Positions 1 to 47,988 of a stretch of 47,988 bases of DNA are shown one piece after another. The stretch is from positions 1 to 47,988 of the forward strand of contig JABISF010000073.1 of the NCBI GenBank assembly GCA_018699935.1. Reading direction: 5' to 3'. The notes beneath the pieces are model-generated. The model did no database searches. It was not told where the DNA came from and saw only the letters and a list, made by a program, of their open reading frames with translations. The position numbers and the translations under genes are program-made. This DNA is from Flavobacteriaceae bacterium. Its GTDB lineage: Bacteria > Bacteroidota > Bacteroidia > Flavobacteriales > Flavobacteriaceae. Within the stretch, counting starts at the first letter, position 1. Every line of letters starts with the position of its first letter.

Positions 1-974
1 CTAATTTTAATATTAAAATAATCTTTGATCCGGAGGAAGAATACGGGTCGAAAGCCTTGTTGTCCAATTTAGATCGATATAAAAAACATTATGCCTCCGA
101 TTATTTTGTGGTGATGGATGGACCGGCGCATAATTCCAACAAACCTACCCTAACTTTTGGGTGCAGGGGTATCGCTTCTTGTTCAATAACTACCTACGGA
201 GCTAACGCACCGCAACACAGTGGGCATTATGGAAATTATGTTCCCAACCCCGTTTTTAGTTTAGCAAAACTTTTATCGAGTATGAAAGATGATCAGGGAA
301 AGGTGTTGATTAAAGACTATTACAAAGGCATTGAATTGACCGCCGATGCTCAAAATCTTTTGGCGTCCGTTCCTTTTGATTCGATTCAATTGAACAAGGA
401 TTTAGGAATTTACACCTCCGAAGAAGTAGGAAGAAACTACCAAGAATCACTACAATATCCCTCGCTTAATGTCCGACAAATCGGAACTTCTTGGAAAGGA
501 AAAGGGCTAAAAACGGTCATCCCAGAATATGCAACAGCCTACATTGATGTCCGACTGGTTCCGGAAACAGAGGGCCCTATTCAATTACTTAAAATCAAGA
601 AACACTTGGTACAACAAGGCTATTTTGTAACCGACAATGAACCTAGTGTTGCGGAAAGGCAGCTTTATTCTAAGCTTGTAAAATTCACAGCTGCACACAG
701 TGTAAATGCATTTAGAACCCATCCTGATTCCGCTTTTGGAAAAAAACTGAGCGCTGAGTTCACAGAAAAATTTAATGAAGCACCCATTGTGATCCCACTC
801 ATGGGAGGTACTGTCCCCATTGTTCCGCTAATCAATGCATTAGACGTACCCACCGTCATCATTCCTATGGTTAATATGGACAATAATCAGCATAGTGCCA
901 ATGAAAATATCAGAATCGGGAATTTAAGGCAAGGAATAGGCATTTGTTTGACCCTTTTGCAATCAAAATTTTGA
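1..974 (+). CDS. M20 family metallopeptidase, 5'-truncated by the window edge
   Basis: The reading frame is open from base 3 and has no start inside the window, so only the C-terminal two thirds is present. Before the first possible internal start (TTG at 57) the frame already encodes a DPEEEYGS segment, which matches the metal-ligand and catalytic Glu-Glu region of M20 peptidases. Further family motifs follow: VVMDGP, then PTLTFGCRG, HSGHYGNYVPNP at the start of the dimerisation (lid) domain, and near the C-terminus MGGTVPIVPLINAL and NNQHSANENI, whose His is the expected last metal ligand. The family hydrolyses dipeptides or N-acyl amino acids with two zinc ions; the substrate cannot be read from this fragment. 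It converges on the nqr operon. Confidence 0.88.
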   Translation, partial: NFNIKIIFDPEEEYGSKALLSNLDRYKKHYASDYFVVMDGPAHNSNKPTLTFGCRGIASCSITTYGANAPQHSGHYGNYVPNPVFSLAKLLSSMKDDQGKVLIKDYYKGIELTADAQNLLASVPFDSIQLNKDLGIYTSEEVGRNYQESLQYPSLNVRQIGTSWKGKGLKTVIPEYATAYIDVRLVPETEGPIQLLKIKKHLVQQGYFVTDNEPSVAERQLYSKLVKFTAAHSVNAFRTHPDSAFGKKLSAEFTEKFNEAPIVIPLMGGTVPIVPLINALDVPTVIIPMVNMDNNQHSANENIRIGNLRQGIGICLTLLQSKF

Positions 975-1016
975 TCTAAAAAGTCATTGCTGCTTCGAAG
1001 GGTTTTGACTTTAGAA

Positions 1017-1079
1017 TAAAAAAAGAAAACGAGTATTTAAAAATGGGTACGTTAAAACCAATCTAATAAATACTCGTTT
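1017..1079 (-). terminator. Rho-independent terminator candidate of the nqr operon
   Basis: A perfect 13-base inverted repeat (1027-1039 and 1067-1079, arm AAACGAGTATTTA) is separated by a 27-base loop. Read on the minus strand, it is followed by a T-rich tract (plus-strand A-run 1018-1029). It sits 50-115 bases past the nqrF stop, where a terminator is expected. The large loop makes it weaker than a classical hairpin. A second small hairpin (1086-1092 with 1101-1107) lies between it and nqrF. Confidence 0.55.
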
Positions 1080-1131
1080 ATACTTGCTGTCCCTGAAAAA
1101 GGACAGCTCTTGAATTATAAATAATCTCTGA

Positions 1132-2427
1132 CTACCCTCCGAAGTCGTCGAATCGAACATTTTCTGGGGGGACTCCAAAGTCTTCCGCCATACGTTCTAT
1201 CGCCTGATTCATCATCGGTGGACCACAGAAGTAAACTTCAATATCCTCGGGAGATTCGTGTTTGGATAAATAATTATCAATCACCACTTGGTGCACAAAA
1301 CCGACAAAACCGTCGCCTTCGCCATCCAAACCTTCCTTAATTTTCCAATTATCCTCTTCTAAAGGTTCAGACAAAGCAATATAGAATTTGAAGTTGGGAA
1401 AATCTTTTTCCAACGCTTTAAAATGGTCGATATAAAACAATTCTCGTTTAGAACGTCCACCATACCAAAAGGTAACTATTCTTCCCGTTTTGAGGGTTCT
1501 GAATAGTTCATACAAATGTGAACGCATGGGAGCCATTCCGGCACCACCCCCCACATACATCATTTCTGAATCGGATTCATTGATAAAGAATTCACCATAG
1601 GGTCCCGAAATAGTCACCTTGTCTCCTGCTTTTCTAGAAAAGATATAGGAAGAAGCAACTCCAGGATTGACATCCATCCAACCGTTCTTATTTCGATCCC
1701 ACGGTGGTGCCGCAATACGAACGTTCAACATGATTTCCTTACCTTCCGCTGGATACGAAGCCATAGAATAGGCACGCTCAACGGTCTCTGGATTTTTCAT
1801 CACCAAAGGCCATAAGTTAAACTTGTCCCATTCCAATTTAAATTTATCAGGTTCGCCGGGATGCTCAGCAGGATGTGCTGCAATATCAATGTCAGCATAT
1901 TTTACTTCACACTGTGGGATTTCTATTTGAATATATCCTCCCGCCTTGTAATCCATTTCTTCTGGGATTTCGACAACGAATTCCTTTATAAAAGAAGCTA
2001 CATTCCAATTGCGAACTACGGTTGCCTCCCATTTTTTAATTCCAAAAACCTCTTCCGGCACTTGGATAACCATGTCTTGTTTTACTTTCACTTGACAGCC
2101 CAAACGCCAGCCTTCGGCGATTTCTTTTCTAGAAAAATGCGGTGCTTCGGTAGGTAAAATCTCTCCACCACCTTCAAGCACTTGACATTTGCATTGGATA
2201 CAGGTTCCTCCTCCACCACAGGCGGAGGGTAAAAATATTTTATTGTTTCCCAAGGTACTCAACAAAGTGCTTCCTGAAGAAACTTCAACTTTATTTTCGC
2301 TATTAATCAATAAAGAAACTGGTCCTGAGGGTAATAATTTAGCTTTTGCTCCCAATAACATTCCTACCAAAAGGAAAGTGATCGTAAGGAAAACAACAAC
2401 ACTAGCAACAATTACAGTAATATCCAT
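1132..2427 (-). CDS. nqrF: Na+-translocating NADH:quinone reductase subunit F
   Basis: NqrF is the NADH-oxidising entry subunit of Na+-NQR. It passes electrons from NADH through FAD to a 2Fe-2S cluster. The 431-residue protein has one N-terminal membrane helix (about residues 4-26). Next comes a ferredoxin domain with cluster cysteines C70, C76, C79 (CGGGGTCIQC) and C111. The rest is a ferredoxin-reductase module with the FAD motif RAYSMASYP, the nucleotide-binding GGGAGMAPMRS, and the C-terminal YFCGPPMM. It is the last gene of the operon, 9 bases after nqrE. No apbE flavin transferase gene follows it, although many genomes keep one there; the downstream gene is the convergent peptidase. Confidence 0.97.
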   Translation of the reverse strand: MDITVIVASVVVFLTITFLLVGMLLGAKAKLLPSGPVSLLINSENKVEVSSGSTLLSTLGNNKIFLPSACGGGGTCIQCKCQVLEGGGEILPTEAPHFSRKEIAEGWRLGCQVKVKQDMVIQVPEEVFGIKKWEATVVRNWNVASFIKEFVVEIPEEMDYKAGGYIQIEIPQCEVKYADIDIAAHPAEHPGEPDKFKLEWDKFNLWPLVMKNPETVERAYSMASYPAEGKEIMLNVRIAAPPWDRNKNGWMDVNPGVASSYIFSRKAGDKVTISGPYGEFFINESDSEMMYVGGGAGMAPMRSHLYELFRTLKTGRIVTFWYGGRSKRELFYIDHFKALEKDFPNFKFYIALSEPLEEDNWKIKEGLDGEGDGFVGFVHQVVIDNYLSKHESPEDIEVYFCGPPMMNQAIERMAEDFGVPPENVRFDDFGG

Positions 2428-2436
2428 ATTTTCTAT

Positions 2437-3054
2437 TTATAATTTAATTCCCATAAAACTCATAAATCCTAACGCCATCAATCCGGTAATGATAAAGGTA
2501 ATGCCCAAACCACGCAAAGGGGCAGGAACATTGGAGTAGGTGATTTTTTCACGAATTGCGGCGATGGCCAAAATAGCCAACAACCAACCAATTCCTGAGC
2601 CTAATCCATAGACGGCGGATTCTGTTACTCCGGAAAAGTCTTTTTGCTGCATAAACAAAGACCCTCCCAAGATCGCACAGTTTACGGCGATCAACGGCAA
2701 GAAAATTCCCAATGCCCCATACAAAGCTGGTGCAAAACGTTCTACCACCATTTCCACCAATTGAACCATGGAGGCGATGACCGCAATAAACATGATAAAA
2801 CTCAAAAAACTTAAGTCAATATCAGCATAGGCCTCACCCATCCAAGACAACGCTCCCGGACGCAGCAAATAGCTGTCCAACAAAAAGTTGATAGGAACCG
2901 TGATGGCCAAAACAAAGATGACCGCCAAGCCCAAACCTACTGCTGTTTTTACAGTTTTTGAAACCGCCAAATAAGAACACATCCCCAAGAAATAGGCAAA
3001 GATCATGTTCTCTATAAAGATACTTTTTACAAATAAATTCAAATAAGCTTCCAT
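2437..3054 (-). CDS. nqrE: Na+-translocating NADH:quinone reductase subunit E
   Basis: NqrE is a polytopic membrane subunit of Na+-NQR, homologous to NqrD and RnfA. With NqrD it holds an iron-sulfur centre inside the membrane and is part of the Na+ path. The 205-residue protein is almost entirely hydrophobic, with about six predicted helices. It contains the family segments [16 protein letters not shown], whose Cys is the expected intramembrane metal ligand, and [11 protein letters not shown] with the second Cys. It lies 7 bases after nqrD. Length and order match the family. Confidence 0.96.
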
Positions 3055-3061
3055 GATCGTA

Positions 3062-3757
3062 TTAGTGTTTTTCGATTAATTTTCGGTTTCTAGAACGCTG
3101 AATCCAAATCAACACGCCCACCGTGATCAGTGCCATAGGGGACAACAACATCAGTCCGTTGTTGACATAGCCCATTTCATAAAGGGCATCCGGAATCACT
3201 TGATAACCCAACAATTTTCCAGAACCAAAAAGCTCTCTAAAAAAAGCGACGATGATCAGTATAACCGCATAACCGGCCGCATTACCAATACCATCGAGAA
3301 AAGATTTCCAAACTCCGTGTCCCAAAGCAAAAGCTTCCAAACGTCCCATCACAATACAGTTGGTAATAATCAGTCCAATAAAAATGGAAAGTTGTTTACT
3401 CACATCGTAGGCATAGGCTCTTAAAATTTGATCCACCAAAATCACCATGGCGGCCACAACCACCAATTGAACAATAATCCGAATTCGGTTGGGGATCAGA
3501 TTCCGAAGCAATGAAATCAATACATTGCTGGCAGCCATAACCACCATTACGGAAACGCCCATCACGATGGCCGGTTTCAATTGAACAGTGATCGCCAAGG
3601 CAGAACAGATTCCCAATACTTGCACCGTAATGGGGTTGTTGTCGTTCATGGGATCGGACAATAGTTTTCGATTCTTTTTGGACAACAAGGGTTCTTTCTC
3701 TTTATTGACAAAAAGAACCGTTGGAGTTGTTGCAGTTTTCTTCTTTTTTTCTTCCAT
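3062..3757 (-). CDS. nqrD: Na+-translocating NADH:quinone reductase subunit D
   Basis: NqrD is the membrane partner of NqrE. The protein has 231 residues. A hydrophilic, Lys-rich N-terminal stretch of about 30 residues ([14 protein letters not shown]) precedes the conserved core, which starts near [24 protein letters not shown]. The cysteines in GICSALA and [15 protein letters not shown] are the paired intramembrane iron ligands expected from the family. The Lys-rich leader makes it slightly longer than gammaproteobacterial NqrD (about 210 residues). The ATG is the only good start, and it lies 4 bases after the nqrC stop. Confidence 0.96.
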
Positions 3758-3761
3758 TGGA

Positions 3762-4493
3762 TTATTGATTTAATGCAATTGGTTGCTCCGTTTTATTAAA
3801 ATAAGGAAGGTAATGTGTCAGTCGTTCATAAATCATATCCGTAACTCCGTCACCGGTGATGGTGGCTCCAGAAATGGCATCTACTTCATGGTCTTCTTTG
3901 TCGGTATTGTTGGGATCATTATTGGTTTTGGAAACCTGAATACCGACTAAATTTCCGTAGTTGTCAAATATTTTTTCATTGACAAACCGCTCTTGAAACC
4001 ACGCTTGAGTGATTTCAGCACCCAAACCGGCTGTTTCTCCAGTATGATCAAAAACGACACCTTGAATGGTGTTTTTATCGGCTTTCAGGGCGATATACCC
4101 CCAAATGGCATTCCATAATCCTGCTCCGCGCAAAGGAACCACATAATATTGAGTACCATCTACATTGGCCTCGTACAATGGGAAACGTTGTTCTGCAACA
4201 GGTTTTTTTAGCTCATTATTTAATTTTAAATCAAACGCATCAACCGAACTGTCCACACTTCCGTCGGAAGTGAGTGCAATTTCATTTTGAATATACTCTT
4301 GATATAAAGTTCCTGCTTTTTCACGATCGGTTTGAATACCAATGGTGGAAAGTATGTTTTGCATTTTTTCTTTGCGAACATTTTCAGCTTGCAAATCTTT
4401 TAAAGAACTGGCAGTAAAAGCCAATGCAGAGGCAACCACCAAAACCATAATGGTGGCAAACAAAAAGGTGTAAAGGTTACTATCTCTGTTCAT
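3762..4493 (-). CDS. nqrC: Na+-translocating NADH:quinone reductase subunit C
   Basis: NqrC carries a covalently bound FMN and relays electrons on the periplasmic side. The 243-residue protein has one N-terminal membrane helix (about residues 8-28) followed by an exported FMN-binding domain. The flavin attachment motif is intact: DAISGAT, with acceptor Thr211 and Asp205 in the required position for recognition by the ApbE flavin transferase. Length is close to the family norm of about 255. A single base separates it from the nqrB stop, so the two are very likely translationally coupled. Confidence 0.96.
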   Translation of the reverse strand: MNRDSNLYTFLFATIMVLVVASALAFTASSLKDLQAENVRKEKMQNILSTIGIQTDREKAGTLYQEYIQNEIALTSDGSVDSSVDAFDLKLNNELKKPVAEQRFPLYEANVDGTQYYVVPLRGAGLWNAIWGYIALKADKNTIQGVVFDHTGETAGLGAEITQAWFQERFVNEKIFDNYGNLVGIQVSKTNNDPNNTDKEDHEVDAISGATITGDGVTDMIYERLTHYLPYFNKTEQPIALNQ

Positions 4494-4494
4494 A

Positions 4495-5655
4495 TTAGGC
4501 GGTTTTGATTAGTTGTTGGGAAGCCCAACGTTTCTTTCTTTTATTAATATTGGCATTCACCACATAATGATCGATGGTGGGTGCAAAAACATTCATCAGC
4601 AAAATGGCCAACATGACGCCTTCCGGATAGGCCGGATTGAAGACCCGAATCATGATACAAAAGATTCCGACCAAGATTCCGTAAACCCATTTGCCCTTGT
4701 TGGTTTGGGCAGCAGAAACAGGATCGGTAGCCATAAAGACGATTCCAAAAGCAAATCCTCCAACAACCAAATGGTTGATCCAAGAAAAGCTCATCAATTC
4801 GTTGGCGCTCCAAAGGTTAAACAAAAAGCCCATGAGTGCACCTCCCAATATTCCTCCTGTGATGATTCGCCAGCTTCCTACGCCCGTAAAAATTAATATC
4901 AACGCGCCCACTGCCACCCAAAGGGTAGAAGTTTCAGCGATAGATCCCGGAATGGAACCCTGAAACATTTCAAAAAACGAATAATTTACATCCATTCCAG
5001 CGGCCAGTTTTCCTAAGATGGTTTCTCCCGATATTCCATCAATATTGGAAGCTTCCGAGACCCAAACCTTATTCCCAGACATATAGGTGGGATAGGCAAA
5101 AAACGCAAAAGCTCGTGCAGTGAGCGCAGGATTTAAGATATTCATCCCAGTTCCTCCGAACGCTTCCTTGGCAATCAACACGGAAAAAGCAACAGACAGC
5201 GCAACCATCCATAGGGGTATATCCACCGGCATAATCATAGGAATCAACATCCCGGTGACCAAGTAACCCTCGTTAATTTCGTGCCCTCTGTAGATTGCAA
5301 AACCAAACTCTATGCTCAACCCCACTACATAGGAAACGATAATCATAGGAACTATTTTCCAAGCACCATGAATAAAGGCGTCCCAAAAGGTGAAGGCGGC
5401 TCCCAATTGGGAAAAATGTTGGTATCCAGTATTATAAATCCCATAAAACAGGGCGGGCATCAAAGCAATGATGACAGTCACCATAACTCTTTTTAAATCC
5501 ACGGCATCGCGTATGTGAGCTCCTTCTTTGGTGGTGTGATTGGGAACAAACAAAAAGGTGTCAAAAGCATTGATGGCGGGGGCAAACTTTTCCAGCTTTT
5601 GTCCTTTGTTAAAAGGGGCTCGTAATTTGTCAAACTGTTTTCTTAAAGTGCTCAT
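4495..5655 (-). CDS. nqrB: Na+-translocating NADH:quinone reductase subunit B
   Basis: NqrB is the main membrane subunit of Na+-NQR, with about ten helices. It binds a covalent FMN and riboflavin and contains the Na+ pathway. The 386-residue protein has family segments such as GTGMNILNPALTARAFAFFAYP and FMATDPVSAAQTNKGKWVYG. The expected flavinylation site at residues 206-212 reads DGISGET, not the usual Dxx(S/T)GAT. The acceptor Thr212 is kept, but Ala is replaced by Glu211 (codon GAA, checked on the minus strand). It starts 10 bases after nqrA. Confidence 0.96.
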   Translation of the reverse strand: MSTLRKQFDKLRAPFNKGQKLEKFAPAINAFDTFLFVPNHTTKEGAHIRDAVDLKRVMVTVIIALMPALFYGIYNTGYQHFSQLGAAFTFWDAFIHGAWKIVPMIIVSYVVGLSIEFGFAIYRGHEINEGYLVTGMLIPMIMPVDIPLWMVALSVAFSVLIAKEAFGGTGMNILNPALTARAFAFFAYPTYMSGNKVWVSEASNIDGISGETILGKLAAGMDVNYSFFEMFQGSIPGSIAETSTLWVAVGALILIFTGVGSWRIITGGILGGALMGFLFNLWSANELMSFSWINHLVVGGFAFGIVFMATDPVSAAQTNKGKWVYGILVGIFCIMIRVFNPAYPEGVMLAILLMNVFAPTIDHYVVNANINKRKKRWASQQLIKTA

Positions 5656-5665
5656 AACGTATAAT

Positions 5666-7027
5666 TTATCCTACTTCTTTTATCATTAATTCAATACCCT
5701 TACGGATGATTTCTTGCGCTTCTACTTTGGAAGTGTTGGCATAATCGATCAACCCAAAATCTTCCGGCACTATCTCATAAATGCCTAATAACTCCATCTT
5801 TTCAATATCCTCAATCATACACGCCTTAAGGAGTTGCATGGGAAAAATATCAAAAGGAAAAACTTTTTCCATCTCACCGGTCACTACCAAAGCACGCTCT
5901 TCTCCGTTCAGATTCGTCGTTACCTCATATCCTTTTCGGTTGAACAATCGCGATAAAGAGGTGTTGGATAAACTCGGAATTTTGTTGTCCACAAAGGGCA
6001 ACCAACCGAACAAGCGGAAGTTGTTTCCTTCGGGGATCACACTCACCAAATTGTTGAAATAGCCCAAGTAGCCTTTGGAATGATCGGCAACCCCAGTAAA
6101 TACATCCCCGTTGATGACTCGCGTGGGTTGAGTGGTGTCTAGTTGGGCATTTTCCAGATAAGGCGCGATCTCAGCACCAATAGTGGTACGGAAATATTTT
6201 GGAGACTTCACAGCACTACCCGCAATTGCGATGGTCCGCTGTGCAGAAAAAATTCCCGAGGCATAAAAGCTACCAATATTGGCAACATCTTCGGGACGAA
6301 CAGTCCAAACGCGTTCTCCCATATTGAGCGGTGCTAAGTGCTGAATGTGTAAACTTACATTTCCAGCGGGATGAGGGCCATCGACCGTGTAAGAATTCAT
6401 GTTTTTGATCTCCCCAAAAATCCCGGAAAAATCTTTATCCACTCCTACAAATACTTTGTCAGCGGCTAATTTGTTGAGCACATCAATTCCCTTTTGAAAA
6501 TCTTCTTTTCGATTTTCAAGAATAAAGGAATAATCTACCCCCAGAGGAGCCGTCGAAACCGTGGAGACAAAAATGGCTTTGGGCTGATCGTCTGGATTCG
6601 CAATAATCCCATAGGGGCGTTGCTGGATAAACGGCCAACAACCACTTTCCAACAAAGCGGCAACGACCTCTTCGCGTGATGCCTTGTCAAGAGCGGTTAA
6701 TTTGTGGGTTACTGTTTGCTTTTTATCATCGGCGAGAATCCGAATGGCTAAGATTTTCCTTTTTGGACCACGAACAATTTCTTGTAGGGTTCCACTCACC
6801 GGACTTACAAATTTGACACGATCGTTGGCTTTGTTAAAAAACACGGCTTGCCCTTTTTTTACCGCCTCCCCTTCTTTAACAAGAAGTTTGGGTGCTAAAC
6901 TGAAAAAATCGTCAGGTTTAAGAGCGTATGCGGATGCTGGTTGAATTTCGGAAAAAATTTTTTCAGCGTCGCCTTTAAGATTGATTTTGGCACCTTTTCG
7001 AGTCCGAATGCCTTTTGCTATATCCAT
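5666..7027 (-). CDS. nqrA: Na+-translocating NADH:quinone reductase subunit A
   Basis: NqrA is the peripheral cytoplasmic subunit of Na+-NQR, related to RnfC, and has been linked to quinone binding. The 453-residue protein matches the family length. It begins with the typical MDIAKGIRTRKGAKINLKG and contains a lipoyl-like segment (KEGEAVKKGQAVFFNK, then VSPVSGTLQEIVRGPKRK). No membrane helix is evident. It is the first gene of the six-gene nqrABCDEF operon. A minus-strand -7 element lies about 28 bases upstream. The complex pumps Na+ while oxidising NADH, and it shares this window with a membrane pyrophosphatase that may also pump Na+. Confidence 0.97.
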   Translation of the reverse strand: MDIAKGIRTRKGAKINLKGDAEKIFSEIQPASAYALKPDDFFSLAPKLLVKEGEAVKKGQAVFFNKANDRVKFVSPVSGTLQEIVRGPKRKILAIRILADDKKQTVTHKLTALDKASREEVVAALLESGCWPFIQQRPYGIIANPDDQPKAIFVSTVSTAPLGVDYSFILENRKEDFQKGIDVLNKLAADKVFVGVDKDFSGIFGEIKNMNSYTVDGPHPAGNVSLHIQHLAPLNMGERVWTVRPEDVANIGSFYASGIFSAQRTIAIAGSAVKSPKYFRTTIGAEIAPYLENAQLDTTQPTRVINGDVFTGVADHSKGYLGYFNNLVSVIPEGNNFRLFGWLPFVDNKIPSLSNTSLSRLFNRKGYEVTTNLNGEERALVVTGEMEKVFPFDIFPMQLLKACMIEDIEKMELLGIYEIVPEDFGLIDYANTSKVEAQEIIRKGIELMIKEVG

Positions 7028-7054
7028 TAAAATTGATTAATTCTAAAAACCGTG

Positions 7055-7062
7055 CAAATTTA
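7055..7062 (-). promoter_or_regulatory. -7 promoter element of the nqr operon
   Basis: TAAATTTG on the minus strand fits the Bacteroidota -7 consensus TAnnTTTG, and a transcript would start near 7048. No TTTG was seen at the -33 spacing, so only half of the promoter is supported. Confidence 0.45.
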
Positions 7063-7159
7063 CATATAAACCTAGTTTTTGAGAAGTAATCCAAGAAGGA
7101 AAAATACCTATTTATATTAATTCTAAATAGTTGTTTAACTTTTGCTTTTTTTAAACTAA

Positions 7160-7191
7160 TTTGCTCATACTGAGCCGAAGCCGTACTTTTG
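7160..7191 (+). promoter_or_regulatory. Bacteroidota-type promoter of the T9SS plug gene
   Basis: TTTG (7160-7163), exactly 20 bases, then TACTTTTG (7184-7191) is a full match to the TTTG-N19/20-TAnnTTTG promoter used by the Bacteroidota primary sigma factor. The predicted transcript start falls at about 7197-7199, on or next to the ATG at 7198. Confidence 0.65.
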
Positions 7192-7197
7192 TATTTG

Positions 7198-8451
7198 ATG
7201 TCCTTACGATTCTTTTTTATCGGAAATCTATTGCTCCTTATGTCCGGAATCTGCTGGGCGCAAACGGGTATTGAAATTGGTGCTCCCGACTATATCAAAT
7301 CCATTGTGTTTTCCGACGCTCAAGGCAATAATCAGTTTCCCATTGTTCGCCTAGGAGAAACCATTCAACTCGCTTTCGATGACTTGCAAGGAACTTCGGC
7401 AGACTACTATTATAAGATTAAACATTTTAACGCCGATTGGTCTCCTTCCCAATTGTTTTCGAATGAAGTTTTTAGTGGTTATGACGACATTCGCATAACC
7501 GATTTTCAAAACTCATTCAATACCCTGCAACCCTACACCCATTACAGCCTGAGTTTACCCAATGCTGATACTCAATTTTTAGTTTCGGGGAATTATCTTT
7601 TGGAAATTTATAATGCCGTCAACGACTTGGTTTTTTCTCGTAGATTCTGTTTGTTCGAAGACAAAGCCAGCGTGGGATTAGGCGTTTTTCGTCCGCAAAA
7701 CATCGATCGGTTTACCACCCACCAATCCTTGCATTTTAGCATCACCCCCTATGGCTCGCCCTTTCGTAATCCGGAAGAGCGCATCAAAGTGGTTTTGCTG
7801 CAAAACTACCAATGGGATCAAACTATAGAAAACCTAAAACCACAGTATTACAGCGGGAATACTTTGGAATATCGTTATGAAGCTCCCGCCCAATTTGAAG
7901 GGGGCAATGAATACTTGTTTTTTGACACCAAAGACTTGCGCATCGGGACAGCCAACATCAGCTCCATCAACAGAGCCGAGGTCTATGAAACCTATCTCTA
8001 TACCGATCTGAGTCGAAAGTATATGAATTACACTTTGGCCCCTGATATTAACGGTGATTTTTTGATCCGTACACTGATGGGAACTCAAGATCCGGCTGTA
8101 GAAGCCGACTACAGCTTTGTGTATTTTAGTTTGGCGGAACAATACGATTTAAAAGACTCCGAAATCTATCTCTACGGAAAGTTTAATAATTATGCCTTAA
8201 CCGAGGAAAACAGGATGTACTACAACCCTTCGCTGGAACTTTTTGAAGGCGTTTTGCTTTTAAAGCAAGGATTCTACAATTATAAATATATAGTAGTGGA
8301 CCAAGAAGGGCTCCAAAAAAATGCCATCAGCGGAACCCATGCTGCAACCGAAAACAGCTACACCGCCCTTGTTTATTACCGAGACAATGGTGCGCTTTAT
8401 GATGCTCTGGTGGGAGTGGGGCAAGCACAATCTTTTGAATTGAGAAACTAA
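7198..8451 (+). CDS. Type IX secretion system plug protein (DUF5103 family)
   Basis: The protein belongs to the DUF5103 family. In the known T9SS translocon structure, a member of this family closes the periplasmic end of the SprA pore when PorV is absent. The ATG at 7198 gives 417 residues with a clear signal peptide (about 22 residues, ending CWAQ). The family pattern follows: PDYIKSIVFSDAQGNNQFPIV, then DYYYKIKHFNADWSPSQL, EVFSGYDDIRITDFQNSFNT and later YKYIVVDQEG. An in-frame TTG at 7189 lies inside the -7 promoter box and cannot be the start. The transcript appears nearly leaderless. It fits with gldA in the same window, since T9SS and gliding occur together in Flavobacteriaceae. Confidence 0.85.
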   Translation: MSLRFFFIGNLLLLMSGICWAQTGIEIGAPDYIKSIVFSDAQGNNQFPIVRLGETIQLAFDDLQGTSADYYYKIKHFNADWSPSQLFSNEVFSGYDDIRITDFQNSFNTLQPYTHYSLSLPNADTQFLVSGNYLLEIYNAVNDLVFSRRFCLFEDKASVGLGVFRPQNIDRFTTHQSLHFSITPYGSPFRNPEERIKVVLLQNYQWDQTIENLKPQYYSGNTLEYRYEAPAQFEGGNEYLFFDTKDLRIGTANISSINRAEVYETYLYTDLSRKYMNYTLAPDINGDFLIRTLMGTQDPAVEADYSFVYFSLAEQYDLKDSEIYLYGKFNNYALTEENRMYYNPSLELFEGVLLLKQGFYNYKYIVVDQEGLQKNAISGTHAATENSYTALVYYRDNGALYDALVGVGQAQSFELRN

Positions 8452-8528
8452 AGCAGTTTGTTAAAAAATGTTTTTACAAATTGTTTTTTTAACTATCTTT
8501 AAAGTTCTTTTTGAGCGTATAGATCATT

Positions 8529-8915
8529 ATGATACAACAAATTACAAAGGGCATTAAAATTTCGGTAGAAGCGAAATTTGAAGGAAGTTTTTCCAAAGAC
8601 TATGTGCTTCATCATGCTTTTGTCTATCATATCACTATTGAAAATCAAAGTAAAGACGTTGTTCAATTGCTTTCCAGACATTGGAAAATCCAAGAAACCA
8701 CCAATCGCCCTCAATACGTTAATGGCGATGGAGTGGTGGGTAAAAAACCCATTGTACGCCCCGGAGAATCACACACTTACAAATCCGGATGCCTACTCAC
8801 TTCCCCCATTGGCGCTATGTCGGGCACCTACATTATGATTAATTTTTCGAATACCAAAAAGTTCAGCGTAGATATTCCCACCTTCAAATTGAACGTTCCA
8901 CACATCCTGAACTAG
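8529..8915 (+). CDS. apaG: ApaG domain protein
   Basis: The 128-residue protein matches ApaG over its length: an immunoglobulin/fibronectin-like beta sandwich with the motifs YHITIENQSKDVVQLLSRHW, VVGKKPIVRPGESHTYKSG and SPIGAMSGTYIM. ApaG is named from Salmonella corD, mutants of which resist cobalt and have reduced Mg2+ efflux, but its molecular role is not settled. It starts 77 bases after the T9SS plug gene. A degenerate -7 element (TATCTTTA, 8494-8501) precedes it, so it may have its own promoter. Confidence 0.92.
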   Translation: MIQQITKGIKISVEAKFEGSFSKDYVLHHAFVYHITIENQSKDVVQLLSRHWKIQETTNRPQYVNGDGVVGKKPIVRPGESHTYKSGCLLTSPIGAMSGTYIMINFSNTKKFSVDIPTFKLNVPHILN

Positions 8916-8963
8916 GATCGCTTGATTGTTTAATTTAATTAATACTTTTATCAAAAAAAAAAG

Positions 8964-10589
8964 ATGAATAATAGCATTCATAATGTTCCAATTCCCGTGA
9001 ACGAACCCATATTAGATTATGCCCCCGGGAGTCCGGAAAAAGCAGCAGTACTAAACGCGTACGAAAAAATGTACAACAGTACGATCGAAATTCCGTTGAA
9101 AATTGATGGAAAAGAAGTAAAAACTTCTGAAAAAGCGAGCATGGCACCCCCCCATAATCACCAACATATTTTGGGACATTATCACAAAGCGGAAGCGCAA
9201 CATATTAAGGATGCTATCGCCAGTTGTTTGACCGCTCGAAAAGCGTGGAGTCAAATGCCTTGGCCGTCGCGAGCCTCTATTTTTTTAAAAGCTGCCGAAC
9301 TGATTGCGGGCCCCTATCGTGCCAAAATCAACGCAGCAACCATGTTGGCGCAATCTAAAACCGTACACCAAGCAGAAATTGACGCCGCTTGTGAATTCAT
9401 TGATTTTTTGCGATTTAATGTCGCCTATATGGAGGAAATATACAGCGATCAACCCCTATCCGGCGAAGGACTTTGGAATCGACTGAGCTACCGTCCTTTG
9501 GAGGGATTTGTTTATGCTGTGAGTCCTTTTAATTTCACCGCTATTGCTGGCAATCTCTGCTCCAGTGTAGCCATGATGGGCAATACGGTTTTGTGGAAAC
9601 CCAGCGATCACCAAGTGTTTTCTGCAAAAATCATCATGGATGTTTTTGAAGAAGCTGGATTGCCTCCCGGGGTCATCAATATGGTGTTTGGCGATCCGGA
9701 AATGATTACCAACGAAGTACTGCAATCCGAAGATTTTGCCGGAATACACTACACTGGATCCACCACAATTTTTAAAGCTATTTGGACAAAGATTGGAGCC
9801 AACATCAACCGCTACAAAACGTATCCCCGCATAGTTGGAGAAACTGGAGGAAAAGATTTTATCCTAGCGCACCCCACAGCACATCCGCAAGCAGTTGCCA
9901 CAGGCATCATTCGCGGTGCTTTTGAATTTCAAGGGCAAAAATGTTCCGCTGCATCTAGAGTTTATCTTCCCGAATCCATCGCCGATGACATCCTCGATCG
10001 GGTGATTGCCGATATGGACAGCCTAAAGATGGGATCCCCTGCCGACTTTTCCAATTTTATCACTGCTGTGATTCACAATGGTGCCTTTCAACGTTTGAAA
10101 AATGCCATTGAACAAGCTAAAAAAGATCCGCAGGTTGAAATTCTCAAAGGAGGGGGATATGACGATAGCAAAGGATATTTTATAGAACCCACTTTGGTGC
10201 GCACCACCAATCCCCATTACACCACCATGGAAACCGAATTGTTCGGTCCTTTGGTGACCGTTTATGTCTACAAAGACGAAGAATGGTCCAACACCCTTCA
10301 ACTGGTGGATGGCACCTCTCCCTATGCTTTGACCGGTGCCGTGTATGCCCAAGATCGATATGCAGTGGAGGAAGCCCTCGTTGCATTGGAGGATGCGGCA
10401 GGAAATTTCTACATCAATGACAAACCCACAGGGGCTGTGGTGGGACAACAACCTTTTGGTGGCGCAAGAGCGTCGGGCACTAACGACAAAGCCGGTTCAG
10501 CAGCCAATTTGACACGATGGGTTTCCCCCCGTTTAGTCAAAGAAACTTTGGTTCCGGCAACCGATTATCGCTATCCTTTTTTGGGTTAA
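8964..10589 (+). CDS. pruA: L-glutamate gamma-semialdehyde dehydrogenase (1-pyrroline-5-carboxylate dehydrogenase)
   Basis: The enzyme performs the second step of proline breakdown, oxidising glutamate-5-semialdehyde to glutamate with NAD+. The 541-residue protein is a full-length aldehyde dehydrogenase. Visible motifs are the NAD-binding VSPFNFTAIAGN and GSTTIF, the general-base region GETGGKDFIL, and the nucleophile Cys in GQKCSAASRVY. The C-terminal part has INDKPTGAVVGQQPFGG and ASGTNDKAGSAANL, typical of the monofunctional PruA branch. No proline dehydrogenase gene is adjacent, so the first step must be encoded elsewhere. The ATG follows an A-rich run. Confidence 0.95.
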   Translation: MNNSIHNVPIPVNEPILDYAPGSPEKAAVLNAYEKMYNSTIEIPLKIDGKEVKTSEKASMAPPHNHQHILGHYHKAEAQHIKDAIASCLTARKAWSQMPWPSRASIFLKAAELIAGPYRAKINAATMLAQSKTVHQAEIDAACEFIDFLRFNVAYMEEIYSDQPLSGEGLWNRLSYRPLEGFVYAVSPFNFTAIAGNLCSSVAMMGNTVLWKPSDHQVFSAKIIMDVFEEAGLPPGVINMVFGDPEMITNEVLQSEDFAGIHYTGSTTIFKAIWTKIGANINRYKTYPRIVGETGGKDFILAHPTAHPQAVATGIIRGAFEFQGQKCSAASRVYLPESIADDILDRVIADMDSLKMGSPADFSNFITAVIHNGAFQRLKNAIEQAKKDPQVEILKGGGYDDSKGYFIEPTLVRTTNPHYTTMETELFGPLVTVYVYKDEEWSNTLQLVDGTSPYALTGAVYAQDRYAVEEALVALEDAAGNFYINDKPTGAVVGQQPFGGARASGTNDKAGSAANLTRWVSPRLVKETLVPATDYRYPFLG

Positions 10590-10646
10590 AGATGTAACAT
10601 TTGTTGGGTTGGGTCGTCTTTCTATAGAACTTTAAAATTTGGCGTC

Positions 10647-11138
10647 ATGAAAACACCCCTTTTTCTTCTATTGCTTTTCCCTCTGCTAATTTTTGCGCAA
10701 CATCCTTCAAAATCCAAAGAACCCGAAGTCAATTTTAGGGTTCAAAAAGATTATGATGAACATGGAAATTTAATCCGCTACGATTCGTCACGGGTGGAAA
10801 AAGGCAATTCAAAAGATATCTTTTACAGCTATCATTTTCAAAAAGACAGCATTCATCCATGGAAATCTTGGACGTCCGATTCTACAAGAATCCAGAACTT
10901 TCATTTCAACCTCGACAAACTACCTCCTTTGGATTCAATGATGCTTCCTTTTAGAAATCGTTTTATTGATATGGACTCGTTAGTGAACAAACATTTGGAA
11001 AAAGGCTTTTTATTGTTTGAACAAAATGATCCCTTAAAGGAAATTGATGAGCTTTTAAACAAGCATTTTGAAAAAATGGAACGCCTTTTTGAGAGCCATC
11101 AAGAAGACTCCAAATCCAAAAAAAATAAATCGTTATAA
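10647..11138 (+). CDS. Small secreted protein of unknown function
   Basis: I do not recognise a family. The 163-residue product has a convincing signal peptide (MKTPLFLLLLFPLLIFAQ). A charged mature part follows, rich in Lys, Asp, Glu and Phe. It has a DYDEHGNLIRYDSS-like stretch, similar in style to YD/RHS-type text but single, and two similar amphipathic segments near the C-terminus: DSLVNKHLEKGFLLFE and DELLNKHFEKMERLFE. These look like a short helical repeat. No lipobox cysteine is present. The gene ends 6 bases into the convergent rsmG gene, sharing stop regions. Confidence 0.75.
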   Translation: MKTPLFLLLLFPLLIFAQHPSKSKEPEVNFRVQKDYDEHGNLIRYDSSRVEKGNSKDIFYSYHFQKDSIHPWKSWTSDSTRIQNFHFNLDKLPPLDSMMLPFRNRFIDMDSLVNKHLEKGFLLFEQNDPLKEIDELLNKHFEKMERLFESHQEDSKSKKNKSL

Positions 11139-11768
11139 CGGCAGATAAACCACTTTTTTGGTTTCAAAAAAGGCAGGATCAAAATGCGTATTTAGCGACC
11201 ACACTTGAGCTTTCGGAAAAGCTGCTAATTCTTCCGCAAGATCACCTCCTTTGAGGTATAAAATTCCATTTCTTAAGGTATTTTTATGCTGCTTTTTTAT
11301 GTTTTTTTCCACCCAAGGCACAAAAACATCCATTTTTGTCACGGCTCTACTGACCACAAAATCAACTTTTGTATCTGATTTTTGAGCAGAAAGTTGTTGA
11401 GCGATAACATTTTTTAGTCCTAGAGCGTCAATTACTGCTTGTACAACTTTTATTTTTTTCCCAATGGAATCGATCAAATAAAACTTGATTTCTGGGAATA
11501 AAATGGCCAGTGGGATTCCCGGAAATCCTCCCCCAGTTCCAACGTCTAAAATTTTGGTGCCCGGCGCAAACGCAATGAATTTAGCTATCCCGAGGGAATG
11601 CAACACATGTCGCTCATAAAAAAAATCCATATCCTTACGCGAAATGACATTGATTTTTTCGTTCCAAAACTGATAGGCGTCTTCCAAATCAGCGAATAAT
11701 TTTAATTGCTTACTTGTGATTTTTGGAAAATTTGTAGCAATTACATCCAAAGGCTTTTGCGTTTTCAA
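11133..11768 (-). CDS. rsmG: 16S rRNA (guanine(527)-N(7))-methyltransferase RsmG
   Basis: RsmG uses SAM to methylate N7 of G527 in 16S rRNA. The 211-residue protein has the class I methyltransferase motif DVGTGGGFPGIPLAI and the family segments FWNEKINVISRKDMDFFYERHVLHSL and VVSRAVTKMDVFVPW. The start is TTG at 11768. No ATG exists between the upstream in-frame stop and residue 47, and the resulting N-terminus (TNFPKITSKQLKLFADLEDAY) aligns with the family. It is convergent with the preceding secreted-protein gene and divergent from the desaturase. Confidence 0.93.
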   Translation of the reverse strand: MKTQKPLDVIATNFPKITSKQLKLFADLEDAYQFWNEKINVISRKDMDFFYERHVLHSLGIAKFIAFAPGTKILDVGTGGGFPGIPLAILFPEIKFYLIDSIGKKIKVVQAVIDALGLKNVIAQQLSAQKSDTKVDFVVSRAVTKMDVFVPWVEKNIKKQHKNTLRNGILYLKGGDLAEELAAFPKAQVWSLNTHFDPAFFETKKVVYLPL

Positions 11769-11790
11769 TAAGATTGATACTTTTTTTAAT

Positions 11791-11798
11791 TATTTTTG
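11791..11798 (+). promoter_or_regulatory. -7 promoter element of the desaturase gene
   Basis: TATTTTTG matches TAnnTTTG and lies 22 bases before the ATG at 11821, giving a short leader. No good -33 TTTG was found. Confidence 0.4.
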
Positions 11799-11820
11799 AA
11801 CTCACAAAGTAAACTATTTA

Positions 11821-12915
11821 ATGCAAGCAAATCAACCCTTACGTTTTTCGCGGATCGATTCCAAACAATTTTTTAAGACGCTCAACCAAAGAGTGAACAA
11901 CTATTTCAAAGAAAATAAAATAGCAAAAACAGGAAACTGGAAGCTGTATGTCAAGACCTTCGTTATGTTTTCCCTCATGATCGCGCCTTATGTTTTAGTA
12001 CTCACTTTAGAAATTAACTTGTGGTACAAATTTTTGTTGTGTATGTTGATGGGCGTGGGCATGGCCGGCGTGGGCATGAATGTAATGCACGACGGAAATC
12101 ACGGTTCTTTTTCCAAACACCCTTGGGTGAACAAATTCATGGGAAGCAGCATCTATATCTTGGCTGGTAATGTTTTTAATTGGAAAATTCAGCACAATGT
12201 TTTGCATCACACCTATACGAACATCCACGGTCATGACGAAGACTTGGAAGCGGGACGTGTCCTTCGCTTTTCCAAACATGCCGAATGGATGCCCCATCAC
12301 AAATTTCAGCATTTATATTCTGTTTTATTGTACGGTCTGCTCACGATCAATTGGGCTATTTTTACAGATTTTCAACAAATGAAACGCTATCTCAAAAGAA
12401 AATTGAGCTATGCTAACAGCAAAGATCCAGCCTTGCAATGGACCGGGCTAATCATCACAAAAATTCTATATTTTTCCGTTTGGATTGTAATTCCTATCCT
12501 TGTGATGGACATTTCTTGGTGGAAAGTTTTGATTGGTTTTGTTGTTATGCACTACACGGCCGGGCTTATTCTCAGTCTTGTTTTCCAATTGGCACATGTG
12601 ATCGAAGATGCAGAAATGCCCGAAGCAGATACTTCTGGAACCATGAAAAATACATGGGCCATTCATCAGTTGTTGACCACCGTAAACTTTTCAACTAAAA
12701 ATAGAATTGTAAATTGGTATACAGGAGGACTAAATCACCAGATTGAGCATCATATTTTTCCACAAATCAGTCATATTCATTACACTAAAATCAGTGCTAT
12801 CGTAAAACGCACAGCAAAAGAATTTAATTTACCTTATAACGAATATAAAACCACCCGAAGTGCCCTCTTCTCGCACTTTCGCTTTTTAAAACAAATGGGG
12901 ATACAACCCAGCTAA
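11821..12915 (+). CDS. Membrane fatty acid desaturase (acyl-CoA/acyl-lipid type)
   Basis: The 364-residue protein is an integral membrane di-iron desaturase. All three histidine boxes are present: HDGNH in MNVMHDGNHGSF, HNVLHHTYTN, and HQIEHHIFP. The last box has Gln after the first His, as in front-end (delta-5/delta-6 type) and linoleoyl-CoA desaturases. Hydrophobic segments around residues 45-85, 155-180 and 205-255 fit four membrane helices. No cytochrome b5 domain is fused, so electrons must come from a separate carrier. The double-bond position cannot be predicted from sequence. It ends 9 bases before the aminotransferase gene and is probably co-transcribed with it. Confidence 0.9.
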   Translation: MQANQPLRFSRIDSKQFFKTLNQRVNNYFKENKIAKTGNWKLYVKTFVMFSLMIAPYVLVLTLEINLWYKFLLCMLMGVGMAGVGMNVMHDGNHGSFSKHPWVNKFMGSSIYILAGNVFNWKIQHNVLHHTYTNIHGHDEDLEAGRVLRFSKHAEWMPHHKFQHLYSVLLYGLLTINWAIFTDFQQMKRYLKRKLSYANSKDPALQWTGLIITKILYFSVWIVIPILVMDISWWKVLIGFVVMHYTAGLILSLVFQLAHVIEDAEMPEADTSGTMKNTWAIHQLLTTVNFSTKNRIVNWYTGGLNHQIEHHIFPQISHIHYTKISAIVKRTAKEFNLPYNEYKTTRSALFSHFRFLKQMGIQPS

Positions 12916-12924
12916 TTATTTCAC

Positions 12925-14109
12925 ATGGACAAACTTTCTGCACGAATAAACAGATTGCCTGTTTCGGCTACGCTTGCGATGGCGGCAAAAGCCCGAGAGT
13001 TAAAAAATCAAGGCGTTGATGTTATTGGTTTAAGCCTTGGCGAACCCGATTTCAATACCCCTGAATTCATCAAAGATGCAGCCATCAAGGCCGTACAAGA
13101 CAATTGGAATTCCTACAGCCCTGTTGATGGTTACGCCGACTTGAAAGAGGCGATTTGCAATAAATTCAAACGCGACAATGGCTTGGATTATAAGCCGTCA
13201 CAAATTGTGGTTTCAACCGGAGCCAAGCAATCCATTGCCAATGTGTGTATGGTGCTATTAAATCCGGGAGACGAGGTGCTATTGCCTGCACCCTACTGGG
13301 TGAGCTATTCTGCGATTGCAACATTGGCGGAGGCCGAATCCATTATTATTCCGTCCACCATCGCGACCGATTTTAAAATTACTCCCGAGCAATTGGAAGC
13401 TGCCATCACACCAAAAACCAAGTTGGTGATGTTTAATTCTCCCAACAATCCGAGTGGCACCATCTTTACAGAGGCCGAATACAGAGCCTTGGGGAAAGTC
13501 TTGGAAAAATATCCCGATATTTTTATACTGTCAGACGAAATTTATGAGCATATCAATTACGGTACTCCCCACTTTAGTTTTGCTGCCATACCCGAGCTCT
13601 ACGACCGAACAATTACAGTAAACGGAGTTGCCAAAGCCTTTGCAATGACCGGATGGCGGATTGGTTATATTGGAGCTCCCGAATGGATTGCCAAAGCGTG
13701 TAATAAAATGCAGGGACAAATCACCAGTGGTGCCAATTGTATTGCACAACGTGCCACGATTGCAGCCTTAGACGCTCCGGTGAGCAATATTCAATACATG
13801 ATTGACGAATTTGCGCAACGCCGAAAAATGATCATCGAATTGCTTTCTGCGATTCCTGGGTTTAAATTAAACGAGCCTGAAGGAGCTTTCTATGTATTCC
13901 CAGATATTTCATATTATTTCGGGAAAACCTTGAACGGAAAAACCATTGAAAATGCCTCCGATTTTGCGCTCTATCTTTTGGAAGTGGCTCACGTAGCAAC
14001 CGTTACGGGAGAGGCTTTTGGAAATGATGCTTGTATTCGTATTTCCTATGCTGCTTCGGTGGAGAACATCCAAGAGGCCGTAAAACGGATCGGCCAATCA
14101 TTGGCATAA
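12925..14109 (+). CDS. PLP-dependent class I aminotransferase (aspartate aminotransferase Ib-like)
   Basis: The 394-residue protein is a fold-type I aminotransferase. Motifs are SLGEPDFNTP near the N-terminus (substrate region), VSTGAKQSI, the PLP-contacting NSPNNPSG and SDEIYEHINY, and the Schiff-base Lys in NGVAKAFAMTGWRIGYIG. The C-terminal Arg that binds the substrate carboxylate lies in ACIRISYA. The pattern is that of the Ib aspartate/prephenate aminotransferase group. The exact substrate is not decided by sequence; aspartate is the usual assignment. It follows the desaturase by 9 bases and is followed by a strong terminator. Confidence 0.9.
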   Translation: MDKLSARINRLPVSATLAMAAKARELKNQGVDVIGLSLGEPDFNTPEFIKDAAIKAVQDNWNSYSPVDGYADLKEAICNKFKRDNGLDYKPSQIVVSTGAKQSIANVCMVLLNPGDEVLLPAPYWVSYSAIATLAEAESIIIPSTIATDFKITPEQLEAAITPKTKLVMFNSPNNPSGTIFTEAEYRALGKVLEKYPDIFILSDEIYEHINYGTPHFSFAAIPELYDRTITVNGVAKAFAMTGWRIGYIGAPEWIAKACNKMQGQITSGANCIAQRATIAALDAPVSNIQYMIDEFAQRRKMIIELLSAIPGFKLNEPEGAFYVFPDISYYFGKTLNGKTIENASDFALYLLEVAHVATVTGEAFGNDACIRISYAASVENIQEAVKRIGQSLA

Positions 14110-14136
14110 AAAGATTTTTCTTTTTTAAAAACAAGC

Positions 14137-14158
14137 AACCGCCCTCGGGCGGTTTTTT
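14137..14158 (+). terminator. Rho-independent terminator after the desaturase-aminotransferase pair
   Basis: AACCGCCC and GGGCGGTT form an 8-base GC-rich stem with a very short loop, followed by a run of T. It lies 28 bases after the aminotransferase stop. Confidence 0.9.
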
Positions 14159-14198
14159 AATTTCAGGGTGTCGAAGGGACTATCCTAAAATATAAGCG

Positions 14199-14206
14199 TA
14201 CTTTCG
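14199..14206 (+). promoter_or_regulatory. Probable -7 element of the DEAD-box helicase gene
   Basis: TACTTTCG differs from TAnnTTTG at one base and lies 16 bases before the ATG. No -33 TTTG is present at the right distance. Confidence 0.35.
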
Positions 14207-14222
14207 CGCCATAATAAAGCAT

Positions 14223-15470
14223 ATGACATTTCAAGATTTAAAACTCGAATCACCACTTCTCAAAGCCCTAGAAAAACAAGGCTACACCCAACCTACCCCC
14301 ATACAAGAACAGGCCATCCCCATTTTGCTGGCAGGTCATGATTTATTGGGTGTGGCACAAACGGGAACAGGAAAAACAGCCGCTTTTGCCATTCCAATTC
14401 TGAATCATTTATTAAAAGAAAAAAATACCCCCCAAGGCAAACGTATCATTAAGGCATTAGTGGTTACTCCCACACGGGAATTAGCCATTCAAATTGCGGA
14501 TAATTTTACAGCCTATGGTCAATATACGCAGTTGCGCAATACCGTTATTTTTGGAGGGGTTAAACAAGCTCAGCAAGTAACCCGCTTGAAACAGGGTGTG
14601 GATATCCTCGTGGCAACCCCGGGACGCTTGTTGGATTTAATGAACCAAGGGTATATTTCCTTTCGCGATTTAAAATACGTGGTTTTGGACGAAGCCGATC
14701 AAATGCTGGATATGGGTTTTATTCATGATGTCAAAAAGATTATTGCCAAATTACCTCCGAAAAGACAATCGCTTTTTTTCTCTGCCACCATGCCCAAAAC
14801 CATTGTGGAGCTGTCCCAAAAAATGTTGGGTGCTTTTGAACGGGTCACCATTAAACCCGAACAAGCCACGGCAGAGAAAGTGGAACAAGGAGTCTATTTT
14901 GTGAGTAAAAAAAACAAGCCCAAGCTGTTAGCACACCTGCTGGAACAACGAAAAAACGACTCGGTGCTTGTGTTTTCGCGAACGAAGCATGGTGCCAATA
15001 AAATTGTAAAAACCTTGGATCAAGCCCATATCAAATCGGCAGCCATCCATGGGAACAAATCCCAAAACATGCGCCAAAAAGCCTTGGGAGCCTTTAAAGA
15101 CGGATCCCTCAAAGTATTGGTAGCCACCGATATTGCCGCCCGAGGTATTGATGTGGATGAATTGGCCTTGGTGATCAATTACGATTTGCCCAATGTTTCT
15201 GAAACTTATGTCCACCGGATCGGCAGAACCGGAAGAGCCAATGCTAGTGGAATCGCACTTTCATTTTGTATGGGTGAAGAACGCCCCTATTTGAAAGATA
15301 TTGAAAAACTCATCAAGCAGCAAGTTCCGCGAATGGGAGAACATCCTTTTATGGAAGGTGCCGACTTGGTGGAAGAAAAAGCGGATTCGGACACTTCAAA
15401 ACCCCGTCCCAACCAACGTAATCGATCGCGAAACAACAACCGGAACAACCACCGAAATAGAAATAAATAA
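14223..15470 (+). CDS. DEAD-box ATP-dependent RNA helicase (RhlE-like)
   Basis: The 415-residue protein has all motifs of a DEAD-box helicase in order: the Q motif (GYTQPTPIQEQAIP), motif I AQTGTGKT, Ia TPTRELA, Ib ATPGRLLDL, II DEAD, III SATM, then IV to VI with VFSRTKHG, ATDIAARGIDV and HRIGRTGRA. It ends in an Arg/Asn-rich basic tail (about residues 395-415), typical of RhlE-type proteins and used for nonspecific RNA binding. These enzymes remodel RNA in ribosome assembly, decay or cold adaptation. The gene stands alone between two rho-independent terminators. Confidence 0.94.
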   Translation: MTFQDLKLESPLLKALEKQGYTQPTPIQEQAIPILLAGHDLLGVAQTGTGKTAAFAIPILNHLLKEKNTPQGKRIIKALVVTPTRELAIQIADNFTAYGQYTQLRNTVIFGGVKQAQQVTRLKQGVDILVATPGRLLDLMNQGYISFRDLKYVVLDEADQMLDMGFIHDVKKIIAKLPPKRQSLFFSATMPKTIVELSQKMLGAFERVTIKPEQATAEKVEQGVYFVSKKNKPKLLAHLLEQRKNDSVLVFSRTKHGANKIVKTLDQAHIKSAAIHGNKSQNMRQKALGAFKDGSLKVLVATDIAARGIDVDELALVINYDLPNVSETYVHRIGRTGRANASGIALSFCMGEERPYLKDIEKLIKQQVPRMGEHPFMEGADLVEEKADSDTSKPRPNQRNRSRNNNRNNHRNRNK

Positions 15471-15508
15471 AACCTTTCTGAGTTTCCTACTTTATTTCTA
15501 AAAACTTT

Positions 15509-15534
15509 AAAACCGCTTTTCAGCGGTTTTTTTT
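15509..15534 (+). terminator. Rho-independent terminator of the helicase gene
   Basis: AAAACCGCT and AGCGGTTTT make a 9-base stem with a TTTC loop, continued by a T-run. It sits about 40 bases after the stop codon. Confidence 0.9.
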
Positions 15535-15593
15535 ATCTTTAATAGACCTAAATCTTTCTGCTGCCATGGAAACTATTTTAAAGTTTAATACCA

Positions 15594-15920
15594 ATGTCTT
15601 CTGATCAAAACTTTGTTGATTTTGTAATAGAACAAATCCAAAACGCGGGAAAAATAACCGCAAAAAAAATGTTTGGTGAATACGGCATTTACGCCGATGA
15701 GAAAATTTTTGGACTTATTTGTAACAATAAACTATTTATCAAACCCACTCAAGCAGGGCGAGAATTTATTGGAAATGTAAAAGAATCACCGGCCTATCCC
15801 GGGGCCAAACCGAGCTTCCTCATCGAAGAAAAATTGGAGGATACAGAATGGCTGAGTACACTCGTTAAAATTTCAGTAAATGAATTGCCTACACCAAAAC
15901 CTAAAAAGAAAAAATCTTAA
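15594..15920 (+). CDS. TfoX/Sxy N-terminal domain protein
   Basis: The 108-residue protein is a stand-alone TfoX N-terminal domain. The recognisable core is KITAKKMFGEYGIYADEKIFGLICNNKLFIKPT, followed by the PAYPGAKPSF segment. The C-terminus is Lys-rich (PKPKKKKS). In gammaproteobacteria TfoX/Sxy induces competence together with CRP. Single-domain versions such as this are widespread and have no established role, so competence should not be assumed. The ATG at 15594 aligns with the family start. A degenerate -7 element (TATCTTTA, 15534-15541) abuts the preceding terminator. Confidence 0.85.
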   Translation: MSSDQNFVDFVIEQIQNAGKITAKKMFGEYGIYADEKIFGLICNNKLFIKPTQAGREFIGNVKESPAYPGAKPSFLIEEKLEDTEWLSTLVKISVNELPTPKPKKKKS

Positions 15921-16129
15921 CCCATTCTTATTAAATCGAAGTCTACAAAAACAGGATTCAAAATTACTCTCCCTCGAAAAATTAGTCTCAACGCTGGGTT
16001 TTAACTCGATCAAAATTTGAAGCTGCTAGTTTAAACTACTTCTAGGAAAACCATGGTAACTGAAAGATTCTAAAAGCATAAAGCTATTTAAACGTCTGAA
16101 AATTTAAAAGGAATAGCTGTAAATGATTG

Positions 16130-16726
16130 TTACACGTCTGCAAAGCTTTTTTGCTGTTGCTCTTTTAAATATTGATAATAGAGCGCAAGAGTAGTGTTAT
16201 GCCACGCAGCAACCACAAAAACACCAACCAAAAGGCATAAAATTCCAAGCAAAAACCAAGGGATAAAACGAAGATTTAAAAGGAATAATTCCATTTTATA
16301 CCCATCCGTGAGTTTCCAACTTTTTTGAAGTACCGCTTGAAAAGAAAGCTCGGGATCTTCAGAAAGTATATAAAAAGACATGGAAAGTCCAACGGCAATC
16401 ATAATTCCGGGAACAATCAAAAACACTAGTCCGATCAAGGTCAGCAAGGAAATGGTCGCATACATCAAAAGTACGCTAACCAAGGGCTTAAATCCATCAA
16501 ACAGCTGTTCCAAACGAGGAGGGTTGCCGCGTACAAGATTTAAAAAATAAATACTCATCCCCAATTGCAGGGGACCGGCTAACAGCAGACTGAGTAGTTC
16601 GCCATAGGTGTTCAGTTCGGCAGGAATACCCACCAACAGGGCATATGTCAAACAAACCCCCACAGCTACAATCCAATGCGGTTCTAATAGCCTGCGAGCA
16701 CTTCGCATCAAGCTTAATAGATCCAT
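16130..16726 (-). CDS. DUF975-type integral membrane protein
   Basis: The 198-residue protein has about five membrane helices and matches the general pattern of DUF975 proteins. The signs are a PLQLGMSIYFLNLVRG segment, LIGLVFLIVPGIMIAVGLSMSFYIL, an acidic SEDPELSFQAVLQKSWKLTDGYK helix, the aromatic FIPWFLLG, and a terminal ALYYQYL. The function is unknown. It starts 45 bases after the DAHP synthase/chorismate mutase gene on the same strand, with no terminator seen between them, so it may be a distal member of the aromatic operon or simply read through from it. Confidence 0.72.
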   Translation of the reverse strand: MDLLSLMRSARRLLEPHWIVAVGVCLTYALLVGIPAELNTYGELLSLLLAGPLQLGMSIYFLNLVRGNPPRLEQLFDGFKPLVSVLLMYATISLLTLIGLVFLIVPGIMIAVGLSMSFYILSEDPELSFQAVLQKSWKLTDGYKMELFLLNLRFIPWFLLGILCLLVGVFVVAAWHNTTLALYYQYLKEQQQKSFADV

Positions 16727-16771
16727 GTTGGGTGTTGTTTGTGGGGATTGTTTTTCAATTCAAAAAACACT

Positions 16772-17854
16772 TTAAGAGTTTAAAATCTTTTCTTGCTGAT
16801 TGATTGATTCTTGGTGGATGGCTTTAAACACACGCAAGATAAATTCTTCCGACAAATTGCGTTCTTGACCTTCCAAAATCATACGTCCCAAAATCTCGTT
16901 CCAACGTTTGTTTTGTAGAACGGCAACATTATTTTCGCGTTTTAATTTTCCGATTTCACTAGAAACTTTCATGCGTTTCCCAAGCGTGTCCAACAAGGTT
17001 TGATCGGCTACATCAATTTGCGCCCGAAGATTGTTGAGTTCGTGTTGGTAGGCCTCCGCGTCGGTGGTTTGCTTACGCACTTTTAAATCTTTCATGATTT
17101 CCACCAAACGAGTGGGGGTTACTTGTTGTGCTGCATCACTCCAAGCATTGTCCGGATCCCAGTGGGATTCAATCATCAAACCGTCAAAGTTTAAATCCAA
17201 AGCAGCTTGCGACACATCAAAAATAAGATCGCGTTTTCCAGCAATGTGCGAGGGATCACAAATCATCGGAAGATCTGGAAATTTATTTTTTACCTCAATA
17301 GCAATCTGCCATTCGGGAATATTTCGGTATTTGGTTTTTTCATAAGTAGAAAATCCACGGTGGATCAATCCTAGTTTTTTGATGTTTGCGGTATACAAAC
17401 GCTCCACACCGCCCAACCACAAAGCCAAGTCAGGGTTGACAGGATTTTTTACCAATACAATTTTGTCTGTTCCTTCCAAAGCATCGGCAATTTCTTGCAT
17501 GATGAATGGACTTACGGTAGAACGCGCCCCAATCCAAAGGATATCGACATCGTGCTCCAAAGCCAATTTCACGTGGTCTTTATTGGCCACTTCTGTTGCC
17601 GTCAACAATCCCGTTTCTTCTTTTACTTTTTTCAACCAACCCAATCCAATGGCACCCACGCCTTCAAACATTCCGGGTCGGGTTCTAGGTTTCCAAATTC
17701 CAGCACGATAGACAGTCACATCGGTGTTTTTTAGCTCGTGTGCAATTTTTAAAACTTGTTCTTCGGTTTCTGCACTACAAGGCCCCCCAATCACAAGAGG
17801 ATGATCTAATCCAAAATCGGTCAGCCATTGGCGCATTTCTTTCTTATTTTCCAT
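16772..17854 (-). CDS. Bifunctional 3-deoxy-7-phosphoheptulonate synthase / chorismate mutase type II
   Basis: The protein has 360 residues. Residues 1 to about 255 are a type I-beta DAHP synthase, joining phosphoenolpyruvate and erythrose 4-phosphate as the first step of the shikimate pathway. Motifs are GGPCSAE, YRAGIWKPRTRPGMFEGVG, VKNPVNPDLALW and ICDPSHIAGKRDL. Residues from about 265 to 350 are an AroQ-type chorismate mutase helix bundle, which makes prephenate. Such C-terminal fusions are known in Bacteroidota such as Porphyromonas, where the mutase domain also mediates feedback inhibition by prephenate. The gene overlaps tyrA by 11 bases and is the fourth structural gene of the attenuated operon. 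It thus supplies the entry and branch-point steps. Confidence 0.95.
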   Translation of the reverse strand: MENKKEMRQWLTDFGLDHPLVIGGPCSAETEEQVLKIAHELKNTDVTVYRAGIWKPRTRPGMFEGVGAIGLGWLKKVKEETGLLTATEVANKDHVKLALEHDVDILWIGARSTVSPFIMQEIADALEGTDKIVLVKNPVNPDLALWLGGVERLYTANIKKLGLIHRGFSTYEKTKYRNIPEWQIAIEVKNKFPDLPMICDPSHIAGKRDLIFDVSQAALDLNFDGLMIESHWDPDNAWSDAAQQVTPTRLVEIMKDLKVRKQTTDAEAYQHELNNLRAQIDVADQTLLDTLGKRMKVSSEIGKLKRENNVAVLQNKRWNEILGRMILEGQERNLSEEFILRVFKAIHQESINQQEKILNS

Positions 17855-18734
17855 GATTAATTATTGATTGATTCGTAATATTATTTTGATTGATTCCTGC
17901 CAAGATTTTTTTGATGGCATTGGTTTTTTTCATTTGTTCAAACAAGCCTTTAAAATCGTCTTGTTCCAATTGTTGTTTGAAGGTTTCCAGATTGGTAATA
18001 TACTCTTTCAACACCTCCAGCACATTGTTTTTATTTTGTTTAAAAATGGGAGTCCACATGGCCGGAGAACTTTTTGCCAAACGAACCGTGGAGGCAAATC
18101 CACTTCCTGCCATCTCAAAAATAGCGCGTTCATCTTCTTCTTTTTCCATCACGGTTTTACCTAACATAAAAGAAGAAATGTGCGACAAATGAGAAACATA
18201 GGCAATGTGTTTGTCGTGCGCTTCGGGATCCATTTCGTTGACATTCATATTCATGTTCCGAAACCACTGTACTGCCCATTCCAACAAATCAGGACGGGTT
18301 TTGGAAGTTTCACACAAAATTTGAGATTGCTCCACAAACAAATCAGGAAAGGCCGCTTTAGGTCCTGAAAACTCTGTTCCTGCGATGGGATGGGTGGCTA
18401 AAAACTGATTTCTTCGGGGGTGCAGTGCTACGGTTTTGCAAATGGCCACCTTGGTAGAGCCCACGTCCATCAACAAGGCATTGTTGTGCATCTGATCCAG
18501 CAGTGCCAACACCTGCTCCAACGCTGCATCTACTGGAATCGCCAAAATGATGACATCCATGGTCGCTACGGCATTTGGATGTAAGGTTTCGGAGACGATT
18601 CCTAAACTTAGGGCTTCCTCCAAATGATTGGGTTGGTGATCGAATCCATACAGCACACAATCTGGGGTGAATTTTTTTGCAGCCAATGCAAAAGACCCTC
18701 CAATTAATCCCAAACCAATGACTCCTATATTCAT
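17844..18734 (-). CDS. tyrA: Prephenate dehydrogenase
   Basis: The enzyme oxidatively decarboxylates prephenate to 4-hydroxyphenylpyruvate with NAD(P)+, the committed step to tyrosine. The 296-residue protein opens with a Rossmann motif (IGVIGLGLIGGSFALAAK). It has the family segments DVGSTKVAIC, THPIAGTEFSGPKAA, the catalytic His region AHDKHIAYVSHLSH and GSGFASTVRLAKSSPAMW. No ACT domain is fused, so feedback must act elsewhere. The start overlaps the aminotransferase stop by 4 bases, which points to translational coupling within the aromatic operon. Confidence 0.95.
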   Translation of the reverse strand: MNIGVIGLGLIGGSFALAAKKFTPDCVLYGFDHQPNHLEEALSLGIVSETLHPNAVATMDVIILAIPVDAALEQVLALLDQMHNNALLMDVGSTKVAICKTVALHPRRNQFLATHPIAGTEFSGPKAAFPDLFVEQSQILCETSKTRPDLLEWAVQWFRNMNMNVNEMDPEAHDKHIAYVSHLSHISSFMLGKTVMEKEEDERAIFEMAGSGFASTVRLAKSSPAMWTPIFKQNKNNVLEVLKEYITNLETFKQQLEQDDFKGLFEQMKKTNAIKKILAGINQNNITNQSIINHGK

Positions 18735-19882
18735 GATTCAAAACGTTTTATGGCTGTTTCAATAGTAGCTTCCGGCACACATAATGAAAAGCGAATATAT
18801 CCCTCTCCTTGACTTCCAAAGATGGTTCCCGGTGTGATAAAAATATGTTTTTCGTAGAGTAGTTGATCGATAAAAGTTTCCGAATCCACGACGCCTTGCG
18901 GTAGTTTTGCCCAGACAAAAAGGCCTACGCTATTGGGGTCGTAAACAGCTCCCATACGATTTGCCAAAACCTCGACCAAACGTCTTCTTTTTTGGTAGAT
19001 GAGATTCAACCCTTCAAACCAATCGTGATCGGCTTTCAGTGCTGCAATCGCCCCTTGTTGAATGCCATAAAACATTCCGGAATCCATATTGCTTTTTACT
19101 TTCAATACCGCCTGAAGGGGGGTTGCGTTTCCGCATAACATACCCACACGCCAGCCGGCCATATTGAAGGATTTGCTCAAGGAATTCAATTCGATGGCAA
19201 CCTCCATAGCCCCGGGTCGGGATAAAATACTTTGCGGTTTTTGGGTTAACACAAAACTGTACGGATTGTCGTTGACCAATAAAATATTTCGGGCTTTGGC
19301 CAAAGCGATCAGTCGATCAAAGGTATCCACGTTTACATCGGTGCCGGTGGGCATATGGGGATAATTCAACCACATGAGTTTGACGCGCGAAGTATCCAAA
19401 GCTTCCAATGCCTCAAAATCGGGTTGCCACTGTTGATCAGCGGTTAAATTATAGTAGACCGGTTCGGCTTCTACCAACCGGGTCACAGAGGCATAAGTGG
19501 GATATCCCGGATTCGGAAGCAGCACTTGATCTCCGGGATTTAGAAAAGCCATAGAAATATGCATAATCCCCTCTTTGGAACCCATCAGCGGTAGGATTTC
19601 GGTGTTGGAATCCAAACCAACTACATAATATTTTTTGTAGAAATTGGCAATGGCAGCCCGCAATTCGGGAAGTCCTTGATAGCCTTGATACATGTGCGCC
19701 TTGGGCTGATGCAGGGATTGTTCCAAGGCTTTTATTACTTCCGGATGGGGTGCCAAGTCGGGGCTGCCCACTCCCATATTGATGATGGGATGCCCTTGCT
19801 GTATGAGTTGGGCTACCTCTCTCAATTTTCGAGAAAAGTAATACTCTTGTACACTCGCCAAACGCTTTGCTGTTGCTGTCAT
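18731..19882 (-). CDS. PLP-dependent aminotransferase of the aromatic operon
   Basis: The 383-residue protein is a class I/II aminotransferase related to the LL-diaminopimelate and methionine/aromatic aminotransferase group. Visible motifs are MGVGSPDLAPHPEV, PLMGSKEGIMHI, LPNPGYPTYASV, LNYPHMPTG, VNDNPYSFV and the Schiff-base Lys in LNSLSKSFNMAGWRVGM. Its place between pheA and tyrA, with 4-base overlaps on both sides, suggests it transaminates phenylpyruvate and 4-hydroxyphenylpyruvate, or prephenate. That role is inferred from context and not from a diagnostic residue. Confidence 0.9.
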   Translation of the reverse strand: MTATAKRLASVQEYYFSRKLREVAQLIQQGHPIINMGVGSPDLAPHPEVIKALEQSLHQPKAHMYQGYQGLPELRAAIANFYKKYYVVGLDSNTEILPLMGSKEGIMHISMAFLNPGDQVLLPNPGYPTYASVTRLVEAEPVYYNLTADQQWQPDFEALEALDTSRVKLMWLNYPHMPTGTDVNVDTFDRLIALAKARNILLVNDNPYSFVLTQKPQSILSRPGAMEVAIELNSLSKSFNMAGWRVGMLCGNATPLQAVLKVKSNMDSGMFYGIQQGAIAALKADHDWFEGLNLIYQKRRRLVEVLANRMGAVYDPNSVGLFVWAKLPQGVVDSETFIDQLLYEKHIFITPGTIFGSQGEGYIRFSLCVPEATIETAIKRFES

Positions 19883-20712
19883 CGGATATGCTGGGCGTAT
19901 TCTCCCAAAATTTTGAATTTAGAAGCCATGATGGCGATCAGTTTACGAGCCTTGTCATAATGTTCAAATTGCTCGAAGGTGACATCCACAAAAAAGGCAT
20001 ATTTCCCGGGAGTTTCTATCACGGGTAGGGATTGAATTTTGGTCAGATTCAACTGGCAATCGCTCATCACGTTTAAAACGGCTGCCAAACTTCCCCTTTG
20101 ATGGTCGAGGATAAATTTTAAAGCCGCTTTATTTATTTTTTCTTGAGGCACTTGTTCTCCCTTTTTTTGGATAATCACAAAACGGGTGACATTGTTTTGA
20201 ATGGTTTGAATGGAAGGCGCCAAAATGGTAAGTCCAAATAATGCGGCGGCCTCTTTACTGGCAATGGCGGCAATCCCTTTGCATTGATCGGCGGCAATAC
20301 GACGGGCTTCATCGGCCGTGTCTTCTGCCTCTACCAAACGGATGTGAGGAAAAGATTGGAAAAAAGTTTTGCACTGCAACAGTGCCATGGCGTGAGAATG
20401 TACTTCCTTGATGTCTGCCATTGTTTGTCCGGGCAAAGCCATCACATTGTGATGAATACGCAAACCGTATTCCCCAACAATTTGTAAATCGTTTTGATCG
20501 ATAAGGGCGTAATTGGGAATGATGGATCCAGCAATCGAATTTTCTATGGCCATCACCGCTTGATCCGCAGTCCCGTCCAAAAGTGCAGCAACGGTGGCGT
20601 CAAAGGTTTCGCACTCCACCAAAGACAAGCGCTCTCCAAAGTAGTGTTGCGCTACCACATGGTGAAAAGAACCTCGGATTCCTTGTATTGCTACTGCTGT
20701 TTTTGTTTCCAT
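19879..20712 (-). CDS. pheA: Prephenate dehydratase
   Basis: The enzyme converts prephenate to phenylpyruvate. With the ATG at 20712 it has 277 residues. An in-frame TTG at 20721 is part of the attenuator T-run and is an unlikely start. The catalytic domain shows IQGIRGSFHH, AIENSIAGS and the signature NVTRFVII. A C-terminal ACT domain follows (RGSLAAVLNVMSDCQLNLTKIQSLPV). The usual Phe-binding ESRP of proteobacterial enzymes reads IQSLP here, so allosteric inhibition may differ. It is the first structural gene of the operon and lies directly after the attenuator. Unlike E. coli PheA, no chorismate mutase is fused; the mutase sits on the DAHP synthase. Confidence 0.95.
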   Translation of the reverse strand: METKTAVAIQGIRGSFHHVVAQHYFGERLSLVECETFDATVAALLDGTADQAVMAIENSIAGSIIPNYALIDQNDLQIVGEYGLRIHHNVMALPGQTMADIKEVHSHAMALLQCKTFFQSFPHIRLVEAEDTADEARRIAADQCKGIAAIASKEAAALFGLTILAPSIQTIQNNVTRFVIIQKKGEQVPQEKINKAALKFILDHQRGSLAAVLNVMSDCQLNLTKIQSLPVIETPGKYAFFVDVTFEQFEHYDKARKLIAIMASKFKILGEYAQHIR

Positions 20713-20719
20713 TATATTC

Positions 20720-20749
20720 AAAAAAAAAGTCCCGATAAATCAGGACTTT
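20720..20749 (-). terminator. Attenuator terminator in front of pheA
   Basis: On the minus strand AAAGTCC (20749-20743) pairs with GGACTTT (20732-20726) around a 10-base loop and runs into nine T (20728-20720). The T-run ends 7 bases before the pheA ATG and 25 bases after the leader stop codon. A terminator in front of the first gene of an operon, and just after a leader ORF, is the mark of attenuation. The 5' arm, extended by one base to AAAGTCCT, can instead pair with AGGACTTT inside the end of the leader ORF (20785-20778). Confidence 0.9.
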
Positions 20750-20773
20750 ATATTTTATATATTTTTTCAAATA

Positions 20774-20842
20774 CTACAAAGTCCTTCCTGCTTCTGGATA
20801 GAAGTAATAAAAGTTGTTGTAGTAAAAGAAAGATGTTTTCAT
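20774..20842 (-). CDS. Phe/Tyr-rich leader peptide of the pheA operon
   Basis: A 22-codon ORF (ATG at 20842, TAG at 20774-20776) starts about 11 bases after the predicted transcript start. Residues 5-15 are Phe-Phe-Tyr-Tyr-Asn-Asn-Phe-Tyr-Tyr-Phe-Tyr, so nine of eleven are aromatic: four Phe and five Tyr. The last sense codons (AGG ACT TTG) contain the antiterminator strand. A ribosome that stalls on the aromatic codons would free AGGACTTT (20785-20778) to pair with the terminator 5' arm, and transcription would continue. A ribosome reaching the stop codon would cover it and let the terminator form. This is the logic of pheL in enterobacteria, but with sensing of both end products of this operon. 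The ORF is too short for routine gene finders. Confidence 0.9.
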   Translation of the reverse strand: MKTSFFYYNNFYYFYPEAGRTL

Positions 20843-20859
20843 TTTTATTAAAATCCAAG

Positions 20860-20890
20860 CAAAAGTAGTATAGCTTTTTTCAAAAACAAA
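20860..20890 (-). promoter_or_regulatory. Promoter of the pheA leader and operon
   Basis: On the minus strand TTTG (20890-20887), 19 bases, then TACTTTTG (20867-20860) is a full match to the Bacteroidota housekeeping promoter. Transcription should start near 20853, leaving about 11 bases before the leader ATG. Confidence 0.75.
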
Positions 20891-20940
20891 CTTTTAATGA
20901 TTTTTTTTTAAACTTGATTCGAAATATTGACCCACATCTT

Positions 20941-22134
20941 ATGAAAAAAATCCTGCTTTTTTGGTTTACTGCAAATCTATTATGCGCTCAAGATTCTCCC
21001 TTTAATCAAGGTGCAATACGTCAAGTCAACTATTTTGAATCCATTCCATTTGAGTTTATTGAGCAAAAAATAATCATCCCTGTTTCTATAGCAGGAGTCA
21101 CGTATCGTTTTATGGTGGATACAGGTGCTCCCAATTTTATTTCTCAAAAAATATTTAATAAAATCAAGCCCGAAGTCGTTGATGAAATACTTATGTCTGA
21201 TGCCAATAATATCGAAATCAAGACTCCCTTGGCAGAAATTGAAGAGTTAAAAATAGGCTCTCTCATTTTCAACAATAGTCCTGTTTTGATTGATGAGAAT
21301 GATGAGAATATATTTTTTAAATGTTGGAAGTTGGATGGTATCATTGGAAGTAACCTCTTGAGAAATTCAATCGTTCAAATCAATTTGGAGGAAAAATTGC
21401 TCTACCTCACCGATCGTATTGACCGTCTTGATTTAAATCATCTAAGGCCCTCCAAAATGATCACTGATTTTGACCGACAAAGCACCCCTTTTGCTTGGAT
21501 TGATATGCAAGAAGGAAAAGGAAAGCATGAGGACTTTGTGATGCTGGATACCGGCATGCATGGGATTTATGATTTGTCCCAATACAGTTATCAACGAATG
21601 AAAGAAAAAGAGCCTTTTCCAGTGCTGGGAATAGCACAAGGAGCTGGTATAATTGGTTCTCATGGAGATGCTGAATTCTCTCAACAATTTAGGGTGCAAT
21701 TGCCTTTTATTCAATTCAATAATTTTATTTTAACCAATGTTGTCAGCATTACAACAGTTTCCAACTACTCCAGAATGGGGGCGGGAATTTTGAAATATGG
21801 AACACTAACGCTTGATTATATTAATGACACCTTTTATTTCGATCCGAAAATAGAAGGTGTTGACCTTGAACATCCATTAATCGGTTTTTCCACCACCTTG
21901 AGCGACAATAAAATCGTGATTGGATTTGTGTGGGATGATTCTTTAAAAGATAAAATTCAATACGGAGATGAAATCCTTCAGATTGACAATCTAAGTTATT
22001 CAGGCATCCCTTTATGCGATCTCATTATAGACGACAAAGAAACTTGGCATGAAAACAAAGAAGCTATTTTTGTTAAAGTTAGATCGACTTCGGGAGAAAT
22101 CATTTCCTTCCACCATCAAAAAAGATGTCCTTGA
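20941..22134 (+). CDS. Secreted retropepsin-like aspartyl protease with a PDZ domain
   Basis: The ATG at 20941 gives 397 residues with a signal peptide ending near CAQ (about residue 17). Two aspartic protease motifs are present: FMVDTGAPNF with Asp60 and FVMLDTGMHGIY with Asp203. Hydrophobic-hydrophobic-Gly elements follow each (DGIIGSNLL near 132; MGAGILKYG later), so one chain seems to hold both lobes. The last part (about 310-390) looks like a PDZ domain: GFVWDDSLKDKIQYGDEILQIDN. The architecture resembles Bacteroidota aspartyl protease family proteins of unknown substrate, probably periplasmic. An in-frame start at 20914 is possible but would place nine residues before the signal peptide. 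It is divergent from the pheA leader. Confidence 0.85.
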   Translation: MKKILLFWFTANLLCAQDSPFNQGAIRQVNYFESIPFEFIEQKIIIPVSIAGVTYRFMVDTGAPNFISQKIFNKIKPEVVDEILMSDANNIEIKTPLAEIEELKIGSLIFNNSPVLIDENDENIFFKCWKLDGIIGSNLLRNSIVQINLEEKLLYLTDRIDRLDLNHLRPSKMITDFDRQSTPFAWIDMQEGKGKHEDFVMLDTGMHGIYDLSQYSYQRMKEKEPFPVLGIAQGAGIIGSHGDAEFSQQFRVQLPFIQFNNFILTNVVSITTVSNYSRMGAGILKYGTLTLDYINDTFYFDPKIEGVDLEHPLIGFSTTLSDNKIVIGFVWDDSLKDKIQYGDEILQIDNLSYSGIPLCDLIIDDKETWHENKEAIFVKVRSTSGEIISFHHQKRCP

Positions 22135-22486
22135 ACCCCAGATGCACTTGTAATTGTTTTTTTATGACAATAATCAATCACCAACTGTTCTTGTAGCACT
22201 CTCATCTATATTTCAAAAAAAGAACTGGGAATATGATCTTAAATAGGGTCTGCTGATTTTCTAAGCTATTAAATTTATAATTTGAATATCAATATATTAC
22301 ATAATAATTTCTTGCGAATGACAAAAAGTAGAAATGTAAAAAGTAATTAGTAAGACTATATTTTGTTTCCAAAAAATCATTTTTTAGGTATTTAATTAGG
22401 ATAAAATAACCGGCTCAGCTTATGTGGTTCAGCATTGGAGAACTTTATGACCACTATTACACAGAAATGATATGGGTGTTCATTCT
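22135..22486. other. 352-base intergenic region without a supported gene
   Basis: This AT-rich stretch lies between the convergent protease and response regulator genes. I see no terminator hairpin with a T-run, no tRNA-like fold and no ORF with coding character. A 65-codon plus-strand ORF starting at 22422 lies mostly antisense to the regulator's DNA-binding domain and was not accepted. Confidence 0.6.
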
Positions 22487-23122
22487 TCACAACAAGCCTT
22501 TTTCCATGGCTATTTTAATGATTCCCACAGAATTTTTTGCACCCAGTTTGCTCATGATGTTCATGCGGTGGGTCTCCACCGTTTTAGGACTGATAAACAG
22601 TTTTTCCGAAATCTCCTGAGTTGTCAATTCTTCTGATATGGCTATTAAAACATCCTGTTCTCTTCGGGTTAAATTATGATTTAATCGGGTTTTATTGGAT
22701 GCATTGTACATTTTGTCAAGCAAACGCTTGTGAAGATCTTTTTGCAGATACAACTCCCCCGAAAGTACGGTTGAAATAGATGTAAGCAATTCCAATTTAT
22801 CTGTGTTTTTCAGTAAATACCCTCTTGCTCCGTTTTTTATCATCCCCTCCACAAACGAAAAATCCTCAATATTGGTAAGTCCGATAATCAATAAATCTGG
22901 GGATACTTTTTGTAATTTTTTACATAAATCTATACCGCTCATATCCGGTAAATTAATATCCAACAGCAAAACATCTGGGAGGTGTTTAGAAATATTAGCA
23001 AGTGTTTCCGAAGCATTTTTATAGGTTGCCACAACATCAATATCTGCTGTATTTTCCAACATCATGACAATGCCTTGCAATATCATTTCATGGTCATCTG
23101 TTACTGCTATTTTGGTTACCAT
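22487..23122 (-). CDS. LuxR/NarL-family response regulator
   Basis: The 211-residue protein has an N-terminal receiver domain with the acidic pair DD at residues 9-10, phospho-acceptor Asp55 in VLLLDINLPDMSG, a Thr/Ser switch near GLTN, and Lys in GYLLKN. The C-terminal LuxR helix-turn-helix (about 145-211) has LTRREQDVLIAISEELTTQEIS and SPKTVETHRMNIMSKLGAKN. It starts 6 bases after the histidine kinase stop and is its obvious partner. The target genes are unknown; the inverted repeat in front of the operon is a candidate site. Confidence 0.95.
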   Translation of the reverse strand: MVTKIAVTDDHEMILQGIVMMLENTADIDVVATYKNASETLANISKHLPDVLLLDINLPDMSGIDLCKKLQKVSPDLLIIGLTNIEDFSFVEGMIKNGARGYLLKNTDKLELLTSISTVLSGELYLQKDLHKRLLDKMYNASNKTRLNHNLTRREQDVLIAISEELTTQEISEKLFISPKTVETHRMNIMSKLGAKNSVGIIKIAMEKGLL

Positions 23123-23128
23123 ATTTAG

Positions 23129-25081
23129 TTATTTTTTGTCGATATTTATTGTGTAGGATGTTCCCTTTTCATTTGAAATAAAATCTATATCGGCATTTAG
23201 ATAATCTGCTCTTGACTGCACATTACTTAATCCTATACCATCACTTTCAACATTGTTCTTGTCAAAGCCCTTACCGTTATCTTCAACCGTTATTTGAATA
23301 GTGTTATCCCTAGAACTTATTTGCACATCTATTTCTGAGGCTTCGGCATGACTGATGGCATTTGCAACCAATTCCTGTATAATTCTAAAGACATTCGCTT
23401 CTGTCTTTTTGGGCAAATCTATTTTATCTCCCAAAAATTGAAATGTTATGGCAGTTTCCGGAGTAACATCATTTAGGCGGGCACAATGTTCTCGGGTTGC
23501 TTCAATCAGGTCAAAGCTTTCTAATGAAGGGGGAATTAAATTGTGTGAAATTGCCCTAACCTGCTGGCAAGAATCATCGATCATCGTAATTGCCTCATCA
23601 ATTATGCTGTTATTCATTTCCAGCAACGAGGACAACTTGTATTTAATTACCGCTAAATCGCCGTTTACACCGTCATGCAAATCTTTGGCAATTCGCATTC
23701 GCTCTTTTTCCTCACCTTCTATCAATGATTCCAAAGTTTGTATTTGAAATTCTCTTTTTAATGTAAGGAGTTCCTGATTTTTTCGTTCCTGACGTTGTTT
23801 AAACAAAAACACCAATAAAAGGCTTACTGCTGATAAAAAACCGATAGCACCCAACAAATAATTGGTTTGGGTTTTCTTTTCTTGAATTTCGGCTTCTTGT
23901 TCGTTTAAGGCCAATTGTTGGGCGGCAATTTCTTTGTCCTTTTTTGCGGTTTCAAATTGTTGCTGAAGTCTGTTTACCGATTTCATTTTTTCTTCGTCGA
24001 ATATACTGTCTTTATATGCTACATAGGTTTGATGGAAATTCAAGGCCTTTTTATAGTTAGATTTTTTTTCATTAACTCGATATAATTCCAAATACAAATC
24101 TCTAGCGGATTGTTTGTTCTGAGTTCGCAACTTCAATCCTTCTTTTAAATACGCTTCGCTTTTAACTAAGTTTCCTAGCGCATTATGGGTTTCACCCAAG
24201 CTGGAAAGTGTCATGATTAATTCTGCTTCAAAATCATTCTCTTTTTGAATTTGATAAGCTTTTTCAAGAAGTGGTAACGCCTTGTTATATTCTTTTTCCT
24301 CATTGTACGTAATTGCCTTGTTAAGATTTGTTATTGAGACTCCATAACCATTTTCATTCTCTTTGTAAATTTGTAATGCTTTATCAAAATATTGTCTTGC
24401 TTTATCGAAATCTCTCCGTTCTTTATAAGGTGAACCTAAGCTATTATAGACATCCGCCAAATCAACTCCATCAACTGAATTGTCCTCATAAATTTTAATG
24501 GTTTCTTTAAGCGTATTTATGGCATCGTCATATTTTTCAAGATCAGTGTATACGATACCAATACTATTAGAAACATTTCCAAGCATATGCCAATTCTTGG
24601 TATTCTCAGCCGAATTATACGCTTTATAAAACTCTTTTAACCCAAGGCTGTAATCGCCCATTTTTGAATAAATAACACCTTTTTCAAAATGCGAAAAAAT
24701 TAAATTAGCAGTATCTTTTACCGATTCAACATACTCCTGATAAGCATTTATATTTTTTATTGCTTTTTTATACTCTCCTGAAATACGATACAGCACCGAA
24801 TACTGAAAATGGCTCAATGCTACTTTCCTAGGAAGGTTTAAATTTTCATATAAAGTCATGGCAGAATCCATATGTATAAATGCAGATGGCAAATCACTTT
24901 GTTTTAACACCCAACCTAATTCGTAATGTGCATTTGCTTTAATTGTATCGTTTGAAGATATTTTTACAACTGTCAATAAACTGTCGATTACTGAATTTTG
25001 CTGCGCGCACAAAAAAGTAGTTGCAAAAAATATATAGAGTAAAATGACTACTTTTTTCAAAATCAATTTATGTTTATTCAT
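23129..25081 (-). CDS. TPR-containing sensor histidine kinase (HisKA_3 type)
   Basis: The ATG at 25081 gives 650 residues. A signal or anchor peptide (MNKHKLILKKVVILLYIFFA) is followed by about eight TPR-like repeats (roughly 30-380), for example YNSLGSPYKERRDFDKARQ and ALPLLEKAYQIQKEN. Then come a coiled coil, one membrane helix (406-427), the phospho-acceptor His469 in AKDLHDGVNGDLAVIKYKL, and an ATPase domain with N box QELVANAISHA and G box DNGKGFD. TPR sensing domains outside the membrane are common in Bacteroidota and probably bind a protein or peptide. An upstream in-frame TTG at 25117 would overlap the previous stop codon but adds no signal-peptide sense. It lies between its regulator gene and a secreted protein gene in one operon. 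Confidence 0.93.
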   Translation of the reverse strand: MNKHKLILKKVVILLYIFFATTFLCAQQNSVIDSLLTVVKISSNDTIKANAHYELGWVLKQSDLPSAFIHMDSAMTLYENLNLPRKVALSHFQYSVLYRISGEYKKAIKNINAYQEYVESVKDTANLIFSHFEKGVIYSKMGDYSLGLKEFYKAYNSAENTKNWHMLGNVSNSIGIVYTDLEKYDDAINTLKETIKIYEDNSVDGVDLADVYNSLGSPYKERRDFDKARQYFDKALQIYKENENGYGVSITNLNKAITYNEEKEYNKALPLLEKAYQIQKENDFEAELIMTLSSLGETHNALGNLVKSEAYLKEGLKLRTQNKQSARDLYLELYRVNEKKSNYKKALNFHQTYVAYKDSIFDEEKMKSVNRLQQQFETAKKDKEIAAQQLALNEQEAEIQEKKTQTNYLLGAIGFLSAVSLLLVFLFKQRQERKNQELLTLKREFQIQTLESLIEGEEKERMRIAKDLHDGVNGDLAVIKYKLSSLLEMNNSIIDEAITMIDDSCQQVRAISHNLIPPSLESFDLIEATREHCARLNDVTPETAITFQFLGDKIDLPKKTEANVFRIIQELVANAISHAEASEIDVQISSRDNTIQITVEDNGKGFDKNNVESDGIGLSNVQSRADYLNADIDFISNEKGTSYTINIDKK

Positions 25082-25113
25082 TATTGAAACAAAAAAATTA
25101 TGCTCAGGGATTT

Positions 25114-25980
25114 TCAATTACACAAATCACTTCCCCCAATGACCCATTTATCACCATTTATATAATAAGCCCCATCTTCTGTATAGCGCTCAATGGGCAT
25201 ATAATTGACTTCGCCGGCATTGGACACCAAACGTATAACCATATAATCCCTAATGATCATTAAACTCCACAAACCTACTCCTTCACTATTGCTTGAAGAA
25301 ACTTCACCGTCAAAAGCTCCACCTCCTCCACTCAACTCTGAATGCCCATCAAAAGCATATTGACCGTTTGAGCAAAAATTAATAGTTACCTTACTACTAG
25401 ACCCAACACTTACGGTATTGTTATAATCTGAGGTATAATACGAATTGTATTTTATCAATTTCCGTCCTTTGAACATTTGGGCTTTCGATTGTGCCAACTT
25501 GCTCATGAAAGGACGATAGGTTATGGATTTTGAAATTTCCACAGCCAAATCCTGATAACGATCCTCAAAGCTTTGCGCCGGCACCAAAACAAGGGTCATT
25601 ACGCCACCGCCACCTATTTCCCAAAGCGTACTTGTAGATACTACAGCCACCAATATAACTTCCTGACCGTTGTTATATACCCCTTGGTACAAGGCAATAT
25701 AATCTCCATTTTCCAGTTGCATGATATCTGTAGCCAAAGCGGCTTGCATATCTTCCTCCTGAATACTTTCTTGCATATTTTGTAAAATAACCCCTTCGTT
25801 TGACCAGCCGTGTTCAATCAACATGATTGCAGCTTGTTCATTGGTATTTGTCAATAAAACCTGACCGTAATTTTCCTCCGCTACCTGCCACCCGGCAGGG
25901 AGTTTAGCAGCAATTGCTATTCCTTCAAATTTTGTTTGTGCAACTGCTGTTAGGCTAAAGAGTACAAATAAGAATTTCAT
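25114..25980 (-). CDS. Secreted protein of unknown function, first gene of a two-component operon
   Basis: I do not recognise the family with certainty. The 288-residue product has a short signal peptide (MKFLFVLFSLTAVAQ). The N-terminal part (about 18-165) has LPAGWQVAEENYGQVLLTN and a SFEDRYQDLAVEISKSITY helix, like the PsbP/DUF1795 kind of fold. The C-terminal part (about 180-288) has VTINFCSNGQYAFDG, GVGLWSLMIIRDYMVIRLVS and YYINGDKWVIGGSDLCN, resembling a lipocalin-like beta-barrel pattern. Two Cys (in NFCSN and DLCN) could form a disulfide. Being co-transcribed with a TPR kinase, it could be the periplasmic ligand or modulator of that kinase. This is inferred only from gene order. Confidence 0.8.
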   Translation of the reverse strand: MKFLFVLFSLTAVAQTKFEGIAIAAKLPAGWQVAEENYGQVLLTNTNEQAAIMLIEHGWSNEGVILQNMQESIQEEDMQAALATDIMQLENGDYIALYQGVYNNGQEVILVAVVSTSTLWEIGGGGVMTLVLVPAQSFEDRYQDLAVEISKSITYRPFMSKLAQSKAQMFKGRKLIKYNSYYTSDYNNTVSVGSSSKVTINFCSNGQYAFDGHSELSGGGGAFDGEVSSSNSEGVGLWSLMIIRDYMVIRLVSNAGEVNYMPIERYTEDGAYYINGDKWVIGGSDLCN

Positions 25981-25990
25981 TTTTTGGGGT

Positions 25991-26009
25991 TTTAATGCAC
26001 CGCATTAAA
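25991..26009. promoter_or_regulatory. Inverted repeat, putative operator of the two-component operon
   Basis: TTTAATGC-ACC-GCATTAAA is a perfect 8-base inverted repeat with a 3-base spacer, 11-29 bases before the ATG at 25980. A degenerate minus-strand -7 element (TACCTTTA, 26013-26006) overlaps its right arm, so a protein bound here would sit on the promoter or start site. Binding by the operon's own regulator is possible but not shown. Confidence 0.5.
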
Positions 26010-26442
26010 GGTACGATTTAACTTTCAATTGTGTCTGCAAGCTACATTTTGCGTTAGCAAAAAAACTAAGGGTTTTCACTGAATTTTATAAATCAGGGAA
26101 TAGACTGATTTATTGATGAACTGTCTTATATACCTTGCAAGAAAAAGTGGAAGTCCCTCTAAAAAAACAACCCAGCCCCCTATCAAGGGGGAGGTGAGGC
26201 TCCTCAAAAAAAACAACCCTCCCCCCTATCAAGGGGGGCTAGGGGGGTGTAAAAACCCTAAAGATGAATCAAACGTTCGTAATTCTTAACACTTTCATTA
26301 AAGTCCAGTTCTAAATCAACCCCCTCTAAATAAAATATGTTCCCTGAGAAGTGAATTACTTATCCTTGGATTTATAAAAATCCCCAAACACCAACTCTTT
26401 TGGAAATAAAGTATATTTAAACTTTAATTTAAAATAAAAGGC
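26010..26442. other. Gene-free stretch between divergent units
   Basis: With the inverted repeat to its left, this forms the largest gene-free region of the window. It contains the tandem C-rich palindromes described separately (26161-26252). I see no ORF, tRNA or further clear promoter. The first gene to the right begins at an unusual TTG. Confidence 0.6.
26161..26252. repeat. Two tandem REP-like palindromes
   Basis: Two similar units start with a run of A, then ACAACCC. Each contains a palindrome with the same core: CCCCC-TATCAA-GGGGG (26176-26191) and CCCCCC-TATCAA-GGGGGG (26221-26238). Both have the same orientation and about 45 bases separate them. They lie outside any gene. They resemble the short C-run/G-run palindromic repeats scattered between genes in many Bacteroidota genomes. 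No long T-run follows, so they are not classical terminators. Confidence 0.75.
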
Positions 26443-27570
26443 TTGCTGCTTCCCTTTTTAATTGTAGTGTCTACCGTTTTTTTTATTCGATTCATCGAGC
26501 AAAAGCAGCATCCTTGGTTGATTGCTTTTTTTAATTGGGTTCCCGCAATTTTATTGGCCTATATCGTGCCGGCAGGACTTGCTGGAGTGCTTCAAAAAGA
26601 CTTTTCATCCTCCGAAATTCACACGCTAAGCAAAGCCCTTTTTATTCCCTTAGCCATTGTGGCTGTAATGAGCAGTTTGTCGCTCCCCCAGCTGAAATCC
26701 ATTGGTTGGAAACCCATTTTGGTCTTTCTCTCGGGTTCTTTTTGGATTGCTGTTTTTCCGATTGGTTTGTTATTCATTTTTAAAAAAAGTGCCTTTGTTC
26801 AAGATTTTATTATACAACAAGAATTTTGGAAAGGCATTCCACCGGTGGTGGGTAGTTGGATTGGAGGTAGTACGAGTCAGCTCGTTTTAAAAGAATTAGT
26901 CGCTTGTTCGGAAGCAGTTTTTTTAACCATCCTTGTGTTGGACAATATTTTAGTCAACCTTTGGACGATTTTTATGTTCCAAAGCATCAAAAAAAGTAAT
27001 TTTTTAAATCGTTTACTTCGAATTGACGGACGCTCACCCCTTGAAGCTGTGCATACGGACAAAGAAAACAAAATGAATCCTTTGTTGAGTTTTATTATCC
27101 TTCTTGGAGCGGTGGTTGGGGCACACTTTTTTATTCCTTCTTTTGTTGCCAAAATTATTTGCTTGTCCTTTGTAGGTATCGCACTGAGTAATTTGATCAA
27201 AAATTGGAATTTTGGTTTTGTACATAAACTGGGTGGGGTGTTAATCCTCATCGTCATGGCGGTATTGGGACTAAAACTAAAATTTAGCCTCCTCCAATTT
27301 GATTATCTATTTATGGGCTTTTTAGTCCTTTGGCTGGTCAGTCATTTTGTAATCATGTTGGGGGTTGCCAAACTCTTAAATGTCAATACGGCTTGGGTTC
27401 CTATTTCCAGCATGGCCAATGTGGGGGGCATTGCCACGGCACCCGCCGTTACGGCTGCCTATGAAGAAAAATGGATGCCACATGCCATCATTTTAGCGGT
27501 TTTGAGCATGGCTACGGGAACTTTTTGGGGGATGCTAACCATTTCCCTTTTTAAAATTTTTGTTTTATAA
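26443..27570 (+). CDS. DUF819 family membrane protein
   Basis: The 375-residue, roughly ten-helix protein matches DUF819 (YjcL-like): WLIAFFNWVPAILLAYIVPAGLAG near the start, a PLAIVAVMSSLSLPQL segment, GSWIGGSTSQLV, and a C-terminal half with NVGGIATAPAVTAAYEEKWMPHAIILAVL. The family is thought to be transporter-like, but no substrate is known. The start is TTG at 26443: an in-frame stop lies at 26425-26427 and no ATG lies between it and the hydrophobic N-terminus. The next gene starts 15 bases after its stop, so they form a pair. Confidence 0.85.
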   Translation: MLLPFLIVVSTVFFIRFIEQKQHPWLIAFFNWVPAILLAYIVPAGLAGVLQKDFSSSEIHTLSKALFIPLAIVAVMSSLSLPQLKSIGWKPILVFLSGSFWIAVFPIGLLFIFKKSAFVQDFIIQQEFWKGIPPVVGSWIGGSTSQLVLKELVACSEAVFLTILVLDNILVNLWTIFMFQSIKKSNFLNRLLRIDGRSPLEAVHTDKENKMNPLLSFIILLGAVVGAHFFIPSFVAKIICLSFVGIALSNLIKNWNFGFVHKLGGVLILIVMAVLGLKLKFSLLQFDYLFMGFLVLWLVSHFVIMLGVAKLLNVNTAWVPISSMANVGGIATAPAVTAAYEEKWMPHAIILAVLSMATGTFWGMLTISLFKIFVL

Positions 27571-27585
27571 CCTTCTCTTTTTTCT

Positions 27586-28446
27586 ATGAACAAACAACAC
27601 TATTCGTATTTATTAATGCTCAATTTGGGGATGTTGTTTGTGAGTACCTCTGGGGCTTTGGGACGCTATATCGCCCTCCCTCCTCCTTTGGTCATTTGGT
27701 GCAGAGCCCTCATTGCCTTTGTTGTTTTAGGCATTTATTGTTATTGGAAAAAAGAGCAATTCCTAAATGCCTTTAATAAAAATCGAACCACTATTTTCCT
27801 CAGTGGGAGTTTGCTGACTTTTCATTGGGTCACCTATTTTTTTGCCTTGCAATGGAGTAATGTCGCCATAGGAATGCTCTCCATGTTTACCTATCCTGTG
27901 ATGACTGTTTTTTTAGAACCCTTGTTTTTTAAATCTAAATTAGAACCTATTCACCTCCTCTTGGGACTCCTCATTCTTCTTGGGGTGTTTTTTCTGGTTC
28001 CAAATTTTAATTTCAACAGCAATACTACTCAAGGGATGCTGATCGGCTTGGTATCAGCCTTGACCTATGCGCTGCGGAATATCATTCTTAAAAAAAGAAT
28101 GGTCAATACCAACGGTTCTTTGATGATGTGGTTTCAAATGGGAATGACCATAGTGCTGCTATCTCCCGTAATGCTCCTCTATTCCTTTGAAACGGTTCCT
28201 CAACAACTCCCCTATATTTTTATTTTGGGGGTGGTCACAACAGCACTTGGACATACCCTTTTTTTAAACAGCTTTAAACATTTTACGATCGGAACAGCCA
28301 GTATCATCAGTAGTATTCAACCTATTTTTGGGATTCTCATTGCGATGGTATTTTTAGGAGAAATTCCGCATTACAAAAGTCTGATTGGAGGAAGTATTAT
28401 TTTACTCACCGTAATTATCGAAAGTTTACGTTCTAAAAATCGTTAA
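27586..28446 (+). CDS. EamA/DMT-family transporter
   Basis: The 286-residue protein has about ten membrane helices arranged as two EamA repeats, the hallmark of the drug/metabolite transporter superfamily. Repeat 1 includes LGMLFVSTSGALGRYIALPPPLVIWCRA and WSNVAIGMLSMFTYPVMTVFLEPL. Repeat 2 includes LVSALTYALRNIILKKR and SIISSIQPIFGILIAMVFLGEIPHYKSLIGG. Members export amino acids, nucleotides or other small molecules; nothing here fixes the substrate. It is probably co-transcribed with the DUF819 gene 15 bases upstream. Confidence 0.92.
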   Translation: MNKQHYSYLLMLNLGMLFVSTSGALGRYIALPPPLVIWCRALIAFVVLGIYCYWKKEQFLNAFNKNRTTIFLSGSLLTFHWVTYFFALQWSNVAIGMLSMFTYPVMTVFLEPLFFKSKLEPIHLLLGLLILLGVFFLVPNFNFNSNTTQGMLIGLVSALTYALRNIILKKRMVNTNGSLMMWFQMGMTIVLLSPVMLLYSFETVPQQLPYIFILGVVTTALGHTLFLNSFKHFTIGTASIISSIQPIFGILIAMVFLGEIPHYKSLIGGSIILLTVIIESLRSKNR

Positions 28447-28480
28447 ACAATGGAAACCCTTATCTTTAAATAAAAAAACA

Positions 28481-29368
28481 ATGCATCTTCAAAATGTCTC
28501 CAAAAGTTACGGTTCCTTTCCCGCTTTACAGGGGGTTTCGCTACGCCTAAAAAAAGGGGAAGTTGTAGGGCTGTTGGGACCCAACGGAGCCGGGAAATCC
28601 ACTTTGATGAAAATCTTGACGGGCTATTATCAAAATTGGGAAGGTGAAATTCATTTCGAGGGAAAAGATTTGCGAAAAGCATTGCCCGAAATTCAGAGAC
28701 AAATTGGCTATTTGCCCGAAAACAATCCTTTGTATTTGGAAATGTATGTCAAAGAATATCTAAAATTTGTTGCCGACCTCTACCAACTGCCGCAAGCACC
28801 CATAGCGGAAGTATTGAAAAAAACTGGTTTGGATACCCATGCCACGCAAATCATTCGAACGCTTTCCAAAGGCTATCGCCAACGTCTGGGATTGGCTGCT
28901 GCACTTTTGCACAATCCGAAATGGATCATCTTGGATGAGCCCACTACCGGACTGGACCCCAATCAATTGGTTGAAATCAGAAAACTTATTCGTACGTTGG
29001 GAAAAGAAAAAACCGTTTTGCTTTCCACCCATATTTTACAAGAAGTCAGTGCGCTTTGCGATCGGGTGATTATCATTCACAAAGGCCGTATTGTATTGGA
29101 CGAACCCATGGAAAAACTCACGGCCAACCAAGCGTCCATCATACAAGTAAGCTTTGACTATCGGGTTGAGACGGTGGCACTACAGCAATTGAAAAACATC
29201 CATAAGGTGGTCAATACCCACGATTTTGATTATGAATTGTATGTGGAAGGCAACGAAGACCAACGTCCTGCAGTGTTTGATTTTGCCCATGATAATGGAC
29301 TAAAAATCTTAAACCTACAACTTAAAAATCAAGGGCTGGAAGAAGTGTTTAAGAAGTTGACACGTTAA
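28481..29368 (+). CDS. gldA: Gliding-type ABC transporter ATP-binding subunit GldA
   Basis: The 295-residue protein is an ABC ATPase with Walker A GPNGAGKST, Q-loop IGYLPENNPLY, signature LSKGYRQRLGLAAAL, Walker B WIILDEPTTGLDP and H-loop LLSTHILQE. A C-terminal extension of about 90 residues ends QLKNQGLEEVFKKLTR. Length and the PENNPLYLEMYVKEYLKFVA segment match GldA of gliding Flavobacteriia, which works with membrane proteins GldF and GldG; neither is in this window. Other DrrA/CcmA-like ATPases look similar, so the name is likely but not certain. The gene overlaps convergent metF by 4 bases. Confidence 0.8.
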   Translation: MHLQNVSKSYGSFPALQGVSLRLKKGEVVGLLGPNGAGKSTLMKILTGYYQNWEGEIHFEGKDLRKALPEIQRQIGYLPENNPLYLEMYVKEYLKFVADLYQLPQAPIAEVLKKTGLDTHATQIIRTLSKGYRQRLGLAAALLHNPKWIILDEPTTGLDPNQLVEIRKLIRTLGKEKTVLLSTHILQEVSALCDRVIIIHKGRIVLDEPMEKLTANQASIIQVSFDYRVETVALQQLKNIHKVVNTHDFDYELYVEGNEDQRPAVFDFAHDNGLKILNLQLKNQGLEEVFKKLTR

Positions 29369-30321
29369 AAAATCCGCTCTGCAATTTGTTTAATATTATC
29401 GGCTTTCCCCATAGAATAGTAATGTAAAAAAGGAACATTTGCAGCTTTAAGTTCCTTACTCTGTTCAATACACCACTCCACCCCTACTTGGCGAACGGCC
29501 TTATTGTCTTTGCATTTAATCACCTCTTTGATTAAAGCTTCGGGCAAATCCACATGAAAACGGTGCGGAATCATATTGAGTTGTTTGAGTGTCGAAAGGG
29601 GTTTAAGTCCCGGAATAATGGGGACGGTGATTCCTTCTGCACGGGCTTTGGCGACATAATCAAAGTATTTTTGGTTGTCAAAAAACATTTGTGTAACGAC
29701 ATAGTCGGCTCCGGATTTTATTTTTTTCTTTAAAAAGTGAATATCGCTCTCCAAGCTGGGGGCTTCCATATGTTTTTCAGGATAGCCCGCCACCCCGATA
29801 CAAAAATTTGTAGCATGGGAATTTAAAAGGTCGCTATCCAAATAGATTCCGTTATTGAGATGCGCCACTTGTTCCACCAACTCATTAGCATAGGAATGAC
29901 CGTCCTCGCTGGGCGTAAAATAATTTTCGGTCTTAATGGCGTCTCCACGAAGGGCAACTACATTGTCGATTTCCAAAAAATCCAAATCGATCAAAAAATT
30001 CTCGGTATCTTCTTTACTAAATCCACCGCAAAGAATATGTGGAATGGCATCTACACCATATTTACTCTGTATAGCGGCGCAAATTCCAACCGTACCGGGT
30101 CGTTTGCGAATGATCTTTTTTTCCAAAAGCCCCCCTTTAACTTCCTTGTACACATGTTCCTCTCGGTGATAAGTAACATCTATAAAGGGTGGCTCAAATT
30201 CCATCAGCGTATCTATGGCTTCAAATAAATCTTTGATGTTTTGTCCTTTTAAAGGAGGAAGAATTTCAAAGGTAAACTGCGTAGCTCCTTTGGCATTGGC
30301 AATATGTTCTGTAACTTTCAT
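29365..30321 (-). CDS. metF: Methylenetetrahydrofolate reductase [NAD(P)H]
   Basis: MetF reduces 5,10-methylene-THF to 5-methyl-THF, the methyl donor for methionine synthase. The 318-residue protein is a FAD-binding TIM barrel with FEILPPLKGQNI, FIDVTYHREE, HILCGGFSKEDTENFL, VVALRGDA, CIGVAGYPEKHMEAPS and YVVTQMFFDN. Length is slightly above the bacterial norm of about 296. It is the last gene of the methionine operon, 2 bases after the methionine synthase gene, and so supplies the co-substrate for its neighbour. It converges on gldA with a 4-base overlap and no visible terminator. Confidence 0.96.
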   Translation of the reverse strand: MKVTEHIANAKGATQFTFEILPPLKGQNIKDLFEAIDTLMEFEPPFIDVTYHREEHVYKEVKGGLLEKKIIRKRPGTVGICAAIQSKYGVDAIPHILCGGFSKEDTENFLIDLDFLEIDNVVALRGDAIKTENYFTPSEDGHSYANELVEQVAHLNNGIYLDSDLLNSHATNFCIGVAGYPEKHMEAPSLESDIHFLKKKIKSGADYVVTQMFFDNQKYFDYVAKARAEGITVPIIPGLKPLSTLKQLNMIPHRFHVDLPEALIKEVIKCKDNKAVRQVGVEWCIEQSKELKAANVPFLHYYSMGKADNIKQIAERIF

Positions 30322-30323
30322 AT

Positions 30324-33008
30324 TTAGCTATCTACAAGATTAGGATTCAGCCACTTTCGGGCTTCCTCGAGGGGAATATTTCGGCGTTTGCTGTACGCCT
30401 CCAATTGATCTTCTTTAATTTTTCCAAGGCCAAAATAACGTGCCTCGGGATGTGCAAAATAGTAGCCTGAAACAGCGGCTGCCGGCCACATGGCCAAACT
30501 CTCTGTCAGCTGTACTCCGATGGTCTCTTCTACTTGCAAAAGCTCCCACAGGGTTCGTTTTTCTAGGTGGTCGGGACAGGCCGGATAGCCCGGGGCTGGA
30601 CGAATCCCTTTGTAGGATTCTTGTATCAATTCATCGGTGGACAAAGATTCCTGAGGCGCATAACCCCAATACTCGGTGCGCACTTTTAAATGCAAATATT
30701 CCGCAAATGCTTCTGCCAATCGATCGGCCAAGGCTTTGACCATGATGGAACTATAATCGTCATTTGCTTTTTCAAAAGCGTTGGCTTTTTCTGCGGTTCC
30801 AAATCCGGTACTCACACAAAATGCCCCCATATAATCCGCTTTGCCACTACTTTTGGGCGCAATAAAATCAGCCAGTGCCATATTGGGCTGCCCTTTGCTT
30901 TTTTTAAGTTGTTGTCTTAAGGTCAACCAACGGGCGCAAACTTCCTTCTTTTGGTGATCTTTATAAATTTCAATATCGTCGCCCACTGCATTGGCAGGAA
31001 AAATTCCAAAACGGGCTTTGGCCTGGAGCCATTTTTCAGCAATAATGGAGTGAAGCATCGCTTGAGCATCGGAAAACAAAACGGTAGCTTGTTCTCCCAA
31101 CACAGCATCTTTTAGGATCTCGGGATATTTTCCATGCAAATCCCAAGAGCGAAAAAAGGGCGTCCAATCAATATAAGGAACCAATTCGGCAAGTGGAAAA
31201 TCTTCCAAAGTATGGGCGCCTAATTGTTGCGGAACCACGCTTTCAAAATCGTCCCACGCAATGGGGAACGGATTTTGGCGCGCTGCTTCATAGGACAAGT
31301 ATTCTTTGGCAGTCGTACGGGCTAAAAATTTTTCCTTAAACAGTTCGTATTCTTCTCTGATTTTGAGCGTATAGGCCGCTTTGTTTTCTTCTTGCAATAA
31401 ATTGCTCACAACGCCCACGGCTCGCGATGCATCATTAACATGAATGACCGGAGCTTTGGAAACCGGTGCAATTTTGACGGCAGTATGCGCCTTGGAGGTT
31501 GTGGCTCCCCCAATCAAAACCGGGATGTTTATATTTTGTCGATCCAATTCTTTTGCCAGATATACCATCTCGTCCAAAGAAGGGGTAATCAAACCCGAAA
31601 GTCCAATCACATCGACTTGTTCTTCAAGAGCACGTTGGATGATGAGTTCCGGCGGCACCATCACCCCTAAATCCACTATTTCGTAATTGTTACATGCCAA
31701 TACCACGCTGACAATATTTTTCCCGATATCGTGCACATCGCCTTTTACCGTTGCCATCAATATTTTTCCGGCATATTGTGCCCCTTGATTTTTTTCTGCT
31801 TCTATAAAAGGTTGCAAATAGGCAACGGCTTTTTTCATCACCCGTGCCGATTTCACCACCTGGGGCAAAAACATTTTTCCTTCCCCAAACAAATCTCCCA
31901 CGACGTTCATTCCGTCCATCAAAGGTCCTTCAATCACTTCTATGGGGCGATTGGCAATCAAACGTGCCTCTTCGGTATCCGCTTCAATAAAAGCATCTAT
32001 ACCCTTGATCAAGGCGTGCGTTATCCTGCTTTTTAAATCTTCTTTTCGCCAAGCATCATCTTGTTTCTTCCCTTCTTTTTTTTGGGAAATCACATTTTCA
32101 GCAAAATCCAGCAAGCGCTCTGTGGCATCTGCTCTGCGGTCCAACAACACATCTTCTACCCGCTCCATCAAATCTTTGGGCACTTCGTCATAAACCTCCA
32201 AAAGCGTAGGATTAACGATTCCCATATTCATTCCATGCTGGATGGCGTGGTATAAAAAAGAGGCGTGCATGGCTTCCCGCACGGTATTATTTCCTCGGAA
32301 AGAAAAAGAAACGTTACTGACTCCCCCACTCACACTGGCGTGGGGCAGATTTTCCCGGATCCATTGGGTCGCTTCAAAAAAGTCCAACGCATTCCGGCGA
32401 TGTTCCTCCATCCCAGTGGCTACTGGAAAAATATTGGGATCAAATATGATGTCTTCAGGAGCAAAATGAACTTGCTCAACCAATATCGCATAAGAGCGTG
32501 CACAAATTTCAATGCGGCGTTCCAAAGAGTCGGCTTGACCTGCTTCATCAAAAGCCATAACAATGACTGCCGCTCCGTATTTTTTGATAGTGGTGGCTTG
32601 ATGAATAAAATTGGCTTCCCCCTCTTTTAAACTGATGGAGTTAACCACCGCTTTGCCTTGTACCACTTTTAATCCCGCTTCAATAATTTCCCATTTGGAA
32701 CTATCGATCATTACTGGGACTTTGGCAATATCAGGTTCGGCAGCAATTAAATTCAAGAAATGGGTCATTGCTTGCACTCCATCAATCATCCCTTCATCCA
32801 TGTTGACATCGATGATTTGAGCACCCCCAATCACTTGGTCTCTCGCAATTTCCACTGCTTCATCAAAATTATTTTGTTGAATCAATCGAAGAAATTTTCG
32901 AGAACCGGTCACATTGGTGCGCTCCCCCACATTCACAAAGTTGGTTTGTGCGGTGATGATAAGGGGTTCTAATCCAGAAAGTTGAAGGGGTTTTCGAGCT
33001 TTAGACAT
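30324..33008 (-). CDS. metH: Cobalamin-dependent methionine synthase, folate/cobalamin/activation part
   Basis: With the ATG at 33008 the protein has 894 residues ([10 protein letters not shown]). This start overlaps the upstream gene by 8 bases (ATGTCTAA) and is better than an earlier in-frame start at 33101, which would add 31 residues encoded inside the upstream gene. Domains in order are a pterin-binding barrel ([14 protein letters not shown], then VMIDSSKWE), the cobalamin cap and B12 domain ([13 protein letters not shown], the His being the expected cobalt ligand; [13 protein letters not shown]), and the SAM-binding activation domain ([12 protein letters not shown]). The homocysteine-binding module is missing and is encoded by the preceding gene. 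Together they equal one full MetH. Confidence 0.96.
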
Positions 33009-34005
33009 ATTCAGTAATTTGAGGAATTCGAGGAGGCATCCCTTTGGCCACCGCTGCAATGAGACGAATATGTTCTGGGGTTGTTCCGCAACAGCCCCCA
33101 ATGATGTTTACCACTTGATTTTGTAAATAGGTTTCAATCAAAGCCTTCATTTCTTCAGGACTTTGATCGTAGGCTCCAAAAGCATTTGGCAAGCCCGCAT
33201 TGGGGTGGGCGGAAACATAGATATCTGATTTTTCAGACAAACGTTTTACATAGGGGAATAATTGATCAGCGCCCAAAGCGCAGTTAAACCCTATACTCAA
33301 TATGGGAATATGACTGAGCGAAATTTTAAATGCTTCCACGGTTTGACCGGAAAGCGTTCTTCCACTGGCATCCGTTATCGTCCCACTCACCATGATGGGG
33401 ATGTCGAGTTGTTGTTGTGTCTTTAATTCGTGGATGGCATATAAAGCGGCTTTGGCATTGAGTGTGTCAAAAATGGTTTCGACGAGTAAAACATCTGCTC
33501 CTCCATCAATAAGTCCGGCGACTTGCTCGGTATAGGCCGCAACCAAAGTGTCAAAATCTATGGCGCGATAGCCGGGGTCATTCACATCGGGTGACATGCT
33601 GGCCGTTTTGTTGGTGGGTCCTATGGAGCCCGCCACAAAGCGCGGTTGGTCGGGTGTTTTTTCATTGTAAATTAGCACGGCCTCCTTGCCAATTTTGGCA
33701 CTTTCAAAATTTAACTCATACGCCAAAGCTTCCATTTGATAATCCGCCATTCCAATAGAAGTGGAAGAAAAAGTATTGGTTTCTATGATGTCTGCCCCTG
33801 CTTCCAAATAGGCCAAATGAATGTTTTTGATGAGTTCGGGTTTTGTAATCGAAAGCAAATCATTATTCCCTTTTAGGGCGCAGGGATGGTCCATAAAACG
33901 ATCTCCACGAAAATCGGCTTCTTCCAACAGAGAATTTTGGATCATAGTACCCATGGCACCGTCCAATACTAAAATCCGTTTTTCTAAAGCAGCTACAATA
34001 TCCAT
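33001..34005 (-). CDS. metH: Homocysteine S-methyltransferase module of split methionine synthase
   Basis: This 334-residue protein equals the N-terminal homocysteine-binding barrel of MetH. It shows [14 protein letters not shown] at the start, ETNTFSSTS, and the zinc-binding cysteines in IGFNCALG and the paired Cys in [13 protein letters not shown]. The ATG at 34005 lies 1 base after the metZ stop; another ATG at 34023 would add 6 residues and overlap metZ. The enzyme needs the cobalamin and folate domains made by the next gene, which overlaps it by 8 bases. Split MetH is a known arrangement in Bacteroidota. Confidence 0.93.
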
Positions 34006-34006
34006 T

Positions 34007-35173
34007 TTATTGATGTAATGCATTTTCTATATCGTTCCAAATATCTTCGGGATGTTCCAATCCGACAGACAGCCGAATGGAACCATCGGTGATTCCCACC
34101 GCCAAGCGGTCTTCTCCGGCCAGTTTGCTGTGTGTGGTCGAAGCGGGATGCGTTATTATTGTTCTGGAATCGCCCAAATTTGAAGAGAGCGAACACAGGC
34201 GAATGGCATTGATAAAATTCCTTCCTGCTTCTAAACCTCCCTTTACTTCAAAGGCAATGATACTCCCGCCTTTGAGCATTTGTTTTTTTGCTAATTCAAA
34301 TTGGGGATGGGATTTTAAAAAAGGGTATTTCACCCAATTGATGCTGGGATGTTGCTCCAATCGCGCTGCAATTTGTAGCGCATTTTCACAATGCCGATCA
34401 ACACGTAGGGATAAGGTTTCCAAACTTTTGGAAAGCACCCAAGCGTTAAAAGGCGACATGGAAGCACCCGTGTTTTTGGCAAATAAATAGAGTTCACGAA
34501 TCAAGTCTTTTTTACCCACCGTGATTCCTCCCAAGACACGACCCTGACCATCCATCAATTTGGTTGCCGAATGAATGACCAAGTCGGCACCAAATTTTAT
34601 GGGTTGTTGCAGATAGGGTGTCGCAAAACAATTGTCTACTATAAACAACAATCCATGCTTTTTGGCTAAAGCACCCAACGCGCTCAGATCAACAATATCA
34701 ACCCCGGGATTGGTCGGAGATTCTACATAAATACACTTGGTGTTGGGTTGAATCAAAGCAGCGGCTCCGTCCAAATCATCAATCGCAAAATAACTATTGG
34801 TGATGTTCCATTTGGGCAAATATTTGGTAAATAAGGTGTGGGTGGATCCAAACACAGCGCGGGCAGAAATGATGTGATCTCCTGCATTTAAAAAAGCCAC
34901 AAAAGTTGCATAAATAGCAGCCATACCTGTTGCAAAAGCAACCCCATCTTCAGCACCTTCCATTTGAACCACTTTTTGGACAAATTCCGTAGTATTGGGA
35001 TTGGTAAAACGGCTGTAGATATTTCGTTCCTTCTCTTCGGCAAAGGAAGCCCGCATGTCCTCTGCATCCTCAAACACAAAACTTGAGGTCAGGTGGAGAG
35101 GGGTGGAATGTTCCAAAAACTGGGAACGCTCCGACTGCGTTCGTATGGCTTGAGTTTCAAATTTTGGATTCAT
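34007..35173 (-). CDS. metZ: Trans-sulfuration family PLP enzyme, O-succinylhomoserine sulfhydrylase-like
   Basis: The 388-residue protein is a Cys/Met metabolism PLP enzyme. Visible features are YSRFTNPNTTEFVQKVVQMEGAE, SARAVFGSTHTLF, IYVESPTNPGVDIVDL, the Schiff-base Lys in VIHSATKLMDGQGRVLGG, and SLGDSRTIITHPASTTHSKL with the substrate-binding Arg and Ser. The pattern is that of MetZ, which makes homocysteine from an acyl-homoserine and sulfide. MetB-like cystathionine synthase activity cannot be ruled out by sequence alone. It overlaps the OsmC gene by 4 bases. It is the second such enzyme in the same operon, besides metY. Confidence 0.8.
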   Translation of the reverse strand: MNPKFETQAIRTQSERSQFLEHSTPLHLTSSFVFEDAEDMRASFAEEKERNIYSRFTNPNTTEFVQKVVQMEGAEDGVAFATGMAAIYATFVAFLNAGDHIISARAVFGSTHTLFTKYLPKWNITNSYFAIDDLDGAAALIQPNTKCIYVESPTNPGVDIVDLSALGALAKKHGLLFIVDNCFATPYLQQPIKFGADLVIHSATKLMDGQGRVLGGITVGKKDLIRELYLFAKNTGASMSPFNAWVLSKSLETLSLRVDRHCENALQIAARLEQHPSINWVKYPFLKSHPQFELAKKQMLKGGSIIAFEVKGGLEAGRNFINAIRLCSLSSNLGDSRTIITHPASTTHSKLAGEDRLAVGITDGSIRLSVGLEHPEDIWNDIENALHQ

Positions 35174-35595
35174 AGAGATTGCCCGTTTAATACGATATGG
35201 TGATTTATTTTTGCGGTGGGTTCTAGTGTTTTGGAAACGGAACAGTATTTTTCAAAAGACAATTGAGCCGCTCGTTTTGCCTTTTCCGCAGGGATGTCTC
35301 CTTCTAAAAAAATGGTAATATCAATCTGATAAAACATGGAAGGTACGGCATCGGCTTTACGCAAGCCTTCCACTTCCATTTTTAATACCGTGGGATTTAT
35401 TTTTTGTTTTTTAAGTATGGACACGATGTCAATACTGCTGCACCCGGCTACGCCCATTAACAAGAGTTCCATGGGACTAGCCCCTTGAACGGGACCGCTT
35501 GTTTTCGATTTGTTGTCTAACAAAACCGTATGGCCATTTTCGTTTTTTACTTCAAAAAGAAAATCTTGATCAATGCGTTCTAAAGCAACTTTCAT
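35170..35595 (-). CDS. OsmC family protein
   Basis: The 141-residue protein has the OsmC/Ohr fold pattern, with SPMELLLMGVAGCSSIDIVSILKKQK holding the first Cys and LSFEKYCSVSKTL the second. Family members reduce organic hydroperoxides with such a Cys pair. Here the gene is embedded between metX and metZ (9-base gap and 4-base overlap), within a pathway handling sulfide and homocysteine. A role in protecting or repairing thiols, or in sulfur transfer, is possible but only inferred from context. Confidence 0.9.
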   Translation of the reverse strand: MKVALERIDQDFLFEVKNENGHTVLLDNKSKTSGPVQGASPMELLLMGVAGCSSIDIVSILKKQKINPTVLKMEVEGLRKADAVPSMFYQIDITIFLEGDIPAEKAKRAAQLSFEKYCSVSKTLEPTAKINHHIVLNGQSL

Positions 35596-35604
35596 TTTGA
35601 GAAT

Positions 35605-36570
35605 TTAAAGGGTAAATATTTTTTTTAAAATTTTTGAAACACTGTCGTTTTCAATCAGAAAAGCGTCGTGTCCATGGATGGATTGTAACTCGTAGTAATA
35701 GATATTTTCTTTCTCTGGATGAACAAGCGCATAAGTTTTTCGATCTTCATCGGGTGTGAAAAACAAATCGCTGTCGATGGCTATTAAATGAATTTCGGAG
35801 GCGATGGAAGAAATTAGCGTTTTTGGATCCTCTCTATTTCGAGTGATATCAATAGACGCTAGCAAATGATTCATCATCACATAGGCATCCAAATGAAAAC
35901 GATTTACCAACTTGTTGCCATGATGCAACAACCAACCTTCCACATTATAATAGCCCCGTTCTTCACTTTTGGAGCGTCCAAACCGGTACTCAAAAGATTG
36001 CGGCGTGCGATAGGTGAGCATGGCGTGAATCCGAGCGTCACGAAGCGGTTGGGAGGAGTTTTTAAGGATGCGTTCTTGCAAAAAGGTGTTCGCGATGATC
36101 CAATCGGTGGCTTTCCAATCTGCCGCAACCGGGATGACATAATCCGCCAATTGCGGATATAAAGCTGCCATTTCCCAAGCGATACCCCCTCCGATAGAAC
36201 CCCCAATCACGGCGTATAATTTGTCGATCTTTAATAGTTGTAGCCCTAAATAAAAAATTCTTGCAATATCTCCGGTATGAAAATCGCTATAGGATTTGAT
36301 ACAATAATCGGCAGCACCATTGCCCGGGATATTAAAAGCAATTACCGCAAAGGCATCGGTGTCTATGGTTTTCCCCGACCCCACAATACTGGTCCACCAC
36401 CCCTTGTCACCGGCAACGTTGGAGTCGCCGGTGAGGGAATGATTGATCAATACCACTGGGGCTTGATGCACCGCTTGTCCAAAGTGTTCATAATACAAAT
36501 CGATAGACTCGTATAGAACACCGCTGGCCGTGGTGAAGTGGGCAATAGAAATCTTTTGGATTTCAGACAT
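35605..36570 (-). CDS. metX: Homoserine O-acetyltransferase-like alpha/beta hydrolase
   Basis: The 321-residue protein has the alpha/beta-hydrolase fold of MetX acyltransferases. Motifs are INHSLTGDSNV in the oxyanion region, GWWTSIVGSGKTIDTD, the nucleophile elbow GGSIGGG, VIPVAADWKATDWI, the acid in AIDSDLFFTPDE, and the catalytic His in SIHGHDAFL. These fit the Ser-Asp-His triad that moves an acyl group onto homoserine. It is somewhat shorter than typical MetX (about 350-380). Whether it uses acetyl-CoA or succinyl-CoA is not certain. Its place between metY and metZ supports a role in activating homoserine. Confidence 0.85.
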   Translation of the reverse strand: MSEIQKISIAHFTTASGVLYESIDLYYEHFGQAVHQAPVVLINHSLTGDSNVAGDKGWWTSIVGSGKTIDTDAFAVIAFNIPGNGAADYCIKSYSDFHTGDIARIFYLGLQLLKIDKLYAVIGGSIGGGIAWEMAALYPQLADYVIPVAADWKATDWIIANTFLQERILKNSSQPLRDARIHAMLTYRTPQSFEYRFGRSKSEERGYYNVEGWLLHHGNKLVNRFHLDAYVMMNHLLASIDITRNREDPKTLISSIASEIHLIAIDSDLFFTPDEDRKTYALVHPEKENIYYYELQSIHGHDAFLIENDSVSKILKKIFTL

Positions 36571-36580
36571 ATAGGCTTTA

Positions 36581-37849
36581 CTATAGGCTTTCGAAGGCCT
36601 GAGTTAAATCTGCAATTAAATCTTCTACATTTTCAATACCCACCGACAAACGAATTAAATCGGAAGTAACACCCGTACTTTTTTGTTCCTCAACATTCAA
36701 CTGTTGATGGGTGGTACTGGCAGGATGGATAATTAAGGATTTGGTGTCTCCAATGTTTGCCAAAAGAGAAAAAAGTTGGGTAGTATCGGCTACTTTTTTT
36801 CCTCCTTCAAATCCAGCTTTTAGTCCAAAAGTGACGATTCCGCTTTTTCCTTCGGGCAAGTATTCGTTGGCCAAGGCATTGTATTTGGAGGACGCCAATC
36901 CGGGATAATTCACCCAAGCAACTTCGTCTCTTCCTTCTAACCATTCGGCCAATGCTTGTGCATTTTCAGAATGTTGTTTCATTCGAAGGGTTAGGGTTTC
37001 TAAGCCTTGAATGACTTGAAAACTGTTGAACGGACTGGGCGCACTTCCCAAGTCTCGCAATCCTTCAATACGCGCTTTTGCAATAAAAGCAATAGCTCCT
37101 AGGACATCGTGATAGACCAAGCCGTGATAACTTGGATTGGGTTCTGTAAACTCAGGAAATAATCCATTGCCCCAATCAAAAGTTCCTGCATCGATAATGA
37201 CTCCTCCAATGGAAGTTCCATTTCCACTAATGTATTTGGTCAACGAGTGAATGACAATATTGGCACCGTGCGCAATAGGGTTTAACAAAGCCGGTGTCGC
37301 AACAGTATTGTCCACCACAAAGGGAACTTTGGCGTTTTTTGCCAGCTGGGCAATGGCTTTTAAATCCAATACATCCAATTTGGGATTTCCCAAAGATTCT
37401 GCAAAAAACATACGGGTGTTGTCTTGTACCGCCGCAGCAAAGTTTTGAGGCTCGTCAGGATCCACAAAAGTGGTGGTTATCCCAAATCGCGGAAGGGTAT
37501 TGTTCAATAAATTATAAGTACCTCCATATAAACTGCTGGAGGCTACGATATGATCACCCGTTTTCAGTATGACCATTAATGCCGTTGCAATGGCTGCTGT
37601 TCCAGAAGCCGTGGCGACTGCTGCAACACCCCCTTCTACAGCCGCGAGACGCTGCTCCAATACATCATTGGTGGGGTTGTTCAAACGGGTATAGATATAG
37701 CCAGGTTCTGCTAATGAAAACAGGTTGGCTGCATGATCTGAATCATTAAACACATAAGAAGAAGTTTGATAAATCGGTACCGCTCTTGTTCCTTGTGTGG
37801 CTTTGGTGTCATGTCCTGCATGCAGGGCATCGGTTGCAATTTTTCTCAT
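36581..37849 (-). CDS. metY: O-acetylhomoserine aminocarboxypropyltransferase (sulfhydrylase)
   Basis: The 422-residue protein is a trans-sulfuration PLP enzyme of the MetY branch, which joins O-acetylhomoserine and sulfide to give homocysteine. It opens with the branch-typical [29 protein letters not shown]. It has [42 protein letters not shown], the Schiff-base Lys in [18 protein letters not shown], and a GLVYHDVLG segment characteristic of MetY. The start overlaps the metK stop by 4 bases, so translation is probably coupled to metK, the gene directly controlled by the riboswitch. Confidence 0.9.
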
Positions 37850-39102
37850 AATTGAAAACTTTTTTTAATGGATGAAACATAATCTAATTTTTCCCAAGTA
37901 AAGAGTTCAACTTCTTTACTGAGCTGCCCATTGTAGGGCGATTCAAATGATTTGACAACAGTTCTTGGGGCTTGACCCATATGACCGTAGGCTGCTGTCT
38001 CCAGGTACATGGGATTTCTTAATTTTAAGCGTTGCTCAATAGCATAAGGACGCATATCAAAAATTTCGGCTATGCGTGTTGCGATTTCGGAATCGTTTAA
38101 AGCTACCTTGGCCGTTCCGAAGGTATTCACATTGATAGAGGTGGGTTCCACCACTCCAATGGCATAGCTCAACTGAACCAAAATTTCGTCGGCGACGCCA
38201 GCGGCCACCATGTTTTTGGCCAAGTGCCGAGCGGCATAAGCTGCGGAGCGATCTACTTTGCTGGGATCTTTCCCGCTAAAGGCTCCTCCTCCATGTGCTC
38301 CTTTTCCGCCATAAGTATCTACAATAATTTTACGACCCGTCAATCCGGTGTCGCCGTGCGGACCTCCAATAACAAATTTTCCGGTAGGATTGACATGATA
38401 GACAATGTCTTCCTTAAACAGTGCGGCAATAGCAGCAGGAAGTTTTGCCACAACACGCGGAATCAAAATTTGAATGATGTCGGTTTTAATTTTTGCCAAC
38501 ATCCGTGTGTCATCTTGATCAAATTCGTCGTGTTGAGTGGAAATGACAATGGTATCTACGCGCAATGCTTTATGGGTGTCACTGTATTCTATCGTCACTT
38601 GCGATTTGGCATCGGGGCGTAGATAGGTGATTTGCTTATTTTCTCTACGCAAGGCCGCCAATTCGATCAACAAACGATGCGACAGGTCAATGGCCAAAGG
38701 CATATAATTTTCGGTTTCATTGGTGGCATAACCAAACATAATTCCTTGGTCTCCGGCACCTTGTTCTTCCTTTTCCGCGCGATCTACCCCTCGGTTGATA
38801 TCTTGCGATTGTTCATGAATGAGCGAAATAACCCCACAAGAATCACCGCTAAATTGATAGGCTCCTTTGGTGTAACCAATCTTATTGATCGTCTCTCTTG
38901 CAATTTGCTGAATATCCAGGTAGGTGTTGCTCTTTACTTCTCCTGCCAATACCACTTGTCCAGTGGTTACAAGAGTTTCACAAGCTACTTTGCTTTCGGG
39001 ATCGAAGGCTAAAAAATTGTCTAGAAGGGCATCGCTGATTTGATCTGCAATTTTGTCTGGATGACCTTCACTAACAGACTCTGAGGTAAAAAAGTATGAC
39101 AT
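37846..39102 (-). CDS. metK: S-adenosylmethionine synthetase
   Basis: MetK makes SAM from methionine and ATP. The 418-residue protein has the family signatures [38 protein letters not shown] and [19 protein letters not shown], plus [21 protein letters not shown]. It is somewhat longer than the E. coli enzyme (384 residues). It is the first gene of the eight-gene methionine operon and lies directly after a SAM-II-like riboswitch, so the product of the enzyme can repress its own gene and all downstream genes. The ATG follows the AT-rich ATTA directly, with no Shine-Dalgarno. Confidence 0.97.
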
Positions 39103-39106
39103 TAAT

Positions 39107-39203
39107 TGTTGCTTTACTGGAAGGATTTAACAAGATGTTATTAAAGCAACACTGCTTTAGCAATTTTTTATAGAGGTTGCAATCAGTCAAATCCTTCCTC
39201 GTT
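39107..39203 (-). ncRNA. SAM-II-like riboswitch with expression platform upstream of metK
   Basis: On the minus strand the 5' UTR reads GAGG (39200-39197), GGATTTGACTGATTGCAA, CCTC (39176-39173), TATAAAAAATTGCTAAAGC. This order (P1 arm, AUUU, AUUGCAA, P1 arm, AUAAA, GCUAAA) matches the SAM-II (metA-type) aptamer. Downstream, GTTAAATCCTTCC (39131-39119) can pair over 13 bases (one G-U) with GGAAGGATTTGAC of the aptamer. TGTTGCTTTA (39151-39142) can pair over 10 bases with TAAAGCAACA (39116-39107), which lies 4 bases before the metK ATG. A competing hairpin TAAAGCA-GTGT-TGCTTTA (39159-39142) shares strands with both the aptamer and this helix. SAM binding should therefore favour occlusion of the start codon. 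I assigned the class from memory of the consensus. Confidence 0.8.
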
Positions 39204-39210
39204 ATTGGGA

Positions 39211-39218
39211 CAAAAATA
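39211..39218 (-). promoter_or_regulatory. -7 promoter element of the metK operon
   Basis: TATTTTTG on the minus strand fits TAnnTTTG. Transcription would start near 39204, just at the 5' end of the aptamer. No consensus -33 TTTG was seen. Confidence 0.5.
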
Positions 39219-39346
39219 GTATTTTTTTTAGTAGTTTATAATGTTAATGAAAAAAAAATAATCTCCCTAAATGATTTTTGAAACTTATATTCCTTTTCTC
39301 TTTTAAAAAAAGTGGGTATTTTGCAGAGACAATTATACGCTATATT

Positions 39347-39961
39347 ATGCATATTGCAATCGCAGGAAACATTGGAGCCGGCAAAACCAGCTTGACAGAA
39401 TTGTTGGCAAAGCATTATCAGTGGGAATCTCACTTTGAGGATGTGATTGACAATCCCTATCTCGATGATTTTTACACCCAGATGGAGCGTTGGTCCTTCA
39501 ATCTACAAATCTATTTTTTAAGAAGTCGATTCAGTCAATTATTGCGTTTTAAAGAAAAAGATACTACCGTGGTACAAGATCGGACCATCTATGAAGATGC
39601 TTATATTTTTGCTCCCAACCTGCACGCTATGGGCTTGATGAACCTCAGAGATTTTAATAATTATAAAGAATTATTTGAATTGATGGAATCCTTGATTCAA
39701 GGGCCGGATCTGATGATTTACCTCAGAAGCAGCATCCCCAATTTGGTGAGTAAAATTCACAAGCGCGGAAGAGTGTATGAAAATTCCATCAGCATTGACT
39801 ACCTCAGTCGCTTGAACGAACGCTATGAAGCTTGGATAAGCACCTACGACAAGGGAAAACTTATCATCGTGGATGTGGATGACCTAGACTTTGTTGAAAG
39901 CAAAGAAGACTTTGGAAAAATTGTGAGTCAAATTGACCGAGAAATCCACGGCTTGTTTTAA
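39347..39961 (+). CDS. Deoxynucleoside kinase
   Basis: With the ATG at 39347 the protein has 204 residues and starts MHIAIAGNIGAGKTSLTELL, a P-loop at the N-terminus as expected. Further dNK-family features are the ERWSFNLQIYFLRSRF helix, the DRTIYEDAYIFA (DRS-like) motif with its Arg and Glu, and the LID-type RGRVYENSISIDYLSRLNERYE. These enzymes phosphorylate deoxyadenosine, deoxyguanosine or related nucleosides for salvage. Upstream in-frame codons from 39278 add a non-conserved extension and were not used. It is divergent from metK and convergent with hppA. Confidence 0.92.
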   Translation: MHIAIAGNIGAGKTSLTELLAKHYQWESHFEDVIDNPYLDDFYTQMERWSFNLQIYFLRSRFSQLLRFKEKDTTVVQDRTIYEDAYIFAPNLHAMGLMNLRDFNNYKELFELMESLIQGPDLMIYLRSSIPNLVSKIHKRGRVYENSISIDYLSRLNERYEAWISTYDKGKLIIVDVDDLDFVESKEDFGKIVSQIDREIHGLF

Positions 39962-39975
39962 TCCTCCGCAAACAT

Positions 39976-40009
39976 AAATAAAGGCACAAAAAATTTTGTT
40001 CCCTTATTT
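39976..40009. terminator. Hairpin between convergent genes, possible bidirectional terminator
   Basis: AAATAAAGG (39976-39984) pairs with CCCTTATTT (40001-40009) with one mismatch. Inside it ACAAAA pairs with TTTTGT, making a long interrupted stem in the gap between the kinase and hppA. It overlaps the hppA stop codon. The flanks are AT-rich but lack a long T-run. Confidence 0.45.
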
Positions 40010-42370
40010 GATTTGAATAGAAAGACCCGCTGCTTTGGCTTGCGTTTCAATTTCATCAGCCGTTCCTTCAAACGTTTGCTCGGCAATGTTCACTGTAGCT
40101 CCCTCTGTAGTTTTTTGAATCACTACCGCTTTTAGAACTTCACTGTCATCGCTGCTTGTGCTCACTTCCACATTGATTTCCTGCTGAGGGGCATTAGCTG
40201 TTGCAGTCTCTTCCATATTGTGTTCCCCCAAAATAGGAGCAATTACAAGACCTACCAAACAAGTCAATTTGATTAAAATATTCATCGAAGGGCCTGAAGT
40301 GTCTTTGAAGGGATCTCCAACCGTATCTCCTGTCACGGCAGCTTTGTGGGCTTCTGAACCTTTGTAAGACATTTCACCATCGATTTCTACACCCGCTTCA
40401 AAAGATTTTTTTGCATTATCCCAAGCACCTCCGGCATTGTTTTGAAAAATTGCCCACATCACGCCACTCACACAAACTCCGGCCATATAGCCTCCTAAGG
40501 GCTCTGCTCCGAAAACCAAACCGATTAGGATGGGAGTGATGATGGTAATCAATCCGGGCAGTAACATTTCTTTCAAGGCAGCTTTGGTAGAAATAGCGAC
40601 ACATTTGGCGTAGTCGGGAGTTCCCGTACCTTCCATAATTCCTTTAATTTCTCTAAACTGACGTCGTACTTCTTGCACCATTTCCATGGCTGCTTTCCCT
40701 ACTGATTGCATCGCCAGTGCAGAAAAGACCACAGGAATCATGGCGCCTATAAACAACATGGCCAATACATCCGCTTTGAAAATATTAATTCCATCAATTC
40801 CTGTAAAGGTGACATAAGCCGCAAATAAGGCCAAGGCTGTAAGCGCTGCGGATGCAATTGCAAAACCTTTTCCCACGGCAGCCGTGGTATTCCCTACAGA
40901 GTCTAAAATATCGGTACGTTCCCGTACTTCGGGTTTTAAATCACTCATTTCGGCTACTCCCCCGGCATTGTCGGCAATCGGTCCAAAAGCATCAATGGCC
41001 AATTGCATGGCAGTGGTTGCCATCATGGCCGATGCAGCAAGGGCTACTCCGTAAAATCCAGCAAGGGCGTAGGAAGCATATATGGCTGCAGCAAAAAGAA
41101 TGACTGACAAAAAGGTTGATTTCATTCCTACGGCAAGTCCAGCGATAATGTTGGTGGCTGCACCTGTGGAACTGTTTTTAACGATATCTAAAACGGGTTT
41201 TTTACCCAAACTGGTGTAGTAAGCTGTCACCATAGAAATAAGCGCACCTACTGCCAATCCGATACAAGCCGACCAAAAAACATTCATGGAGGATATGGTT
41301 TTATAACCTTCTATCCCGAAAAATTTCATTTGCATTTGTGCGGGTAACATCCAATCAATCAGAAAATAACTTGCAACCAATGTGATTCCAATGGCCACCC
41401 AGTTACCGGTATCCAACGCAGCTTGAACTTTTGACTCTTTGGCATCGTTATTAGCGATTTTAACAAAAAAGGTTCCGATGATGGAGGCGATAATACCCAC
41501 CCCGGCAATTACGATGGGAAGTAAAATGGGTCCCATATTATTGAACGCATCGGTAAAGGTGGCATTGGCAGCCATATCTCTAATTAGATAATTACCTAAT
41601 ACCATGGCAGCAAGCACTGTGGCCACATAAGAACCAAATAAATCGGCACCCATTCCAGCAACATCACCCACATTATCGCCCACATTATCGGCTATAGTGG
41701 CAGGGTTACGAGGGTCATCCTCTGGGATTCCCGCTTCTACTTTACCCACTAAATCAGCACCCACATCGGCAGCTTTGGTATAAATTCCTCCTCCTACACG
41801 CGCAAAAAGTGCAATGGACTCTGCTCCTAAAGAAAAGCCTGCTAGCGTTTCCAATACGATGGTCATATTACCGTAAAAAGAACCCGATGAATTCATGAAT
41901 TGCCCCAAGAAAAACAAGAACAAGAGTGAAAGACCTAGAACCGCCAAGCCAGCAACTCCAAGACCCATGACAGTTCCTCCACCAAAAGACACCTTAAGTG
42001 CTTGTGGCAAACTGGTTTTGGCAGCCTCGGCAGTTCGTGCATTGGCTTCAGTGGCAATACGCATCCCAATATTCCCAGCTGCCGCTGAAAAAAATGCGCC
42101 TAAAATAAAAGCGGGAACGATCATCCAACTGGTGGTATCTACTAAAAGAGAGATACTGTATAAGGCTATGGAAGCAATCGCAACAAAAATCAGAAGTAAA
42201 CGATACTCTGCATTTAAAAATGCCAGTGCTCCTTCCTTGATACTTTTTGAAATGGATTGCATTTTTTCATCCCCAGGGCTTTGTTTTTTGACCCATACAG
42301 CTTTGGCATACATAAAGATAAGACCTAAAAAAGCAAAGGCAATAGGGAGGTAAATAATATTAGATTCCAT
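40004..42370 (-). CDS. hppA: Membrane-bound ion-pumping pyrophosphatase
   Basis: The enzyme hydrolyses pyrophosphate and pumps Na+ and/or H+ across the membrane. The 788-residue protein has about 16 helices and the PPi-site motif [35 protein letters not shown] (first 20 residues from about 206), given here by its key parts: DxxxKxE and the Asn/Asp-rich loop. [10 protein letters not shown] has Ala where K+-independent enzymes have Lys, so K+-dependence is likely; such enzymes are often Na+ pumps. After the last helix (PILGEH) there is a soluble tail of about 70 residues rich in Glu, Thr and Val, absent from the short family members. Na+ specificity is inferred, not shown. Confidence 0.94.
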
Positions 42371-42397
42371 AGTTTATTCAATTATTTTTTCGGGTCG

Positions 42398-42405
42398 CAA
42401 AGGTA
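42398..42405 (-). promoter_or_regulatory. -7 promoter element of hppA
   Basis: TACCTTTG on the minus strand matches TAnnTTTG, 28 bases before the ATG. The -33 region holds only a T-rich stretch. Confidence 0.45.
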
Positions 42406-42451
42406 GTAAAACGAACCTGATTAGTAAAATTGTTTTTTTGAGATCGGGAAA

Positions 42452-43429
42452 TTAATGATACATTACTTTTTTTACTGACGCAATCACATCGTCACTGTTA
42501 GGAAGCCATTCCTTTAGAAGTACGGGTGAATAGGGTGCCGGAGTGTCGGCAGTGTTTATTTTTTGAATGGGTGCGTCTAAATAATCAAAGATTTCGTTTT
42601 GTACTTGGTAGATAATTTCGGTAGCAATATTTCCAAAAGGCCAAGATTCTTCCAGAATCACCAAACGATTGGTTTTTTTAACCGATTCGAAAATGGCGTT
42701 GTAATCCATTGGACGGATGGTGCGCAAATCAATAATTTCACACTCAATACCTTCTTTTGCAAGTGCCTCTGCTGCTATGTAGGTTTCTTTAATGATTTTA
42801 CCAAAAGAAACAATTGTTACATCATCACCTTGTCGTTTGATGTCGGCCAAGCCGATGGGAATGGTGTATTCCCCTTCGGGCACCTCCCCTTTGTCGCCAT
42901 ACATTTGCTCCGATTCCATAAAAATTACGGGGTCGTTGTCACGAATTGCCGATTTTAATAATCCTTTTGCATCATAAGGGTTGGAAGGAACAATCACTTT
43001 AAGACCCGGGCAATTAGCATACCAGCTTTCAAAAGCTTGGGAATGTGTTGCCGCCAGCTGCCCCGCAGAAGCGGTGGGTCCTCGAAAAACAATGGGACAG
43101 GGAAATTGTCCTCCCGACATTTGTCGAATTTTAGCCGCATTGTTGATGATTTGATCAATCCCCACCAAAGCAAAGTTGAAGGTCATGAATTCGATAATCG
43201 GGCGGTTACCAGTCATGGTGGATCCAACGCCAATTCCAGAAAATCCTAGTTCTGAAATAGGGGTGTCAATTACGCGTTTGGCGCCAAATTCATCCAACAT
43301 TCCTTTGGAAGCTTTGTAGGCACCATTGTATTCTGCCACTTCTTCTCCCATTAAATAAATGCTTTCGTCGCGACGCATTTCTTCACTCATCGCCTGTTGT
43401 ATCGCTTCTCTAAATTGTATGGTCTTCAT
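42452..43429 (-). CDS. pdhB: Pyruvate dehydrogenase E1 component subunit beta
   Basis: The 325-residue protein is a transketolase-like beta subunit of a 2-oxoacid dehydrogenase E1. Motifs are MGEEVAEYNGAYKASKG, TPISELGFSGIGVGSTMTGNRPIIEFMTFNF with the Glu that activates thiamine diphosphate, FRGPTASAGQLAATHSQ and LEESWPFGNIATEI. The close match to the MTGNRPIIEFMTFNFALVG style favours pyruvate over branched-chain oxoacids. The alpha subunit and E2 genes are not in the window; in Flavobacteriia they are often encoded elsewhere. It has its own promoter and is divergent from the nuclease gene. Confidence 0.93.
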   Translation of the reverse strand: MKTIQFREAIQQAMSEEMRRDESIYLMGEEVAEYNGAYKASKGMLDEFGAKRVIDTPISELGFSGIGVGSTMTGNRPIIEFMTFNFALVGIDQIINNAAKIRQMSGGQFPCPIVFRGPTASAGQLAATHSQAFESWYANCPGLKVIVPSNPYDAKGLLKSAIRDNDPVIFMESEQMYGDKGEVPEGEYTIPIGLADIKRQGDDVTIVSFGKIIKETYIAAEALAKEGIECEIIDLRTIRPMDYNAIFESVKKTNRLVILEESWPFGNIATEIIYQVQNEIFDYLDAPIQKINTADTPAPYSPVLLKEWLPNSDDVIASVKKVMYH

Positions 43430-43448
43430 TTAAATTTTTTAATGCGTG

Positions 43449-43456
43449 CAAATTTA
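43449..43456 (-). promoter_or_regulatory. -7 promoter element of pdhB
   Basis: TAAATTTG on the minus strand matches TAnnTTTG, about 20 bases before the ATG. The box and following bases (TAAATTTGCACG) are identical to those in front of nqrA. Confidence 0.45.
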
Positions 43457-43532
43457 ATCAATAATTATCTATTCCCTTTACTCAATAAACGAACAATAAT
43501 GACGTTTTTAAATAAAATGCCCTCTAATCCCG

Positions 43533-43540
43533 TAACTTTG
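43533..43540 (+). promoter_or_regulatory. -7 promoter element of the bifunctional nuclease gene
   Basis: TAACTTTG matches TAnnTTTG, 36 bases before the ATG at 43577. A T-run, not TTTG, is found upstream. Confidence 0.45.
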
Positions 43541-43576
43541 CTATTTTAGTAATGAATTTGAATTGAAAAACACGCG

Positions 43577-44197
43577 ATGAAGTTAGTACAACTTAACGTA
43601 AAAGGAATCTCCTACAGCGAAACCCAAACGGGAGCCTACGCTTTGATTCTCAGTGAAAGTGATGGCAATCGAAAATTACCGGTCATCATCGGTGGTTTTG
43701 AAGCACAATCCATTGCTATTGCGTTGGAACAAGAAATAAAACCCGCCCGACCCCTCACCCACGATTTGTTTAAAAATTTTGCCGATCGTTTTAATGTCAT
43801 CATCAAACAGGTGATCATTCACAAATTGGTGGATGGTGTCTTTTATTCGAGTGTAATCTGTGAGCGGGATAAAATAGAAGAGATTGTGGATTCCCGCACT
43901 TCGGATGCCGTGGCACTTGCGCTTCGTTTTGAAGCACCCATTTTCACCTATGATTCCATCTTAAAAAAAGCTGGTTTTACAGCAGCTGTTTCTACTGGAG
44001 AACACAAAAAACTATCGGAAGATAATTGGATTCAGGATTTTTTAACAGAGCAAGGCACCAAAAACGACCCTCCCATCAACCTCGCCAAACTTTCGTTGCC
44101 CAAACTTAAAACCTTACTCTCCAAACTTGTGGCTTCTGAAAATTATGAAAAAGCGGTTCGAGTTCGCGATGAAATTTCCAAACGACAATCCAAATAA
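43577..44197 (+). CDS. Bifunctional nuclease (BFN) family protein with UVR motif
   Basis: The 206-residue protein has an N-terminal BFN/DUF151 domain (about 1-135): YALILSESDGNRKLPVIIGGFEAQSIAIALE, then RPLTHDLFKNF and VDSRTSDAVALALRFEAPIF. The C-terminus (about 170-206) is a UvrB/UvrC interaction motif: LKTLLSKLVASENYEKAVRVRDEISKR. Plant and bacterial members have been reported with RNase and DNase activity; the UVR helix pair suggests a protein partner such as UvrC or a Clp-type factor. It precedes thyA, 87 bases away, on the same strand. Confidence 0.93.
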   Translation: MKLVQLNVKGISYSETQTGAYALILSESDGNRKLPVIIGGFEAQSIAIALEQEIKPARPLTHDLFKNFADRFNVIIKQVIIHKLVDGVFYSSVICERDKIEEIVDSRTSDAVALALRFEAPIFTYDSILKKAGFTAAVSTGEHKKLSEDNWIQDFLTEQGTKNDPPINLAKLSLPKLKTLLSKLVASENYEKAVRVRDEISKRQSK

Positions 44198-44263
44198 GGA
44201 CTATTGTTAATTTTTTTGTGATAATCTTTCCTCTTAGTTTTTAGATTTATTTAGAAATGCACC

Positions 44264-44271
44264 TATTTTTG
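44264..44271 (+). promoter_or_regulatory. -7 promoter element of thyA
   Basis: TATTTTTG matches TAnnTTTG and ends 13 bases before the thyA ATG, giving a very short leader. The -33 site is only TTTA-like. Confidence 0.4.
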
Positions 44272-44284
44272 AAAAAACTAGCAG

Positions 44285-45109
44285 ATGAAGCAATACTTGG
44301 ATTTAATTCGGCACATCCAGAGCCAAGGCACCACCAAAGCAGATCGAACAGGCACTGGAACAACAAGTGTTTTTGGCTATCAAATGCGGTTTGATCTTTC
44401 CGAAGGTTTTCCTTTAGTAACTACCAAAAAAATTCATGTAAAATCTGTCATTCACGAACTGCTGTGGTTTTTAAAAGGCACCACCAACATTGGTTATCTG
44501 CAAGAAAATGGAGTGCGTATTTGGAATGAATGGGCCGATGAAAATGGCGATTTAGGTCCGGTTTACGGTCATCAGTGGCGAAATTGGAACAGCGAGGGAA
44601 TTGATCAAATTCATGAAGTGATTGCAACTTTGAAAAAAAATCCTGACAGCAGAAGAATGTTGGTCAGTGCATGGAATCCCAGTGTCATGCCCGATACTGG
44701 CGTTTCGTTTTCGGAAAATGTTGCCAACAACAAAGCCGCATTGCCTCCTTGTCACGCCTTTTTTCAGTTTTATGTGGCGGATGGAAAATTATCCTGCCAA
44801 TTGTACCAGCGTTCCGCCGATGTTTTTCTAGGAGTACCGTTCAACATTGCCTCCTATGCCCTACTGACGCTCATGGTTGCTCAAGTCTGTGGCTTTGAAG
44901 CGGGAGATTTTATTCACACCTTTGGGGATGCGCATATTTATTCCAATCACAGTACACAAATTGAGGAGCAATTGGCTCGAACGCCCAAAGCACTCCCACA
45001 AATGAAACTCAATCCCGAGATCAAAAACATCTTCGATTTTACCTATGAAGATTTTGAGTTGTTGAATTATGAGCCACACCCCTTAATTAAAGGAAAGGTA
45101 GCGGTATAG
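44285..45109 (+). CDS. thyA: Thymidylate synthase
   Basis: ThyA methylates dUMP to dTMP using methylene-THF, leaving dihydrofolate. The 274-residue protein has [24 protein letters not shown], the nucleophile Cys156 in [33 protein letters not shown] and [12 protein letters not shown]. Relative to E. coli ThyA there is a short insertion before the active site ([12 protein letters not shown]). Dihydrofolate reductase, which recycles its by-product, is encoded nearby at 46203, separated only by the convergent aminotransferase gene. Confidence 0.97.
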
Positions 45110-45113
45110 CGGA

Positions 45114-46151
45114 TTAACTTTTATAGCTTTTTAGAAAATCCACCAAGCGGTGAATATCGTCTTCTTGATTATAAAAATGCACCGAAAAACGGATTCCACT
45201 CCCCCGCATCGCACAGCGAATATTCTGATCTAGAAGTGCTTGATACATTTTTTCATCTCCGGGAATACTAAAGATGCTACTGTCTTGCTTTTGAGATATT
45301 TTTCTTGAATCCAACAGCTGATGTTCTTGTAAGGTTGTTTTAAAATAAGACGTTAAACTTGCTTTTTGTTTTAACAACTGGTCAAAATCCATTTCTTCAA
45401 GCTGTTGCAATGCAAATCGAATACTGGCCGTGGCAAGAATATCAAAATGACCCGTAAAAATCTTATCATAAAATTGTTGAGCACTCCAAAGACTGTGTTT
45501 TAAAAAACCATCCGAAAGCATAATGATTCCATTGCCGAAACCCGCCAACAACCATTTGTAGCCACTGGCCACCACGGCATCGATAGGACTGTTGTTGAAA
45601 TCAAACGCATGGGCTCCTAAAAATTGAGTCCCGTCAGTAATCAGCAAAACTTGGGGGTATTTTTCCTTGATTTTTTTGAGAAAATCTAAGTCCATTTTAT
45701 AACCCGAAATATATTGCACCATACTGAAAGCCAATACCTCAAAAGCACCCGTGGAGAGCTGCTTGTCAATTTCTGATTCCAAGTGCTCGCTGATGGGAAG
45801 TGCTGCCGTTGAAAATCCCCTTTCCTCTATCGCAAAACGCAATGAAGGGTAATCTTCTTCCAAGGTCAAAAAGCGATAATTTTTTGGCAGTGCATCCAAC
45901 ACCCAACGAATTCCGGTAGAAAAGTTAAAAACACCAAAGGTTTGCGGTCTTGAAGCATTGAAAAAAGAAGCCATGACAGCATGCCCATGCTCCAAATCTT
46001 CGTAGGCTTTGATTTTATAGTGATCGCCCTCTTTGAGATAAATTTCCTCTTGTTGCGCTCTAAAATTTTGAAGTGCTGTGGACATGGGTCCGACATAAGC
46101 CGTATTCAAATAGGTACAGCTTTGGAGTAAAGGAAAAACGAAATTCTTCAA
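45114..46151 (-). CDS. Class V-fold PLP-dependent aminotransferase
   Basis: The protein has the cysteine desulfurase-like class V fold: SCTYLNTAYVGPMS near the N-terminus, FNFSTGIRWVLDALP, AFSMVQYISGYKMDLDFL, LLITDGTQFLGAHAFDFNNSPIDAVVASGYKWLLAGFGNGIIM with the Schiff-base Lys in SGYKWL, and the C-terminal GIRFSVHFYN. It gives 345 residues from TTG at 46151. A longer frame from TTG at 46184 is possible but would start upstream of the transcript start predicted from the -7 box at 46182-46189. The substrate is unknown; it lacks the mobile-loop Cys expected of a true desulfurase. It is sandwiched between thyA and folA on the opposite strand. Confidence 0.85.
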   Translation of the reverse strand: MKNFVFPLLQSCTYLNTAYVGPMSTALQNFRAQQEEIYLKEGDHYKIKAYEDLEHGHAVMASFFNASRPQTFGVFNFSTGIRWVLDALPKNYRFLTLEEDYPSLRFAIEERGFSTAALPISEHLESEIDKQLSTGAFEVLAFSMVQYISGYKMDLDFLKKIKEKYPQVLLITDGTQFLGAHAFDFNNSPIDAVVASGYKWLLAGFGNGIIMLSDGFLKHSLWSAQQFYDKIFTGHFDILATASIRFALQQLEEMDFDQLLKQKASLTSYFKTTLQEHQLLDSRKISQKQDSSIFSIPGDEKMYQALLDQNIRCAMRGSGIRFSVHFYNQEDDIHRLVDFLKSYKS

Positions 46152-46168
46152 GAGTGTTGAATAAAGTG

Positions 46169-46176
46169 TATTTTTG
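46169..46176 (+). promoter_or_regulatory. -7 promoter element of folA
   Basis: TATTTTTG on the plus strand matches TAnnTTTG, 26 bases before the folA ATG. It lies 5 bases from the opposing -7 box. Confidence 0.45.
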
Positions 46177-46181
46177 CAGTA

Positions 46182-46189
46182 CAAAATTA
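46182..46189 (-). promoter_or_regulatory. -7 promoter element of the class V aminotransferase gene
   Basis: TAATTTTG on the minus strand matches TAnnTTTG. Transcription would begin near 46175, which excludes the TTG at 46184 as start codon and supports the TTG at 46151. Confidence 0.45.
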
Positions 46190-46202
46190 ATCTTTTCTAT
46201 AT

Positions 46203-46709
46203 ATGATTGACCGTAAAAAAGGAAAAGAAATCACCTTGATTGCAGCCGCCTCCGAAAACCATGTTTTGGGTAAAGACAATCAGTTGATTTGGTATATTTC
46301 CGAAGACTTAAAACGGTTTAAAAAACTGACTTCTGGACATGCTATCATCATGGGGCGAAAGACCTTTGAGTCCATGCCCAAAGCACTCCCCAACCGAAAA
46401 AATATTATACTCACCAAGAACACTGCCTACTCCGCAGAAAACGCTTTTGTTGCCCATGATATTCCTTCGGCTTTGGAATTTGCTGCAGAGGATGACCGTC
46501 CTTTTGTGATAGGGGGAGGGGAAATTTATACATTATTCCTGCCCATTGCGGATAAAATCGAACTCACCCGCATTCACCATCCTTTTGTGGGAGATGCTTT
46601 TTTTCCCATCATTAATGAAAAGGAATGGGAATTAATTCAAGAAGAGAAATTTGAAGGAACGGAGGAACAACCGTACTCCTACTCCTATTTAACCTATAAA
46701 AGAAAATAA
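46203..46709 (+). CDS. folA: Dihydrofolate reductase
   Basis: The enzyme reduces dihydrofolate to THF with NADPH. The 168-residue protein has the substrate/cofactor motifs LIAAASENHVLGKDNQLIWYISEDLKRFKKLT, HAIIMGRKTFESMPKALPNRKNIILT and FVIGGGEIYTLFLPIADKIELTRI. Where most bacterial enzymes have a Pro-Trp pair in the M20 loop region (LPW), this one has LIWYI, so the Pro is replaced by Ile. It precedes fabD by 2 bases and is likely co-transcribed with it. Confidence 0.96.
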   Translation: MIDRKKGKEITLIAAASENHVLGKDNQLIWYISEDLKRFKKLTSGHAIIMGRKTFESMPKALPNRKNIILTKNTAYSAENAFVAHDIPSALEFAAEDDRPFVIGGGEIYTLFLPIADKIELTRIHHPFVGDAFFPIINEKEWELIQEEKFEGTEEQPYSYSYLTYKRK

Positions 46710-46711
46710 CA

Positions 46712-47593
46712 TTGAACGCATTTATTTTTCCCGGTCAAGGGGCACAATTTCCCGGAATGGGCAAAGACCTTTACGAAGCCTCTAGCATTGCGCAAGAACG
46801 CTTCCATCAAGCCAATGAGATCTTAGGATTTAAGATAACAGACATCATGTTTGGCGAAGATGCCGAGGCTTTAAAACAAACCCAAGTCACCCAACCCGCC
46901 ATATTTTTACATTCTACCATTTTAAGTCAGGTCATGAGTGGAGGACATGCTCCTGCCATGACTGCGGGACATTCTTTGGGAGAATTTTCGGCTTTGGTGG
47001 CAGCCGGCGTTTTTTCCTTTGAAGCTGGATTGCGTTTGGTTCACGAAAGAGCTTTGGCCATGCAAGCGGCATGTGATGAAGCCCCCGGAACCATGGCTGC
47101 CATTTTAGGTTTGGAAGACCTGGTGGTGGAGTCGATTTGTGAAAAGACTCCCGGAACAGTGATCGCTGCCAACTACAATTGCCCGGGACAATTGGTGATT
47201 TCCGGAGCGCAGGAAGCGGTGGAACAAGCCTGTGCCGCTTTTACCGAAGCCGGAGCAAGAAGAGCTTTATTACTCCCCGTGGGAGGGGCATTTCATTCCC
47301 CATTGATGGAACCCGCAAAGGCTCGTTTGGCCAAAGCCATTGAACAAACTGTTTTTAAGAACCCTACCTGTCCTGTTTATCAGAATGTGAATGCACAAGG
47401 AACTACCGATCCCGATGCATTAAAATCCAATTTAGTGGCGCAACTCACGGCTCCCGTTCGTTGGACACAGAGTGTTCAACAAATGATCACCGATGGGGCA
47501 AATCACTTTAGAGAAGTGGGTCCTGGTAAAGTACTTCAGGGTTTGGTTAAAAAAATTGATCGAAGCATGGAAGTCGTTTCGGCGACACTTTAA
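46712..47593 (+). CDS. fabD: Malonyl-CoA:ACP transacylase
   Basis: FabD loads malonyl groups onto acyl carrier protein for fatty acid synthesis. The 293-residue protein begins MNAFIFPGQGAQFPGMG (GQGAQ forms the oxyanion hole). It has the nucleophile Ser88 in AGHSLGEFSAL, the Arg in VHERALAMQAA that holds the malonyl carboxylate, and the catalytic His in VGGAFHSPLM. The start is TTG at 46712, 2 bases after the folA stop; this N-terminus matches the family exactly, so the TTG is well supported and translation is probably coupled to folA. It overlaps the convergent amidohydrolase gene by 4 bases. Confidence 0.96.
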   Translation: MNAFIFPGQGAQFPGMGKDLYEASSIAQERFHQANEILGFKITDIMFGEDAEALKQTQVTQPAIFLHSTILSQVMSGGHAPAMTAGHSLGEFSALVAAGVFSFEAGLRLVHERALAMQAACDEAPGTMAAILGLEDLVVESICEKTPGTVIAANYNCPGQLVISGAQEAVEQACAAFTEAGARRALLLPVGGAFHSPLMEPAKARLAKAIEQTVFKNPTCPVYQNVNAQGTTDPDALKSNLVAQLTAPVRWTQSVQQMITDGANHFREVGPGKVLQGLVKKIDRSMEVVSATL

Positions 47594-47988
47594 TCTTTTA
47601 CTACCTTACCTTCTTTCATTACAAAAGTGACTAGGATTAACGTATTTACATCGTCTGCTGCATTTTTATCAGTGGCAACGATATCCGCCATAAATCCGGG
47701 GGCAAGCTGTCCCAAACGGTCGGACTGTCCCAACAATTTTGCGTTTTCAAAGGTTGCCAATTGCAAGGCCTCAGTGACGGGCATTCCGGCTTCATTCATA
47801 TAAATAAATTCTTTGGCATTTTCGCCGTGGGGAAAAACACCCGCATCCGTACCAAAAGCAATGGGCACTCCATAGGCATAGGCGCTTTTGAACATCGCTT
47901 GGATCTTGGTTCCAATCGCAATGGCTTTAGGAACTATAATGGCGGGGTAAGCCCCAGGGATTTTGGCTTGCTCGGCAACAAATTTACC
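47590..47988 (-). CDS. Amidohydrolase family protein, C-terminal part (cut by window edge)
   Basis: The frame is open to the right edge, so the N-terminus lies outside the window. The visible 132 residues have the C-terminal signature of metal-dependent amidohydrolases of the Xaa-Pro dipeptidase/imidazolonepropionase-like group. The final metal-ligand Asp is in YGVPIAFGTDAGVFPHG. It is followed by EFIYMNEAGMPVTEALQLATFENAKLLG and LGQLAPGFMADIVATDKNAADD, the strand that returns to the small beta domain. Substrate and signal peptide cannot be judged. Confidence 0.88.
   Translation of the reverse strand, partial: GKFVAEQAKIPGAYPAIIVPKAIAIGTKIQAMFKSAYAYGVPIAFGTDAGVFPHGENAKEFIYMNEAGMPVTEALQLATFENAKLLGQSDRLGQLAPGFMADIVATDKNAADDVNTLILVTFVMKEGKVVKD

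Follow-up and report, generated by a model that had tools for sequence, protein, structure and literature searches.

The question raised by this locus is how the short stretch of DNA in front of pheA bears on the operon that pheA begins. From the letters of the window (the whole stretch of 47,988 nt of Flavobacteriaceae DNA analysed here), a sequence-only reading had proposed that a Phe/Tyr leader peptide, a terminator and three alternating RNA pairings make up a complete attenuator before a pheA-tyrA operon. We argue that the element very probably senses the charging of tRNA-Phe and tRNA-Tyr by ribosome-mediated attenuation of transcription. The proposal is upheld by the presence of the leader in nearly all pheA loci of the family, by covariation of the terminator stem, by locus-specific antiterminator pairing, by the spacing of the strands and by leader codons that follow the pathway product. 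At the level of sequence comparison, the anatomy, the conservation, the mutually exclusive pairings and the spacing are established; the 1:2 pairing is the part of the original proposal that found no support.

Organization of the pheA locus

The features to which the text refers, read 5' to 3' along the minus strand, are as follows.

20887 to 20890, minus strand: -33-like promoter element TTTG, read from sequence, 19 nt 5' of the -7 element; the weak part of the promoter
20860 to 20867, minus strand: -7 promoter element TACTTTTG, read from sequence, matching the consensus TAHHTTTG
20774 to 20842, minus strand: leader ORF MKTSFFYYNNFYYFYPEAGRTL with stop TAG, 22 codons, with a Phe/Tyr-rich counterpart in 100 of 102 Flavobacteriaceae pheA loci
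20798 to 20830, minus strand: regulatory codon run FFYYNNFYYFY, read from sequence
20778 to 20785, minus strand: strand 2, antiterminator arm AGGACTTT, within the last sense codons, 12 nt past the last aromatic codon
20740 to 20749, minus strand: strand 3, AAAGTCCT at 20749-20742, common to antiterminator and terminator
20726 to 20735, minus strand: strand 4, 3' arm of the terminator; the 3:4 pairing covaries in relatives
20720 to 20728, minus strand: run of nine T, overlapping the stem end and continuing past it
19879 to 20712, minus strand: pheA, prephenate dehydratase (Pfam PDT, 2.9e-55)
18731 to 19882, minus strand: class I/II aminotransferase (Pfam Aminotran_1_2, 1.5e-63), overlapping pheA by 4 nt
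17844 to 18734, minus strand: tyrA, prephenate dehydrogenase (Pfam PDH_N, 1.5e-31; PDH_C, 9.1e-27), overlapping the aminotransferase gene by 4 nt
16772 to 17854, minus strand: DAHP synthase-chorismate mutase (CM) fusion (Pfam DAHP_synth_1, 6.5e-38; CM_2, 1.3e-21), overlapping tyrA by 11 nt

The promoter that had been described as TTTG-N19-TACTTTTG is indeed found, at 20890-20887 and 20867-20860. TAHHTTTG is the promoter consensus given for F. johnsoniae in PMC6847099, and since the -33 motif is, by the same source, much less evident in that organism, we rate the TTTG element as weak. A motif of the form TAnnTT[TA]G occurs within 70 nt 5' of the leader ATG, at a median distance of 25 nt, in 92 of 99 family loci, as against 11.2 expected from shuffling. 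From the F. johnsoniae consensus we infer that transcription would start near 20855, 13 nt 5' of the leader ATG, and that a terminated leader RNA would be about 135 nt long. Translation of the leader would have to start without the usual ribosome-binding signal: a Shine-Dalgarno core precedes the ORF in only one of 98 leaders. Position -3 is A in 78% of these leaders and position -6 in 57%, a context like that of F. johnsoniae, in which PMC6847099 describes A at both positions as a positive determinant.

The order of the operon is pheA, aminotransferase, tyrA and DAHP synthase/CM, with overlapping genes throughout; pheA itself starts with the ATG at 20712, and an in-frame TTG lies further upstream at 20721. 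Because the upstream neighbour (20914-22134, plus strand) is divergent, the leader terminator can act solely on the pheA operon. Counted as presence within the fetched locus on any strand, the aminotransferase accompanies pheA in 80 of 80 named loci and in 30 of 30 family loci, and tyrA does so in 29 of the latter 30.

Within the window, the 22-codon frame at 20842-20774 carries, as had been claimed, nine Phe/Tyr codons (four Phe, five Tyr) among eleven residues, and the terminator with nine T before pheA (20749-20720) is the sole terminator-like site in 20700-20930, where shuffled sequences give a mean of 0.0. Its 3:4 stem (20749-20726) is predicted at -11.9 kcal/mol; strands 2 and 3 are perfectly complementary, with a duplex of -8.8 kcal/mol, and none of 200 dinucleotide shuffles folds as well as the 144-nt leader as a whole (z -3.57). 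Elsewhere in the window, an Rfam search returned a SAM-II riboswitch aptamer on the minus strand at 39147-39206 (75.3 bits).

Distribution of the element in Bacteroidota

Among 120 Flavobacteriaceae genomes, pheA is present in 102, and the upstream DNA of all 102 pheA loci was read. All three parts of the element (Phe/Tyr leader, terminator plus T run, antiterminator strand of at least five pairs to strand 3) were found in 100 of them, three of which (L012, L053 and L102) were assigned by hand, L012 because its ATG falls beyond the contig end; in the other two (L073 and L075) the element is absent. Every one of the 100 leaders holds at least two Phe and at least two Tyr codons, and 69 hold Trp as well. 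The distance to pheA can be long, about 580 nt in L059 and about 390 nt in L061; the intervening DNA of L059 contains several copies of a repeated block. Among 80 named loci, the best of more than 500 relatives and a set that partially overlaps the 120 genomes, 79 carry the element with an ATG start and all 80 do so once GTG and TTG count as starts; the set includes many Flavobacterium, Winogradskyella, Lacinutrix and Flagellimonas.

A covariance model of the element (R1), run on the 120 family genomes, gave 101 rows at E of 1.4e-4 or below, 97 of them within 800 nt 5' of pheA; the other four lie on a second contig of G048, at a contig end of G116 and in two genomes without pheA (G033 and G042). 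Inspection of 12 weaker R1 matches (E 2.6e-4 to 9.3e-4) revealed no aromatic leader in any of them. Two of the 12 (L299 and L300) lie, in two genera, 5' of the same type of membrane transporter, with a shared GGTCGGTGCT-like strand and terminator, and these are possibly another attenuator. In the window's own genome, runs of F/Y hexacodons number 18 and those of a reversed control pattern 37, so that this search is uninformative on further copies.

Beyond the family, 247 genomes of the phylum were searched. Of these, 215 have pheA, and upstream DNA was read for 66, taken from the best pheA matches; a further 20 were read out of 53 genomes with a PDT match from other families of the order. By an automatic rule, the element was found in 23 of 23 further family loci and in 21 of 26 loci from other orders of the class. 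Among the five missed there, L147 and L148 have the aromatic ORF and failed the stem rule, and L128-L130, all from one genus, have pheA directly 3' of another reading frame. Other families of the window's order gave 7 of 20 loci. None of these seven belongs to the ten loci of family f2, where pheA matches only distantly (E about 1e-24 for the three tested). Other classes of the phylum gave 4 of 17 (L138, L141, L142 and L150). In these four, pheA is 43-44% identical to the window's, as against 33-39% in the 13 other-class loci lacking the element; L158, a locus of the window's own class, has a pheA of 40% identity. A side observation on the same four loci is that their pheA, accompanied by a Phe/Tyr leader, is nearer to that of the window than is the pheA of neighbouring genomes. 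That the leader-positive loci have the closer pheA suggests that leader and gene travel together, whether by descent or by transfer. Strands 2, 3 and 4 can be wholly different between distant lineages and still match one another, as in L184 with GAGCGGTC/AAGACCGCTC/GAGCGGTCTT.

RNA pairing, ribosome position and competing explanations

The three alternating pairings that had been proposed fare unequally. The sequence-only reading had pointed to conserved aromatic ORFs and covarying 2:3 and 3:4 stems in relatives as the check: the ORF is conserved, 3:4 covaries, and 2:3 is supported by permutation in place of a covariation count. When 83 of the 99 family elements are aligned (16 with short leaders or long gaps were omitted), 7 of the 10 pairs of 3:4 vary on both sides, in 51 cells as against 9.2 in shuffles, and none of 500 shuffles reaches the score; sliding the partner out of register lowers the paired cells from 91.4% to 18.6-56.7%, and one outer pair forms in just 53%. 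Since MAFFT placed strand 2 in differing registers, the 2:3 pairing was assessed by permutation rather than by counting columns. The own duplexes of 100 loci total -1092.8 kcal/mol, as compared with a mean of -809.4 (sd 21.2, minimum -889.1) over 2000 permutations of strand 3. With strand 3 fixed and the rest shuffled 100 times, the natural sequence outdoes at least 95 of the shuffles at 91 of the 100 loci; such permutation and shuffle controls overstate independence, related loci sharing ancestry. The antiterminator is more stable than the terminator in only 62 of 100 loci, so that the order in which the strands are synthesized must matter.

The position of strand 2 follows the aromatic codons more closely than the stop codon. 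In the 100 family loci, it starts a median of 11 nt past the last aromatic codon (9-12 nt in 88 loci; range 5-14, sd 1.5), and its start, measured from the end of the stop codon, ranges from -28 to +5 (sd 6.2); over 234 loci, the median distance from the last aromatic codon is 10 nt (quartiles 9 and 11). PMC4833913 puts the reach of a ribosome past the stop codon at up to 12 nt, and we modelled the footprint at 233 loci as extending 10 nt downstream (roughly 9-12 nt covered). In this geometric model, the free fraction of strand 2 is 0.91 with the last aromatic codon in the A site, 0.62 one codon further on, 0.26 two codons on and 0.011 with the ribosome at the stop, where any strand-2 base is free in just 7 of the 233 loci. 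The earlier claim that a strand within the last sense codons would be blocked by a ribosome at the stop and freed by one stalled on aromatic codons is thus reproduced by the model, with the refinement that it is the end of the aromatic run that matters and the place of the stop codon that hardly does. Within the limits of that geometry, this spacing is the best indication that the position of the ribosome is the signal.

On these grounds, the following course of events can be envisaged. RNA polymerase would start near 20855, with a ribosome following on the 22-codon leader. When Phe- or Tyr-tRNA runs short, the ribosome would stall on one of the nine aromatic codons with its leading edge just short of strand 2 (20785-20778), which would then be free to pair with strand 3 once the latter is made; the terminator could not form, and pheA, the aminotransferase, tyrA and DAHP synthase/CM would be transcribed. 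When both tRNAs are charged, the ribosome would reach the stop codon and cover strand 2, the 3:4 terminator would form and transcription would end near 20720. A 1:2 protector would be unnecessary to such a scheme, and in a leader that is not translated strand 2 would be left free, so that read-through would be the default. Translation of the leader, coupling of ribosome and polymerase, a response to Phe and Tyr and the read-through default are features that we infer from the arrangement described above.

The classical alternative is a four-strand attenuator of the pheL/trpL type, in which a 1:2 protector would cause termination by default whenever the leader goes untranslated. We regard it as rather unlikely at this locus. 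Its appeal comes from relatives, where arm 2 is somewhat more paired with upstream leader sequence than expected (mean 0.58, as against 0.46 after shuffling, over 99 family loci); at 16 of the 99, at most one in 30 shuffles reaches the observed pairing, where about 6 loci would be expected to do so, and some lineages may therefore have a 1:2 pairing that the window locus does not. When the whole leader of the window is folded, another hairpin moreover forms near the stop codon and around it, between UACUACAA and UUGUAGUA. On the other side, the UACUACAA strand is altered, as judged by eye, in L009, the nearest of the set by leader, where the pairing is 0.50 as against 0.52 after shuffling. In the window, pairing of arm 2 with the upstream leader amounts to 0.44, as compared with 0.43 once the leader is shuffled, and no 1:2 excess was found there; the duplex originally proposed, TCTATCC with GGAAGGA, contains an A-A mismatch and reaches only -3.7 kcal/mol, to be set beside -8.8 for 2:3 and -11.9 for 3:4. 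For these reasons the 1:2 protector is not supported in the window. What had been said of pheL and trpL accordingly holds for the stalled versus stopped ribosome and lacks support for the protector, and because 1:2 pairing is unsupported, the element is read, from its sequence and folds, as a three-strand switch, which is the better description of the window locus.

Three further explanations dispense with attenuation by the ribosome or add to it. An ordinary terminator beside a chance reading frame would be a natural suspicion in AT-rich DNA, which is rich in T-rich frames, as the genome count of 18 F/Y hexacodon runs and 37 reversed-control runs illustrates; yet the divergent upstream gene sends no transcript that would need stopping, the 2:3 pairing is locus-specific, and the ORF recurs in 100 of 102 pheA loci, to be set against an ATG ORF of 12-40 residues with at least 8 F/Y in 12, which arises in only 4 of 2020 dinucleotide shuffles of the family upstream regions (15 with at least 7 F/Y and 80 with at least 6). 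Conservation contradicts this explanation, which we consider extremely improbable. No more credible is a riboswitch or T-box that controls the terminator while the ORF is incidental: a terminator 5' of a biosynthetic operon would suit it, but the one Rfam family to reach its gathering score anywhere in the window is the SAM-II aptamer at 39147-39206, matches around the leader all stay below threshold (the best, Thr_leader, at 23.4 bits against 55), and what is conserved is the ORF with three short strands. It is also very unlikely, if a little less so, that the leader peptide acts in trans, besides or instead of attenuation in cis. A trans role is reported for a rhizobial Trp leader peptide (PMC7298713); here, the sequence and length of the peptide vary by lineage, whereas aromatic content and strand spacing persist. 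Ribosome-mediated attenuation therefore remains our preferred reading of the element.

Leader codons, known systems and significance

Genomes that lack part of the pathway offer a view of what the leader codons track. Upstream regions of DAHP synthase-CM were examined in 18 pheA-less genomes and in the two without the leader, tyrA being present in 3 of these 20 (G023, G035 and G062), and 17 loci were readable. Fourteen of the 17 come from genomes without pheA and tyrA, although gene absence from draft genomes may be a matter of assembly. Six of the 14 (G027, G033, G054, G073, G074 and G078) carry a Trp-Trp leader that begins with ATG, together with a terminator, exemplified by MTNNNTWWSNSKFYLKR 5' of DAHP synthase-CM in G033; G101 has a single Trp, as judged by eye, and seven have no leader. 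The combination of a Trp-Trp leader and a terminator occurs in none of 1020 shuffles, and WW in none of 121 pheA leaders. The Trp leaders have a weak antiterminator, of 4-9 pairs, at a distance of 1-40 nt from the last Trp codon, so that the spacing rule of the Phe/Tyr leaders fails there. Several of the Trp-Trp loci (L308, L309, L310, L312, L313 and L318) share GGGATTATTG 3' of the stop codon, which appears to be their strand 2. In G042, also without pheA, a Tyr4 leader MKNLNNTYYYYPILTRRIGQ and a terminator lie 5' of a biopterin-dependent aromatic hydroxylase (L291, G042:C4; PF00351, 9.3e-44), of the type that makes Tyr from Phe (Phe hydroxylase). These comparisons support the view that leader codons follow the pathway product: Phe/Tyr with pheA-tyrA, Trp-Trp with DAHP synthase alone and Tyr4 before Phe hydroxylase.

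Other candidate leaders were seen in the window's own genome. A His leader, MNLKNRNHHHLRFSSNEC, starts at 1231 on the reverse complement of L202 (G000:C54), 5' of hisG, with a terminator of -15.9 kcal/mol and an antiterminator duplex of -9.8 kcal/mol. A Trp leader, MNRTIILNNWWNMEV, with a terminator of -14.0 kcal/mol lies 5' of a trpE-like chorismate-binding enzyme (L206:779-826, G000:C1); its fold shows no clear antiterminator, and Rfam gave no match there at E 0.1. No leader was found by eye before ilvD or thrA of that genome.

The enterobacterial pheL/pheA attenuator combines a leader peptide rich in codons for the end product, a terminator before pheA and a mutually exclusive antiterminator. 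The window element is like it (RF01859) in all three respects; it differs in mixing Phe with Tyr codons (joined by Trp in 68 of 98 leaders), in heading an operon that adds tyrA and DAHP synthase, in its Bacteroidota promoter, and in lacking both a supported 1:2 protector and a Shine-Dalgarno sequence. With the trpL, thrL, hisL and ilv leaders it shares the logic of a stalled versus a terminating ribosome; the codons and genes are others, and the protector hairpin is unsupported in the window. Vitreschak 2004, whose abstract reportedly mentions Bacteroidetes/Chlorobi, and Lopatovskaya 2010 may bear on the anatomy of Phe/Tyr leaders in Bacteroidota.

No family of Rfam 15 reaches its gathering score over the element, and membership in RF01859 Phe_leader (22.7 bits) and RF00506 Thr_leader (23.4 bits) was rejected against gathering scores of 55. 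An Rfam search of eight relatives found no T-box or known riboswitch over the element, one of them having Flavo-1 elsewhere; separately, a Flavo-1 RNA was noted near a Flavobacterium pheA locus (L236:3666-3743). Bacteroid-trp RNA (RF01692) is a cis-regulatory candidate of Bacteroidetes (PMC2864571, Table 1), and a role as Trp leader is suggested by its name alone; it matched neither the window nor, at E 0.1, the trpE locus of the same genome.

The sequence-only reading knew of no description of the element in Flavobacteriia, but it has in part been noted before. For Flavobacterium psychrophilum, PMC9723704 (2021) mentions a structured element 5' of pheA, present in other Flavobacteriaceae genera as well and without Rfam hits, which is very probably the element of the window, and it sees "strong clues" that amino-acid operons in that species are attenuated through leader peptides. 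The section concerned leaves the operons with leader peptides unnamed and gives no leader sequence, pairing scheme, geometry, spread beyond the family or codon change. Leader-like short ORFs in 5' UTRs of Bacteroides are mentioned in PMC7366714, and PMC2965389 states that before its own Firmicutes case leader-peptide systems were known in Proteobacteria and Actinobacteria alone. The kind of element is thus known and this one has already been glimpsed, while its anatomy as a Phe/Tyr leader in Bacteroidota, its spacing, its spread and its codon changes were not found in the open-access literature searched.

Taken together, the element may be seen as an aromatic attenuator of three strands, protector-less and on by default, with a spacing set by the ribosome footprint and codons retuned as the pathway shrinks. 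On this reading it would date to an early ancestor within Bacteroidota, given that several families of the class to which the window belongs have it, as do, along with the gene, four genomes of other classes. We offer this joint reading tentatively, leaning slightly against its holding in every part. If it is true, ribosome and RNA polymerase would have to be tightly coupled in a phylum that initiates translation without Shine-Dalgarno sequences. Attenuation by a leader peptide depends on the ribosome keeping pace with RNA polymerase, and a conserved, unannotated pheA attenuator in Flavobacteriaceae and further families of Bacteroidota would offer a direct test of that coupling in the phylum. 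Default read-through when the leader is not translated is a simple prediction that sets the element apart from trpL and pheL, and relatives without pheA and tyrA, with their changed leader codons, amount to a natural codon-swap experiment. The element would also add a new Rfam family and a missing small gene to the annotation of these genomes.
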